64,000 bases of DNA from contig CACHSA010000001.1 of the NCBI GenBank assembly GCA_902582405.1, forward strand, positions 1-64,000, read 5' to 3'. The first letter of the stretch is position 1; the number at the start of each line of letters is the position of its first letter. Under the pieces are notes generated by a model. The model was not told where the DNA came from, ran no database searches, and saw nothing but the letters and a program-made list of their open reading frames with translations. Shown in pieces: positions 1-64,000 of this stretch. Source of the DNA: an uncultured Bacteroidota bacterium (lineage in GTDB: Bacteria > Bacteroidota > Bacteroidia > Flavobacteriales > Flavobacteriaceae). The translations under genes and the position numbers were made by a program.

Positions 1-1
1 A

Positions 2-1843
2 TCTACTGGAGTTAGTCTTCTTGTTATTGATTTAAATAGCAAAGGGATTAACAAAAACAAGTTAGAAAAACTTGGATGGCACGCGTCAGATACGGCTGAG
101 CTTAGTTTTGATAATGTAAAAGTACCCAAAGAAAATTTAATTGGAGAGGAAGGAAATGGTTTTAAATATTTAATGAATGGTCTTCAGTTAGAAAGACTTA
201 TTTTTATTCCTTATAGTGTTGCATCAATGGAATACGCCATAGATTCTTCCTTGGATTATATGTCAAAAAGGAGTGCTTTTGGAAAAACAATTGACAAGTT
301 TCAAGTTTTAAGACACAGAATTGCAAAACTATCATCAAAAGTTCAATGCCTAAAAGCTTTTGGGTATTACTGTTCAAAATTATATGATGACAAGGTCTAT
401 GATGTTAATTTATGTTCGATGGCAAAACTTATATCGACGGAATTACATGAAAAGGTTGCAACGGAATGTCTTCAATTTTTTGGTGGTTATGGCTACATGG
501 AGGAGTACCCAATGGCAAGAATGTATAGAGACGTAAGAATTGGTACTATAGGAGCTGGAACGTCAGAGATCATGCGGGAGATAATTGCAAAAATTAATAT
601 TGACAATATTAAATACAAGAAAGCCGGTTTAAATCCTGAAAACGTTCAAAATAAACTAAACATATTCTACGGGGAAGATCACGAATTGTTCAGACAATCA
701 TTAAGAAATTTTATTCTTGGTCTCTCAGAGGAAAAAGTTGAATCCTTGGTTGAAAATATTGACTCTCGGAGGGACTTTTTTAAAAAATTGTATGAAATGG
801 GATATTTCAGTCATGAGGGAAGCGGGGAAAATGAAGGATTTAATTTTGATTCACTACAGGGAATGATTCTGAATGAAGAAATTGCAAGGGTAAAATCCAG
901 ATCATTTATAACAATGAATCACAACTTTCAAATGACTCAAGACTACATCAACAGACTCGGAAATCAAAAGCAGAAGGATACTTACCTTTTAAAAAATGAA
1001 GGGAAAGTTTTAATTGGCTGCAACGCTACCTGCGAAAATTTTGACTATACAGATTTGTCTTCCATAAATGCAGAAGCAAAAAGAGAAGGAGATTATTATT
1101 TAATTAGTGGATCAAAAAAAATTGTAGCTAGCGGAATTAATAGTGATTACTTCATAATATCTTGCAAAATTTATAATGAAAAACAAAAAAATGGTTTGTC
1201 TCTAATTATAATTCCTAAGTTTTTAAAGGGCAATGACATAACAAAAAAATTAAATATTAAGGATTTTAATGCAGATTTTAAAATAATTCACTTTGATAAC
1301 TTGAAAGTACCTGCTGAAAATTTATTAGGTGAAGAAAACCAATCATTAGATCATATTTTATATCAAAATTTAATTTTGTCATTATCTGAGTCCGCATCCT
1401 CAGTCTCAAACGCAGATTTAAACTTAAAAACAACTGTTGAATACATTAATATTCAAGAATACAGGGGTGAAAAAGTGTCTCAAATCCAGTCTGTTAGACA
1501 TAACATTGCTCAGATGCTCACAGAATTTGAATGCACAAAGCAATTTTTATACACCTTATACTCTAGGTTTTTAAAAGAGCATGATCTGCAAAACGAAATA
1601 ATGATGCTAAAATACCTTTCATCAAAATTAGATTATAAGATAAAGTCAAATTGCACAAAAATATTTAATGAGTTTGGCTTTACAAGAAAATATTCATCTA
1701 TTGACTCCATTAATGCTAATGGAAATACTTTATCAGAAAATACATCAAATGAGCTTTTTGATAAAATTTCAAATTTCGTTATTGACAGTGAGTTAACTAA
1801 AACTAAGACTAAACTGAAAAAAGTAAAAACTCTAGTTAGATAG
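2..1843 (+). CDS. Acyl-CoA dehydrogenase, tandem two-domain fusion (5' end truncated by the window)
   Basis: Reading frame is open from nt 2 (STGVSLLVIDLNSKG...). First ACAD C-terminal half has GLQLERL, FGKTIDKFQVLRHRIA, QFFGGYGYMEEYPMARMYRDVRIGTIGAGTSEIMRE; a second ACAD-like module starts at about nt 655 (FYGEDHELFRQSLRNFI). Confidence 0.9.
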   Translation, partial: STGVSLLVIDLNSKGINKNKLEKLGWHASDTAELSFDNVKVPKENLIGEEGNGFKYLMNGLQLERLIFIPYSVASMEYAIDSSLDYMSKRSAFGKTIDKFQVLRHRIAKLSSKVQCLKAFGYYCSKLYDDKVYDVNLCSMAKLISTELHEKVATECLQFFGGYGYMEEYPMARMYRDVRIGTIGAGTSEIMREIIAKINIDNIKYKKAGLNPENVQNKLNIFYGEDHELFRQSLRNFILGLSEEKVESLVENIDSRRDFFKKLYEMGYFSHEGSGENEGFNFDSLQGMILNEEIARVKSRSFITMNHNFQMTQDYINRLGNQKQKDTYLLKNEGKVLIGCNATCENFDYTDLSSINAEAKREGDYYLISGSKKIVASGINSDYFIISCKIYNEKQKNGLSLIIIPKFLKGNDITKKLNIKDFNADFKIIHFDNLKVPAENLLGEENQSLDHILYQNLILSLSESASSVSNADLNLKTTVEYINIQEYRGEKVSQIQSVRHNIAQMLTEFECTKQFLYTLYSRFLKEHDLQNEIMMLKYLSSKLDYKIKSNCTKIFNEFGFTRKYSSIDSINANGNTLSENTSNELFDKISNFVIDSELTKTKTKLKKVKTLVR

Positions 1844-1904
1844 ACTGTTTATTTTGTTTGTAAATTCTTTTTTAATTTTGTTATAGCTTTTTTCAATTTG
1901 AGAA

Positions 1905-2390
1905 ATGAAAAAGTCCATGGAAAATGCCTATTCTACAAAATTCAAAGAGCTTGCAGAGCTTAAAAATTTTATTGGCAAAGAGTTAGGTCTTACTAGTTGG
2001 ATGCAAATGAGTCAGAAAAAAATTGACGATTTTGCTGAAACCACCGACGATAAGCAGTGGATACACACTGATCCAGAAAAAAGCGCACTATATTCTCCTT
2101 ACAAAAAAACTATTGCTCATGGCTTTTTAGTTCTATCTATGGTCTCAAGGATTTCATTTAATGCATTTTCGATTAAAAATGTTGTAGCTGGAATAAATTA
2201 TGGGTTGGATAGAGTTAGGTTCCCTAATGCAACAAAATCCGACTCTGCTTACAGGGGAAGAGTTTCACTAATGGAATTTACAGTGATTCCTGGCGGTGCT
2301 AAATATAAATTAAAGGTTGAAATTGAAATTAAAGGGGAGGAGAAACCCGCTTGCGTAGCTGAATTTCTTGCCCTAGCTTATACTAAATAA
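1905..2390 (+). CDS. MaoC-like (R)-specific enoyl-CoA hydratase/dehydratase
   Basis: Hotdog MaoC motif FAETTDDKQWIHTDPEKSA...YKKTIAHGFLVLSM. Confidence 0.88.
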   Translation: MKKSMENAYSTKFKELAELKNFIGKELGLTSWMQMSQKKIDDFAETTDDKQWIHTDPEKSALYSPYKKTIAHGFLVLSMVSRISFNAFSIKNVVAGINYGLDRVRFPNATKSDSAYRGRVSLMEFTVIPGGAKYKLKVEIEIKGEEKPACVAEFLALAYTK

Positions 2391-2420
2391 ATATTTACAA
2401 TTTTTAATTGTAAAATATAT

Positions 2421-2448
2421 TCACTATATTGGTAAGTGATTACTCACT
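2421..2448. promoter_or_regulatory. Candidate TetR operator: TCACT / AGTGA / TCACT half-sites just upstream of the tetR ATG
   Basis: TCACT 2421-2425, AGTGA 2435-2439, TCACT 2444-2448; AGTGA-TTAC-TCACT is a perfect inverted repeat and TCACTATAT is repeated directly. Confidence 0.4.
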
Positions 2449-2450
2449 AT

Positions 2451-2972
2451 ATGACAAAAAAAGAGTTGATTTTAAACAAATCACTTGAACTTTTTTCAAG
2501 TAAAGGATTCGAGTCAACATCCACAAGATCTATTGCAGACGCAGCGGAGGTCTCTGAGGGTTTAATTTTTAAACATTTTAAAAGTAAAAATGGACTACTT
2601 TCAGCTCTTTTAAAAATAGGAGCATCAAAATCAACACCTGAAATTCAAAAAATTAAAAACCATAAAGAACCTAGAAATGTAATTTCATCTTGCATTAAGC
2701 TATTATTAAGCATAAAAAAGGAAGATTATCCCTACTGGAGATTATATTTTGCAAGTGGTTTTGAAGAAAACAGTCAAACTATTGGCCTAGAACCCTTATT
2801 GAAAAAAGTTTTAGCTGAAGCCTTTAAAAAATTAGGATTTGTTAAAACTGAATTAGAGACTGAATTACTTCTGAATAGCTTAAATGGTCTTATGATAAAA
2901 ATGCTGACAACCAGTGATTACAATCCAGAACCTCAAGTAAGTCTTATTTTAAAAAAATATAGACTTAGTTAA
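2451..2972 (+). CDS. TetR/AcrR family transcriptional regulator
   Basis: N-terminal HTH: ILNKSLELFSSKGFESTSTRSIADAAEVSEGLIFKHFKSKNGL. ATG at 2451 preferred over the GTG at 2436. Confidence 0.88.
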   Translation: MTKKELILNKSLELFSSKGFESTSTRSIADAAEVSEGLIFKHFKSKNGLLSALLKIGASKSTPEIQKIKNHKEPRNVISSCIKLLLSIKKEDYPYWRLYFASGFEENSQTIGLEPLLKKVLAEAFKKLGFVKTELETELLLNSLNGLMIKMLTTSDYNPEPQVSLILKKYRLS

Positions 2973-4524
2973 CACCTGGTTGCTTTATTTCAAAACCCTC
3001 TTCCTCTTTTGCCTTGTCCACCATCATCTTTACTTCATTTAAAAGTCTCTTGGCATCATAAATTACACCATTACTTATAGTATATTTTACCCCTCCTACT
3101 CTGACAACCTCATTATTTTCATTTAACTTGATTGCGCCTGTACCATATAATACTTTTAAGTTTTCCAGGGGATTAGAATCCACAAGTACCATATCAGCTA
3201 ATTTTCCAACTTCTATGGTTCCAATTTTGTCATCCATCTTGAGTGTTTCTGCTCCACTTAAAGTCGCAGCTCTTATAACTTCTAAGGGATGAAAACCTGC
3301 TTCTCGCAACAATTCCATTTCCCTGATATATGCAAAGCCATATAGTTGGAAAATAAAACCTGAGTCTGAACCAGTATTTACCTTACCTCCTCTATTTTTA
3401 TACTCATTAACAAATGTCATCCAAAGTTTATAGTTTTCTTTCCATGCCACTTCCTCTTCAGTACCCCAGTAGTGCCAGTAAGATCCATGAGAAATTTTAC
3501 TGGGCTGATAAAACCTCCATAAACTTGGAAGTGTATAATCTTCGTGCCATTCAGCTCTTCTGGCTCTATGAAGGTCACGACTAGCCTCATAAATATTAAA
3601 AGTAGGGACTAGGGTAAAATTTAAAGCCAATAATTCTTCCATAACTCTATTCCAGTGTTCTGAAAAGGGTTTTGCTGCCTGAGCCCAAAGTCTCCCTGCT
3701 TCTCCAAATCTATGTTGCTCATTTTGGTAGTTGAAATCCGCGGGGTAGTCCTGTACTGTTCTATCATCAAAAAGAGCCTCGGGAAGACCATACCAATGTT
3801 CCATTGTTGTTAGTCCTGCTCTTGCCGAATGCAATACATTCCATCTAGCTACACTCATTTGTGCATGGTGGCAAGCAGACCCAAGACCAAGTTTATTGTT
3901 TTCATCTAGGGCTGCTTCCATTATCTCAGGTTCAGCTCCAAAAAATTTAATACCATCTGATCCAGCTTTTGCATTTTCCCTTACCCATTGTCTTGCCTGT
4001 TCTGGAGTTGAAATTTCGTACTTTGAACCCTGCCCAAATCCAGTATATTGTATTATCCTTGGCGCAATAATTTCATTTTTTTCACTTCTTCTTTTTAAAT
4101 CTAGAGCCCAATCTCTACCCCTTCCGCTTGGCTCTCTTGCAGTTGTAATTCCGTGTGCAAGCCATAGATTAAATACATAATCCCAATCCGCTCCTTGAGC
4201 AACTCCGCCGATATGCCCATGCATATCAATAAAACCGGGTAATAAAAACATTCCGTGAGCATCAATTTCTTTTCCACCGGTTCTAAGTTGAGGTCGTTTT
4301 TTTGGATCTATTTCAACCCCAGGATAACCTACAACTGATACCTCTTTAATTATATTTTTTTCAACAACCACATCCACAGGACCAATAGGAGGTGCTCCGT
4401 TTCCATTAATAAGCGTTGCTCCTCTAATAATAAGCTGCCCAAATGGACCTTCAGATAACTGAGCGTTAAGGGTTGAAATAGCAAAAATTAAAAGGGTGAT
4501 TAGTGATTTTTTAAATTGTCTCAT
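2965..4524 (-). CDS. Secreted amidohydrolase (imidazolonepropionase-like family)
   Basis: Signal peptide; MFLLPGFIDMHGHIGG metal-binding motif; NTGSDSGF; C-terminal KIGTIEVGKLADMVLVDSNPLENL. Confidence 0.88.
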   Translation of the reverse strand: MRQFKKSLITLLIFAISTLNAQLSEGPFGQLIIRGATLINGNGAPPIGPVDVVVEKNIIKEVSVVGYPGVEIDPKKRPQLRTGGKEIDAHGMFLLPGFIDMHGHIGGVAQGADWDYVFNLWLAHGITTAREPSGRGRDWALDLKRRSEKNEIIAPRIIQYTGFGQGSKYEISTPEQARQWVRENAKAGSDGIKFFGAEPEIMEAALDENNKLGLGSACHHAQMSVARWNVLHSARAGLTTMEHWYGLPEALFDDRTVQDYPADFNYQNEQHRFGEAGRLWAQAAKPFSEHWNRVMEELLALNFTLVPTFNIYEASRDLHRARRAEWHEDYTLPSLWRFYQPSKISHGSYWHYWGTEEEVAWKENYKLWMTFVNEYKNRGGKVNTGSDSGFIFQLYGFAYIREMELLREAGFHPLEVIRAATLSGAETLKMDDKIGTIEVGKLADMVLVDSNPLENLKVLYGTGAIKLNENNEVVRVGGVKYTISNGVIYDAKRLLNEVKMMVDKAKEEEGFEIKQPGVN

Positions 4525-4591
4525 GAAGCTTATTTTTTTGTAATTTTAATAGCTTATAAAATATGGCATAGTTTGTGATGTTATTTGATAA

Positions 4592-7500
4592 ATGTACAAG
4601 GATTTGAGAAATTTATCGCTTCTTTTTGCTTTTTTGTTATCCATATCATTAAAAGCTGGTCAAAATTCCAGCAATCTTGTTTTATATTTTGATGCCAGCA
4701 ACTCAAGTAGCTACAACGGTTCTGGGCGTATTATCAACGACTTAAGCTCAAGTGATAATGATTTAAAAATGATGGGTAATGTTTCCTATGTAAATTCATC
4801 AAATGATATACCTCACTTCAATTTTGATGGAAATGGTGACTACCTAAAAATAAACAGTGCCCCTTTCGATAACAGCCCAAATGGGTCATCCAATTACACA
4901 ATAATAACAAAACTTAAGATTCCTTCGAATAATTCTGCAAGGTATATTATGACCATGGGAAGGTCATCATCATTTTTTAACGGTGAATTTATTTTTTATC
5001 AAAGAACAAACGGAAAAGCCGGTTTTTGGGATTACAACAATGGCCTTGGCTTTAGAGACAACTCAACAAGTCAGTCTAATGCAGTTATAGATGATAATAC
5101 ATGGAAACATGTTGCCTTTGTAAAATCAGGAACTGTGGGTAAATTTTATATAAATGGTTCTTTGGATCGTACAGTTAATGCTGCAAAAAATGTAACCTCA
5201 TTAAATAGCAATTTTTTTTATATCGGAGGTGATGTAAGAGATTCGAACGATTGGCTAAATGGTAAAATTGCTTCTGCAAAACTTTACACCACTGCATTAT
5301 CGGCATCCGATATATTGTCTGACTACAATGCTTCCAATGCTGTTTTATTTAATCCTCCAGGCTATGTGCCATTACAAGGTATAAACGGAGCTCCACCCGG
5401 GCAAACAGCTTTGAAAGCATACTATCCGTTTGATACTAACTTTAGTGATCTTATTCCACCATATTATGGTGGAAATGCTGATGCTGCAGGCAACAATAAT
5501 AATGCTACCACACAGGGAAATGGATTTCAAAAAGTAGGATCTGGTGCTTTAAGTTTAGACGGACAAGATGATGTTTTAACACTTGGCTCTGGTGTCTGGT
5601 TTGATCTTGGAGCTGGCTCAGGTAACCAAGCAGCTAGAGGAATGACGGTCTCTTTTTGGGCAAAGCCAATTGCAAAAGGGTCAAATAATCCTTGGCTGAT
5701 ACTAAGTCACCCAAAAGACGAAACGTTCCAAATTAATTTTAATGAAGGAGATAAGAAAATTTATTTTACCGCTAAACCTTTTGGTAGTTGGATTGGTGTT
5801 AGTGCTCCTGCAGCACTAAATGAGTGGGCTCATTTTACAGCTGTGTATGAACCAGTCGATATCGTTGGTCCTCATATCATGAAAATTTACAGGAATGCTT
5901 CATTACAAGCAACTGTATCTTTAGGTTCCAATCCAAGTCATGTAACGGATAACACTCACCCCAATATACATATTGGTGCAATTAGAACAAACGGATCGGG
6001 AACACCTATTGAAGAATTTAAGGGCGGTATCGATGACCTTGCAATTTGGCAGGATGTACTTGACCAAAGTAAAATTTTTCAGATGTTCGCTGGTGGTGCT
6101 GGAGTCGCTACAAATACAATTTACTTTGATGGCGCTACATGTAAATGTCCAAATGCAACAGCGGGAGACGTGGCACTAATTAATGGAACTGTTTATACAG
6201 CAGTAAATAATTCGACTATTGCTGGTGAGATAGCAAATGGCAATTATAACCTATGTACGACTTTGGTTACCAATATGAGTGGTTTATTCCAAGACAAGGG
6301 TAGCTTCAATTCAGATATTAGCTTTTGGGATACATCTAATGTGACAGATATGTCCCTAATGTTTTTAAGGGCCTATAATTTCAATCAGCCTATCGGATCT
6401 TGGGATACATCTAGTGTTGTCAATATGTTTGCAATGTTTTCAGGAGCATCAGCAGGAGCACATAGTTTCAATCAACCTATTGGCTCTTGGGATACTTCTA
6501 GTGTTGTTAATATGGAAAACATGTTCTACAAGGCAACATCATTTAACCAACCAATTGGTAATTGGAATATGACAAGTGTTACCAACATTAAAGGTATGTT
6601 CCGTTTAGCATCCTCATTTAATCAAAATATTTCTGGTTGGATTACATCTTCGGTTACCAATATGAACGAAACCTTTAGTGAGGCATCGGCATTTAATTCA
6701 GATTTAGCAAATTGGGATGTTTCAGAAGTAACAAATATGAATTCTCTGTTTTATGGAACTAACTATAACAAAAATCTTTCGAGTTGGTGTGTAAGTAAAA
6801 TTGGAAATTTACCAAGTCAATTTGGCTCTCTTTCTCACAATAACAGACCCATTTGGGGAACTTGCCCTGTGGTTCAAGACTTTGATGGACCTAATATTAC
6901 TAGTATTGTTGTTTCTCCAACTGCCCTTGATGTAACATCTAGTACCAAAATCCTTTCTATTTCATATAGATCAACCGACACATCAGGTGTAAATCAAAAC
7001 TACCGATACACACCCAGAATCTCAATAGGAAACAATAGCTATGGTTTTGACAATCCATTTACCTTAACCTCCGGAACTGTAAATGATGGTACTTATACAG
7101 CAACAACAACTCTCAACTCCGTTACTTTTCCCCCTGGAGTTTACACACTTTCAAATTTCAGAAACCAGGATGTCAACGGATATTATAGTGCTTTTCGAGG
7201 ATACGACTCCAGTGCAGTTACCGTTACTAACAATTCAGGTGCAGATTTTGATGGACCTAATATTACTAGTATTGTTGTTTCTCCAACTGCCCTTGATGTA
7301 ACATCTAGTACCAAAATCCTTTCTATTTCATATAGATCAACCGACACATCAGGTGTAAATCAAAACTACCGATACACACCCAGAATCTCAATAGGAAACA
7401 ATAGCTATGGTTTTGACAATCCATTTACCTTAACCTCCGGAACTGTAAATGATGGAACTTATACAGCAACAACAACTCTCAACTCCGCTACTTTTCCCCC

Positions 7501-10500
7501 TGGAGTTTACACACTGTCAAATTTCAGAAACCAGGATGTTAACGGATATTATAGTGCTTTTCGAGGATACGATTCCAGTGCAGTTACAGTGACGTTCATC
7601 AATTGCTCTGGCGTGAGTCAATCAACAGGCTTGGATGTTTCGCAAACTGGTGTAATGCAAGATATCACTGGTGACAATGTTTTCTCTGTTGGAGATAGAA
7701 TTGTGTATACTATAACAATAACCAATTCTGGAAACACCACAATTACTGGATTGGACTTTGTTTCAACTTTAAGCTCTAGCCAAGGAAGCTATACAATCGG
7801 AGATTTATCAAAATATATTCCTTCACAAAATAACCGTAGTGACGGATTTATAATTCCAGGAGGACAGGCTGCCTTTTCTCATACACACACTATCACTTAT
7901 TCAGACACAGGGACTTTAGAGAATAGCCTTAAAGTTACTGCATATCCTGCATGTGGAGGATCCGTAACAGATATTAGCGATGATGGAAACGATACAGATG
8001 GAAATGTTACCAACGACCCTACGGTACATATTGTAGCAGTACCTGCCAGAATTTTCTTCGATAGTGGTATATGCAAATGTGAGGGGGTTTCAAATGGTGA
8101 TACAGCTACAATTAGTGGAACGACGTATACCGTAGTTAACAACACAAGCATTAGAACTCAAATCGCCTCAGGAAATGTTAATCTTTGTACAACTTTGGTG
8201 ACCAATATGAGCCAGTTATTTAAAAATAATTCCAATTTCAATTCCAATATTGGCTTTTGGGATACATCTAATGTTAGGTCAATGTATGAGATGTTTTTAA
8301 ATGCAGATTCATTTAATCAACCCATTGGAAACTGGGATACATCCAATGTAACAACTACTAGAGGAATGTTCTACAGCATGCCTTTTAACCAACCTATTGG
8401 TAATTGGAACACCTCTAAAGTCCAAGATATGCTTGGTATGTTTGAGTTGAACGCTGCTTTTAATCAACCAATTGGAGGTTGGAATGTTGCATCTGTAACT
8501 ACCATGAAATGGATGTTTAAAGATGCTTCAAGTTTTAACCAAGATATTGGTTCGTGGACTACATCTTCCGTTACCAATATGGATGGAATGTTTTCAGGGG
8601 AATATAGTAATGGAACTGCTTTTAATAAATATATTGGAAATTGGAACACCTCAAATGTAACTCATATGGGTTCTATGTTCTTCAAAAACACTTCGTTTAA
8701 TCAAAATATAAGTTATTGGGATACATCCAAAGTAACCAATATGAATAGTATGTTTGAGCAGGCCTCTTCCTTCAACCAAAATCTTTCTGGATGGTGCGTT
8801 TCAAATATTACATCCGAACCACAAAGATTTAGTCAAAATTCTCCATTATCAACTCCAAACAAACCTAATTGGGGAACCTGTCCTACAGCTGCTACTGCAC
8901 CTTCTGGTGCTGGAACAACATCTAACCCTTATCTTATAAGCAAATATGGAGAATTAAGATGGATCACCGAAGACACAAACAGATGGGGTCTTGTTTACAA
9001 ACAAACTGCAAATATTGATGCTGGTCATTCAAGAAATCTGGACGGTGGAAAAGGGTTCACTCCAATTGGGACATCTTCGAATAAGTTTACTGGATCTTAC
9101 GACGGACAAGGATTCTATATTGAGGGCTTATATATCAACCGCCCAGCAGCTGTTGAAGTTGCTTTGTTTGGATTTGTAAATAACGCAACCATTAAAAACG
9201 TAAGGCTTTACGGTCCTGATATTACCGGTGATACGAGAGTCGGAGCGATAGCTGGTCAGGTTCAAGGTGATAATACATCCGCCACATATTTTAATTATAA
9301 CCATGTAAGAGGAGGTAAAGTAACAGGAAATACTACCGTAGGAGGTGTAATCGGTAGGCTCGCACAAAATATGATAGTTGAATATCTGTCTTATACAGGA
9401 TCGGTTACAGGTAATCTTGATGATGGAAGTGGATCGTTCTCTGGGAGTGGAGATGCGAAAAAAACAGGAGGATTAATAGGTAAATCTCAAGGTGGATCTA
9501 AGCTGAGAAAAAGTTACTTCGAAGGAAATGTAACTGGTCAAGAGGATGTTGGCGGACTTGTTGGAGAAAGTGGAGCAGAAATTTCAGAATCCTATAGCAA
9601 AGGAAGTGTTTTTGCCTACGTTAAATACGCTGGAGGTATTGTTGGTAACAGTAAATCTGGAGCTACAAGGGCAAAAAATTTCACCTCAACAACAGTTTCT
9701 GCTACTACAGGTTCTTTAATTGGACCGATTGCTGGAACTCACGCCGGTTCGTTTAATGGATATGCAAATTTCTGGGATTCATCCGTTGCTAATTATACTA
9801 TATCGGGAGGGAATAATATTGATTTTGGAAAAACTAGACAGCAGTTAAAAAGTCCGTCTACCTATTCAGACACAAATGTTTGGGATTTTGTTAATCTTTG
9901 GATGTTCTCAGGAAATGTTAATGAAGGTTTCCCATTCATAAAAGGAAATAATGAAATGGATCTAGTTGATTTTACATTTATCCAATCGCAGTTGAACACT
10001 TTGGGGTACAATGTTTTTAACTCAAGCTCTATTGGTTCACTTACTTTTTCAACACCTCTTTACAGCGGAACTGGAACGCAGTCCTTACAAGCTTCAGATG
10101 TATTGGTTAGTATTTATGATCCTGATGGAACAGTTTCTCTTACAAGCTCAAATCCATTAAACTTCCAAGTTTCAAGTGATAATAAATCATTTATGTTTGG
10201 ATGCTCACCAGTTGGTATTCCTTCTGGAAACGAAGAGCTGAGAATTGGCCCAGCTTACTCAGGAACGAACTCTTCATCTACTGCTCTAAGTACAACAACT
10301 ATTTATAGTGGTGGAGATCCAGTACAAGCAAATCAATATCTAAGTGCGAATTTAGCTGCTGATACAACGGCACCAACTGCAACCCTAACTCAAGAGACAA
10401 CCAAAAAAGCATTTACAACTCCAGGGTCTGTAGAATGGACCTATTTTGTTCAGGATGGTTATGGAGCTGGAAGGAGTAGACTTTATATTGACAATAGAGA

Positions 10501-13500
10501 GTTTTCTAGCCAGGGAGTAAAACCAGAAGACCTTACTCATATCCAATATGCAGACATTTATGATGGGCCGGTTATATATAAATCCGGAGGTTATACTGGA
10601 TGGGGAATTTATGAAGTACCCAGCTCTTTAACTGCAATTACTAGCTCTACATATGGAAGCAATGTGATAAGAAACACAGGAACTGGAACTTATAATTTAA
10701 AACTAGAATTTACTTTTGGTGACATGCAAGATAACATGGTAGAATTTAGTGAACTTGTAACAATTACAGCCCAGTTTTCTGAGGTAATGTCAAGTAGCCC
10801 GAGTCCCACTCTTCTTTTGACCTCCTCACCTACCGGTGCATTTATTCAAGCTGTTCCTGGACTCTATGTGTCAAGTAATACTTGGTCATTCCCGTGGACA
10901 GTAAATAGTTCGCAAACTGGCCTAGAAATCACGGCAACTATTTCAGGAACAGATATATCTAGAAATGCAGTTTCCCAAAATTCATCTTTTACATTTAAGA
11001 TTTCTCCTATTTATTTAGATAGTAACGGAGTAACAGTTAAGTGCCCTTCAGCTAATGTATCCGATACAGCATTGATAAATGGCAAACAGTATATTGTGGT
11101 GGATGAGCAGGCACTTAGAACAAGGGTGAACAATGGAAGTGATGTTTCCTGTGTATGTACATCTAAAGTAAACAATATGAGTCTTTTATTTAAAGACAAA
11201 GCAAATTTCAATGAAGATATTAGTTCTTGGGATACTCACTTTGTAGGCAATATGCAGAAAATGTTCCAAAGTGCTACTTCCTTTATTGGAACATCAACTT
11301 TATCATCAGACGTTTTATCATACTGGGATACCTCCAAAGTTACTGATATGTCGTATATGTTCTCTTTTGCTGCATCCTTTACAGGACAATTAAGCAGTTG
11401 GAACACATCCAATGTTTCTGACACAAAGGAAATGTTTAGATCTGCTCACTCATTTAACGGAAACTTAACAGGTTGGGATGTATCGAAGGTTACCAATATG
11501 TATTACATGTTCCAAGATGCTAAAAAATTCAATGGTAGCCTTTCAAGTTGGAATGTTTCCTCTGTTAAAAATATGGAAGGAATGTTCTATATGGCTATTG
11601 TTTATAATAATTCTATGACACAATGGGATGTTTCTTCGGTAACCAACATGAAAGATATGTTTAGAAATGCAACCTCATTTAATTTCGGTTTATTTAATAC
11701 TCCCAATGTTACGGCTAGTGTTACCAATATGGCTAATATGTTTAGAGGAGCCACAACATTCAATGTTAATATTGGAGGTTGGAATACCTCAAGTGTTACC
11801 GACATGAGATCAATGTTCCAAGATGCTTCACGGTTTGATCAGCCGATTGGAAACTGGGATACCTCAAATGTGACTAGAATGGAGGGAATGTTTAACAATG
11901 CAGATGCATTTAATCAACCTATTGGAAATTGGGATACTTCCAAAGTGACCAATATGTATTCTATGTTTAGATTAAATGGCGCCTTTACCATGGATATTGG
12001 GAACTGGGACACTTCTAGTGTAACAAATTTCTCTTACATGTTTAATGGCGCTACTGTCTTCAACATGGATATTGGAAGATGGAATACCGCCAATGCTACA
12101 AGCATGACAAAAATGTTTAGAACGGCAAGTGCTTTCAACCAAGACCTATCTGGATGGTGCGTTCCAAATATTTCTTCTCTGCCAGACAACTTTAAAACAC
12201 AATCACCTTTAAGTAACGATAACACTCCGGTATGGGGTACATGTCCAAGTCCATCTGTTTCACTAACACATAACTTGCCACCCGCAAGGTCTAACACGGC
12301 AAATGGTTCCGAAACCTTAACCATTTTTGCTCAATTCTCAGCATCGATGTCATCTTCGCCTACTCTACCTACCATTACAATTACTGATGTGGTATCCAAT
12401 ACAGCTATGACAAGAGTTTCTTCATCTACTTGGAGTTATACAATGAATACAAATGTTGTTACAACCACCGTTTCTTCCATCACAGCAACAGTTGCTGGTG
12501 TAAGCTCGCTTGGAAGAACTTATGTTGGAACCGAAACGCTGGTAATCTATATTGATAGAAGCCCCCCATCATTTGATAACTTTGAATTGTTATCCAATGG
12601 AACTTTTGCTATTACATTTACAGAGCCTGTTTATAGCGCGTTTACATCTAGAGTGGCAACTGGAACGATATCTGATCAAAACATATCACTTTCAATTAGT
12701 GGTGGAACCGCATCTCTTGCATCTCAAACTCCAACCTCTGTTACAGCAAGTGGAACGAACAGGTATTTGATTGGCTATAGTACATCAGGAAGCATTTCAG
12801 GTTCGGAAAAATTATTTGTACAAAGGTCGTCATCCAATCCACTTTACGACAAAGTAGGAAATGAGCTTTCAGCAACCAATTCATTTTCTATAAATCTACT
12901 TGACAACCAGGCTCCATTTATTAACTCTGCACAATTAAACAGAGAAAACTCCAATGTCGGAATTGTTTATAATGAAAATATTTTTGGAGGAGCAAACACT
13001 CAATTTAATTCCTCTACCTCTAGTTATACCACGTACAATATTCCTACAAAAAGGACAAATACAGGAAGCTGGGATCCATGGACTTATAATTTTGATCTTA
13101 ATGTTCCCTCTGGATATATCGTTACAAAAGTTCAATTTACATTCGACGCGGTAGACCAAGGTTGGGGCAATACGAATGGAAAAGCTAACATCAAACTAAA
13201 TAGTACTCAAATCGGAAGAGCAACACTTACGCATTCAGTCCAAAGTTTTGATGTATCTAATGCAACTTCCTACCCAGATTTTAACTATAACGGTACGAAC
13301 TCACTTAAATTTTACTTCATTGGATATCCTGGGTGGAGTTCAACTACAACTAACGGAGTACTTAAAGTTTATTACACACCAGTGTCGGTTAGTGCGGGTA
13401 ATTATCAATTGACAATGACAGGTGGAAATGCAACACTTTCAGCAAGCAATCCTTCATCATTTAGTTTGGAAAATAACATTGTTAATTTAGGTTTACCTAT

Positions 13501-16500
13501 TCAAGGTACTCCTAATGGACAAGAAGTATTGTCTATTAATATCCCAGGTAATTCAGTTTATGATTCAACAGGTAATGCAGCGACATCTACCCTAGCCAGT
13601 TTTACACTTTATAACAAGGAGGTTTCACAAATTAGTACCACTACCCTTACAAATACTAATTCTAAAGTAATTGTATCATTTAGTAAAGATATTGGAACCT
13701 TTGGGGTATTTTCAGATGACGAACCCAGTAACTTGGGAGTTACAGATGTAGACATAGAAAGTAAAGGTCAAATTTTTCCAAATGGATACATTAATGACCA
13801 TAACTCTACATTTGATAAATCACATCATATTATAGAATTCAACTTCTTAAAAAGAATAGAAAGTGGATACTCATATATTGGAGACTTTGAGGGACATAGC
13901 TATTTTATAAGTGATGGAACTTCAACTTGGGACGTAGCAAATAACACACGAAATAATACGCAAGGATATTTAACTACAATAAAATCTCAGGCTGAAAAAG
14001 ACTTTATAATACAAAATGTTGGAAATAGACTTACTGGTGAAGGTGGTTGGATAGGATTGTACCAAGATTTAAATGATGCTAATTATTCTGAACCAGCCGG
14101 TGGTTGGAAATGGGTAACAGGTGGGTATGCGAACGTTCAAGATGGATTTAACAAAAATGCTATATCCCTTTCTATAAGCGGTGGAACAGCAAGCCTCACT
14201 GCATCTGTACCTGTATCTGTAGTACAAAACGATGCCAGAAATTTCCTTATGGAATTACCATTAACCGGAGCTGTCTCTGGACAAGAATCTTTGACGGTAA
14301 ATATATTGGCAAACTCACTTTTTGATATTGATGGAAATAGCCTTGTCGTAACACAAACTAATAATTCAGTTCGACTAAGAGATACCAAAAAACCTGTAAT
14401 CTTGTTAACTCATAACAAAAATGGACAAAACGTTCTTTTGAAAGGTGGAGATAATGTTGATTTAACTGCTGATTCAGATGAATTACTGTCATCTAATCCA
14501 ATCCTTACTTTTTCTGGTATATCCAGTGTTACGATGACAGCAAGTGGTAATAGCACAAGTAGTTGGAATTATTCATGGACAGTTCCAAGTGACTTTAATG
14601 GAACTGTAACGGCAAGTGTAGAAGGATTTGACTTACAAGGAAATAAATCTGAAAGAACTAACCAGACTGAAATTTATTATACAATAGATAATATAGCGCC
14701 ATACATAGAACAAATAAAACTAATTAATGATTCAATTGTTAGATTAACATTTAATGAAAAAATATACAAAACAAATAATTCAACGGCTACCCTAGACAAT
14801 GTCAATTACTTCCAACTTAGTACTACGCAGGGATCCTTGACCCTATCAAGTACTTCACCAATAAATTTAAAACAAAATAATCGACAGGTAGACCTAGAAT
14901 TTGGATTCACTGGAACTCCTTCCAAAGGACAAACATTAAAGGTTAGTCTTAACAACACAATTTTTGATTTAGCTGGAAACTATTCTTCTAGTCTTGTATC
15001 CAACACCATAGTTGAACTTAAAGTAGATTCCGATGGAGACGGGGTTAAAGACGAACTTGATAAGTGCCCAGATACACCTGCAGGTGAAAAAGTAGATGCT
15101 GATGGATGTTCTCAAAGTCAGTTTGATGCAGATAATGACGGAGTTCCAGATTATTTAGATCAATGTTCAGATACACCTTCGGATGAATCAGCTGATGCTA
15201 ATGGATGTTCTCCGAGTCAAAAAGATGATGATGGTGATGGAGTAAATAATAAGATTGATATATGCCCTGGAACAGCTAAAGGTGAAAAAGTTGATGGCCT
15301 TGGTTGTACTAGAGCGCAATCTGACCCAGATGGAGACGGGGTTCATAAATCAGATGACCTATGCCCAAACACTCCAAAGGGAAGAATTGTTGATGATACT
15401 GGATGTGCTATTAAAAATAATGATGAAGATTTCGATGGAGTTCCAAACGAGGATGATAGGTGTCCTGACACGCCGCCTGGTGCTAAAGTCGATGATAAAG
15501 GTTGTGTCCTAAATCCTGACGATGAAGACTTAGATGGAGTATTAAACGAATTCGACGAATGCCCTGATACGCCAATTGGAGTTTTAGTAGATGACAAAGG
15601 GTGTAGTAAAAAACAAAGAAAAGAGCTAGAAGATTTACTTGACGACGACGGAGATGGAGTTCCAAATCCCCTTGATAGGTGTCCGGATACACCAGCAGGT
15701 ACTATTGTGGATATTTCTGGGTGTTCTCAGGTTAAGGTTGATCAGATAATTAGTTTAGATTCCGACCTAGACGGAGTCCCAAATGAAGAAGATTTGTGTC
15801 CAGACACCGAAAGGGGAGTTCAGGTTGATGCTTTCGGTTGTAGAATTGATCAAAAAGACTCAGATTTCGATAAGGTTCCAGACGATATTGATTTTTGTCC
15901 TAACACTCCAATTGGAGAGCCAGTTGATGTAAATGGATGTTCTAAGAGTCAAAAAATAAAAGACTTGGATTTAGACGGTGTCCCAAATGAAGAAGATAGA
16001 TGTCCAGATACTCCTTTTGGACAATCTGTAAACCAGTACGGATGTTCTCCAAAACAGGTAAGTTTAGATAGAGATATGGATGGAGTTTTAGATGAGTTCG
16101 ACCTTTGTCCAAAAACAAATCTTGATGATAAAGTTGACAGTAGTGGTTGTGCTAAAGGTCAATTAGATGACGACAAAGATGGAGTTATTAATGACCTAGA
16201 CAGGTGTCCTGATACTCCAGAAAAAGCAAACGTAGATGACTTTGGTTGTGAATTGTCGCAATTAATTAAAGATGATGACGGAGATGGGGTAAGAAATGAA
16301 TTAGATTTATGTCCTGCCACACCTCCTGGAGCTTCAGTTGATAAAGATGGATGTACTTTTAAAGCCCCAAAAATATTTGCTCATACCTTCAATCAACTTG
16401 AAAATAAAAGAGATGACGACGTATCAAATATAAAAATCAAACTCGGGGAAATTCTAGTTGAGGATACCAATAAAGATGACAACCCGCTAGAAAATGATGT

Positions 16501-18025
16501 CCAATTAAGAATAGTTGACGGTGAAGATTCTAATATGTTTAGATTAGAAGGAAGAAGTCTTTATTTAGTCTCAGGTTTGGATTATGAGTCGAAAACAATA
16601 CACTCTGTAATTTTAGAGGCGACAAATAATTTGGGAATTAGCAGTCAAAGTGGAATAATTTTAATGGTTGATGACATACCAAATTCATTTACAAGATCCA
16701 TTTTTAATATTCTAGTTTTCAATGTAGCGAATGAAGTAGCTGGGCCTAAAGTTGACCACAGTAGATATTATAATCCAAAAGCTGCAAGGGGTGGAGTTGG
16801 AAGATGGAAAATTAAAAAACAAATTTCTGGAGGAAGTGATGCACACTTATTTGAAGTTAAAAGCAGAACAAAAGGAGGAGGCAAATCTGAAGATTCAGAT
16901 GACTATTTAGCATTTATTAATCCACCTGATTTTGAAAACCCACAAGATCACAACAGAGATGGTATATACGAAGTTGAGGTGATAAATATAAATACTGCTG
17001 ATGGAGAGGCAACGATGCCAATAGTAGTTACACAAAGCAATATTGTTGTTCCTGAAAATGATCCAACCGCTATACAACTTCAAGCTGTACCTGCTTCTGC
17101 CTCAGATGACTCTGATGGAGACGGAATAATTGATATTTTGGATAATAGTCCTTTTGTTGCCAACCCAGACCAAAGTGATGAAGACGGTGATGGAGTTGGT
17201 GATGCTACTGATGATGCAGACCACGATGGAGTCTGGAATCCTTATGATACTTGTGAAGACACCCCGTATGACACCATTGTCGATGCTGAAGGTTGTGCCA
17301 TCTTCTATTTAGCACCTAATAGCTTCACAGTTAATAAATCTGAAAAATGTGAAGATCAAAATTCAATTAAAGTTGGATTCAATGATAACACCTATCAATA
17401 CAACATTAGTGTTAACGGTGTAAAACAAAACAATAAACCTATTGTGGGCACCTCTTGGGAAATGAACAACCTTATTTCTGGCAATTACGAAATTTGTATT
17501 ACGGTTGATGGGCAAACGAAGGATACCTTTGAAAGATGTTACAACATAAATGTGAATAATCTTAATCCTTTAAATGTCTTCAGCAAAAGCCCAAGTTCGT
17601 CTAAAACAATGAAATATTCATTAACTGGCTCTAGAAAATATATTGTTAGCCACAATGGAAATACATTTGAAACTACAGATTCAGAGATTGAAATTAAAAT
17701 GGATAAAGGTTTAAATAATGTTAAAATTTCAACTGGCGTTGAATGCCAGGGTATTTTTGAAAAAAACTATTTTAACTCAGAATCTGTATTTGTAAGCCCA
17801 GTTCCATTTAATAACGAAATAAACGTTTTTGTGGGAGGAACAGACAGAAAAGTTTTATTAGAACTATTTAATGCAAATGGAAGACTTTTAATTTCTGAAA
17901 TTTTTTCACTAGATGTCAATCTTAGAGACATCAATCTAGACACTTCTGGTTTACCACAGGGTAGTTATATTCTCAAAGTTAATGGACAAAATGTTTCAGA
18001 CTCTAAAATAATTATTAAAGAATGA
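4592..18025 (+). CDS. Giant (4477 aa) T9SS-secreted mosaic surface protein: LamG-like x2, DUF285/BspA repeat blocks x3, GLUG, Ig-like, C-type-lectin-like, TSP type-3 x13, cadherin-like, T9SS type A sorting domain
   Basis: One uninterrupted ORF with signal peptide (LSLLFAFLLSISLKAGQ). Repeats of FNQPIGNWDTSNVTNMxxMF, DxDGDGVxxxxDxCPDTPxGxxVDxxGC; C-terminal SPVPFNNEINVFVGG...LFNANGRLL...LPQGSYILKV. Confidence 0.93.
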   Translation: MYKDLRNLSLLFAFLLSISLKAGQNSSNLVLYFDASNSSSYNGSGRIINDLSSSDNDLKMMGNVSYVNSSNDIPHFNFDGNGDYLKINSAPFDNSPNGSSNYTIITKLKIPSNNSARYIMTMGRSSSFFNGEFIFYQRTNGKAGFWDYNNGLGFRDNSTSQSNAVIDDNTWKHVAFVKSGTVGKFYINGSLDRTVNAAKNVTSLNSNFFYIGGDVRDSNDWLNGKIASAKLYTTALSASDILSDYNASNAVLFNPPGYVPLQGINGAPPGQTALKAYYPFDTNFSDLIPPYYGGNADAAGNNNNATTQGNGFQKVGSGALSLDGQDDVLTLGSGVWFDLGAGSGNQAARGMTVSFWAKPIAKGSNNPWLILSHPKDETFQINFNEGDKKIYFTAKPFGSWIGVSAPAALNEWAHFTAVYEPVDIVGPHIMKIYRNASLQATVSLGSNPSHVTDNTHPNIHIGAIRTNGSGTPIEEFKGGIDDLAIWQDVLDQSKIFQMFAGGAGVATNTIYFDGATCKCPNATAGDVALINGTVYTAVNNSTIAGEIANGNYNLCTTLVTNMSGLFQDKGSFNSDISFWDTSNVTDMSLMFLRAYNFNQPIGSWDTSSVVNMFAMFSGASAGAHSFNQPIGSWDTSSVVNMENMFYKATSFNQPIGNWNMTSVTNIKGMFRLASSFNQNISGWITSSVTNMNETFSEASAFNSDLANWDVSEVTNMNSLFYGTNYNKNLSSWCVSKIGNLPSQFGSLSHNNRPIWGTCPVVQDFDGPNITSIVVSPTALDVTSSTKILSISYRSTDTSGVNQNYRYTPRISIGNNSYGFDNPFTLTSGTVNDGTYTATTTLNSVTFPPGVYTLSNFRNQDVNGYYSAFRGYDSSAVTVTNNSGADFDGPNITSIVVSPTALDVTSSTKILSISYRSTDTSGVNQNYRYTPRISIGNNSYGFDNPFTLTSGTVNDGTYTATTTLNSATFPPGVYTLSNFRNQDVNGYYSAFRGYDSSAVTVTFINCSGVSQSTGLDVSQTGVMQDITGDNVFSVGDRIVYTITITNSGNTTITGLDFVSTLSSSQGSYTIGDLSKYIPSQNNRSDGFIIPGGQAAFSHTHTITYSDTGTLENSLKVTAYPACGGSVTDISDDGNDTDGNVTNDPTVHIVAVPARIFFDSGICKCEGVSNGDTATISGTTYTVVNNTSIRTQIASGNVNLCTTLVTNMSQLFKNNSNFNSNIGFWDTSNVRSMYEMFLNADSFNQPIGNWDTSNVTTTRGMFYSMPFNQPIGNWNTSKVQDMLGMFELNAAFNQPIGGWNVASVTTMKWMFKDASSFNQDIGSWTTSSVTNMDGMFSGEYSNGTAFNKYIGNWNTSNVTHMGSMFFKNTSFNQNISYWDTSKVTNMNSMFEQASSFNQNLSGWCVSNITSEPQRFSQNSPLSTPNKPNWGTCPTAATAPSGAGTTSNPYLISKYGELRWITEDTNRWGLVYKQTANIDAGHSRNLDGGKGFTPIGTSSNKFTGSYDGQGFYIEGLYINRPAAVEVALFGFVNNATIKNVRLYGPDITGDTRVGAIAGQVQGDNTSATYFNYNHVRGGKVTGNTTVGGVIGRLAQNMIVEYLSYTGSVTGNLDDGSGSFSGSGDAKKTGGLIGKSQGGSKLRKSYFEGNVTGQEDVGGLVGESGAEISESYSKGSVFAYVKYAGGIVGNSKSGATRAKNFTSTTVSATTGSLIGPIAGTHAGSFNGYANFWDSSVANYTISGGNNIDFGKTRQQLKSPSTYSDTNVWDFVNLWMFSGNVNEGFPFIKGNNEMDLVDFTFIQSQLNTLGYNVFNSSSIGSLTFSTPLYSGTGTQSLQASDVLVSIYDPDGTVSLTSSNPLNFQVSSDNKSFMFGCSPVGIPSGNEELRIGPAYSGTNSSSTALSTTTIYSGGDPVQANQYLSANLAADTTAPTATLTQETTKKAFTTPGSVEWTYFVQDGYGAGRSRLYIDNREFSSQGVKPEDLTHIQYADIYDGPVIYKSGGYTGWGIYEVPSSLTAITSSTYGSNVIRNTGTGTYNLKLEFTFGDMQDNMVEFSELVTITAQFSEVMSSSPSPTLLLTSSPTGAFIQAVPGLYVSSNTWSFPWTVNSSQTGLEITATISGTDISRNAVSQNSSFTFKISPIYLDSNGVTVKCPSANVSDTALINGKQYIVVDEQALRTRVNNGSDVSCVCTSKVNNMSLLFKDKANFNEDISSWDTHFVGNMQKMFQSATSFIGTSTLSSDVLSYWDTSKVTDMSYMFSFAASFTGQLSSWNTSNVSDTKEMFRSAHSFNGNLTGWDVSKVTNMYYMFQDAKKFNGSLSSWNVSSVKNMEGMFYMAIVYNNSMTQWDVSSVTNMKDMFRNATSFNFGLFNTPNVTASVTNMANMFRGATTFNVNIGGWNTSSVTDMRSMFQDASRFDQPIGNWDTSNVTRMEGMFNNADAFNQPIGNWDTSKVTNMYSMFRLNGAFTMDIGNWDTSSVTNFSYMFNGATVFNMDIGRWNTANATSMTKMFRTASAFNQDLSGWCVPNISSLPDNFKTQSPLSNDNTPVWGTCPSPSVSLTHNLPPARSNTANGSETLTIFAQFSASMSSSPTLPTITITDVVSNTAMTRVSSSTWSYTMNTNVVTTTVSSITATVAGVSSLGRTYVGTETLVIYIDRSPPSFDNFELLSNGTFAITFTEPVYSAFTSRVATGTISDQNISLSISGGTASLASQTPTSVTASGTNRYLIGYSTSGSISGSEKLFVQRSSSNPLYDKVGNELSATNSFSINLLDNQAPFINSAQLNRENSNVGIVYNENIFGGANTQFNSSTSSYTTYNIPTKRTNTGSWDPWTYNFDLNVPSGYIVTKVQFTFDAVDQGWGNTNGKANIKLNSTQIGRATLTHSVQSFDVSNATSYPDFNYNGTNSLKFYFIGYPGWSSTTTNGVLKVYYTPVSVSAGNYQLTMTGGNATLSASNPSSFSLENNIVNLGLPIQGTPNGQEVLSINIPGNSVYDSTGNAATSTLASFTLYNKEVSQISTTTLTNTNSKVIVSFSKDIGTFGVFSDDEPSNLGVTDVDIESKGQIFPNGYINDHNSTFDKSHHIIEFNFLKRIESGYSYIGDFEGHSYFISDGTSTWDVANNTRNNTQGYLTTIKSQAEKDFIIQNVGNRLTGEGGWIGLYQDLNDANYSEPAGGWKWVTGGYANVQDGFNKNAISLSISGGTASLTASVPVSVVQNDARNFLMELPLTGAVSGQESLTVNILANSLFDIDGNSLVVTQTNNSVRLRDTKKPVILLTHNKNGQNVLLKGGDNVDLTADSDELLSSNPILTFSGISSVTMTASGNSTSSWNYSWTVPSDFNGTVTASVEGFDLQGNKSERTNQTEIYYTIDNIAPYIEQIKLINDSIVRLTFNEKIYKTNNSTATLDNVNYFQLSTTQGSLTLSSTSPINLKQNNRQVDLEFGFTGTPSKGQTLKVSLNNTIFDLAGNYSSSLVSNTIVELKVDSDGDGVKDELDKCPDTPAGEKVDADGCSQSQFDADNDGVPDYLDQCSDTPSDESADANGCSPSQKDDDGDGVNNKIDICPGTAKGEKVDGLGCTRAQSDPDGDGVHKSDDLCPNTPKGRIVDDTGCAIKNNDEDFDGVPNEDDRCPDTPPGAKVDDKGCVLNPDDEDLDGVLNEFDECPDTPIGVLVDDKGCSKKQRKELEDLLDDDGDGVPNPLDRCPDTPAGTIVDISGCSQVKVDQIISLDSDLDGVPNEEDLCPDTERGVQVDAFGCRIDQKDSDFDKVPDDIDFCPNTPIGEPVDVNGCSKSQKIKDLDLDGVPNEEDRCPDTPFGQSVNQYGCSPKQVSLDRDMDGVLDEFDLCPKTNLDDKVDSSGCAKGQLDDDKDGVINDLDRCPDTPEKANVDDFGCELSQLIKDDDGDGVRNELDLCPATPPGASVDKDGCTFKAPKIFAHTFNQLENKRDDDVSNIKIKLGEILVEDTNKDDNPLENDVQLRIVDGEDSNMFRLEGRSLYLVSGLDYESKTIHSVILEATNNLGISSQSGIILMVDDIPNSFTRSIFNILVFNVANEVAGPKVDHSRYYNPKAARGGVGRWKIKKQISGGSDAHLFEVKSRTKGGGKSEDSDDYLAFINPPDFENPQDHNRDGIYEVEVININTADGEATMPIVVTQSNIVVPENDPTAIQLQAVPASASDDSDGDGIIDILDNSPFVANPDQSDEDGDGVGDATDDADHDGVWNPYDTCEDTPYDTIVDAEGCAIFYLAPNSFTVNKSEKCEDQNSIKVGFNDNTYQYNISVNGVKQNNKPIVGTSWEMNNLISGNYEICITVDGQTKDTFERCYNINVNNLNPLNVFSKSPSSSKTMKYSLTGSRKYIVSHNGNTFETTDSEIEIKMDKGLNNVKISTGVECQGIFEKNYFNSESVFVSPVPFNNEINVFVGGTDRKVLLELFNANGRLLISEIFSLDVNLRDINLDTSGLPQGSYILKVNGQNVSDSKIIIKE
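4660..6105 (+). other. Two LamG/concanavalin-like domains of the giant protein (about 4660-5350 and 5398-6105)
   Basis: VLYFDASNSSSY...DYLKI...WKHVAFVKSGTVGKFYINGSLDRT...FFYIGGD; ALKAYYPFDTNFSD...GALSLDGQDDVLTLG...MTVSFWAKP...WAHFTAVYEP. Confidence 0.7.
6113..6868 (+). repeat. DUF285/BspA-type repeat block 1 with N- and C-terminal caps
   Basis: CKCPNATAGDVALINGTVYTAVNNSTI...LCTTLVTNMSGLF then about 6 FNxxIxxWDTSxVxNMxxMF units, ending SSWCVSKIGNLP...RPIWGTCP. Confidence 0.85.
6878..7594 (+). repeat. In-frame near-identical tandem duplication, 366-bp period (6878-7228 and 7244-7594)
   Basis: Both copies encode DFDGPNITSIVVSPTALDVTSSTKILSISYRSTDTSGVNQNYRYTPRISIGNNSYGFDNPF...; only about ten nucleotide differences seen by eye, one changing an amino acid (NSV/NSA). 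Confidence 0.95.
8045..8884 (+). repeat. DUF285/BspA-type repeat block 2 with caps
   Basis: ICKCEGVSNGDTATISGTTYTVVNNTSI...LCTTLVTNMSQLF, about 7 repeats, SGWCVSNITSEPQRFSQNSPLSTPNKPNWGTCP. Confidence 0.85.
8897..9930 (+). other. GLUG-like (peptidase M26-type GLUG) beta-solenoid region
   Basis: NPYLISKYGELRWI...FTGSYDGQGFYIEGLYI...KTGGLIGKSQGGSKLRKSYFEGNVTGQEDVGGLVGESGAEISESYSKGSV. Confidence 0.7.
11009..12247 (+). repeat. DUF285/BspA-type repeat block 3 with caps (largest, about 12 units)
   Basis: IYLDSNGVTVKCPSANVSDTALINGKQYIVVDEQAL...NNMSLLFKDKANF...FNQDLSGWCVPNISSLPDNFKTQSPLSNDNTPVWGTCP. Confidence 0.85.
13865..14130 (+). other. C-type-lectin-like domain inserted in an Ig-like domain
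   Basis: GHSYFISDGTSTWDVANNTRNNTQGYLTTIKSQAEKDFIIQNVG...GGWIGLYQDLNDANYSEPAGGWKWVTG. Confidence 0.75.
15026..16360 (+). repeat. Thirteen thrombospondin type-3-like calcium-binding repeats
   Basis: Counted 13 D-x-D-x-D-x-V-x4-D-x-C units, each followed by a TPxGxxVDxxGC-type linker. Confidence 0.9.
16366..17090 (+). other. Cadherin-like/calcium-dependent adhesion-like domains
   Basis: LRIVDGEDSNMFRLEGRSLYLVSGLDYESKTIHSVILEATNN and HLFEVKSRTKGG...LAFINPPDFENPQDHNRDGIYEVEVININT. Confidence 0.6.
17785..18022 (+). other. T9SS type A C-terminal sorting domain
   Basis: VFVSPVPFNNEINVFVGGTDRKVLLELFNANGRLLISE...INLDTSGLPQGSYILKVNGQNVSDSKIIIKE. Confidence 0.8.
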
Positions 18026-18729
18026 TGAGAATATTAAAAATTAGATATTTATTACAAATTTTATTTCCGTTACTATTCCTTTATTGTACAAAAGATGAAG
18101 TTCAAAATACCGGAAGACCAGGTATTCCAAATCTTGTTTTTCCAGAAAACAATACACCGTGTTTAGATACAACTGTAATAAACGACAACCAAAGCTCGGT
18201 AACTTTCAGATGGTCATTAACAAGAGATACAAATTCATACAGATTATTTGTTACAAATCTTTCTACTGACGAGCTTCAACAATTCTCCTCAGAAAATCCT
18301 GAGGTTACGGCAACTCTGAACCATGGAGAACCATACTCTTGGAAAGTTAGAGCATACGGCCCAAAAGGTACAGCTCCATCTGAGAGTGAAATATGGAAGT
18401 TTTATCTTTCTGGTCCAGCAATAGACAATTATGCTCCGTTCCCACCAGAACTCACCTTCCCAATTTCTGGTTCTACTGTTACCCCTATAAATAATTTGAT
18501 ACCACTTCAGTGGAGTTGTAGTGATGTTGATAATGATTTATCTTCATATGAGGTTTACCTTGATAAAGTTGATGGAACAACCTTAATTAAAATTGTTGAT
18601 CATAAGAGTGAAACAACATCACTAGATGCAGAGGTTGAACAAGGATTTGTTTATTATTGGAAGGTTGTTGCTAAGGATGCCCAAGGAAATGAAAGTAATT
18701 CAGGAGTATATTCATTTAGGACAAATTAG
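18022..18729 (+). CDS. Lipoprotein with two fibronectin-III/Ig-like domains, translationally coupled to the giant gene
   Basis: Lipobox-like LLFLYCTKDE; FRWSLTRDTNSYRLFVTNL and LQWSCSDVDNDLSSYEVYLDK...YYWKVVAKDAQGN; start overlaps the upstream stop (ATGA). Confidence 0.8.
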   Translation: MMRILKIRYLLQILFPLLFLYCTKDEVQNTGRPGIPNLVFPENNTPCLDTTVINDNQSSVTFRWSLTRDTNSYRLFVTNLSTDELQQFSSENPEVTATLNHGEPYSWKVRAYGPKGTAPSESEIWKFYLSGPAIDNYAPFPPELTFPISGSTVTPINNLIPLQWSCSDVDNDLSSYEVYLDKVDGTTLIKIVDHKSETTSLDAEVEQGFVYYWKVVAKDAQGNESNSGVYSFRTN

Positions 18730-19957
18730 TTTTATTTTTGAAAAAAAAATCTCCTAAATATTTCGTTAAAATACCTAAAAATATACCCTCTACTAAACCA
18801 AAAATTAAAGTAACCAACATAGTTATAAAAACATATGATAGTTCAATTTTATCATCTTTCCATAATTTGAATATTAATTCAAAATCAAAAAGAAAATATA
18901 CTGAGTAAATTATGATTGCAGAAATTACAGATTGAGGAAAATAGTAAACAACAGGTGTTAAAAATAAAATTGTAAATAGAATTATAATAGATGATACAAT
19001 ACTTGTAATTTGTGTTTTCCCCCCAATTTTATAAGCAAGAATTGTTCTATTAAAACTTCCTGCTGAAGGCATTGACCCAAAAAAAGAACTTATAATTTTA
19101 GCTAGGCCCAAGGAAATGTATTCTTGATTCAATCTAATTTTTTTTGGCTGATTAGGTTCTAATTTTAATGCCATTATTGAACTACCAATTGAAGCAATAA
19201 CAGCAATACCAAGCGCCCCAGGAAGGTATTTAATAGCTCCGATATTAACATTCGGGAAAATAAGTTCTGGTAATCCCCTAGGAATATCTCCAATTAAGAG
19301 TAATCCGTATTTTTCAAATTCAAATGAATAAGATAAAATCCCAGTAACTAGGACTAGAGAAATAGAAGTTGGGAATCTTGGAAAAAAAATTGCAAAGAGG
19401 AAAAGAAATACAATTGAGGTTAAAAACAATACTGAGGTATAGAATTGCAACTCGTATAAGTGAGAAAATAAATAAGGTATTTTTTTTAGTCCATAAACAG
19501 GAATTTCTATACCAAATGCACTTGAAAGTTGTGATGCAATAATTAAAATTGCTGCTGCTTGAATAAATCCTGAAATTATAGATTTTGGTATATATCTCAA
19601 AAACCTTCCAAGTCTAAAAACTCCAAATAATAATTGAATAAAACCTACCATAATCCCAAGAATTATAAGATCATTTATGTATTCAGGAGTAAAAGGCTGT
19701 AAATTTTGGGAAAGAACATTAAAAATAAAAATTGATATTATTGAAACTGGACCTACATTTAAATAATTGGAACTTGATAAAAGTCCATATATTAACAAAG
19801 GGATGAACGAACCATATAAACCATAGATTGGTGGTATTCCAGCTAAAATAGCAAAAGCCATTGCCTGAGGAATTGTAACTATTCCGATTGTAATACCGGC
19901 TAATATATCATCCAGAAAAGAATAATTATTTGGAAAATTGAAAATTTTCTTCAACAT
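18716..19957 (-). CDS. SulP/SLC26-family transporter lacking a C-terminal STAS domain
   Basis: DDILAGITIGIVTIPQAMAFAILAGIPPIYGLYGSFIP...; ORF ends right after the last TM segment (413 aa). Confidence 0.88.
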   Translation of the reverse strand: MLKKIFNFPNNYSFLDDILAGITIGIVTIPQAMAFAILAGIPPIYGLYGSFIPLLIYGLLSSSNYLNVGPVSIISIFIFNVLSQNLQPFTPEYINDLIILGIMVGFIQLLFGVFRLGRFLRYIPKSIISGFIQAAAILIIASQLSSAFGIEIPVYGLKKIPYLFSHLYELQFYTSVLFLTSIVFLFLFAIFFPRFPTSISLVLVTGILSYSFEFEKYGLLLIGDIPRGLPELIFPNVNIGAIKYLPGALGIAVIASIGSSIMALKLEPNQPKKIRLNQEYISLGLAKIISSFFGSMPSAGSFNRTILAYKIGGKTQITSIVSSIIILFTILFLTPVVYYFPQSVISAIIIYSVYFLFDFELIFKLWKDDKIELSYVFITMLVTLIFGLVEGIFLGILTKYLGDFFFKNKTNLS

Positions 19958-20128
19958 ATTTTACAAGTTACAAATAGACTTTATAATTGATTATATATTT
20001 TGCACTCTAACTTAGAATTTGATGTGAACAAAATATTAAAATAAGTTAATAACTAGGATTAAAATCAATAATGAAACTTCGTAAATAAAAACAATTTTTT
20101 TTAGGTTTGTTTAAACTTTTTTTTTCAA

Positions 20129-21061
20129 ATGGAGAATGTTAAGTGCTTGATTATAGGTAGTGGCCCGGCAGGCTACACAGCAGCTATTTACGCCGCCAGA
20201 GCTGACCTAAACCCTGTAGTTTACACGGGCTTAGAACCAGGTGGTCAACTAACCACAACAACAGATGTGGATAATTTCCCAGGATATCCTAAAGGTATTG
20301 AAGGACCTGTCATGATGCAAGAATTACAAAAACAGGCTGAAAGATTTGGAACAGATGTAAGGATAGGGCATGTTACTCGAGTACAATTAAGTTCTGAAAA
20401 AGGTAAAATGCATACTGTAACAATTGATGAAAATAAAATTATTAGTGCAAAAACAATTATAATTTCCACCGGTGCAAGTGCAAAATATCTTGGTTTACCA
20501 AGTGAACAAAGACTGATAGGTGGCGGAGTGTCAGCTTGCGCAGTTTGTGACGGATTTTTTTATAAAAATCAAGAAGTTGCTATTGTTGGAGGTGGAGACA
20601 CAGCTGCTGAGGAGGCTACTTACCTAGCAAATATTTGTTCTAAGGTCACAATGATAATAAGAAGAAGTGAAATGAGAGCATCTAAGGCTATGCAACACAG
20701 GGTGAATAAAACCAAAAATATTGAAATTCTCTATGAAACTGAAGTTTCTGAAGTATTAGGCGATAAGGTAGTTGAAGCTATCGAGGTTGTAAACAATAAT
20801 ACAGAAGAGAAAAGTCAAATTTCTATTTCCGGACTATTTATAGCAATAGGACATAAACCTAATACCGATATTTTCAAAGGTCAAGTTGATATGGATGACT
20901 TAGGATACATATTAACTAACGGTAAGTCAACAAAAACAAATAAACCAGGAGTGTTTGCCTCTGGGGATGTTCAGGATAAAGAATACAGACAAGCTGTTAC
21001 TGCTGCAGGAACAGGATGTATGGCAGCTCTTGATGCAGAAAGATATATAGGTACTCTTTAA
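20129..21061 (+). CDS. trxB: Thioredoxin-disulfide reductase
   Basis: IIGSGPAGYTAAIYAARA, redox centre CAVCDG, VGGGDTAAEEATYL, GVFASGDVQDKEYRQAVTAAGTGCMAALDAERY. Confidence 0.96.
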   Translation: MENVKCLIIGSGPAGYTAAIYAARADLNPVVYTGLEPGGQLTTTTDVDNFPGYPKGIEGPVMMQELQKQAERFGTDVRIGHVTRVQLSSEKGKMHTVTIDENKIISAKTIIISTGASAKYLGLPSEQRLIGGGVSACAVCDGFFYKNQEVAIVGGGDTAAEEATYLANICSKVTMIIRRSEMRASKAMQHRVNKTKNIEILYETEVSEVLGDKVVEAIEVVNNNTEEKSQISISGLFIAIGHKPNTDIFKGQVDMDDLGYILTNGKSTKTNKPGVFASGDVQDKEYRQAVTAAGTGCMAALDAERYIGTL

Positions 21062-21062
21062 T

Positions 21063-22445
21063 TCATTTTTTTAAATTGGAGAGTAAAATAGATTCTAGTT
21101 GAGACATTTTATGTTTTTTTTGCGTCCCATCTTTCATATATTTTAAAATAAATTCCTCTGTTTTAGTTTCTTCATCACCAATAATAATAACATACTTTAT
21201 GTTTTTATTGTTAGCATATGATAATTGTTTTTTTAATTTATCATGCACAGGATAAAATTCTGATTTAATCCCTTTAGATCTTATCATTTTTAAAATCGAG
21301 TTACAAATTAAAGCGGTATGAGACCCAAAATTTGCAATTAATACCTCTAGACTACCGTTAACTTCTCTTGGAAACAATTTAAATTTATCTAAAACCATCA
21401 TCAACCTTTCGAAACCTATTGAAATTCCAACACCGCTGAGATTCTTTTTTCCAAAACTTGCAGTTAAATTATCATATCTACCACCTCCACCTATAGACCC
21501 TACTTCTGGAAAACTTGAAACAACTAATTCAAATATTGTCCCAGTGTAATAGCTTAAGCCCCTTGCTAAAGACAAATCAAATTTTAAATCAATTGACTCT
21601 AAACCTCCAATCTTTTCAATGGTGTCGATAATAAAATTTAATTCTCTAAGCCCTTCTAAATTTATTTTAGAATCAACAAATGCCTCGTTAATTTTCTCTA
21701 ACTTAAATTTATTCGTTCCATCAACTGACAAAAAATATTCAATTTTTTTAATTTTTTGTTTATCAAAGTTTTTATTCGTCAACTCATTTATGACTCCATC
21801 AATACTTATTTTATCTAGCTTATCTAAAATTAAAGTGAATTCATTGAATCTATTATCGAAGCCAAGTAATTTGGAAAACCCATACAATATTTTTCGATTG
21901 TTTATTCTTAGTGTGACACCATTAATACACAAATCTTGGATTATTTTGTCATAAAGCATACAAAGTTCAATCTCTTGCCAATTGGAAACAGTTCCAACAA
22001 TATCCGCATCGCATTGTAAAAATTCTTGGAATCTTCCGTATTGTGGTCTGTCTGCTCTCCATACACTTTGAAGTTGATATCTCTTAAAAGGAAAAGTTAA
22101 ATCATTTTGGTGCTGAACAACATATCTAGAAAAGGGAACAGTTAGGTCATATCTAAGAGCTTTTTCAGATATAGAATTAGCAAATTTAGAATATTTTTTC
22201 TCACCTAGTGATTCTAAATCTGCTTTCGATAGCTTTTCTCCATTTGATAATATTTTGAAGATTAATTTTTCACCGTCATCGCCATATTTTCCCGTCAAAA
22301 CCTCTAATTTTTCCATTGAAGGAGTTTCAATAGGAAGAAATCCGAATATTTCAAAATTAGATTTGATTTTTTCTTTTACAAAATTTCTCAAATTAACTTC
22401 TTTGTGAGAGAAATCTCTGGTACCTTTTGGAATCGATGGCTTCAT
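21063..22445 (-). CDS. hisS: Histidine--tRNA ligase
   Basis: KGTRDFSHKE, LRYDLTVPFSRYVV, RYQLQSVWRADRPQYGRFQEFLQCDADIVG, GGGRYDNL, GVGISIGFERL. Confidence 0.97.
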   Translation of the reverse strand: MKPSIPKGTRDFSHKEVNLRNFVKEKIKSNFEIFGFLPIETPSMEKLEVLTGKYGDDGEKLIFKILSNGEKLSKADLESLGEKKYSKFANSISEKALRYDLTVPFSRYVVQHQNDLTFPFKRYQLQSVWRADRPQYGRFQEFLQCDADIVGTVSNWQEIELCMLYDKIIQDLCINGVTLRINNRKILYGFSKLLGFDNRFNEFTLILDKLDKISIDGVINELTNKNFDKQKIKKIEYFLSVDGTNKFKLEKINEAFVDSKINLEGLRELNFIIDTIEKIGGLESIDLKFDLSLARGLSYYTGTIFELVVSSFPEVGSIGGGGRYDNLTASFGKKNLSGVGISIGFERLMMVLDKFKLFPREVNGSLEVLIANFGSHTALICNSILKMIRSKGIKSEFYPVHDKLKKQLSYANNKNIKYVIIIGDEETKTEEFILKYMKDGTQKKHKMSQLESILLSNLKK

Positions 22446-22527
22446 ATTTATATTAAATACAAATATGCAAATTTTAGCAAGCTTAATACAATTATATTAT
22501 ATAATTGTTTGTTTAAATAGAATTAGG

Positions 22528-22995
22528 TTAGTTGCCTGGTTTTTTATTCGATTGAGCTGTAACTTCAAATGGGTATTTTACGATAACGTCTCTGTGAAAC
22601 CTCAGAGTTGCTTCATAATTTCCAAGCCTTTTTATATTTCGTCCAGGGATACTAATATATTTCTTATCTAACTCTTTACCTTCTTTGGATAAGGCATCAG
22701 ATAGGTCTTTGGAACTTATTGAACCAAACAGCTTGTTACCTTCTCCAACTTTTGCAGGTATTTTCAAATTAATTTTTAAAATTGAATCGGCAGCTTTTTG
22801 GGCCTCCTTGACAAGCTTTTGATCTTTTTTCAATCTTTGTTTTAAATTTTCAGCAAGAATTTTTTTAGCGGAATCTGTGGCTAATATAGCTTTACCATTA
22901 GGTATTAAAAAGTTTCTCCCAAAACCGTTTTTAACAGTAACTATATCGTCTTTAAAACCTAAATTATCAATATCTTCTTTTAAAATTAACTCCAT
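22528..22995 (-). CDS. rplI: 50S ribosomal protein L9
   Basis: MELILKEDIDNLGFKDDIVTVKNGFGRNFLIPNGKA; in the S6-S18-L9 operon. Confidence 0.97.
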   Translation of the reverse strand: MELILKEDIDNLGFKDDIVTVKNGFGRNFLIPNGKAILATDSAKKILAENLKQRLKKDQKLVKEAQKAADSILKINLKIPAKVGEGNKLFGSISSKDLSDALSKEGKELDKKYISIPGRNIKRLGNYEATLRFHRDVIVKYPFEVTAQSNKKPGN

Positions 22996-22997
22996 AA

Positions 22998-23294
22998 TTA
23001 TTTTAACATATCTCCCACATAAGGCATTATTGCTATATGCCTAGCCCTTTTAATTGCTTTTGAAACCTTTCTTTGAAATTTCAGTGAAGTTCCCGTCAAT
23101 CGTCTTGGTAATAACTTTCCTTGCTCATTAACAAAGTTGATCAGAAAATTAGGATCTTTATAATCAATATACTTTATACCTGATCTTTTAAATCTACAAT
23201 ATTTCTTTTTTGTAGTTGTAGAAATATTTAAAGGCGTTAAGTATCTTATTTCACCCTCCTTACGGCCTTTGTTTTGTTCTTCAATTGATGACAT
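22998..23294 (-). CDS. rpsR: 30S ribosomal protein S18
   Basis: [64 protein letters not shown]. Confidence 0.97.
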
Positions 23295-23297
23295 TAT

Positions 23298-23636
23298 CTA
23301 GGATTTAATTTTTAACTTTTTAACTCTTTTCTTCGCCCACTCAACAGCAAACTTATCAAGTTTTACAGTAAGATAGCGCATTACTCTTTCATCCCTGCGA
23401 AATTCAACTTCTAGAGAATCTATTACACTAGGATCAACTGTAAACTCAAATAAATGATAAAAACCACTTTTTTTATTTTGAATAGGGTAAGCTAGTTTTT
23501 TTAAACCCCAGTTTTCTTTATTTATAAAATTTGCCTTTTTTTCGTTCAAGAATAATTCAAATTTTTTTACTGCTTCCTTTATCTGATCTTCAGATAAAAC
23601 GGGATTTAGTATGAAAACAGTTTCATAGTGATTCAT
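23298..23636 (-). CDS. rpsF: 30S ribosomal protein S6
   Basis: [27 protein letters not shown]...[23 protein letters not shown]. Confidence 0.97.
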
Positions 23637-23722
23637 AAGCTAACTTTTGGTTTGTAAAAATAAGTTAAATTGTTACATTAGACAAAATATTATATCTCTT
23701 TTATATAATACAATTTCCACAA

Positions 23723-26170
23723 CTAGATTGGATCTATGTCTATATTAAGTTTAATATTGTTGAATTTACCAATCGATTCAAATGATCCAACTGATTTAAT
23801 TAGATGTTCTTTTATTTTCTTCCTGACAGCAGTATTAGGATATTTTATCAATATTTCTTTTATGTGCTCATTTTTAATTTTTGCTATATACGGATCAAAT
23901 GGGCCATAAATTGGATAAACAAATCCATTGCTTAATGACTTGAAAAGCCAATTACTAGCTAATATGAGAGTTTCGATGTTTTTAGATTTCATAGTTAGTT
24001 TAATTAAACGATAATGAGGGGGGTAATTAAATTCTTTTCTTTCGTAAATTTCTTGATTGTAAAATCCGTCGTGGTCGTTTTTTTTGATTAAATCAAAAAT
24101 TTTATTTTCAGATGAAAATGTTTGAATGATCACCTTACCTTGTATTCTTGTTCTACCCGCTCTACCTGCTACTTGAGTTAAAACTTGAAATGCTTTTTCA
24201 TTGGCTCGAAAATTAGGAAAATATAAAATATTATCAGCATTTATAACTCCAACCAATCCAATATTTTTAAAATCCAACCCTTTGGTTATCATTTGGGTTC
24301 CAATTAAAATATCAATTTCATGATTATCTAATTTTTCAAAAATCCTGTCAACTGAAAATTTTCCTCTGGTAGTATCCCAATCCATTCTCGCAACTTTGGC
24401 TGAAGGGAAAAAAAAATTGATTTGTTCTTGGACTTGCTGAGTCCCATATCCTTTCATATCAATTTTCTCACTATCACAAAATAAACACCTTTTTTGATTT
24501 TTTTGATTAAATCCACAATAATGGCATTTCAAAGAATTACTGTATTGGTGGTAAGTCAAGGATACGTCACAGCTTTTACATTTTGGAATATGTCCACAAG
24601 TTGTACACTCTATAATGGGTGCATATCCTCTTCTGTTTTGAAATAACAGAATTTGGTGGCCTTTATCTAAATTTTTCTGTATTGCGTCATAAAGCTCGGG
24701 GGTCAACAACCCTTTCATTTTATCTGCTTTATGATAAATCTTCATGTCAACAAATTTTATTTCAGGCAACTTTGAAGTACCATACTTTTCAGAAAGTTTA
24801 ATGTATCCATATTTATTATTTAAAGCATTAAATTTTGACTCCAATGAGGGTGTTGCCGACCCCAAAACCAATTTTGCATTATGTATTTTGGATAACTTAA
24901 TTACAGAATCTCTCGCGTTATATCTAGGTGCAGGATTATTTTGCTTGAATGATGAATCGTGCTCTTCATCAACAATTACTAATCCGAGTTTTTGAAAAGG
25001 TAAAAAAATGGAAGACCTAGCACCAACAATAATTCTTGCCTTTTCTTTGTTTTTAATAACATTATTCCACACCTCAAATCTTTCCTCATTAGAAAATTTT
25101 GAGTGATAAACTGACAAATATTTACCAAAGATCTTTTTTAATCTACTAACCATCTGAATAGTTAACGATATTTCTGGCATCATAAGTAAAATTTGAAATC
25201 CCTTTTTTAAAAATGTATTTATCAAATGTGAATATACTTCAGTCTTACCAGATGATGTAACTCCTTCGAATAAAACAATTGAATTCTGTTTCCATATTTT
25301 CAAAATTTTTTCTTTAGCCAAAAGTTGAGGTTCAGATAACTTTAACAACTTGGTAATCCCACTGAAATTGACTTTAAATCTGTCTTCATGCACTATTTTT
25401 TCAGATAAAATATTTTGAGCTAACATTTTCTTTAAAATTGAACTATTTAATTTACATTTCTGCTTTAATAGAGTATATTTTACCCATTCATTTTCTGAAT
25501 AATTTTCTAAGATATATTGAATTATCTTTCTTTTTCTTGGAGATTTCTTAAACTCCAAATTGTAACCATTTTTATTTTTTGATTCACTATACCTTTTATC
25601 TAGTTTTAGATATTTTACAAGTTTTGGCTTATATCTTTCCCTTACAGATTGTATCGAATTTACATAGCCTTTTTGAATGAGGTTATTCACTATTGAGAAA
25701 ATATTTTTTTTGTTCAAAATAAGCCTCACTTCATCAATTTTAATTTTTTTTAAATCAAGTGCATCGAGAATTATAATCTCTTCATCAGAGATTTTTCTGT
25801 AATCTACCTTTTTACTCAAATTCTTTTCTAATAAAGTTTCACTTGTAAGTAAAAAACTGCTTGGCATAGAAGCCTTTAAAATTTGACCCATGGAACATTG
25901 GTAATAATTACTCATCCATTTCCAAAACAATATTTGATTTTCATCTACAACAGGTAAATCATCCTGAAATGCAAAAATTTCTTTCGGTTCATAGCTATCA
26001 GGGATATTTCTATGTTTATCAATTATTATACCAGTGAAGATTCTCTTACCTCCAAATGGAACCAAAACTCTAAAACCACTTTTTATAAGTTTAAATTCCT
26101 GTTTACTAATTCTATAAGTGTAAAAGTTTTTTAGTGGAAACGGTAACAGAACGTCAATGTAAAATGACAT
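23723..26170 (-). CDS. priA: Primosomal protein N' (replication restart helicase)
   Basis: LFEGVTSSGKTEVY, DEEHDSSFKQ, LFQNRRGYAP, zinc-binding CTTCGHIPKCKSCDVSLTYHQYSNSLKCHYCG, QVAGRAGR. Confidence 0.97.
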   Translation of the reverse strand: MSFYIDVLLPFPLKNFYTYRISKQEFKLIKSGFRVLVPFGGKRIFTGIIIDKHRNIPDSYEPKEIFAFQDDLPVVDENQILFWKWMSNYYQCSMGQILKASMPSSFLLTSETLLEKNLSKKVDYRKISDEEIIILDALDLKKIKIDEVRLILNKKNIFSIVNNLIQKGYVNSIQSVRERYKPKLVKYLKLDKRYSESKNKNGYNLEFKKSPRKRKIIQYILENYSENEWVKYTLLKQKCKLNSSILKKMLAQNILSEKIVHEDRFKVNFSGITKLLKLSEPQLLAKEKILKIWKQNSIVLFEGVTSSGKTEVYSHLINTFLKKGFQILLMMPEISLTIQMVSRLKKIFGKYLSVYHSKFSNEERFEVWNNVIKNKEKARIIVGARSSIFLPFQKLGLVIVDEEHDSSFKQNNPAPRYNARDSVIKLSKIHNAKLVLGSATPSLESKFNALNNKYGYIKLSEKYGTSKLPEIKFVDMKIYHKADKMKGLLTPELYDAIQKNLDKGHQILLFQNRRGYAPIIECTTCGHIPKCKSCDVSLTYHQYSNSLKCHYCGFNQKNQKRCLFCDSEKIDMKGYGTQQVQEQINFFFPSAKVARMDWDTTRGKFSVDRIFEKLDNHEIDILIGTQMITKGLDFKNIGLVGVINADNILYFPNFRANEKAFQVLTQVAGRAGRTRIQGKVIIQTFSSENKIFDLIKKNDHDGFYNQEIYERKEFNYPPHYRLIKLTMKSKNIETLILASNWLFKSLSNGFVYPIYGPFDPYIAKIKNEHIKEILIKYPNTAVRKKIKEHLIKSVGSFESIGKFNNIKLNIDIDPI

Positions 26171-27066
26171 TACTCAGTTTTTTTTTCTTCATTTAAACTC
26201 CTAATAGTTGCATTCAGCTCAAATCCTAAAAGTAAAATTATTGAATTAATCCAGCTAAAAAGCATGAATATTAGTAAGGCACCAATTGAACCATATAATT
26301 GATTATAATTTGAAAAATTATCAATGTAGATTCCAAACAAATAAGTACTAAAGAAAAATAGCAAGGTAGTCATCAATGCTCCAGGTGAAAAAAACCCAGA
26401 AAATTTTCCTTGAATTGTTCCAAAATAATAAAGAGTAGTAATTGATATATATGCAAGTAGGACAAAGATTAAGTTCTGTAATAAAATTGCAAAATTAATT
26501 GATTCGGGTAAAAGCCTCTGGAATAATAACTCAAAGGAAACAAAGGAGATAACTGAAATCAAAAGTAGTAAAGCCAAAATTACACTTACACCGAGAGAAT
26601 AAAAATATTGCTTAAAAATATTTCTAAATTCTTTAACATGATAAGAAACCTCAAAGCTAGTAAAAATTGAATTTACTCCATTTGCAGTTAAAACAACAGA
26701 AAGTAAAAAAACTGAAGATAACAAGCCAGCTCTCGGCTTGGATTTAATATCCTCAAATATTTTTTCAAAAAAAGTATGGGTGTCTTGAGGTAAAATAGTT
26801 TCGATGAAATTAAATAAAATAGCATCGAAATTATCAATACTAAAAAATTTTGGGATAAAAGGAATTAGATTTAACACAAATAAAATAAAAGGGAAAAGTG
26901 CCATGAAAAAACTAAAAGAGATAGACCCTGCTCTTGAGGTTAGTGTACCCCTGGTTAAACCTATAAAATATAATTCTAAGAGATCTAAAAATGAAAACCC
27001 GTTTAATCCAGGAATTTTTATATAGGAAAGGGATTTTTTTATTTTTTCTTTAAGTTCCTTAATCAT
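26170..27066 (-). CDS. YihY/virulence factor BrkB family membrane protein
   Basis: TSRAGSISFSFFMALFPFILFVLNLIPFIP, SSVFLLSVVLTANGVNSIFTSFEVSYHVKE, YGSIGALLIFMLFSWINSIILLLGFELNA. Confidence 0.9.
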   Translation of the reverse strand: MIKELKEKIKKSLSYIKIPGLNGFSFLDLLELYFIGLTRGTLTSRAGSISFSFFMALFPFILFVLNLIPFIPKFFSIDNFDAILFNFIETILPQDTHTFFEKIFEDIKSKPRAGLLSSVFLLSVVLTANGVNSIFTSFEVSYHVKEFRNIFKQYFYSLGVSVILALLLLISVISFVSFELLFQRLLPESINFAILLQNLIFVLLAYISITTLYYFGTIQGKFSGFFSPGALMTTLLFFFSTYLFGIYIDNFSNYNQLYGSIGALLIFMLFSWINSIILLLGFELNATIRSLNEEKKTE

Positions 27067-27130
27067 TTATTTTTCTATAAAATTAAGGTATTTTAAACAA
27101 ATTAATTTTTTGACTTTGTATTTTTACAAA

Positions 27131-27601
27131 ATGAAGATCGAGTTAATATGTATTGAAAAAACCAAAAAAAATGAGTATAGGAATATAATTCAAGATTATT
27201 TAAATAGAATTAATAAAAAATTAAGCTTTAAGATTAAAGAAATATCATTTGTTAATCCAGGAAAATATGATAAAAAAAATATATTAAATAAGCAAGTAAA
27301 TCTAATTCAAAGATATATTAATGAGAGGGATTATGTAGTTCTTCTTGATGAGAGGGGGAAAAGTTTTTCATCTATTGATTTTTCAAAATGGTTAAATTTT
27401 AAAATTTCGTCTCGAGATATAAAATGTTTAAAATTCGTAATTGGTGGTCCCTACGGTATCAATAAAAATATGAACTTAATTCATGAAGAAATAAGTTTTT
27501 CCAAAATGACTTTTTCTCATCAAATGATAAGAATTTTTTTTCTTGAGCAGATCTATAGAAGTTTAAAAATTATAAACAATGAACCATATCATTATGAATA
27601 G
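27131..27601 (+). CDS. rlmH: 23S rRNA (pseudouridine1915-N3)-methyltransferase
   Basis: VVLLDERGKSFSSIDFSKWL, FVIGGPYGI, SFSKMTFSHQMIRIFFLEQIYRSLKIINNEPYHYE. Confidence 0.95.
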   Translation: MKIELICIEKTKKNEYRNIIQDYLNRINKKLSFKIKEISFVNPGKYDKKNILNKQVNLIQRYINERDYVVLLDERGKSFSSIDFSKWLNFKISSRDIKCLKFVIGGPYGINKNMNLIHEEISFSKMTFSHQMIRIFFLEQIYRSLKIINNEPYHYE

Positions 27602-28190
27602 GAAATTTAAATTGATATTTGCTACTAAAAACAAAGGGAAATACAATGAAGTAAAGAAAATGATGCCCAAAAATGTCAGCCTCATGAGCTTAAATGATTT
27701 AAATTTTAATTTAGATATAGAGGAGACTGGTGAAACTTTAAAGGAAAATGCAAAAATTAAATCCGATTTTATTTTCAATAATTATAGAATTAATTGTTTT
27801 GCAGATGATACTGGGCTAGAAATAGATTCTCTTAATGGCATGCCAGGAGTTTATTCTGCTAGATTCGCAGGCAAAAATTGTAATACACAAGAAAACATAG
27901 AAAAAGTATGGGATTTGTTAACTGGACATAAAAACAAAAAAGCAAAATTTAAATCTGTATTTTCGTTAAATCTCAATGGGAAAACATTTTTTTTTGAAGG
28001 CAAAATTGACGGGGAAATTATATTTCAACGAATTGGAAAAAATGGTTTTGGATATGACTCAATATTTATTCCAAATGGATACACAAAAACTTTCGCAGAG
28101 TTGAATTTAATTGAAAAGAACGATATAAGTCATAGGTCGGAAGCTCTTAAAAAACTAATTATTTTTTTAGATAAACAAAAATATCTGTAA
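27594..28190 (+). CDS. rdgB: RdgB/HAM1 family non-canonical purine NTP pyrophosphatase
   Basis: FKLIFATKNKGKYNEVKKM, ETGETLKENAKIKSDF, FADDTGLEIDSLNGMPGVYSARFAG, GFGYDSIFIP. ATG overlaps the rlmH stop; an in-frame start at 27579 is possible. Confidence 0.93.
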   Translation: MNRKFKLIFATKNKGKYNEVKKMMPKNVSLMSLNDLNFNLDIEETGETLKENAKIKSDFIFNNYRINCFADDTGLEIDSLNGMPGVYSARFAGKNCNTQENIEKVWDLLTGHKNKKAKFKSVFSLNLNGKTFFFEGKIDGEIIFQRIGKNGFGYDSIFIPNGYTKTFAELNLIEKNDISHRSEALKKLIIFLDKQKYL

Positions 28191-28209
28191 TTTAATTTAA
28201 AGATTCGTT

Positions 28210-28983
28210 TTGGATTTTAAAAAACTTTTTTTTTACTTACTAGTATCTTTGTTGGCTTTTAATCTGGCTTGTGCACAGGACCAAATATCCCTATTGAAAG
28301 GTAAAATAAAAAATGATAGCACAGATGAATATATGTCGAGCGTTCATGTGCTCAACTTGAATTCTGTAGAAGGTGTTATTAGTGATCGTCAAGGTAATTT
28401 TGAAATTGCAGTAAAATCAAAAGATACACTTTATTTTTCTTATTTAGGATTTAAACCTTTAAAAGTTCCCGTTAGTAATGATATGATAAAACTAGGCGTA
28501 CCAATTTTCAGACTTACTCAATTATCATTTGCGTTGGAGGAGGTAATAGTAAGGCCCTATTCTTTGACTGGATATTTGGATATAGACGTTAAAAAAGTTC
28601 CGCTTAATCCTGCAGGAAGATTTACAATACCTGGTCTTCCCCAATCAGGATATGAGGCTGGGAACAGAAATAAATCTTCAATTTCTAAAGCTATTGGATC
28701 ATTATTTAATCCTGCTGACTTCTTATATAACCTTTTTGGAAAGAATCCGAAACAAATGAGAAAGTTAAAAAAAATGAGAGAAGATGATGAAATTAAAAAT
28801 TTACTTTCAACTAAATTTGATAGAGAGGTTCTAATACAACTTTTAGGGGTAAACAGAGTAAATCTTGAAGAAATTTTAAGAAACTGTAACTATTCCAATA
28901 CTTTTATTAGAGAAGCCAATGATTTGCAAATTTTAGAGGCTATAAGTGGTTGCTATGAAGAATACAAAATTCTTCAACTTTAG
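28210..28983 (+). CDS. Secreted protein with N-terminal carboxypeptidase-regulatory-like (CarboxypepD_reg) domain
   Basis: LKGKIKNDSTDEYMSSVHVLNLNSVEGVISDRQGNFEIAVKSKDTLYFSYLGFK; TTG start. Confidence 0.75.
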   Translation: MDFKKLFFYLLVSLLAFNLACAQDQISLLKGKIKNDSTDEYMSSVHVLNLNSVEGVISDRQGNFEIAVKSKDTLYFSYLGFKPLKVPVSNDMIKLGVPIFRLTQLSFALEEVIVRPYSLTGYLDIDVKKVPLNPAGRFTIPGLPQSGYEAGNRNKSSISKAIGSLFNPADFLYNLFGKNPKQMRKLKKMREDDEIKNLLSTKFDREVLIQLLGVNRVNLEEILRNCNYSNTFIREANDLQILEAISGCYEEYKILQL

Positions 28984-29061
28984 GTTCCCAGAAATTTATT
29001 TAGATTAAATAAATTAGATATTAAACTAATGATTTTATGATTAAACTTTATCTTTGCATTA

Positions 29062-30414
29062 ATGAAAAATGCACTGATCAACTCATTAAATTCAATCTCA
29101 CCAATTGATGGAAGGTATCGGAACCAAATTGAAAATCTCTCAAAATATTTTTCTGAAAAGGCCTTAATAAATTATAGGTTATTAGTTGAAATTGAATATT
29201 TTATATCTCTAGTTGAAATTCCTCTACCACAACTTGAAACCTTTCCAATAAAGAAAATTAAATATTTAAGAAAGATTTATGAAAAGTTTACTGATGAGGA
29301 TGCATTAGAGGTAAAAAAAATTGAAATTGAAACTAATCATGATGTTAAAGCAATAGAATATTTTTTAAAAGATAAATTCGATCTAATTGGAATTTCAAAA
29401 TTCAAAGAGTTTATTCATTTTGGCCTTACCTCCCAGGACATCAACAATACTAGTATACCTCTGTCAATTAAAAATGCAATTAAAGAGGAATATTTACCCA
29501 ATATTAATGAACTGGTGTCAAGTCTTAAAAAGCTTTCAAATGAATCAAAAAAAATTTCCATGCTAGCCAGAACTCACGGACAGCCCGCTTCTCCCACAAA
29601 ATTGGGAAAAGAAATAATGGTTTTTATTGAGAGGCTTGAAAATCAAGTTACAGTTCTAAGTTCAATACCTCATGCAGCCAAGTTTGGAGGTGCAACAGGA
29701 AATTATAATGCCCATGTGGTAAGTTATCCAAAAATTAATTGGAGAAAATTTAGTTCAACTTTTTTAGAAACTAAGTTTGGACTTAAACATTCTTTTCCAA
29801 CAACACAAATTGAGCACTATGACTATTTTTCTTCTCAGTGTGACGCATTAAGAAGAATTAATAATATTTTAATCGACATGTGCAGAGATATTTGGTATTA
29901 TATTTCTATGGATTATTTCAAGCAAAAGATAGTTAGAAATGAAATAGGATCTTCTGCTATGCCACATAAGATAAATCCAATAGATTTTGAAAATGCTGAG
30001 GGTAATCTGGGTTTAGCTAATTCTTTATTGATTCACCTATCACAAAAATTACCAATTTCAAGGCTACAAAGAGATTTGACAGATAGTACAACACTGAGAA
30101 ATATTGGAGTACCTTTTGCGCATACTCTCATAGCATTAAAATCGTTAATCAAAGGTTTATCGAAATTGTTAATTAATAAAGATAAAATATCCAAAGATCT
30201 GGAGGAAAATTGGTCAGTTGTAGCTGAAGGAATACAAACTATGTTGAGAAAAGAAGGATACGCAGGTGCGTATGAAAAACTTAAGGACCTAACTAGAAAA
30301 AATAAAAAAATTGACCAAACTATAATTAACGAATTTATAAATTCACTCGAAATTAGTTCGGAGATTAAAAAAGATCTTAAAAAAATTACACCCTTTAATT
30401 ATGTTGGAATTTAA
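29062..30414 (+). CDS. purB: Adenylosuccinate lyase
   Basis: LNSISPIDGRYRNQIENLSKYFSE, HFGLTSQDINNTS, ARTHGQPASPTKLGKE, GSSAMPHKINPIDFENAEGN. Confidence 0.97.
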   Translation: MKNALINSLNSISPIDGRYRNQIENLSKYFSEKALINYRLLVEIEYFISLVEIPLPQLETFPIKKIKYLRKIYEKFTDEDALEVKKIEIETNHDVKAIEYFLKDKFDLIGISKFKEFIHFGLTSQDINNTSIPLSIKNAIKEEYLPNINELVSSLKKLSNESKKISMLARTHGQPASPTKLGKEIMVFIERLENQVTVLSSIPHAAKFGGATGNYNAHVVSYPKINWRKFSSTFLETKFGLKHSFPTTQIEHYDYFSSQCDALRRINNILIDMCRDIWYYISMDYFKQKIVRNEIGSSAMPHKINPIDFENAEGNLGLANSLLIHLSQKLPISRLQRDLTDSTTLRNIGVPFAHTLIALKSLIKGLSKLLINKDKISKDLEENWSVVAEGIQTMLRKEGYAGAYEKLKDLTRKNKKIDQTIINEFINSLEISSEIKKDLKKITPFNYVGI

Positions 30415-30431
30415 ATTTGGTATCTTTTTGT

Positions 30432-32024
30432 ATGAAATTTTGTAATATGATAATATTTGAAGTTACGTTTAAACGTCTATTATATTTGTCAATTTTTTTT
30501 CTTCTATCAATAAAATGTTCTAAGAAGGATATTGACGACAATGAAATAAATATCGTTTCCGATGTGGATTCAGAATCTAGCGATTCTCCCGCAGAAATAA
30601 CTATTTCAACAGAAATTAATGACTTTATTTGGAAAGGACTAAATCAATATTATTATTGGCAATCAGATGTATCTAGTCTAGCAGATTCAAAAGCTACAAT
30701 GGAAAGTGAATATATTGCACTTTTAAATTCTCAACAAGACAGCAAGGAGTTTTTTGAGGATTTACTCCACCAAGATGACAGATTTAGTTGGATAGAAGAA
30801 GACTATGAAATATTGGAAAATCAACTTTCAGGAACAACCGCCTCCAATGGTATGAAATTTCAACTTTATGTAAGGGATGATGGAGAGAGTATAATTGGAG
30901 CAGTAACGTATGTATTACCTGATTCAGATGCTTTTAACAAAGGCATAGTGCGTGGTGATATTTTTAATAGTGTAAACGGTAATGTGTTGAACTTTAACAA
31001 CTACATGTCACTGTTGTATGGAGAACAAACAAGCTATAGCGTTCAACTTGTAAATTATGATTCCGAAAATGATTTAGTAACTTCAAGGGATATAAGTGTA
31101 ACACTAAATAAAGAAGAAAACTTTCAAGAAATCCCATTCCATCATGCTTCCATAATTGAACATGGTTCTAAAAAGATAGGATATTTAATGTATAATAAGT
31201 TTTTAGGAACCGTAGATAGTAACGGTGACGGGGAAGTAGATAGAGATTTTAATGAGGAATTGATTGATTTATTTGTTTATTTAAAGAGTCAAAATTTGGA
31301 TGAGCTTGTCTTGGATTTGAGATACAATGGAGGAGGTTCGGTAAATACATGTACCTACTTAGCTAGTTTAATAACTGGTCAGTTCACAGGAACCATTTTT
31401 GCTAAACAAATATGGAATGAAAAAATAATGGCGTTTATTGAAGATAGAAACTCTAATGATGACCCATCAGACGATTTGAATTTCGACAATTATTTTACTG
31501 ACACGAGACCAGACGGTAATCCACTTCCTAGCCTTGGTCTAAGTAGGTTATATGTTTTGACATCAAATAGAACTGCCTCCTCTAGTGAACTTCTCATTAA
31601 TGGATTAACGCCACATATTGATATAATACAAATTGGAATCAAAACAGTTGGAAAAAATGTTGGATCAATTACATTATACGACTACACTGATAATGACCAA
31701 CAAATTAAAAATCCAAAGCATAAATATGCGATGCAACCAATCGTTTTAAAAATTGCTAATAGTGAGAATTTTGCAGATTATAATTATGGGTTAGAACCTG
31801 ATATAGAGTATAGGGAAAAGGCTTCAAACTTGGGCACCATTGGGAATAAAACTGAACCCCTATTATCTTTAGCACTAGATCATATTTCCGGCAGTAGTAA
31901 AAAGAAAGTTGAAGTTAAAGAATCTTTAATGCCCCTATTTGAACCTGGGATTGACAAATCTCAGCAAATGTATATTGATAGAATAAATCTTAAGTTATTG
32001 AAAGATTTTAAAATTCATAACTAA
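30432..32024 (+). CDS. S41 family peptidase (C-terminal processing protease-like), lipoprotein
   Basis: Lipobox-like LLSIKCSKKD; PDZ-like DSDAFNKGIVRGDIFNSVNG; LDLRYNGGGSVNT; SNRTASSSELLINGL. Confidence 0.88.
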   Translation: MKFCNMIIFEVTFKRLLYLSIFFLLSIKCSKKDIDDNEINIVSDVDSESSDSPAEITISTEINDFIWKGLNQYYYWQSDVSSLADSKATMESEYIALLNSQQDSKEFFEDLLHQDDRFSWIEEDYEILENQLSGTTASNGMKFQLYVRDDGESIIGAVTYVLPDSDAFNKGIVRGDIFNSVNGNVLNFNNYMSLLYGEQTSYSVQLVNYDSENDLVTSRDISVTLNKEENFQEIPFHHASIIEHGSKKIGYLMYNKFLGTVDSNGDGEVDRDFNEELIDLFVYLKSQNLDELVLDLRYNGGGSVNTCTYLASLITGQFTGTIFAKQIWNEKIMAFIEDRNSNDDPSDDLNFDNYFTDTRPDGNPLPSLGLSRLYVLTSNRTASSSELLINGLTPHIDIIQIGIKTVGKNVGSITLYDYTDNDQQIKNPKHKYAMQPIVLKIANSENFADYNYGLEPDIEYREKASNLGTIGNKTEPLLSLALDHISGSSKKKVEVKESLMPLFEPGIDKSQQMYIDRINLKLLKDFKIHN

Positions 32025-33870
32025 TTCCGAATCGAAGATTCCTTCCTTTACTAGAATAATTTAAAATTTCAACATACTCTTTGTTAAATATATTATTAAT
32101 CCAAAAATTAAATTTCATTTTATATTTAGAAAATGAGTACCTCATGTCCATTAAACCATATGAATTTAATATTTCTGTACCTCCCAGAGCTTCTCTTTTA
32201 CCTCTATACCTATAGATAAAAGATAATTGTTTATTGCTTTTAAGATAATATGTAATTGATTCGTTAAAGGAGTGTTTTGGTAGTCTTTGTAGAGTTCCGC
32301 TTTTAAGTTCATTGAAGGTATAATTAAAATTGAAATCCATTTTATTAAAAAATTTTTTCGAATAATCAATTTCAACACCTCTAAAGGTTAAATCCAACGG
32401 AGAATTAATATATCCTCCCGCAAAAGTTGAAAAGTCATATTCATAAATAATCTTGGGATTCTCTTCTCTTTCAAAGAAAACTATTGATAAATTTCGTTTT
32501 TGGTTGTTAATTTCAATACCAATTTCCTTTGAAACACTTTCCTCTGGCAGTAATTCTTTATTTCCTGAATATGGATCATAAAGTTGATACAAACTTGGTG
32601 CAATAAATGCTGAATTTAAAGTTGCAAATATTTTAATGTTTTCTGATTCTTTAAAGTCAATATTGTAGGAGGGATTTAAACTGTATGTGAAAAATTTACC
32701 ATAAGTCTGGTGATTATTAATTCTTCCTCCTAAACTGAAATTTAAATTTTTCCCGCTCAAATAAACTAGATTTGAATATAACCCTACTTGACTAACATTT
32801 GGAACACCGTCATAACCAGAATCTTGAAAAAGTAAGCCCTGAACTGAATAAATTTTATCTGAAATTTTGAATTTGTTTAGAATTTCTGCGCTTTTATTTA
32901 TTGAATTGAAAGTCAACGGATAATTATCTCTGTATTCTCGACTGGTATTTTGAAAGCCAGCCGTAATAGATATTTCACCTTTGCTGTATTCATATTTAAA
33001 TCTTGAACTGAGTGACTCCAAAAAGCTAAGTCCAATAAACTTTGCATCTTCAATTGGGAAGGAGTTGTCATAACCATTTTTTATTTGAGATTTGTTTAAA
33101 ATGACATACCATTCGAAAGGCCCGTCATTATTAGATAAATTCAGATTAAAATTATATTTAGAAAAATTATCAATCTCTGAACCAGTTGATATAGCACTCA
33201 TACCACTTGTATTCAGAGTTGACAAATTAAATCCCAACTTTAAAAAAGTGAAATCCTTATCAAATCCCAAATTTGAGGAAAAATAAGTCAGATTATCTAA
33301 TTTTCTTTTGGCATCATTTTCTGTCCCAGTGAATAAATCAATACTTAACAACTTGCTTTTGCTACTTTTTTTTGTTGTAATGTTAATTACACCTGCTGAT
33401 GCAGAACTCCCATATAATGAACTTGAAGCGCCTTTTAAAATCTCGATGGACTCAATTTGATTTATATTCAAAAAATTTATATCAAAATCATTATCAATTC
33501 GGGAAGGGTCTGAAATTCTTACTCCATCAATTAAAATAAGAACCTGGTTGTTATTGCTACCTCTAATCGCATATCTTAAGTTTTGACCAGTAATTGATGC
33601 ATTTCCTAAAGTGATTATTCCAGCCTTGGTTGACAAAAGTTCAGAAATATTTCTTCCACCGAACTTTTTTAAATCTACACTATCAATTTTAATAATACTC
33701 CTTCCTGATTCTTTTCTCTTAATTGGTATTTGGCTTTCAATTAATGTTATTTCATTTAAATAAAACGTTTTTGTGTTTAATGAATCTTTTTTAATATCCA
33801 AATCCTGTGCTTTTAAATTATTGCTAATATAAAAGATGCACAAGAGTAAGATTTTTACTTTTGCTTTCAT
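32008..33870 (-). CDS. BtuB-like TonB-dependent receptor, likely cobalamin/corrinoid uptake
   Basis: Plug: ISELLSTKAGIITLGNASITGQNLRYAIRGSNNNQVLILIDGVRISDP...IESIEILKGASSSLYGSSASAGVINITTKK; beta-barrel C-term; cobalamin riboswitch upstream. Confidence 0.88.
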   Translation of the reverse strand: MKAKVKILLLCIFYISNNLKAQDLDIKKDSLNTKTFYLNEITLIESQIPIKRKESGRSIIKIDSVDLKKFGGRNISELLSTKAGIITLGNASITGQNLRYAIRGSNNNQVLILIDGVRISDPSRIDNDFDINFLNINQIESIEILKGASSSLYGSSASAGVINITTKKSSKSKLLSIDLFTGTENDAKRKLDNLTYFSSNLGFDKDFTFLKLGFNLSTLNTSGMSAISTGSEIDNFSKYNFNLNLSNNDGPFEWYVILNKSQIKNGYDNSFPIEDAKFIGLSFLESLSSRFKYEYSKGEISITAGFQNTSREYRDNYPLTFNSINKSAEILNKFKISDKIYSVQGLLFQDSGYDGVPNVSQVGLYSNLVYLSGKNLNFSLGGRINNHQTYGKFFTYSLNPSYNIDFKESENIKIFATLNSAFIAPSLYQLYDPYSGNKELLPEESVSKEIGIEINNQKRNLSIVFFEREENPKIIYEYDFSTFAGGYINSPLDLTFRGVEIDYSKKFFNKMDFNFNYTFNELKSGTLQRLPKHSFNESITYYLKSNKQLSFIYRYRGKREALGGTEILNSYGLMDMRYSFSKYKMKFNFWINNIFNKEYVEILNYSSKGRNLRFGISYEF

Positions 33871-33927
33871 ATGTGTACTAAACTAGCGCGTATATTTTTT
33901 TATCCCGAAAAAATCATACAGTCTATA

Positions 33928-34092
33928 TTGGCAGGTCTCCTGGCTTGCTTTTTTCTATTCGCCTTCCCAAAAAAATCAGTGGCATTGAGTTTATAGAAAA
34001 AACCTAAAAAAGGTATTAGCATACAGTTGCGGGAACAGCATTGTCTTTAAATTCAATTTCCCTTTTAATCTTCTAAATATTAGAAAAACCAA
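33928..34092 (-). promoter_or_regulatory. Cobalamin (B12) riboswitch upstream of the TonB receptor
   Basis: Minus strand: TTAAAAGGGAA...AATGCTGTTCCCGCAACTGTATGC...GCCACTGATTTTTTTGGGAAGGCG...AAGCCAGGAGACCTGCC, in the canonical order of conserved elements. Confidence 0.95.
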
Positions 34093-34121
34093 TCCATAAA
34101 TTTAATTAAAATTTGAATTAA

Positions 34122-34613
34122 TTAAGCGGTTATGAATTTAAATTTCTCTGCAACTTTATAGAATCTAAAAAGAATGAAAGAGTAAAATAAATCACCTAAA
34201 ATTGTATTTATAAAAAAGGGTACAGCTAGGGTAAAACATGTAATTAATCCTTCAATATTTTTTGGGTAAGCTAGATACCAAACTCCAAGATTGGATAATA
34301 CAAAAAAAACAAAAGATGATAAAAAAACTGTTTTTAAGTCTATTTTCTGGGATACAGATCCAATAAAGTATATTAAAACAAAACTTACATAGACGAAAAT
34401 ATTTATAAAACTTATTCCAATAAAAAGATCTGAAATAAACAGGGGAATGATTGGGAGGAACGCACCTAGTAATCTGTTGTTTATTTTTTTTGAAGAAAAA
34501 AGAGCAATGCCTGTTATTGGCGCAAAATTTGGGGGGTGAGGGACTAGTCTAGACAGAATTGCCAAAATAATGACACCTGCTATTACAATATTTCTATTTT
34601 TTTCTTTTATCAA
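34122..34613 (-). CDS. ECF-transporter S-component-like membrane protein (DUF6580-like)
   Basis: LSRLVPHPPNFAPITGIALFSSKKI...; about five TM segments; next to the B12 riboswitch. Confidence 0.7.
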   Translation of the reverse strand: MIKEKNRNIVIAGVIILAILSRLVPHPPNFAPITGIALFSSKKINNRLLGAFLPIIPLFISDLFIGISFINIFVYVSFVLIYFIGSVSQKIDLKTVFLSSFVFFVLSNLGVWYLAYPKNIEGLITCFTLAVPFFINTILGDLFYSFILFRFYKVAEKFKFITA

Positions 34614-34620
34614 ATTTAAA

Positions 34621-37470
34621 TTATTTGGTTAAGTACATTTTTCTTCTGGAATACAAGTTGTAAAAATCGTCGTCTTTTAGATTTCTTATAAAAAGAATGC
34701 TTTCTCCAGTACTTTTCATTTCAGGGCCTAGTTGTTTATTAACGTTTGGAAATTTATTAAATGAAAAAACAGGTTGTTTTATGGCATAACCTTCTAATTT
34801 AGGATTAAATTTAAAATCTTTTAATTTATTTTTTCTAAGCATAACTTTAGTTGCATAATTAACATAAGGTTCATTATATGCTTTTGCAATAAAAGGAACT
34901 GTTCGCGAAGCTCTTGGATTTGCCTCAATTACATATACTTTTTCATCTTTAATTGCAAACTGAATATTTATTAACCCAACTGTATCTAAGGCTTTTGCAA
35001 TTTTTAACGTATGATCTTTAATTTGCTGGAGAACAAATTCACCAATATTAAAAACAGGAAGGATAGCATTTGAATCACCAGAATGAATGCCACATGGTTC
35101 AATGTGCTCCATGATACCAATTATGTGAACAGATTCTCCATCTGAAATTGCATCCGCTTCAGCTTCAATTGCTCCATCTAAATAATGATCAAGTAATAGT
35201 TTATTATTGGGTATCTTTCTTAAAAGATCCACTACATGAGCTTCTAACTCGTCTTTATTAATAACTATCTTCATCCCCTGTCCACCGAGGACATATGATG
35301 GTCTTACAAGAATAGGAAAGTTTAACTTTTCAGAGAGTGCAATTGCTTGTTCAGCATTTTCAGCTACACCAAAGTCAGGATATGGGATATTGTTGCTTTT
35401 TAACAAATTTGAAAAATTCCCCCTATCTTCGGCTAAATCCAGAGATTTAAAACTTGTCCCAATAATTTTGATTCCGTACCGGTCAAGTTTTTCCGCTAAT
35501 TTGAGTGCAGTTTGACCTCCTAGTTGAACTATGACTCCTTCTGGTTTCTCATGTTGAATTATGTCAAAAATATGTTCCCAAAAAACTGGCTCAAAGTATA
35601 ATTTATCTGCAATGTCAAAATCTGTAGATACTGTCTCTGGATTACAATTTATCATAATAGTTTCATAACCAGATTCTGATGCAGCTAAAACACCATGAAC
35701 ACAACAATAATCAAATTCAATACCCTGACCTATTCTATTTGGACCAGATCCTAAGACAATGATTTTCTTTTTGTTTGAAACTTTACTCTCATTGTCAACA
35801 AAAGGTTTTTTTTCAATAAGTTTCATTTCTGCTTCAAAAGTTGAATAATAATAAGGTGTTTTGGCCTGGAATTCTGCAGCACAAGTATCTACCAATTTGT
35901 AAACTCTATTTATATTCAATTTTTTCCTTAATTCATAAACTTCGCTTTCAACGCAACCAAGCATGTATGCAATTTGTCTGTCAGCGAAACCTTTTTGCTT
36001 AGCTTCAAGAAGTAAATCTTTTTGTAGATTTTTAATACTATAACTTGATACTTTTTGTTCTAAATCATTTAATTCTTCAAATTGTTTTAAAAACCACATA
36101 TCAATTTTTGTTATTTCATGAATTTTTGACAAAGAGATTCCTGATTGAATAGCATCATAAATAACAAAAACTCTATCCCAACTTGCATTAGTAAGTTTAT
36201 CAATTATTGTATTATAATCGTTATACCCCTTACCATCTGCTCCGAGGCCATTTCTTTTTATTTCTAGAGATTGAGTAGCCTTATGAAGAGCCTCTTGAAA
36301 AGAGCGCCCAATACCCATTACCTCACCTACTGATTTCATTTGCAATCCAAGAATTCTATCTGAGCCTTCAAACTTGTCAAAATTCCAACGTGGTATCTTG
36401 ACTATTACATAATCAACAGAGGGCTCGAACAATGCAGATGTAGATTTTGTAATTTGATTGTCAACCTCGTCCAAAGTGTAACCTATTGCAAGTTTTGCTG
36501 CAATTTTAGCTATGGGATAGCCCGACGCTTTTGATGCTAATGCAGATGATCTAGAAACTCTTGGATTTATTTCAATTGCAATAATTTCTTCTTTTTCATC
36601 CGGACTAACTGCAAATTGAACATTACAACCCCCAGCAAAGTCACCAATATTTCTCATCATTTTTATTGCCATATCTCTCATCCTTTGAAATACTTCATCA
36701 GATAAAGTCATAGTTGGTGCGACTGTGATTGAGTCTCCTGTATGTATCCCCATTGGGTCCATATTTTCAATAGAGCAAATTATTACAACATTGTCGTTTT
36801 TATCTCTTAATAATTCTAATTCATACTCCTTCCATCCTAACAAAGCTTTATCAATTAGCACCTCATGAATTGGAGATGCTTCTAGTCCTCTTGTGAGTAA
36901 TTCATCAAAATTTTCTGAACTATAAACAAACGAAGCTCCTGTTCCACCAAGGGTAAAAGAAGGTCTAATAACCAAAGGGAATCCAAAATTCTGAGCAATT
37001 TCCTTTCCCTTTAAAAAAGAATTTGCAGTTTCTGCTGGCGCTACTGGGATATCAATTTTTTTAAGTAATTCTTTAAATCTTTGCCTATCCTCTGTAACGT
37101 GAATAGCTTCAATATCTACTCCAATTATCTCAACATCAAAGTCATCCCAAATCCCCTTTTCATCCGCCTCTATACATAAATTTAATGCTGTTTGGCCGCC
37201 CATTGTCGGAAGGACAGCGTCTATATTGTTTTCTGACAAAATTTCAATAATTGATTTGGTATTTAAGGGCCTTAAAAAAATATGATCTGCCATGGTCGGA
37301 TCAGTCATAATAGTGGCAGGATTCGAATTTATTAAATAGGTTTCAATTCCGTCTTCTCGAAGTGATCTTAAGGCTTGGCTTCCTGAATAATCAAACTCAC
37401 AAGCTTGTCCAATTATTATTGGTCCTGAACCTATAATTAGAATTTTTTTTAAATCTTTTCTTTTAGGCAT
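34621..37470 (-). CDS. carB: Carbamoyl-phosphate synthase large subunit
   Basis: KKILIIGSGPIIIGQACEFDYSGSQALRSLREDGIETYLINSNPATIMTD; ATP-grasp duplicated; GSGPNRIGQGIEFDYCCVH. Confidence 0.98.
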   Translation of the reverse strand: MPKRKDLKKILIIGSGPIIIGQACEFDYSGSQALRSLREDGIETYLINSNPATIMTDPTMADHIFLRPLNTKSIIEILSENNIDAVLPTMGGQTALNLCIEADEKGIWDDFDVEIIGVDIEAIHVTEDRQRFKELLKKIDIPVAPAETANSFLKGKEIAQNFGFPLVIRPSFTLGGTGASFVYSSENFDELLTRGLEASPIHEVLIDKALLGWKEYELELLRDKNDNVVIICSIENMDPMGIHTGDSITVAPTMTLSDEVFQRMRDMAIKMMRNIGDFAGGCNVQFAVSPDEKEEIIAIEINPRVSRSSALASKASGYPIAKIAAKLAIGYTLDEVDNQITKSTSALFEPSVDYVIVKIPRWNFDKFEGSDRILGLQMKSVGEVMGIGRSFQEALHKATQSLEIKRNGLGADGKGYNDYNTIIDKLTNASWDRVFVIYDAIQSGISLSKIHEITKIDMWFLKQFEELNDLEQKVSSYSIKNLQKDLLLEAKQKGFADRQIAYMLGCVESEVYELRKKLNINRVYKLVDTCAAEFQAKTPYYYSTFEAEMKLIEKKPFVDNESKVSNKKKIIVLGSGPNRIGQGIEFDYCCVHGVLAASESGYETIMINCNPETVSTDFDIADKLYFEPVFWEHIFDIIQHEKPEGVIVQLGGQTALKLAEKLDRYGIKIIGTSFKSLDLAEDRGNFSNLLKSNNIPYPDFGVAENAEQAIALSEKLNFPILVRPSYVLGGQGMKIVINKDELEAHVVDLLRKIPNNKLLLDHYLDGAIEAEADAISDGESVHIIGIMEHIEPCGIHSGDSNAILPVFNIGEFVLQQIKDHTLKIAKALDTVGLINIQFAIKDEKVYVIEANPRASRTVPFIAKAYNEPYVNYATKVMLRKNKLKDFKFNPKLEGYAIKQPVFSFNKFPNVNKQLGPEMKSTGESILFIRNLKDDDFYNLYSRRKMYLTK

Positions 37471-37479
37471 AGATAATTA

Positions 37480-37519
37480 TAAAAATAAAAAAGGTGTAAC
37501 TTTAATCAAAGTAACACCT
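37480..37519 (-). terminator. Rho-independent terminator downstream of rpmH
   Basis: Minus strand AGGTGTTACTTT-gatt-AAAGTTACACCT followed by TTTTTTATTTTT (one mismatch in stem). Confidence 0.8.
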
Positions 37520-37541
37520 CTATAATTTAAATTGAAATTTT

Positions 37542-37700
37542 TCACTTTTTATGCCTAGGTTCAGATGAAACAGATATTTTTTTTCTCCCTTTAGCTCTGC
37601 GGTTCGAAATGACTTTTCTTCCGTTTGCAGTTGACATTCTCTCCCTAAAACCGTGCTTATTTTTTCTTTTTCTTTTAGATGGTTGATAGGTTCTTTTCAT
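37542..37700 (-). CDS. rpmH: 50S ribosomal protein L34 (absent from the ORF track because it is short)
   Basis: Translated by hand: [52 protein letters not shown]. Confidence 0.97.
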
Positions 37701-37807
37701 TTATATTTAAGCATAAGGAATTTAAAAATCTTCCAAATATACAATAAGTTTTAGTTTGGACAATAACATTAAATTAATTAAAATTCTTTTCTTAATTTTA
37801 ACACAAA

Positions 37808-38323
37808 ATGGTTCCAAAAATTTTTAAAATATTAATGTCTTTGTTTCTAATTGGATTTAGTTTTTATCAATTTTACGAAAATTTTATTGGTAACGGAGTT
37901 TTCTATTTGTTTCTATCCTTATTCTTCATTCTTATATATTTTAAAAATGAATTTATTTTTTTTGCATTTTTAAAATTAAGAAAACAAGATTTTGATGGAA
38001 CTAAAAAATGGTTGGACAGAATTAAAAGTCCTGAAAAAACACTTGTTAAAAAACAAATAGGATATTATCACTATCTCTATGGAATAATAGAATCACAAAA
38101 AAATCTGACTTTGGCTGAAAAATCGTTTCGTAAAGCTTTATCTTTTGGATTGTCAATGAGCACAGACCTGGCTATGGCAAAATTGAGTCTTGCAGGAATT
38201 TTAATCCAAAAGAGAAGAAAAAGAGAAGCGACAATTTTAATTGGTGAAGCAAAAAAGTCAGATAAGCACAATATGCTTGGAGAACAAATTAGGTTATTAA
38301 AAAACCAAATAAAAAAAATTTAA
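37808..38323 (+). CDS. Hypothetical membrane protein with TPR-like C-terminal half
   Basis: Two N-terminal TM segments; YYHYLYGIIESQKNLTLAEKSFRKALSFGLSMSTDLAMAKLSLAGI. Confidence 0.6.
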   Translation: MVPKIFKILMSLFLIGFSFYQFYENFIGNGVFYLFLSLFFILIYFKNEFIFFAFLKLRKQDFDGTKKWLDRIKSPEKTLVKKQIGYYHYLYGIIESQKNLTLAEKSFRKALSFGLSMSTDLAMAKLSLAGILIQKRRKREATILIGEAKKSDKHNMLGEQIRLLKNQIKKI

Positions 38324-38324
38324 C

Positions 38325-39245
38325 CTACTCTGAAGGAATTGAAATTGTATAAACCTTTCTTGATTTGTTGTTCAAATGATTTTCTAACAACCATGGATTG
38401 TGAATTTTAAGGGCTTTATACGTTAATCCAAATTTTTTCGAAAAATCAGAAATATTATTTATTGGGGTATTTATTTTTATTTTATCGTATTTGATTGGAT
38501 TATACATATCTTCTTTTTTTATGTAAAAACCAAAACTTTCGGGAGATTCAATAATATTTTTTAACGCTATAATTCTAAAAATGTATCTTTTTGTTTCCTC
38601 TCCAAATAAAATATTTTCATAAGTTTTTTGTTTTTGATTTGTTATTTTGTTTTGAATTCCGTTTATCCCTCTATTATAAGCTGCTGCTGCAAGTATCCAA
38701 TTACCAAACTTATCCCTAGCCTTTTTAAGATACTTACAAGCTAATCTTGTAGATAGATCTAAATTATATCTTTCATCAACATTACTGTTTATCTCTAATC
38801 CATATTCTTTGCCAGTTGTTTTCATAATCTGCCAGAACCCTTTAGCTCCACTTGGTGAAGTTACATTTTGAAAACCACTTTCAATTAAAGCTAAATATTT
38901 AAAATCAGTAGGCACTCCCTCGTCAATCAAAATTTTTTCAATTTGAGGGAAGTATTTATTTGCCCTTTTGATCATAAGAATTGTATTGGACTGCCAGTAG
39001 GTATTTACCAGCAACTCTCTATCCATTCTTTCAAATAAATCTTGGTCATTTAGATTGATTTCCTCTCCAGCAAATGAAACTTTTTTTGGAATTGAAATAG
39101 AATATATTTTATAATTTGACTCATTCCCGTTAGTTAAAAATCTAGTTTTTGAAATTCCAAATGAAATTAGAAACAAAAAAAATAAAATAGCTGGTAAGGA
39201 AATATTGTTTAATAATTTCAGTTTTGTAAAAAAAATTTTTTTCAT
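38325..39245 (-). CDS. Membrane-bound lytic murein transglycosylase (MltD-like SLT domain)
   Basis: GVPTDFKYLALIESGFQNVTSPSGAKGFWQIMKTTGKEYGLEIN...AAAAYNRGINGI. Confidence 0.92.
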   Translation of the reverse strand: MKKIFFTKLKLLNNISLPAILFFLFLISFGISKTRFLTNGNESNYKIYSISIPKKVSFAGEEINLNDQDLFERMDRELLVNTYWQSNTILMIKRANKYFPQIEKILIDEGVPTDFKYLALIESGFQNVTSPSGAKGFWQIMKTTGKEYGLEINSNVDERYNLDLSTRLACKYLKKARDKFGNWILAAAAYNRGINGIQNKITNQKQKTYENILFGEETKRYIFRIIALKNIIESPESFGFYIKKEDMYNPIKYDKIKINTPINNISDFSKKFGLTYKALKIHNPWLLENHLNNKSRKVYTISIPSE

Positions 39246-39317
39246 ATATCACTTCAAAATTTTCCATTTATATCTATTTAAAGTTAAATTAATAAAGGCT
39301 AATATCACTATATTTGC

Positions 39318-41540
39318 ATGCAAAAACTGAAAAAAATTAAAAAGTTTTTCCTCTTACTCATATTTCTAAATATAAAATTAGCCTATGGACAATCTGCTAA
39401 TGCAGTCTTTATCGACTCTGATATAAAAGTTGACGGCATACCTGATGAAACTGAATGGAATAAAGCAAAATTTAACTCCGAGTTTTGGCAATATTTCCCC
39501 CTTGACTCAATCAAAGCTCCAGATCAAACAAAATTTAAGGTTTTGTACAATAACGAAAATTTATATGTGCTTATTATTTCTGATTTTGGGGATGAAGACT
39601 ACGTAGTTTCATCTCTTAAGAGGGATTGGAGTTCCAGAAACAATGATTCAATGACATTAGTTCTAGATACGTTTAATGATGCAACGAATGCTTTTCTTTT
39701 TGGAATTTCAGCAGAAGGAGTTAGAAGAGAAGGTTTAATCTCTAATGGAGGAAACAGGAGCAGTAGCAGTAGAGGTGGAGGTGATTACACTTTTTCCTGG
39801 GATGTTAAATGGGAAGGTGAAATTAAAAAAAATAAAAATTCCCTAACAGCTGAATTTAAAATCCCTCTGGCAAGCTTAAGATTTGACAATAAATCAAAAA
39901 AATGGAGAATAAATATTTATAAAACTGATGTTGGAAAAAATAAAAGATCCACTTGGTCCAGAATACCAAGAAATTTAAGTATAGCAGGATTGGCCTTCAT
40001 GGGTGACCTTTACTTTGAAAAACCTCTTGTAAATTCAAGATCACCTATTTTTTTTATTCCTTATATAAGTGGAACACAAGGAAAAAATTTTGAAGAAAAA
40101 AAATTGGTTTCATTTTTCGATGCAGGACTTGATACAAAATTTAGTGTTGGCAGCGGCATGATTTTAGATTTGACTCTCAATCCAGACTTTTCACAAGTAG
40201 AAGTCGATGATCAAATAATAAACCTAAGTAGATTTGAAGTTCGCCTTCCCGAGAAAAGGCAATTTTTTCTTCAAAACAGTGACCTTTTTTCAAGTTTTGG
40301 AAGCAGCTACAATGCTCAACCATTTTTTTCTAGGAGAATTGGCGTGGCTAAGGATTTAAACGGGAATACCATACAAAATAGGATAATTGTTGGCGCTAGA
40401 CTTAGTGGAAAAATAAATAAAAATTTAAGACTGGGGATTTTGAATATGGTCACAGATAGTGATCCTAAAAATAAGATTTCTTCTAACAACAATAGTGTTA
40501 TTGCACTTCAGCAAAAAATGTTTTCAAGATCTTTTTTAGGTGCATTTTTTGTAAACAGAGAAAAAATTGGTGAAGAAGAATTTATTAATGACCAAGAAGA
40601 TTATAACCGCGTCATTGGTATAGACTACAACTTACAATCTAAAGACAACAAATGGGTAGGGAAAATTTGGTATCATAAGTCTTTCCAGACAAACAACGAT
40701 GAAAATAATTTTTCAAACGGATTCAGACTAATTTATAACTCAAGAAAAAATAATTTTAGATTATTTACAGGACAAAAAAGTGAAGATTTTAGTTCGGATT
40801 TAGGCTTTATTCAAAGAACTGGAGTGAAATCTCACTTTATCAATTACGGCCACAGACTTTGGATTGATTCAAAAAAAATTAGATCTATTGAGTTTAGTCA
40901 ACAACTTTATTTTGTGAACAAACCTGATTTGTCAAATCTCGTGACCGACAGAAATTATGAGACTAAAAGCGAGATTTCATTTACTAACCAGTCTAGGTTT
41001 GAAATATCATATAATCGGAGATATACATTCCTTTTAGAAAATTTCAATCCTATAGGGGGCGATAATAGCATACCTCTTCCCTCTAGTAGTGGGTTTTATT
41101 ATAATGATGTTGAAATGAAATTCACATCAAATTATTCAAAAGACTTTTATTTTAATTTACAATCCACGTTTGGAGAATTTTATTCTGGGAATAGGGTTTC
41201 ATTCAATTCTGAATTTACAATTAGGGTTCAACCAAAATTTAATAGTAGCGTAAAAATCAGATATGATGACATATACTTCCCTTCAGAGTACACTTATGGA
41301 AAATTATTTTTGATTGGACCGAAATTTGAATACACATTTAACAAGAAACTTTTTTGGAACACATTTATTCAATACAGTTCTAGATCTGACAATTTAGGAG
41401 TAAATTCGAGATTACAATGGAGGTTTGCTCCTCTTTCAGATTTATATTTAGTTTACAATGATAATTACTATACTTATGATAATTTAGTACCAAGAATTAG
41501 AAGTTTAACTTTTAAATTAACTTATTGGCTTAATATTTAA
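39318..41540 (+). CDS. DUF5916-type outer membrane protein with N-terminal CBM9-like domain
   Basis: VFIDSDIKVDGIPDETEWNKAKF...; LTLNPDFSQVEVDDQIINLSRFEVRLPEKRQFFLQNSDLF; beta-barrel-like C-term. Confidence 0.85.
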   Translation: MQKLKKIKKFFLLLIFLNIKLAYGQSANAVFIDSDIKVDGIPDETEWNKAKFNSEFWQYFPLDSIKAPDQTKFKVLYNNENLYVLIISDFGDEDYVVSSLKRDWSSRNNDSMTLVLDTFNDATNAFLFGISAEGVRREGLISNGGNRSSSSRGGGDYTFSWDVKWEGEIKKNKNSLTAEFKIPLASLRFDNKSKKWRINIYKTDVGKNKRSTWSRIPRNLSIAGLAFMGDLYFEKPLVNSRSPIFFIPYISGTQGKNFEEKKLVSFFDAGLDTKFSVGSGMILDLTLNPDFSQVEVDDQIINLSRFEVRLPEKRQFFLQNSDLFSSFGSSYNAQPFFSRRIGVAKDLNGNTIQNRIIVGARLSGKINKNLRLGILNMVTDSDPKNKISSNNNSVIALQQKMFSRSFLGAFFVNREKIGEEEFINDQEDYNRVIGIDYNLQSKDNKWVGKIWYHKSFQTNNDENNFSNGFRLIYNSRKNNFRLFTGQKSEDFSSDLGFIQRTGVKSHFINYGHRLWIDSKKIRSIEFSQQLYFVNKPDLSNLVTDRNYETKSEISFTNQSRFEISYNRRYTFLLENFNPIGGDNSIPLPSSSGFYYNDVEMKFTSNYSKDFYFNLQSTFGEFYSGNRVSFNSEFTIRVQPKFNSSVKIRYDDIYFPSEYTYGKLFLIGPKFEYTFNKKLFWNTFIQYSSRSDNLGVNSRLQWRFAPLSDLYLVYNDNYYTYDNLVPRIRSLTFKLTYWLNI

Positions 41541-41542
41541 TA

Positions 41543-42244
41543 ATGAAATCTTACATAAAATATCTATGTTTATTGCTTTTTTTTAATTGCACTAACGACT
41601 CAGTCAAAAATCTTAACATTTCTGGGAGAGTAAAAGGGCTAAGAAAGGGTAAATTGTATTTGCAAAAGTATATAAATGATACAACATTAATTAATATTGA
41701 TTCTTTAAAAATTGAAGGTATTGAAACTTTTGAATTTAATGATAGCTTAAGTGAAGCACAATTTTATTTTCTCACATTAAAAAAAGATGAAACTGATACC
41801 ACTTTACAAAAAATTCCTTTTTTTGCAGAAAAGGGTAAAATTAAAATTAACACAAGATTAAATACATTTTTAAGCAGTGCTAAAGTTGATGGGTCAGAAA
41901 ACCAAATACTCTGGGATGAGTATTTAATGATTATGAGGAAATTTAATAATCAAAATATTGAACTAGTTAAAGATTATTTAGAAAAAAAGGGTGAATTTGA
42001 TTCTAAACAAAGGGATGATATATTTGAAAAAAAGAATAATTTGATAAAAAGAAAAAAAGTACTTTTTTCTTTAAATTTTGCTATGAATAATTCAGATAAA
42101 GAAATATCCGCTTATATAGGGCTCTATGAATTAAACAATATTTCAAAAAAATATTTAGATAGCCTATATTCTAAATTAAATAAAGAAGTTAAAAGTTCAT
42201 TTTATGGAAAAAAACTTAAAAAGAAACTAGATGGTTTGATTTAG
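41543..42244 (+). CDS. Lipoprotein with DUF4369-like domain
   Basis: Lipobox-like LLLFFNCTND; ISGRVKGLRKGKLYLQKYINDTTLINIDSLKIEG. Confidence 0.7.
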   Translation: MKSYIKYLCLLLFFNCTNDSVKNLNISGRVKGLRKGKLYLQKYINDTTLINIDSLKIEGIETFEFNDSLSEAQFYFLTLKKDETDTTLQKIPFFAEKGKIKINTRLNTFLSSAKVDGSENQILWDEYLMIMRKFNNQNIELVKDYLEKKGEFDSKQRDDIFEKKNNLIKRKKVLFSLNFAMNNSDKEISAYIGLYELNNISKKYLDSLYSKLNKEVKSSFYGKKLKKKLDGLI

Positions 42245-42263
42245 AATTTAATTACAAAAATCC

Positions 42264-42788
42264 TCAGTTTCGGTTTTCAATATAAACCTTCACTCTTTTA
42301 AATATAATTTTAAACCACTCAGTATAAATGTTTTGATTTTTATCTAAGTCTAGCTCCAAAAAAGACAGATCAACCCATTTCCAGTCTTCAACCTCTTTAG
42401 TGTTGATATTGGGATTGAAATCAGTAAACCCTACCAAAACATGATCAAACTCATGTTCAATAAGACCATTTTTGAGATTAGCCTTATATATAAAACTGAA
42501 TGCTTCCTTCAAATCGACATTCAATCCCATTTCTTCATTAAGACGTCTTTTAGCAGCATCTAAAGTACTTTCTCCATCCCTTTGATGACTACAGCACGTA
42601 TTAGTCCATAACCCTGGAGAATGATATTTTTTACTAGATCTTTTTTGCATGAGTAGCAATTTGGATGAATTAAAAATAAAAACTGAAAATGCTCTATGCA
42701 AAACACCTTTTCTGTGAGCCTCCAATTTGGGCATCAGCCCTAATTGAAAATCATCTTTATCAACTAGAACAACTTTCTCTTCACTCAT
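42264..42788 (-). CDS. idi: Isopentenyl-diphosphate delta-isomerase type 1
   Basis: LHRAFSVFIFNSSKLLLMQKRSSKKYHSPGLWTNTCCSHQRDGES...RRLNEEMGL. Confidence 0.95.
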   Translation of the reverse strand: MSEEKVVLVDKDDFQLGLMPKLEAHRKGVLHRAFSVFIFNSSKLLLMQKRSSKKYHSPGLWTNTCCSHQRDGESTLDAAKRRLNEEMGLNVDLKEAFSFIYKANLKNGLIEHEFDHVLVGFTDFNPNINTKEVEDWKWVDLSFLELDLDKNQNIYTEWFKIIFKRVKVYIENRN

Positions 42789-42861
42789 ATAATAAAACTA
42801 CAAACTATTGAAATAATTATTTAAATTGTCACAAATTAAAATTACGAATTGAAAATTATAT

Positions 42862-42899
42862 TAAATAAAAAAAAGGCTAGGAACTATTTCCTAGCCTTT
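42862..42899 (-). terminator. Rho-independent terminator downstream of the ompA-like gene
   Basis: Perfect 12-bp stem AAAGGCTAGGAA/TTCCTAGCCTTT (42872-42883 / 42888-42899), then a T-rich tract on the minus strand. Confidence 0.92.
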
Positions 42900-42923
42900 A
42901 CTAGATTTATAATGAGATATTAA

Positions 42924-44258
42924 TTACTTACCAGTAAACTCAACTCTTCTACTATTAGCACGACCAATTGAGGTAGAATTGTCTCCTTTAGGTTTTGTTT
43001 CACCATAGGCTTCAACTTCTAATCTAGAGGAATCTACACCTAACTCAATTAATTTGGCTTTTACTGATTCAGCTCTTTTTTTAGAGAGAGTCATATTATA
43101 CGAAGAACCTCCGTCTTCAGACGCATGCCCTTGTATTAGAACTACACCATCAGGATTTGCCATCAATATTGATTTTACCTCTTCTAGTGCGTTCATAACC
43201 TTAGAACCCATGAGTTTATAACCATCTGCTGGGAAAAGTATATTGATTCCAGCGGTATTTAAGGCGCTAAGAACTTCCTCTTTGACCTCTGGGCAACCAT
43301 CATCACTGGTTCCAGCCTCGTTGGGACATTTGTCATATTTGTCCGCAATGCCATCGCCATCTGAATCTGGACAACCCTTCGTAGATTCAGTACCTGCATC
43401 ATTTGGACACTCATCATCACTATCTTTAATTCCATCTCCATCACTGTCAGGACAACCCCCTAATTCTTTAACTCCCGGTGTGTCTGGACAATCGTCATCT
43501 TTATCGACAACACCATCTCCGTCTGAATCAGGACATCCATTGTTTTCGACAGAGCCTGCTTCTTCTGGACAATCATCTTCACCATCTTGAATTCCGTCGC
43601 CGTCGGTATCTGGACAGCCTTCAAATTCTTTTAATCCAGGAACATCTGGACACTTATCTTTTTTATCACTAACTCCATCTTTGTCGCTGTCACCACTTCC
43701 AAATCCGTAACTAACACCAAGAGAAATCAAACTATAACTTACTTCAGGATTTTCAGTTATTTTAGCCATTTGAATTTCTGCAAAGGCTCCAAAGTTGTCT
43801 CCCAGGGCTAAATCAAACCCAACAGCACCAAAATTTGAATAATCGGTAAATTTTGAAAAACTGTCCGTTCCATCCTTAAGAGATGTGGTTCCATAAACTC
43901 CTGCTTTCAGGTAAGGACTAAAAGACTTATCGGTTGAAAATCCATATTTTAGGCCAACGTGAGTACTGTAAAAATCGAAATCTTTCCCCCCGGAGGCATC
44001 ATTTTTAATTTTTCCAAGAGATAATTGTCCACCTACTGACAATCCTCCAAATATTCTTCTGTAAAGCATCAAAGATGGGGCTCCAACAGAACCACTTAAA
44101 TCGTTAGAAGAAACTGTTGATCCTCTTGTAATTATGTCATCTGATATAGATGGCACAGTTAGACCAAGGCTTATTTGCCATGGGTTAGAGGCAGTTTGAG
44201 CAAAAACTCCTGCAGTAGTTAGGAGCAAAGTTGCAATAAGTATTTTATGTAATTTCAT
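42924..44258 (-). CDS. OmpA family outer membrane protein with thrombospondin type-3 repeats
   Basis: N-terminal beta-barrel; five DxDGDGxxDxxDxCP units; OmpA C-term GINILFPADGYKL...VVLIQGHASEDGGSSYNMTLSKKRAESVKAKLIELGVDSSRLEVEAYGETKP...GRANSRRVEF. Confidence 0.95.
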   Translation of the reverse strand: MKLHKILIATLLLTTAGVFAQTASNPWQISLGLTVPSISDDIITRGSTVSSNDLSGSVGAPSLMLYRRIFGGLSVGGQLSLGKIKNDASGGKDFDFYSTHVGLKYGFSTDKSFSPYLKAGVYGTTSLKDGTDSFSKFTDYSNFGAVGFDLALGDNFGAFAEIQMAKITENPEVSYSLISLGVSYGFGSGDSDKDGVSDKKDKCPDVPGLKEFEGCPDTDGDGIQDGEDDCPEEAGSVENNGCPDSDGDGVVDKDDDCPDTPGVKELGGCPDSDGDGIKDSDDECPNDAGTESTKGCPDSDGDGIADKYDKCPNEAGTSDDGCPEVKEEVLSALNTAGINILFPADGYKLMGSKVMNALEEVKSILMANPDGVVLIQGHASEDGGSSYNMTLSKKRAESVKAKLIELGVDSSRLEVEAYGETKPKGDNSTSIGRANSRRVEFTGK

Positions 44259-44275
44259 ATTCTATAATTTGTTAA

Positions 44276-44283
44276 CAAACTTA
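44276..44283 (-). promoter_or_regulatory. Candidate Bacteroidota -7 promoter element (TAnnTTTG) for the ompA-like gene
   Basis: TAAGTTTG on minus strand 18 nt upstream of the ATG; no clear -33 TTG identified. Confidence 0.35.
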
Positions 44284-44530
44284 GCTTCTATATTGTATTA
44301 ATAAGAAAAACTGTCGTAAATATACAATATTTGAACAATTTCTCAAAATGATTTTTTTAATTGAAATGATATAAATTACACTATTTTAAAACACTAAACG
44401 ATGTTGATTATTTTTTAAATTAAATCAAAAACAATTGTTGGGTTTTTTATATATATTTTTCCGATAAAAGGGCTTTTGGTAAGAATTTTTTCCAAATAAA
44501 AACCACAAGAGTATAGGAGTTATAAAAAGT

Positions 44531-44603
44531 GACCCAGGGAGGATTCGAACCCCCAACCCTCAGAGCCGAAATCTGATATTCTATCCAGTTGAACTACTGG
44601 GCC
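44531..44603 (-). tRNA. tRNA-Arg (anticodon UCG)
   Basis: GGCCCAG TA GTTCAACTGGATAGAAT A TCAGA TTTCGGC TCTGA GGGTT GGGGG TTCGAAT CCTCC CTGGGTC folds as a cloverleaf. Confidence 0.96.
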
Positions 44604-44642
44604 TCTTTTTAAAATAAAATTAATTAAAAATACTTTTGTGTT

Positions 44643-45095
44643 TTACTTAGATAGTTTCTGCCGTACAATATTTGAAATTGTCTTTCCATCTGCTTTCCCC
44701 TCCGTTTTGCTTACAACCTCTTTAATAACTTTACCTATGTCCTTTAAACCGTTTGCCTTAATATCTTCTATAACTTTTGAAACAACAATATTAATTTCCT
44801 GATTTGTTAATTGCTTTGGTAAGAATTTAGATATATAGTTTGCTTGAGCCTGTTCAATTCTTGCCAAATCTAAACGATTCTGATTCGTAAAAATAGTTGC
44901 ACTTTCTTTTCTTTGCTTAACAAGCTTTTGTAGAATTTTCATCTCTTCTTTTTCGGTTATTTCATTTTTCAATGAATTGGCTGTTTCGTGAAGTGTTATT
45001 AAAGACTTAATAGCTCTTAATGAATCTAATTTTAACTTATCCTTTGACAGCATACATATCTTAAGTTCCCTGTTGACTTTTTTTATTAAAGACAT
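44643..45095 (-). CDS. GatB/YqeY domain-containing protein
   Basis: LKICMLSKDKLKLDSLRAIKSLI...KQRKESATIFTNQNRLDLARIEQAQANYISKFLPKQL. Confidence 0.93.
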   Translation of the reverse strand: MSLIKKVNRELKICMLSKDKLKLDSLRAIKSLITLHETANSLKNEITEKEEMKILQKLVKQRKESATIFTNQNRLDLARIEQAQANYISKFLPKQLTNQEINIVVSKVIEDIKANGLKDIGKVIKEVVSKTEGKADGKTISNIVRQKLSK

Positions 45096-45105
45096 ACTTA
45101 ACCGT

Positions 45106-47028
45106 TTAATCTACGTTATCGTGAAGAAACGAGTTATTAGATCTTAATTGAACCTCGTCATTTTTATCTTTGTCCAACGTAAGAGATGATTTTTTTTCAT
45201 TTTGAATTTTTGGGTCAATATCATATCCTAGCCTCTTGTATGCTGGTTCTTTGTCCATTTCACTTAGTCTTTTTGAATTGTTTTTAAATGAATAATTATA
45301 CTTTTTTAATTCTTCTTTTCTTATATTATTTGATGCATTTACGATCTCTTTAATTGAACTGTCAAAAGGACTTTCTGGTTTAGGGTCAACTTTAATTTTT
45401 TCTTCTTTTTGATTTGTGAAGTCAATTTTTTTTAGCTGCATTTTTAATTCATCATCATCAATATTTTCATGAACAGGTAGGTTTTCATCAACACTATTTG
45501 AATTGATTTTTTTTTCTTTATTGAAATTTATATTATTTATCTCTTCCTCAGTAGTAGAGCTTTGAACTTCTTTAGCTTCTGAATTGTTATCATTGTGATT
45601 GAAGTCAAATTTAATTTGAGATGGATCCATGTCATCTATGTGCTCAAAATCGAAAACTTCAATTGAGTCACTAAACTCATTTTTTTCAGAAGATTGAACC
45701 TCGTTGACCTTTTCCTCTTCAAAATAAAATGGAACCTCTTTTGATGTTATTTCAATATCCTTAATATTTTCATTAGTTTTAATTAAGTTACTTTCAACAA
45801 ATTGATCACTTTCTTTTTTTATTTCATTAATATTTGACTTTTCTTTAAAATCTAACTCCTGATCTCCATAGGGTATTTCACTAACTTTCTCATGATCATC
45901 TAACTTTTCGTTGGAATTGAATAATTCTTCATTGTGAACCTCAGTTTTGGTATCACTCAAATCCTGAATAAAAGACTGTTCTTCTTCAAGTGTATGAATA
46001 ATTTTTTTAGCTTCTGTGTTTACGATTTCATCTTGCTGTTCAGAGTTGAATCCAGTAGCTATAATCGTTACTGAAACACCTTGTTTAAGGTTTTTATCCT
46101 CGCCTATACCCATTATAATATTTGTATTATTTCCAGCCTCGGTTTGGATAAAATCATTTATTTCACCAATTTCATCAATTGTAATTTCATCTTCTCCAGA
46201 AACAATGAGCAACAAAACATTTTTACATCCTTTAATCTTATTATCGTTTAATAAAGGGGAGTCAAGAGCCTTAACAACTGATTCTTCTGCTCTATTTGAT
46301 CCATTTGCAACAGCGGAGCCCATTATTGCGGTTCCACTATTGCTAAGAACTGTTTTAGCATCTTTTAAGTCAATATTCTGTCTATAATGATGAGTAATAA
46401 CTTCTGCAATTCCTCTTGCTGCCGTAGATAAAACTTCGTCCGCTTTAGAAAATCCAGCTTTAAAACCAAGATTCCCGTATACCTCTCTTAGCTTATTATT
46501 ATTTATTACAATTAACGAATCTACATTTTCTCTTAATATTTCAATCCCAATTTGAGCTTGATCAGACCTCATTCTTCCTTCAAATTGAAAAGGAATTGTG
46601 ACAATGCCAACTGTTAAAATGTCAAGCTGTTTTGACATTTGAGCAATTATTGGTGCTGCTCCGGTTCCAGTGCCTCCTCCCATTCCAGCTGTTATAAAAA
46701 CCATTTTAGTCTGGTTGCTTAAAAGTAATTTTATCTCTTCCTCACTTTCTTTAGCAGCTAAACTCCCGATTTCTGGGTTGGCGCCAGCACCTAAACCTTC
46801 AGTAAGAGAGGCACCTAACTGAATTTTAATAGGGACAGGGCTTTTTTCTAAGGCCTGGGAATCTGTATTACAAACAACAAAATCCACCCCAGAAATTCCC
46901 TGTTTGAACATGTAATTGATAGCATTTCCTCCACCTCCACCAACTCCAATTACTTTGATTACGTTACTCTTATTCTTGGGTAGATCAAAGTTAAAACCTT
47001 CTTCAATATTTTCTTTTAATTCATCCAT
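45106..47028 (-). CDS. ftsZ: Cell division protein FtsZ
   Basis: [38 protein letters not shown]; long acidic C-terminal linker. Confidence 0.98.
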
Positions 47029-47038
47029 GATTTGTAAC

Positions 47039-48361
47039 TTAAGCTTTATCTAAAAATTCTTTAAATTTTTCCGTCCATCGCTCAAAAATAGTACTCCTTT
47101 GTACACTTTCAAGTTTTGTTTGATCAATATCTTTAGCTCCTTCAAGATCTTCATTTATAATATTTTCACCTACAGGTTCGTTAGTGTCAAAATTCTCTTT
47201 TAATGCTGTCATTAGAAGTCCTACTGCTGTAGAAAAAACAGGACTTGTTTGATTTTCATCAGAATCTCCAGCAAGATGTTCATTGGGATATCCAATTCTT
47301 GTATCCATACCTGTTATATACTCAACTAGCTGTTTCAAGTGTTTTAACTGACTACCTCCACCAGTAATTACTATGCCAGCAATTAATTTCTTTTTTTGAT
47401 CCTCATGTCCATAGTTTTTGATTTCTAAAAAAACTTGTTCTATTATTTCTACAATTCTTGCATTAATAATTTTGGATAACGTTTTTAACGAAATCTCTTT
47501 CGGCTCGTGTCCCCTGAGCCCAGGTATGGAAACAATTTCAGTTTCTTTATTTTCTCCAGGCCATGCTGAACCGAATTTAATCTTTAACAATTCAGCCTGC
47601 TTCTGAATTATTGAACAGCCCTCTTTTATGTCGTCAGTGATAACGTTTCCACCAAATGGAATTACAGATGTATGTCTGATGATCCCGTCTTTAAAAATTG
47701 CAAGATCAGTAGTGCCTCCTCCTATATCAACTAGAGCTACCCCTGCTTCCTTTTCTTCTTCACTCAAAACCGCATCGGAAGATGCTATTGGTTCAAGAGT
47801 GATTTTTTCCATCTTTAAATCCGCACTTTTTATGCACCTGCCAATGTTCTTTATAGAGGAAACTTGACCCACAACAACATGAAAATTAGCCTCTAGACGA
47901 CCTCCATACATCCCTATTGGCTCCTTAATTTCTGCCTGACCGTCAACTTTGAACTCTTGAGGTAATACGTGAATTATTTCTTCACCTGGCAACATTACAA
48001 GTTTATATACTTGGTTAATTAATTTTTCAACGTCATTTTCGTCTATAACCTCTTCCGGATTTTTTCTCGTTATATAGTCACTGTGCTGAATACTTCTAAT
48101 GTGTTGTCCAGCAATTCCAACTACAACATTTCTTATTTCTATGGAAGATTTCAATTCTGCCTCCTTAATTGCTTCCTGAATAGACTGTATTGTTTGGGTG
48201 ATGTTGTTTACAACACCCCTATGAACACCTAAGCTTTTTGATTTACCTATTCCAATAATTTTAACTTTATTAAATTTATTTTTTTGACCTACCATGGCAA
48301 CAATTTTAGTTGTTCCAATATCTAAGCCAACCGCAAATTGTTTACTTTCCATTTTGTCCAT
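47039..48361 (-). CDS. ftsA: Cell division protein FtsA
   Basis: FAVGLDIGTTKIVAMVG, GVALVDIGGGTTDLAIF, VITGGGSQLKHL. Confidence 0.97.
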   Translation of the reverse strand: MDKMESKQFAVGLDIGTTKIVAMVGQKNKFNKVKIIGIGKSKSLGVHRGVVNNITQTIQSIQEAIKEAELKSSIEIRNVVVGIAGQHIRSIQHSDYITRKNPEEVIDENDVEKLINQVYKLVMLPGEEIIHVLPQEFKVDGQAEIKEPIGMYGGRLEANFHVVVGQVSSIKNIGRCIKSADLKMEKITLEPIASSDAVLSEEEKEAGVALVDIGGGTTDLAIFKDGIIRHTSVIPFGGNVITDDIKEGCSIIQKQAELLKIKFGSAWPGENKETEIVSIPGLRGHEPKEISLKTLSKIINARIVEIIEQVFLEIKNYGHEDQKKKLIAGIVITGGGSQLKHLKQLVEYITGMDTRIGYPNEHLAGDSDENQTSPVFSTAVGLLMTALKENFDTNEPVGENIINEDLEGAKDIDQTKLESVQRSTIFERWTEKFKEFLDKA

Positions 48362-49061
48362 AATCTAAAACTATTTGTTTATCAAATACTAAGTTTACAT
48401 TCTGAATTTTTACAGAATCTAAGCCTCCTAAATAACTGTATAAATATTTTAATTTTTTTAACTTATGCCTGTATTTAGTGTTTTTCCCCCACAAAATTTT
48501 GAATGGAAACGAACGAACACCCAGTACATAATTATCATTTATTACTCTCATATCAATTATTTCAAATTTAGTCAGTGAATCAATTTTAATTAGTTCAATA
48601 AAATTTATTAAATCTGTTATATTGCTATTTAACTTTCCGTAGAATATTGGTACTCTAGCAGAATATTTCTTTGATAAGGGAACTCTGTATCCATATTTGT
48701 CAATATAAAATTGTTCATGATTATTAATTACTCTGATAACTGGACTGCGTTCCTCTAATTTGACCTTTAAAATTCCCTGAGGGGTTCTAAATACATCTGC
48801 GTTAGCTATCATTGGATTTGAGATAAGTAAATCTTCAAGTACATTCAAATCTAGTGTATCTTTTACTAAGTAAAACGTGCTGTCCTCGCTTTGTATTAAC
48901 AATTTATTAACCATTTGAGAATCTAAAAACTTACCGTTTTCGTGTTTAAAATCAATGTCAACTTTTAATTTTTTTTTATTAGTATTCCTTTTTTGTGAAA
49001 AAAATAGAAGAAAAATTAGAATTGACAATATTGAAAAAAAATAAGCTATCTTAAGTTTCAT
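48342..49061 (-). CDS. ftsQ: Cell division protein FtsQ-like
   Basis: Position between murC and ftsA; N-terminal TM; NADVFRTPQGILKVKLEERSPVIRV...FYIDKYGYRVPLS. Confidence 0.88.
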   Translation of the reverse strand: MKLKIAYFFSILSILIFLLFFSQKRNTNKKKLKVDIDFKHENGKFLDSQMVNKLLIQSEDSTFYLVKDTLDLNVLEDLLISNPMIANADVFRTPQGILKVKLEERSPVIRVINNHEQFYIDKYGYRVPLSKKYSARVPIFYGKLNSNITDLINFIELIKIDSLTKFEIIDMRVINDNYVLGVRSFPFKILWGKNTKYRHKLKKLKYLYSYLGGLDSVKIQNVNLVFDKQIVLDYGQNGK

Positions 49062-50395
49062 AATTCAATTAATTTGTTTTTCATTTTTTTAATTTCAAAA
49101 CCTATGTCACCAGCACCCAAAGTAACTTTTACTTTCTCAGGGACGTTTTTTATTACTGATAATAATTTCTCTTTTTTAACTAATTCGACATTATTTTTTG
49201 ATTTTATTTTTCTTTTTAGCACTGAAGATTCAATTCCATCAATAGGCAACTCTCTTGCAGGATAGATTGGTAATAAAATAATCCGATCAAACTTGCTCAA
49301 AGCATATGCAAATTGATTCATAAAATCTTTAGTTCTAGAATAAAGATGTGGTTGAAAAATTACACATAATTTATATTTCGGATATAGATTTTTTATAGCT
49401 TTCCAAACGGCAATTATTTCATTTGGATGATGAGCATAATCGTCAATTAAAATATGTTTTTTTGAATTTAAAATGAGTTGAAATCTTCTCTCAACACCCT
49501 GATAATTTGAAAGAGCTTTACATAACTCAGTCTCATTAATTCCAGCTTGACTTGAAATAGCAAAAGCTCCAACCGCATTTAACAAGTTATGAAGCCCTAG
49601 ATCACTAAAAAATAAAGATTTATAGGTGCTTGATGGAGTAATTAAATCAAAAACATATCCTGTTTCTGAAAACTTGATATTACAGGCATAATAGTCGGAT
49701 TTTGTATTTAAACTATATGAAATTCCATTGATCCCAAGGTCATTTGATACTATGACCTTGTCTTTAATTTTGCCAATAAATTCCTTAAAAGATCTTTTAA
49801 CTCCTTTAAAACTCCCATATATATCCAAATGATCAGAATCAATGGAAGTGACACATCCTATCATTGGATTTAGATTTAAAAATGATCTATCATATTCATC
49901 TGCTTCTACAATAGCGAATTCATTACCATTAATTACAATATTAGATTCAAATTCATTTAAAACTCCTCCTACGAACGCTGTAAAAGATTGTCCAGTTTGA
50001 TAAAAAAGATGAGTAACGATTGCAGCAGTCGTTGTTTTTCCGTGTGTTCCTGCAATAGCAATCGTTTTAAATTTACTAGTTATTTTTCCAAGAATTTGTG
50101 ATCTTTTATAAATTGTGTTTCCTTGATTTTTAAAAAATACTAATTGCTTGTGTTCTTTTGAGATTGCAGGAGTATAGACCACAATTACATTTTTTTTTCT
50201 GAATTGTAAAGGGATATTTTCCATATCATCTTTATAAACAATTTTTATACCTCTTTTTTCAAGTTTTTTTGTTATGTTGGATTTTGTTAAATCATATCCT
50301 CCAACTTTAAAATTATTGGTTACTAAATATTTAGCTATTGAAGACATACCAATCCCACCTATCCCAATAAAGTAATATGCAGCTCTTCTAACCAC
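49058..50395 (-). CDS. murC: UDP-N-acetylmuramate--L-alanine ligase
   Basis: YFIGIGGIGMSSIAKYL, IAGTHGKTTTAAIVTHLF, IDDYAHHPNEIIAVWKA. Confidence 0.97.
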   Translation of the reverse strand: MVRRAAYYFIGIGGIGMSSIAKYLVTNNFKVGGYDLTKSNITKKLEKRGIKIVYKDDMENIPLQFRKKNVIVVYTPAISKEHKQLVFFKNQGNTIYKRSQILGKITSKFKTIAIAGTHGKTTTAAIVTHLFYQTGQSFTAFVGGVLNEFESNIVINGNEFAIVEADEYDRSFLNLNPMIGCVTSIDSDHLDIYGSFKGVKRSFKEFIGKIKDKVIVSNDLGINGISYSLNTKSDYYACNIKFSETGYVFDLITPSSTYKSLFFSDLGLHNLLNAVGAFAISSQAGINETELCKALSNYQGVERRFQLILNSKKHILIDDYAHHPNEIIAVWKAIKNLYPKYKLCVIFQPHLYSRTKDFMNQFAYALSKFDRIILLPIYPARELPIDGIESSVLKRKIKSKNNVELVKKEKLLSVIKNVPEKVKVTLGAGDIGFEIKKMKNKLIEL

Positions 50396-51482
50396 CTGTT
50401 AAAATTTTATTTATTTGTAATACTATCTCTTGAGTTGCGTTAGGCCTAGCAAGTTTACTTATCGCATTAGATAATTTTTTCCTCATTTCCTTTGAAATCA
50501 GAAGCTCTTTAAGATATGGCAAAAGTTCGTTATTTAAATTTTTTTCTTCAACCAAAATGGCCGCTTTCCTATCGAATAAATATTTGGCATTGTGATATTG
50601 ATGATTTTCTGAAACGTTTGGAGAAGGAATCAAAATTGATGGTTTACCAACTACACACAATTCAGAAATTGTTAATGCCCCTGCTCTTGAAATAACAATA
50701 TCAGATTTATGATAGAAATTCTCAATTTTTTCTAAGAAGGGATAAATTTTAATGTATTTACTTTCAAAACTTTTGTACATTTTAAAATAATTTTTCCCAC
50801 ACTGCCAGATCAAGCTTATTTTATTTTTTTTAAAGAAAAAAATATTATTAGAAATCACCTCATTTATTTTTTCCGATCCTAAACTCCCCCCTAGGACAAG
50901 GATGTTTATACCATTTCTATCACATGAATTAAATCTGTCATTTTTTATTGATTCAATTTTTGAATTAATTAAAGATTTTCTGACTGGATTTCCAGTTAGA
51001 ATAATCTTTTTTTCAGGGAAAAATGCTTCCATATTTTCATAAGAAACTGATATAATTGTTGCTAAACGTGAAAGTATTTTATTACTAACACCTGGTAAAT
51101 AATTTTGTTCTTGAATAATTATTTTTGTACTAAAAATTGATCCAACAACCAAAATTGGGAGACTAGCATATCCACCAGTTCCAATCATTATATCTGGTCG
51201 AAACTTAAACCATATAAAAAGTGCCTGAAACATACTTAAAAAGATTTTAAATGGTAGAAAAAAGTTCTTGCGCCAACTTTTTCTATTAAAACCTGAGATC
51301 CACAAGCCTTTTATTTTGTATCCTGCTTTAGGAATTTTATTCATTTCCATGTTGCCATATGCACCAACAAATAATATTTGATAAGATGGATTGCTTTTTT
51401 TTAAATGATTTGCAATCGCAATTCCAGGAAATATATGACCTCCAGTACCTCCTCCAGATATTATTATTTTATTATTCTTCAC
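50388..51482 (-). CDS. murG: UDP-GlcNAc:undecaprenyl-PP-MurNAc-pentapeptide GlcNAc transferase
   Basis: IISGGGTGGHIFPGIAIANHL, GTGGYASLPILV, IISRAGALTISEL. Confidence 0.97.
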   Translation of the reverse strand: MKNNKIIISGGGTGGHIFPGIAIANHLKKSNPSYQILFVGAYGNMEMNKIPKAGYKIKGLWISGFNRKSWRKNFFLPFKIFLSMFQALFIWFKFRPDIMIGTGGYASLPILVVGSIFSTKIIIQEQNYLPGVSNKILSRLATIISVSYENMEAFFPEKKIILTGNPVRKSLINSKIESIKNDRFNSCDRNGINILVLGGSLGSEKINEVISNNIFFFKKNKISLIWQCGKNYFKMYKSFESKYIKIYPFLEKIENFYHKSDIVISRAGALTISELCVVGKPSILIPSPNVSENHQYHNAKYLFDRKAAILVEEKNLNNELLPYLKELLISKEMRKKLSNAISKLARPNATQEIVLQINKILTGG

Positions 51483-52665
51483 CGATTATTAATATTGGAT
51501 TTGAAATTGATTTATCGAGTTTCATTTTTTCTTTGTTAAATCTTTCTTCACTCACACTTAAAATTATGCCAAAAGCAATGCATGTTACCCAAGCAGCAGA
51601 GCCACCGCTACTTAGAAGTGGTAAAGTTTGTCCAGTTACAGGAAAGATATTAAGTGCAACACCGATATTGATGAACGCTTGAATAATTATTGGGAGCCCA
51701 ACACCAATAACCAATAATTTAGCATAGACTGATTTAGCATGATGAAGAATAACTGTTATCCTAAAGAGGATTAACAAATAAATTAAGATTACCATTATCC
51801 CTCCAATTAGCCCGTATTCTTCTACAATGATTGCATAAATAAAGTCAGAGCTGCTTTGAGGTAGGAAGTTTTTCATCACACTCTTACCTACTCCTAGACC
51901 AGTTATACCTCCAGTTGCAACTGCTATTTTTGCTCTTTCAATTTGATAATTACCATCTTTACTTAACGAAGGGTCGAAGTAATTTTCAACTCTATTTATC
52001 CAAGTAGTAAATCTATCTGGGGCTTTTTCAGGGTATTGAGATCCCAAAAAAATAAATATTGAAAATAAAATAAAACCAAATAAAAATATATTGAACAGAT
52101 ATTTTAAAGGATAACATCCATAAATTAAAAGTAAAAAAACAGAGAACAGAACGATCAAAGCCGTTGATAAATTGGTAGGGAAAATTAACAAAAAGACCAA
52201 AAAAATTGGTAGCCAAAGAGAAATCAATGAATTTCTAAACTCCAGTTTCTTTTCTTTTATTTTATCAAGATAGTAAGCTATATAAATCATTAAAATCAAT
52301 GACGCCAAAGAAGATGTTTGAAAGCTTATGCCCACTAGAGGAATTTTTATCCATCTGCTAGCATTTACTCCCTCTACCGTTCCCCCTTGAGATATTGTGT
52401 AAAGAAGCATTAAAATAACAACTGGTAAAAGCAAAATTGATATTCCTTTGAAGTAATAAAAAGGTATTTTGTGAACACTAAGAATTAACAGAAAACCCGT
52501 TATCAATATAAATATGTGTTTTAATAAATACTGCCAAGGAGATCCGATCCCAATAACATAACTTAAGTTAGAACTAGCGCTAAATGTTGGAAAAAAAGAA
52601 AAAAGAGCCAGTAATGCTATAAGTGCCCACAAAACTTTATCACCTTTAAGCAAACTGGTTTTCAT
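51472..52665 (-). CDS. ftsW: SEDS-family glycosyltransferase FtsW
   Basis: Multi-TM; SDFIYAIIVEEYGLIGG, NIGVALNIFPVTGQTLPLLSSGGSA. Confidence 0.95.
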   Translation of the reverse strand: MKTSLLKGDKVLWALIALLALFSFFPTFSASSNLSYVIGIGSPWQYLLKHIFILITGFLLILSVHKIPFYYFKGISILLLPVVILMLLYTISQGGTVEGVNASRWIKIPLVGISFQTSSLASLILMIYIAYYLDKIKEKKLEFRNSLISLWLPIFLVFLLIFPTNLSTALIVLFSVFLLLIYGCYPLKYLFNIFLFGFILFSIFIFLGSQYPEKAPDRFTTWINRVENYFDPSLSKDGNYQIERAKIAVATGGITGLGVGKSVMKNFLPQSSSDFIYAIIVEEYGLIGGIMVILIYLLILFRITVILHHAKSVYAKLLVIGVGLPIIIQAFINIGVALNIFPVTGQTLPLLSSGGSAAWVTCIAFGIILSVSEERFNKEKMKLDKSISNPILIIGEE

Positions 52666-52669
52666 TAAT

Positions 52670-54010
52670 TCAAAGATTTCTTACTGCTTTTTTAAATTGG
52701 TTCCCTCGGTCCTCAAAATTTTTGAAAAGATCAAAACTTGAGCATGCTGGTGACAACAGAACATATTCTTTTTTATTTGCCAACTTGTGAGCAATTTTTA
52801 CAGCCTCTGACATAGACCGGGTCTCAACCAACACATCAACAACCGGAGAAAAAGATTCGATGATTTTTTCATTATCTAACCCTATACAAACAATTGATTT
52901 GACCTTCTCTCTTACCAAAGGGAGTAATTCCTTATAATCATTTCCTTTATCAATTCCACCAGCAATCCAAATAGTTTGACCTTCCATGCTCTCTAGCGCA
53001 TAAAAAGTTGCATTGACATTTGTTGCCTTTGAGTCATTTATATAGGTTATATTTTGAATTTTTAGAACCTCTTCAAGTCTGTGTTCAACATTTGAAAAGC
53101 TTATTAGACTGTCTCTTATACATTTGTTAGAAACATTTAAAAGTCTAGCTACTGAAACAGCAGCCATGGCATTTAAAAGATTATGTCTCCCTTTAAGGGA
53201 AAAGTTTGAAGTATTATACATATTTATATTTTTTTTTTCTTTAACAATAATTGATTTATTTATAATCGTAGTGGTTAAATTTCCCTTTGGAGAGTTATAT
53301 CCGTATGGGAATAAAGTCGCTTTTTTACTATATTTTTTAACAGCTTTTTTTAAAACCTTATTATCAGAATTAAAAATCAAAAATTGATTTTTACTTTGGT
53401 TTACAGTTATTTTTAGCTTTGATTTAATGTATTCGTCAAAATTATAATTATACCTGTCTAAGTGGTCTGGCGAAATATTAGTAATAACTGAAATGTCAGG
53501 GGTAAAACCTATAATATTATCTAATTGGAAACTGCTAATTTCAAGAACGTAAACTTGGTAATTATTCTCAGCTATACATTCTGAAAAACTTTTGCCAATA
53601 TTACCCGCTAAACCTACATTAGATCCTGAATTTTTTAAAATATTATAAATCATTGTTGCAGTTGTTGTCTTTCCATTACTTCCTGTAACTCCAATAATTT
53701 TTGAATTGGTTTGTGAAAACCCAAACTCAATTTCTGATATAACATCAATCCCAGATTTTTTTAAATCAACTAATTCGTCAGAATTAATATCAATTCCAGG
53801 ACTTTTAATTATTCTATCAGCCTTTATAATTTTATCTAAAGTGTGTTTGTTTTCTTCATAATCAATAGATAGTTTTTTAAACGTTAGTTTTGTTTGTTTT
53901 GGGATTTTATTTAAGTCAGAAACAAACACCTTAAACCCTGATTTTTTAGCAAGAATTGCTGCACCTCTTCCACTTTCTCCTGAACCTAAGACTGAAACTC
54001 TACCTTTCAT
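52670..54010 (-). CDS. murD: UDP-N-acetylmuramoylalanine--D-glutamate ligase
   Basis: [56 protein letters not shown]. Confidence 0.97.
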
Positions 54011-55224
54011 CTAATTTTTAACGTTAAGATTGCGAGCACACTTAGCAATACACCAATTATTAGGAATCTGTTTACGATTTTACTTTCATGAAGTCCTTTT
54101 TTTTGAAAATGATGATGGATAGGAGACATCAAAAAAATTCTTTCTCCCACTCCTTTTTTCTTTTTTGTGTACTTGAAATAGAAAACTTGAATAAGAACAG
54201 ATAAAACCTCAATAAGAAAAATTCCGCATATTATTGGTAGAAGTAATTCTTTTCTTATCATTATCGCTATGACTGAAATCAATGCACCAACAGTTAAACT
54301 ACCAGTATCACCCATAAAAACTTCAGCTGGGTAAGTGTTGTACCAAAGAAATCCGATTAATGCACCAGTAAAAGATGCCACAAAAACAGAAATTTCACCT
54401 ACATTAGGTATATACATAATATTTAAATAATCTGAAAAGATTATATTCCCTGAAACCCATGCGAAAATTCCAAGAGTAATAGCCATAATTGCAGAAGTAC
54501 CTGCGGCTAAACCATCAATACCGTCTGTTAAATTTGCTCCATTTGAAACAGCCGTAATTATGAAAATTACCATTGGGACAAAAATTAACCATGACATTGA
54601 TTTGGGGATTCTAGACCACTTAATTAAAAAATAATAATCAAACTCATTATCCTTAACTAAAGGAATTGTTGTTTTAGTTGACTTTTTCTCAATATAAAAT
54701 GATTTATCTGTAATTTTTACATTTTCCAGATATTCATCATTTTTTTGTTTAATTGTTATATCTGGGTGGAAATAAATTGTAAAACCAACGAAAATACCCA
54801 ACATTACTTGCCCTACTATCTTAAATCCACCTTTTAAACCCTTTTTATCTTTTTTATAAATTTTTATGTAATCATCAATAAACCCAATTGTACCCATCCA
54901 GAGAGTAGTGAATATTAGCAGTATTATATAAATGTTGATAAATTTAGAAAGTAAAATAACCGGGAGTATAGTACCGATTATTATTATTATTCCACCCATT
55001 GTTGGTGTACCATTTTTTTTCGTTTCACCTTTTAAGCCTAATAATCTTACCCTCTCTCCAATATGATTAACGGTTAAGATTTTTATAATTTTTTTTCCTA
55101 CAAAAACAGAAATAACTAATGAAGAAATTAGTGCAAATGCAGCTCTAAATGATATATATTGAAAGAGACCTGCACCTGGGATTTGATACTTTTGTTCTAG
55201 AAAATTGAATAAATAATAAAGCAT
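54007..55224 (-). CDS. mraY: Phospho-N-acetylmuramoyl-pentapeptide transferase
   Basis: [54 protein letters not shown]. Confidence 0.97.
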
Positions 55225-55229
55225 AATAT

Positions 55230-56678
55230 TTAATTAAATGACTCTTTAACAATTTTTACATCATTAAAAGGAATTTTCTTACCCATTATTTCTTGGTGAG
55301 TTTCGTGACCTCTTCCAGCTACTAAAAGAATATCACCTGGATTAAGTTGAGAACATCCACTTTTTATCGCCTCCCTTCTATTGATTATTTTTGAAATCTT
55401 TTTAAGATTGATAAGGTCAACCCCTAACAACATATCATTTATTATTTTTTCAGGATCCTCATATCTAGGATTGTCAGATGTGAAAATCACCTTATCGCAG
55501 CCATCCAATGCTATTTTCCCCATTTTTGCTCTTTTCTCCAGATCTCTATTACCACCACACCCAATTATTGTTATAAATAATTCGTTTTTTGTTCTTATGT
55601 GGCTTACTGTATTAATAACATTTTCTAAACTATTAGGTGTATGAGCGTAGTCAACTATTACCGTAGCATTGTTGGGAGTTTTTAAAATTTCAAACCTTCC
55701 ATTTATCGCTCTAGTTTTGCTTAAAATTCTAAGAATTTCGATTGTTTTGATTCCAGCTAATTTGGCAACTGAAAAAACTGCAATAAGATTAGAGGCATTA
55801 AATTCACCGATAAGTGGTGTCCAAAACTCTTTACCATTTATTTTCAAAAGCATTCCCGAAAAGTCAATTTCTAAAATTTTTATATTATAATCTGCTAAAT
55901 TTTTAACCCCAAAAGTTTGAATCTTTGACAAACAATTCTGTACCATAAATTTGGAATTTTTGTCGTCTGAATTTATGATAGCAAACGAATCATTTGTGAG
56001 ACCGTCAAAAAATTTCTTTTTTACATTTCTATAAGACGAAAATGATTTGTGATAATCCAAATGATCATGAGTTATATTCGTAAAAACTCCACAATAAAAT
56101 TTTAATCCATTTATTCTGCATTGATCAATTCCGTGAGAGGAAACTTCCATAAAACAAAATTTAATTTCGTTTTCTAACATTTTTTTAAGTAGCTGATTAA
56201 TTTGTTTCGAATCTGGAGTTGTATTGTGATTTCGAGTCTTTATTCCTGCATATTGAATATTGATAGTTGAAATTAATCCTGACTTTATTCCTGCTTTATT
56301 AAATAATTTGTAAAGAATCGTGGCTACTGTTGTTTTACCATTCGTTCCGGTAATTCCGACTAACTTTATTTTTTTTGACGGATTTTCGTAAAAATTTGAT
56401 GATATTATAGATAACGATTTTCGAGTGTTTGGAGTTCTAATACAAGTTACTTTCTTGTCTTTAATATCGTAATCACTATAGATTACAGCACAGGCTCCAC
56501 TTTCAATAGCTTTATCAATAAAAGTGTGACCATCTTCATTGTCACCTTTAATAGCAATAAATAATGATCCATCTTTTACCTCTCTAGAGTCAAATTCAAT
56601 CGATTTGATAATTAAATTTGTGGATCCTGAAATAGAATCCAAATCAATCCCATAAATTATATCTTTTAATATTTTCAT
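55230..56678 (-). CDS. murE: UDP-MurNAc-L-Ala-D-Glu ligase (MurE)
   Basis: [47 protein letters not shown]. Confidence 0.96.
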
Positions 56679-58687
56679 GACAGATATAAGATGATTTTTT
56701 TATTATAATCTACTTTTGAACCCCATTTTATCGATTGATTAAAAACTTTTCCTTCACCTTTAAGAATAAATTTTAAACCAATCCTTTCAAGAATTAAGAT
56801 CGCATCCATTGCAGGTAATCCTATTAAATTTGGAATAACAATAGGTTTATTTTTAATTATTTTTTTTGTCACTTCATAATTATTAAAAAAGTTACGTTGG
56901 GAATTATTATTTTTTAGAATTAAGTTTTTTGGAGATCTAAAAAATAGTTTTTCTGCTATCTCTTTAAATACAGGAGCTGCAACTTCACCCCCATAATAAC
57001 CGATTTTTTTGTCAGGTTTATTAATAACTACAATACATGAATATTCTGGCTCTTCGTAAGGAAAGTAACCAACAAAACTGGAAACATACTGAGTTTCTTC
57101 AGACGTGTAGTCTATTTGTGAAGTTCCTGTCTTTCCAGCCATATTTAATTGACTGCTTTTAATTCTATATCCTGTTCCCCATTTTTTGTCAATAACATTG
57201 AACATCATTCGTTGAACTTTTTTCAATGTTGTTTCTGAGCAAACAGATGGATTTAAAATTTTTTTATTATAATTTTTAATAGCAGATGAACCAGGATTTT
57301 TTATTTTATAAATAAAACGTGGTTTAACTATTTCCCCTTCATTAGCGATACCATTATAAAATGATAGGATTTGTAATGGTGTTAATTTAATTCCATAACC
57401 AAATGACATCCACGGTAGAGAAATTCCACTCCAGTTTTTATCTCCAGGATAAGGAATCATTGGTTTACCTTCTCCATTAATACTTAAACCTAAAATATCA
57501 TTTAGACCCATATTGTAGAGTCTGTCAACAAATTTTTTTGGATCATTTTTGAAATTTTCATAAACCATTTTCACCACTCCAGTATTAGAGGATACTTCAA
57601 ATGCTTTGGAGGGTTTTAATTTTCCATAACCTCCTTTTTTTGAATCACGGACTTTATATTTTTCGTAAAAGGTTATTTCACCATTTTTTGTATCGATCAA
57701 CCTATTACTTACTCGACTGTCATTTTCTAATGTTGCTATTACAGACATTAATTTAAATGTTGATCCTGGTTCCTGCGACTCTGCAACTGCATAGTTAAAT
57801 TTTTCATAATATTTTCCGTTTTTGGTTTTAGAAAGATTAACAATAGCTTTGATTTCTCCCGAGTTTGTTTCCATTACAACAGCACAACCATGATCTGCTT
57901 TATACTTTTCCAACTGACGTAAAAGTGCATGGTGAGTAATATCTTGGATGTTAACATTTATAGTTGAGTAAATATCATATCCCTGGGTTGGTTCTTTCTC
58001 ATTATTATCGTTAATTGGTTTCCATTGTCCGTTTGCTATTTTTTGTTTTAGCCTTTGACCCGTTTGACCTTTCAAAAAATGACTAAACGCTCCCTCCATT
58101 CCAACTCTTATGTAGTGCCCAGAAGGATCTTTTTTCTCGTAGCCAATTGTCCTTTCACAAATTTTACCCATAGGGTTTTGTCTAACTTCTTTTGACTCGA
58201 CTACGAGGCCCCCTCTGAGTGATGGCTGATTAAAAAGAGGTAATTCTTTAATTTGTTTGTAATCAGAATAACTTAAATTTTTAGAAATTAAAAGATATCT
58301 ATTGCCATCTTTTCTTGCCTTTCTCAATACATCTAGGTAGTAGTCATTTTTTTTTCCTAAAATTTTAGAAAGGCCATTGGAAAGAGCTGTTTTGTGTTTT
58401 TCAAAATTTGATTCTGATGGGACCCTTGAATCCCATCTAATTTCATATCGGGGAGTTGTTGTTGCTAATAAACTATTATCATCTGAATATATATTACCTC
58501 TGCTAGGTTCTAAAATAAAGTTTTTAATTGTATTGTTTTGTGAGATACCCCTATAGTAATCTCCTTCTTTAATCTGTATATATAACAATTTAGCAATTAA
58601 AATAAATGCAAAAAAAACAATAAAAACAAGAGATAAGTAGTACCTAAACATTATTCTTTTTTCTATTGATTTCACTACTTTTTCCAT
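56675..58687 (-). CDS. ftsI: Penicillin-binding protein, division transpeptidase with C-terminal PASTA-like domain
   Basis: ESQEPGSTFKLMSVIATL, VSSNTGVVKM, MAGKTGTSQID; C-term IVIPNLIGLPAMDAILILERIGLKFIL. Confidence 0.95.
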   Translation of the reverse strand: MEKVVKSIEKRIMFRYYLSLVFIVFFAFILIAKLLYIQIKEGDYYRGISQNNTIKNFILEPSRGNIYSDDNSLLATTTPRYEIRWDSRVPSESNFEKHKTALSNGLSKILGKKNDYYLDVLRKARKDGNRYLLISKNLSYSDYKQIKELPLFNQPSLRGGLVVESKEVRQNPMGKICERTIGYEKKDPSGHYIRVGMEGAFSHFLKGQTGQRLKQKIANGQWKPINDNNEKEPTQGYDIYSTINVNIQDITHHALLRQLEKYKADHGCAVVMETNSGEIKAIVNLSKTKNGKYYEKFNYAVAESQEPGSTFKLMSVIATLENDSRVSNRLIDTKNGEITFYEKYKVRDSKKGGYGKLKPSKAFEVSSNTGVVKMVYENFKNDPKKFVDRLYNMGLNDILGLSINGEGKPMIPYPGDKNWSGISLPWMSFGYGIKLTPLQILSFYNGIANEGEIVKPRFIYKIKNPGSSAIKNYNKKILNPSVCSETTLKKVQRMMFNVIDKKWGTGYRIKSSQLNMAGKTGTSQIDYTSEETQYVSSFVGYFPYEEPEYSCIVVINKPDKKIGYYGGEVAAPVFKEIAEKLFFRSPKNLILKNNNSQRNFFNNYEVTKKIIKNKPIVIPNLIGLPAMDAILILERIGLKFILKGEGKVFNQSIKWGSKVDYNKKIILYLS

Positions 58688-58983
58688 TTAAGTTTTATAG
58701 GCTGTTCTTTGGATGGACCAACTCCAACACTTAATAATTTTTTAGAAACACTGGTTTCCAATTTTAAAAACATTAATTGAGATTTGTTCTCAACAAATTT
58801 GCTTTTTACACGTTTTAAGTCATTATTCAAATTGGCTATGTGATAAATTTTTTTGTCCGCACTGTGGCCACTCGCAATTGAAATCATTGCCAGAATTGAA
58901 ATAAATAAAAGGATTCTCCAATTTTTAATCGAATCCTGATTTAGTAAAAATTCAATATTTAATAGAGATATAATATTTTTCAT
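58675..58983 (-). CDS. FtsL-like cell division protein
   Basis: Small single-TM protein between rsmH and ftsI. Confidence 0.8.
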   Translation of the reverse strand: MKNIISLLNIEFLLNQDSIKNWRILLFISILAMISIASGHSADKKIYHIANLNNDLKRVKSKFVENKSQLMFLKLETSVSKKLLSVGVGPSKEQPIKLKWKK

Positions 58984-59891
58984 AGTTTTTCAGCGACTCT
59001 CATCTTCGCACTTCTAGCCCTTTTGTTTTTTTTTATTTCATCAAAATCAGGAGTTGTCAAACCTCCTATTTTTTTAAATGGTTTTTCAACATTTCCAAAA
59101 AAGTCCCTATTATCTTTATTGTCAAATGAACCTCCTCTAATAAAGTTTTTTACAAGTCTGTCTTCTAAAGAATGATAAGAAATACATACAATTCTTCCTT
59201 TAATTTTTAATATTTCTGATGCTTGAATTAACAATAATTTTATAGCTTCTAATTCGTTATTAACCTCTATTCTTATCGATTGGAATATCTTTGCGAGAGT
59301 CTTATATTTTGTATTTTTTTTGAGAGAATTATCCAATATTTTTACAAGTTCATTTGTAGATTTTATTGGTTTTACTTTTCTATGGTATAATATTGTTTTT
59401 ACAATTTTTTTCGGTTGATTTACTTCTCCATATTCCTTTAATATTCTAAATAATTTTTTTTCATCGTAATCATTAACTACATTTTGCGCAGTTAATTTTG
59501 ACCCTACATTCATCCTCATATCTAAGGGTCCATCATTCATAATAGAAAAACCTCTTGATGGAATTTCTAATTGATGGGAAGAAACACCAAAATCTGCAAT
59601 TATTCCATCTACTTGAAAAATTTTAAGATGGTTTAAATATTTTTTTAAATGCATAAAATTGGAATTTATAAAGAAAAATCTGTCGTCTTTTATTAAGTTT
59701 TTCTTTGAATCTAGATCTTGGTCAAATGCGAAAAGCTTCCCCCTTTTAGACAATTTACATAAGACTCCCTTTGAGTGTCCCCCTCCTCCATAAGTCGCAT
59801 CTACATATATTCCACTTGGATTAGTTACAAGTGCAAAAGTTGATTTTTCTAGTAAGACTGGATTATGATAAAGTGTATTATTCATTTTCAT
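58980..59891 (-). CDS. rsmH: 16S rRNA (cytosine1402-N4)-methyltransferase
   Basis: YVDATYGGGGHSKGVL, GIIADFGVSSHQLEIPSRGFSIMNDGPLDMRM, ISYHSLEDRLVKNF. Confidence 0.97.
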   Translation of the reverse strand: MKMNNTLYHNPVLLEKSTFALVTNPSGIYVDATYGGGGHSKGVLCKLSKRGKLFAFDQDLDSKKNLIKDDRFFFINSNFMHLKKYLNHLKIFQVDGIIADFGVSSHQLEIPSRGFSIMNDGPLDMRMNVGSKLTAQNVVNDYDEKKLFRILKEYGEVNQPKKIVKTILYHRKVKPIKSTNELVKILDNSLKKNTKYKTLAKIFQSIRIEVNNELEAIKLLLIQASEILKIKGRIVCISYHSLEDRLVKNFIRGGSFDNKDNRDFFGNVEKPFKKIGGLTTPDFDEIKKNKRARSAKMRVAEKL

Positions 59892-60333
59892 CTCCCATTA
59901 CTTCTTCAGCTAAAGAACTAAAATCACCTTTTGCCTCATCAATTACTTCTTCATAAAGACTCTTATCCCAAATCTCAAGGATATTTACAGCTGCACTTAG
60001 AACTACATCTTTTTTAATTTGTGCGTAGGTGATAAGATCTTTAGGAATTAATAGCCTTCCATTTGTGTCTATCTCAATTTTCTTTACACCTGCGGTAAAT
60101 CGACGAATAAAATCGATATTCTTTTTATTAAAGCGGTTTAATTGATCAATTTTATTCATTACAAATTTCCACTGATCAAATGGATATAATTCTATACAAT
60201 TGTTAAACAAACCTCTTTTAATAACAAAGCCATCTTTCATTGATGAGCTAATTTGCTTTTTTAGAGCTGATGGAATTAAAATCCTTGCTTTGACATCAAT
60301 TTTACACTCGTATGTTCCAATGAAATGTTCCAA
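59878..60333 (-). CDS. mraZ: Transcriptional regulator MraZ (TTG start)
   Basis: FIGTYECKIDVKARILIPSALKKQI, GVKKIEIDTNGRLLIPKDL; first gene of the dcw cluster. Confidence 0.95.
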   Translation of the reverse strand: MEHFIGTYECKIDVKARILIPSALKKQISSSMKDGFVIKRGLFNNCIELYPFDQWKFVMNKIDQLNRFNKKNIDFIRRFTAGVKKIEIDTNGRLLIPKDLITYAQIKKDVVLSAAVNILEIWDKSLYEEVIDEAKGDFSSLAEEVMGDENE

Positions 60334-60368
60334 CTACATAATGTTTAATATAAATATAAAAGATATTT

Positions 60369-60414
60369 ACCACTTTTAACCACTTATTACCACAATGTTA
60401 ATAACTTTTACCAC
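60369..60414 (-). promoter_or_regulatory. Candidate MraZ-box array upstream of mraZ
   Basis: GTGGT direct repeats on minus strand at 60369-60373, 60379-60383, 60389-60393 (exact 10-bp phase) plus a fourth at 60410-60414. Confidence 0.75.
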
Positions 60415-60521
60415 AAAAATAAATTTTAAACTTTAAAAGATAAAATAGAATGAATGCATTGAAATAGTTATATTTGAAAGAAGTGCTACTTATGGAACAA
60501 TTTTAAATCGAATAATTAAAA

Positions 60522-61268
60522 TTGAAAAAAAACTATAATTATATTGAAAAAGGTGAAGGCCAGGTCATTGTTCTTTTACATGGTTTAATGGGTGGTTTGA
60601 GTAATTTTAAAGATGTTTTAAATTATTTCTCATCAAAGAATTATAAAGTTGTCATCCCTGAACTACCAATTTATAGTTTACCGCTAAAAGAAACAACCGT
60701 AACAGCTTTTTCCAACTTTTTAGAGGATTTCATAGAATATAAAAGTATTGATAACTTAATTTTATTAGGAAACTCACTGGGAGGTCATGTGGGTTTAATT
60801 TTTTCAAAAAAACATCCAAATTTAGTTAAATCACTCATATTAACAGGGAGCTCTGGATTGTATGAAAATTCAATGGGTGAAAGTTATCCCAAAAGAGAAA
60901 ATTATAATTACATCAAACAAAAAACTGAGGATGTTTTTTACAATCCAAATGTTGCTACTAAACAAATAGTAGATGAAGTTTTTGAAACTGTTAATAATAG
61001 GGAAAAACTGGTTAGAACTCTCGCAATTGCAAAAAGTGCAATAAGACATAATATGTCAAAAGAGTTACCCAACATTAAAACACCTACTCTACTTATTTGG
61101 GGGAAGAACGACTTAGTTACTCCTCCAGAAGTTGCCCTAGAATTTCAATCACTACTTCCAAACTCAGAGCTTGTATGGATTAAAAAGTGTGGCCATGCTC
61201 CAATGATGGAATACCCAAAAGAATTTAATGAGATTTTGCATAATTGGCTCAATAAAAAAAATTTTTAG
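60522..61268 (+). CDS. Alpha/beta hydrolase (TTG start)
   Basis: VIVLLHGLMGGLSNF, LLGNSLGGHVGLIF nucleophile elbow, LLIWGKNDLVTPPEV, CGHAPMMEYPKEF. Confidence 0.93.
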   Translation: MKKNYNYIEKGEGQVIVLLHGLMGGLSNFKDVLNYFSSKNYKVVIPELPIYSLPLKETTVTAFSNFLEDFIEYKSIDNLILLGNSLGGHVGLIFSKKHPNLVKSLILTGSSGLYENSMGESYPKRENYNYIKQKTEDVFYNPNVATKQIVDEVFETVNNREKLVRTLAIAKSAIRHNMSKELPNIKTPTLLIWGKNDLVTPPEVALEFQSLLPNSELVWIKKCGHAPMMEYPKEFNEILHNWLNKKNF

Positions 61269-61273
61269 TTAAT

Positions 61274-61861
61274 ATGAATGCTCTAAAAGCTGAGTTCGTC
61301 TCGAGTAGTCCTAACGTGAAAAACTGCCCAGACGAATTAATCCCAGAGTACGTTTTTATTGGCCGATCCAATGTTGGGAAATCATCTTTAATAAACTCAA
61401 TTTGTAAAAGAAAACATCTAGCTAAAACTTCAGGAAAACCTGGGAAGACTCAACTAATCAATCACTTCAAGATCAATGATAGCTTGTATCTAACTGATTT
61501 ACCAGGTTATGGATATGCTAACTTATCTAAAACATCAAAAAAAAATATTGATAACTTAATCAGAGACTATTTTTTATATAGAAAACAAATTCATATGATT
61601 TTTGTAATTATAGACATTAGGCACGATCCGCTTGAGATTGACTTAAACTTTATGTCTTGGCTTATCTATATGGAAATGAAATTTTCAGTCATTTTTTCTA
61701 AATGTGACAAATTAAAAAAGGGAAGTACTAATGCTGAAAAATATATGTTAGAACTAACCAACAAATTAAATAATACTCCAAAATACTTTATAACCTCATC
61801 GAAAAATAAAGAAGGTATAGACAAAGTTTTAGCTCACATTACTAATAAAAGTTATAGTTGA
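61274..61861 (+). CDS. engB: Ribosome biogenesis GTP-binding protein YihA/YsxC/EngB
   Basis: EYVFIGRSNVGKSSLINSI, KTSGKPGKTQLINHF, LTDLPGYGYA, FSKCDKL. Confidence 0.96.
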   Translation: MNALKAEFVSSSPNVKNCPDELIPEYVFIGRSNVGKSSLINSICKRKHLAKTSGKPGKTQLINHFKINDSLYLTDLPGYGYANLSKTSKKNIDNLIRDYFLYRKQIHMIFVIIDIRHDPLEIDLNFMSWLIYMEMKFSVIFSKCDKLKKGSTNAEKYMLELTNKLNNTPKYFITSSKNKEGIDKVLAHITNKSYS

Positions 61862-61868
61862 CAGATAA

Positions 61869-62210
61869 TTATCGTTTATAACTTATTTTTAATTCTTTTT
61901 CAAGATGACTGGAAATTTTTTTTATTGCATCCTTGATTTTTTCGTTCTCCGTAGCCCTATAAATTGATTCACCCATAGTCAATATCGCCTGATAAAAAAA
62001 ATCATTCATTTCATTCACTGGCATTTCTTTTGTCCACAAATCTATCGACAGAGACTCCTTTTTTTTGTGATCCCAAACTGACAAGAATATTGCTTTCGAC
62101 TCCTCGTTGATTACATCACCGTCAGGGGCAGACCAAAATAACTTTTCTGGAATTTTATTTTCATCTAATTGTACTGAAATATTTATGTGTGCTTGTTTTT
62201 TTTTGGTCAT
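61869..62210 (-). CDS. gldC: Gliding motility protein GldC
   Basis: HINISVQLDENKIPEKLFWSAPDG...SIDLWTKEMPVNEMNDFFYQAILTMGESI; adjacent to gldB. Confidence 0.92.
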   Translation of the reverse strand: MTKKKQAHINISVQLDENKIPEKLFWSAPDGDVINEESKAIFLSVWDHKKKESLSIDLWTKEMPVNEMNDFFYQAILTMGESIYRATENEKIKDAIKKISSHLEKELKISYKR

Positions 62211-62213
62211 GGT

Positions 62214-63194
62214 TTAAGGTTTATAATTAGCTTTTTTGAAAATTTCTTCAGAGGACAAGTCAAGAATTTCTGAAATATTTAATAATGGATTTTTTTTTGA
62301 AAATGATCTCACAATTTGCCATCCAATCCATTGCCCAATTTTCCCAGGGCTATCATTATCAATTTCCAAATAAAATTTTGAAAATGGTGCGGGATTTATA
62401 AATCTATCTTCTAAATCATCATCTGTATCAAATAAAAGTTCATTTTCGATAAAATATTTCCATATATAATCTTCATTTTGCATTGCCCAATTAATCTGTT
62501 TGTCAGAATATCCAATTTTAATCCCATCATTTGATGATGGAATTATAAAATCTTTTAATAAAAGTATTTTGCCTTTATAAATAATCTTATCTAAAAAAAA
62601 TCTGCTAACAGGTCTTCTTACAATTGAATTTGCGATTTCGTCTACTAAAATAGAACTAAATCTAGATCTATCCATGTCTGCCTTTATATAACTAGGAATA
62701 CCCTCGTATATTTTGTTAGTTGAACCTAAAAAAGTATCTATTGAAATTAAAACAATTGAGTCGGCAAAAATTATTTTGTTTTGATAATCCACATTATTTG
62801 TTAATGTTAGAAATTTTGGAATTTTTATTAAAGGGAAGTAATAAATCAAATGTTTGTATATATTCTCAGATTCTTTTTCAAGATCAATTAAGTTTGGAAA
62901 ATTTTTGTTTACTTCATTATAAAGCAAATTCTGGATAGAATCTTTTTTTCTCTTCATCCATACACTATCAGAGAACTGATCTGGAAAAAGATATTTATAT
63001 TTTTTTTTAAACTTCTGGAATTCTTCTCTTTTTACTGATGCAAATTTCAAATCAAATCGGTCAAATTTAATTTCCACAGGAATTTGCTCTATTTGGGCTT
63101 TAATTTTCTTTTCATTTGAGCATCCTGATATGAAGATGATAAGACAAAATATATTTAACATAAGAAATATCAATAACTTGCGCTGAATTATCAT
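62214..63194 (-). CDS. gldB: Gliding motility lipoprotein GldB
   Basis: Lipobox-like IFISGCSNEK; VEIKFDRFDLKFASVKREEFQKFKKKYKYLFPDQF; GKIGQWIGWQIVRSF. Confidence 0.92.
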   Translation of the reverse strand: MIIQRKLLIFLMLNIFCLIIFISGCSNEKKIKAQIEQIPVEIKFDRFDLKFASVKREEFQKFKKKYKYLFPDQFSDSVWMKRKKDSIQNLLYNEVNKNFPNLIDLEKESENIYKHLIYYFPLIKIPKFLTLTNNVDYQNKIIFADSIVLISIDTFLGSTNKIYEGIPSYIKADMDRSRFSSILVDEIANSIVRRPVSRFFLDKIIYKGKILLLKDFIIPSSNDGIKIGYSDKQINWAMQNEDYIWKYFIENELLFDTDDDLEDRFINPAPFSKFYLEIDNDSPGKIGQWIGWQIVRSFSKKNPLLNISEILDLSSEEIFKKANYKP

Positions 63195-63236
63195 ATATTT
63201 TGTTTTTTAATTTTAGCAAAAGTAAAGAATTATAAG

Positions 63237-64000
63237 ATGGAAAGTATAAAAAAAGTATCTGACTACATTGAAAATTGGTTAAAACAATATATAAAAAAAT
63301 CCAAAATGGATGGCTTTGTAGTTGGAGTATCTGGAGGAGTAGACTCTGCTGTTACTTCGACAATTTGCGCTAGAACTGGATTTCCAACTTTATGTTTAGA
63401 GATGAGTATTTATCAAAATAGCTCTCAAATATCCAATGCAAGAAAACATATTAGTTGGTTAGAAGATAAATACAAAAACGTTTCCCATTATAATTTATCT
63501 TTAAACAAGTTATATGACGAATTCTGCAACTCATTGCCAAGTACAAAAAACAAAAAACATGAACTTGCTCTGGCAAATTCTAGGGCTAGATTAAGAATGG
63601 CGAATTTGTATTATTTTTCTACTATTAATAACTATTTAGTCGCAGGTACTGGAAATAAAGTTGAAGATTTTGGAATAGGCTTTTATACAAAGTATGGAGA
63701 TGGGGGTGTCGATTTAAGTCCAATCGCAGACTTATTGAAATCAGAGGTTTTTTTGTTAGCTAGACATCTGAATATTATTGAAGATATTCAAAAAACTGCT
63801 CCAACTGACGGGCTTTGGGATGATGACAGAACAGATGAAGATCAAATTGGGGCTTCGTACGACGAGATTGAATTTGTAATGAAAAACTTAGAAAAAAACT
63901 CTGAAAAAAAATTAACTAAAAGGCAGAAAAAAGTCTTTGAAATTTACAACTATCTTAATAATAAAAATAAACACAAAATGATTCCAATACCGATTTGTAA
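63237..64000 (+). CDS. nadE: NAD+ synthase (3' end truncated by the window)
   Basis: MESIKKVSDYIENWLKQYIKKSKMDGFVVGVSGGVDSAVTSTI; VAGTGNKVEDFGIGFYTKYGDGGVDLSPIADLLKSEVF. Confidence 0.95.
   Translation, partial: MESIKKVSDYIENWLKQYIKKSKMDGFVVGVSGGVDSAVTSTICARTGFPTLCLEMSIYQNSSQISNARKHISWLEDKYKNVSHYNLSLNKLYDEFCNSLPSTKNKKHELALANSRARLRMANLYYFSTINNYLVAGTGNKVEDFGIGFYTKYGDGGVDLSPIADLLKSEVFLLARHLNIIEDIQKTAPTDGLWDDDRTDEDQIGASYDEIEFVMKNLEKNSEKKLTKRQKKVFEIYNYLNNKNKHKMIPIPIC

Follow-up and report, generated by a model that had tools for sequence, protein, structure and literature searches.

The window, a stretch of 64,000 nucleotides from an uncultured Flavobacteriaceae bacterium (assembly GCA_902582405.1, contig CACHSA010000001.1, positions 1 to 64,000), carries on its minus strand the gene mraZ as the first gene of the dcw operon, followed by rsmH and then by an FtsL_2 gene. 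In front of mraZ, positions 60414-60369 of the minus strand read GTGGTAAAAGTTATTAACATTGTGGTAATAAGTGGTTAAAAGTGGT and carry four GTGGT boxes. The features of the locus, all on the minus strand, are:

58675-58983, minus strand: ftsL-like gene (Pfam FtsL_2, E=1.2e-30)
58980-59891, minus strand: rsmH (mraW) (Pfam Methyltransf_5, E=1.3e-84)
59878-60333, minus strand: mraZ, TTG start (Pfam MraZ, E=2.6e-26; NCBIfam TIGR00242, above its cut-off)
60351-60358, minus strand: TATATTTA, presumed -7 element of the promoter (TAnnTTTG type), at a distance of 15 bp from the box 3 start
60369-60373, minus strand: predicted MraZ box 3 (GTGGT), from sequence and conservation
60379-60383, minus strand: predicted MraZ box 2 (GTGGT), from sequence and conservation
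60389-60393, minus strand: predicted MraZ box 1 (GTGGT), from sequence and conservation
60396-60404, minus strand: TTATTAACA, putative DnaA-box-like or replication-regulon element, starting 11 bp 5′ of box 1
60410-60414, minus strand: predicted MraZ box 0 (GTGGT), starting 21 bp 5′ of box 1

The start-to-start spacings of boxes 0-1, 1-2 and 2-3 are 21, 10 and 10 bp, and box 3 lies 36 bp from the mraZ start with the -7-type element in between. A preliminary description of this DNA had reported four GTGGT boxes 5′ of mraZ, three of them in exact 10-bp phase, and the coordinates as well as the Pfam and NCBIfam assignment of mraZ agree with it; a conserved TTATYAACA between boxes 0 and 1 was overlooked there. 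GTGGT-N5-GTGGT matches the window twice, both times within the array, compared with 0.02 matches expected from dinucleotide shuffles, and the GTGGT triple in 10-bp phase occurs a single time in the 1.36-Mb assembly, which is about 70% complete. The solved MraZ structures 1n0e, 9qlg, 9qlr and 9sx6 align with nearly the entire protein.

The start codon of mraZ is TTG, not ATG, and stands right after an in-frame stop (ATG TAG TTG GAA CAT; window 60331-60339, minus strand). TTG is kept at the equivalent mraZ codon in close relatives (L003-L005), and rsmH reportedly influences non-AUG initiation. The divergent neighbours of mraZ (window 60522-61861, plus strand) are an alpha/beta hydrolase and an EngB/YihA-like GTPase.

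GTGG arrays upstream of mraZ and promoter geometry

For the comparison of arrays, 131 mraZ upstream regions were used, comprising 55 order-level loci, 64 further class loci and 12 named records (E. coli, Listeria, Bacillus, Monoglobus, Mesomycoplasma, Legionella, Burkholderia, Tistrella, Nonomuraea, Tsukamurella, Bacteroides and Phocaeicola). The order-level set consisted of 60 genomes, five of which were left out of the counts as they had no mraZ match. Each region was scored for GTGG at 0, 10 and 20 bp, and the threshold was set at 11 or more of 12 matches.

Arrays at this threshold were found in 52/55 order-level loci, in 55/64 class-level Bacteroidota loci and in 8/12 named records, compared with no more than 0.1% of shuffled upstream sequences; these loci are related, so that the counts are not independent, and most of the genomes are drafts. 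The array is thus kept in relatives, which the preliminary description had proposed to check. The 10-bp-phased array also precedes mraZ in E. coli, Listeria, Bacillus, relatives of Mycoplasma (Mesomycoplasma) and Actinomycetota. Chance is untenable as an explanation of the conserved arrays, and of the elements described below, because of the shuffles and of the range of families involved.

The fifth base of the box is degenerate. Over the 107 Bacteroidota arrays it is T in 176, G in 87, A in 19 and C in 9 boxes, while the E. coli boxes, read in register, are GTGGGAAATT, GTGGGGCAAA and GTGGGAATAA, with G in all three, and those of Listeria are GTGGTGCGAA, GTGGGGAGAT and GTGGTAAAGT. The preliminary description had regarded the array as a diverged, lineage-specific operator, in which GTGGT would have co-evolved with the DNA-contact residues of MraZ. 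The preference for T in Bacteroidota as against G in E. coli is in line with such co-evolution, but fifth bases are mixed within a single array in 51/107 cases, GTGGT units are present in Listeria, Bacillus and Tsukamurella too, and the same core and period recur everywhere, which makes this explanation very improbable. Covariation between the box and the contact residues of MraZ was dropped as a line of evidence, because the variable base differs inside individual promoters and the test is therefore uninformative.

Due to the common GTGG core and 10-bp period across phyla together with the degenerate fifth base, the array is regarded as a standard, near-universal type of MraZ operator rather than a lineage-specific one; it is placed for autorepression, and binding of MraZ to it is predicted. 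The earlier assignment to an MraZ operator of known architecture accordingly stands, with a conserved array at the dcw promoter, but the distinction between GTGGT and TGGGN does not, because the E. coli boxes read in register reveal one box that differs at one base and had been read in another register. Nor does TGGGN hold for Mollicutes, to which it had also been ascribed, the published motif being AAAGTG[T/G] (PMC8475190). This provides a firm comparative base: in several phyla, MraZ operators show one GTGG per 10 bp, and the fifth base of the unit is degenerate.

The additional box two turns upstream, likewise reported before, is non-random. GTGG exactly 21 bp 5′ of box 1 was found in 14/55 order-level loci, including all six loci of the window's genus, and in 4/64 class-level loci, whereas each of the other distances between 8 and 35 bp accounts for at most one order-level locus. 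Box 0 is therefore a genuine variant of the operator.

TAnnTTT(G) is the known -7 promoter type of Bacteroidota. An element of this type, scored as TAnnTTT(G/n), was found in 54 order-level loci, and in 44 of them it begins 15-16 bp downstream of the box 3 start. A generic sigma-70 scan of the region was discarded, as its scores were near chance, which is expected for Bacteroidota promoters. When the transcription start is placed at its inferred position, boxes 2 and 3 flank the expected -33 contact, so that RNA polymerase should be blocked once MraZ is bound. Such a geometry fits the repression described for E. coli and a mutant of M. genitalium, in which loss of mraZ raises the remaining dcw transcripts 4-8 fold; in M. 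genitalium, AAAGTG[T/G] boxes occur at mraZ only (PMC8475190). By analogy with these homologues we infer that MraZ binds and represses at the array of the window.

The TTATYAACA element at mraZ and at replication genes

In the 26 bp preceding box 1, TTWTYAACA was found in 48/55 order-level loci, compared with a mean of 0.24 and a maximum of 2 in shuffles, and in 40 of these 48 it stands at exactly 11 bp from box 1; at class level it was found in 36/64 loci compared with 0.26 expected. A wider search for TTWTYMACA on both strands over 70 bp gave 51/55 order-level loci (1.5 expected) and 53/64 class loci (1.9 expected); no element of this type was found in 11/64 class-level loci, which counts against the interpretation favoured below. 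It is absent from 10/10 non-Bacteroidota named records, and only the two Bacteroidales among the 12 carry one. Where families lack the A form, TTATCCACA or TTTTCCACA is often present at the mraZ promoter, usually in reverse-complement orientation and not in 10-bp phase with the GTGG boxes. Sites of the type TTATYAACA-N-GTGG away from mraZ were considered as further MraZ targets and rejected as chance matches, because the five examples fetched all lie within coding sequence.

Pairs of the 9-mer were sought in the 60 relatives as two TTWTCMACA copies within 28 bp, with genes called as simple longest ORFs and representatives of the genes behind the pairs named by Pfam and NCBIfam. Intergenic pairs with a spacing of 20-21 or of 12 bp were found before dnaB (L162, L177, L179 and L185), and also before HU (L180, L181 and L183), nrdD (L164) and nrdB (L178 and L184). 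Across about 85,000 species genomes, TTATCAACA-N11/12-TTATCAACA was found at a minimum of 118 loci, at least 76 of them in Bacteroidota and at least 65 of these intergenic, and the recurrent downstream genes among the matches listed were HU (at least 28, one labelled Pseudomonadota), dnaB (at least 11) and parA-like genes (at least 6). In the window's family, its own genome included, the pair is present in 13/13 dnaB promoters with no more than one mismatch, compared with 5-6 for the best match on the opposite strand; the pair was not found at dnaB in three genomes of other families. The dnaB promoters of the family (G000 C6 = L363, and the other dnaB loci among L364-L377) have two direct TATNAACA boxes 20-21 bp apart, and in nearly all of them an inverted TGTTNA copy follows 5-7 bp past the pair, which results in a fixed three-box arrangement. 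Within the window's genus, the HU promoter reads TTATAAACA-N11-TTAT(C/T)AACA in four genomes (G001, G004, G005 and G006).

In Bacteroidales, a TTATCAACA pair stands before a parA-like gene (L253, L263, L271, L327, L329 and L355), and chromosome segregation may be part of the same motif set.

Since 9-mer pairs precede dnaB, HU, parA and nrd genes, the element at mraZ is considered one member of a motif set of replication genes. Nothing specific on MraZ or DnaA boxes in Bacteroidota was found in the open-access literature, of which coverage was partial, nor was a regulator for the shared motif set, and the motif is provisionally regarded as novel. The element could instead belong to the MraZ site itself. 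Between boxes 0 and 1 it would then serve as a degenerate or inverted contact for the ring, or as a bendable spacer; in favour of this, the 9-mer fills the two-turn gap exactly and stands in an 11-bp register relative to box 1. This explanation is improbable, given that the 9-mer is absent at the MraZ operators of 10 non-Bacteroidota, is present without box 0 in most loci and stands before dnaB, HU, parA and nrd without GTGG arrays. Judged from these patterns in the sequences, TTATYAACA is very likely bound by some dedicated regulator.

The strict consensus of the DnaA box is TT(A/T)TNCACA. The window element TTATTAACA fails it at position 6 only, with A instead of C, whereas TTATCCACA and TTTTCCACA, the TTWTCCACA form of other Bacteroidia, match it exactly; exact matches at the mraZ promoter are found only in families other than that of the window. 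TTATCAACA is one of the boxes of a linear oriC of Cyanothece protected by DnaA domain IV (PMC4674748), and TT(T/A)TCAACA has been proposed as the mollicute DnaA-box consensus in a review that itself doubts it for phytoplasmas (PMC3322544). The oriC-like clusters L287, L317 and L285 of Bacillota mix TTATCCACA and TTATCAACA; within the order, the oriC-like cluster of G048 mixes the same two forms and that of G059 has TTATCAACA. A-form and mixed clusters are represented by L182, L188, L285, L287 and L317, and the C form alone by G053.

It is possible, though rather unlikely, that the MraZ operator is as described and that TTATYAACA is bound not by DnaA but by another regulator that serves both replication and division genes in Bacteroidota. 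The dnaB pair at fixed two-turn spacing with its inverted third copy resembles a dedicated operator, and the strict DnaA consensus is unmet by TTATTAACA. Moreover, the oriC-like cluster of the order-level relative G053 is made up of TTATCCACA, yet its mraZ element is TTATTAACA, and in the 15 genomes inspected, none of TTATCAACA, TTATTAACA and TTATCCACA was found up to about 1.5 kb from dnaA. Against a different regulator stand the exact TTWTCCACA at the mraZ promoter in other families, the TTATCAACA copies inside the oriC-like clusters of Bacillota and of G048 and G059, and the content of the regulon (nrd and dnaB), which suits DnaA. On this comparison of motifs, DnaA is probably the protein that binds TTATYAACA.

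With regard to origins, the evidence for DnaA is mixed. The G053 cluster is intergenic and holds five TTATCCACA in about 170 bp (L113, C1 1941001-1941168). In the complete relative G020, the sampled GC skew has its minimum at about 889 kb, where no decisive or dense box cluster was found; the nearest candidate, a 715-bp stretch with 80% AT that separates rpiB from an rnr-like gene, lies 22 kb from this minimum (C1 911127-911842, L414) and contains four exact TTATNAACA. As a candidate origin of the family it is no more than suggestive.

A strong raw association of the DnaA residue at the RDH-x-TV position with the element form, Ala in 27/28 A-form genomes and Ser/Thr in 13/15 C-form genomes (Fisher p=0.002 with families as units, according to our own collapse), was rejected as evidence, because the tree requires only 2-3 changes, with 1-2 independent events, and history alone accounts for it.

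Proposed mechanism and comparison with known systems

The interpretation favoured here from the sequence comparisons is that the locus is, on balance, an operator-promoter of dcw for MraZ with a built-in, Bacteroidota-specific replication-regulon site, most likely for DnaA. MraZ, as a ring-like oligomer, would contact a GTGG at each helical turn, always from the same face of the DNA, and would occupy boxes 1-3 and, in the window's genus, also box 0 two turns upstream. Bound in this way, it would cover the region just 5′ of the -7 element and repress its own operon, and would thereby set a feedback ceiling on dcw transcription. TTATYAACA would be the site of a replication regulon comprising dnaB, HU, parA, nrd genes and mraZ, bound most likely by the initiator DnaA. 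At roughly -50 to -60 and abutting box 1, the bound factor may act as an activator of the promoter or compete with MraZ, and the output of division genes would thereby track the state of replication. The observed sequences, spacings, conservation, taxonomic limits and presence of the motif at replication genes are what this model builds on; MraZ binding and repression are added by analogy with homologues, DnaA as the ligand is a proposal, and its effect on the promoter could have either sign.

Of more consequence than the array itself, the added element suggests that replication (dnaB, HU, parA and nrd) and division (dcw) are joined in Bacteroidota by a motif set that spans the phylum. A wider proposal, according to which a replication-division regulon of HU, dnaB, parA, nrd and dcw in Bacteroidota is read through TTATYAACA, or TTWTCCACA in some orders, by a DnaA of lineage-shifted specificity, with the single mraZ site locked beside the MraZ array, may equally well prove right or wrong; if right, initiator and MraZ acting on one promoter would form a direct transcriptional link from the initiation of replication to septum synthesis.

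Like a DnaA box, from which it differs at position 6 alone, the 9-mer belongs to a motif found before replication and nrd genes; unlike DnaA-box sites, it is single at mraZ and in fixed register with the MraZ boxes, and an origin cluster of the TTATYAACA form is not proven in the window's family. It shares the A at position 6 with the variant boxes TT(T/A)TCAACA (PMC3322544) and TTATCAACA of Cyanothece (PMC4674748), which have been reported at origins and not within an MraZ operator.

The MraZ boxes of Mollicutes, AAAGTG[T/G] direct repeats (Fisunov et al. 2016, as cited in PMC8475190), resemble those of the window in that they are GTG-centred direct repeats at mraZ with one operator per genome. 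Box 3 of the window, AAAAGTGG, is an exact AAAGTGG match, while boxes 2 (TAAGTGG) and 1 (ATTGTGG) fit the AAA part of the motif less well; TTATYAACA was not found at the single mollicute mraZ locus examined (L153). With the MraZ boxes of the E. coli dcw promoter (Eraso et al. 2014, as cited in PMC8475190), the array shares the GTGG core, the 10-bp direct repeats and the position immediately 5′ of mraZ. It differs from them by one more box 21 bp upstream, by TTATYAACA and by the fifth base, which is mostly T in Bacteroidota and G in E. coli.
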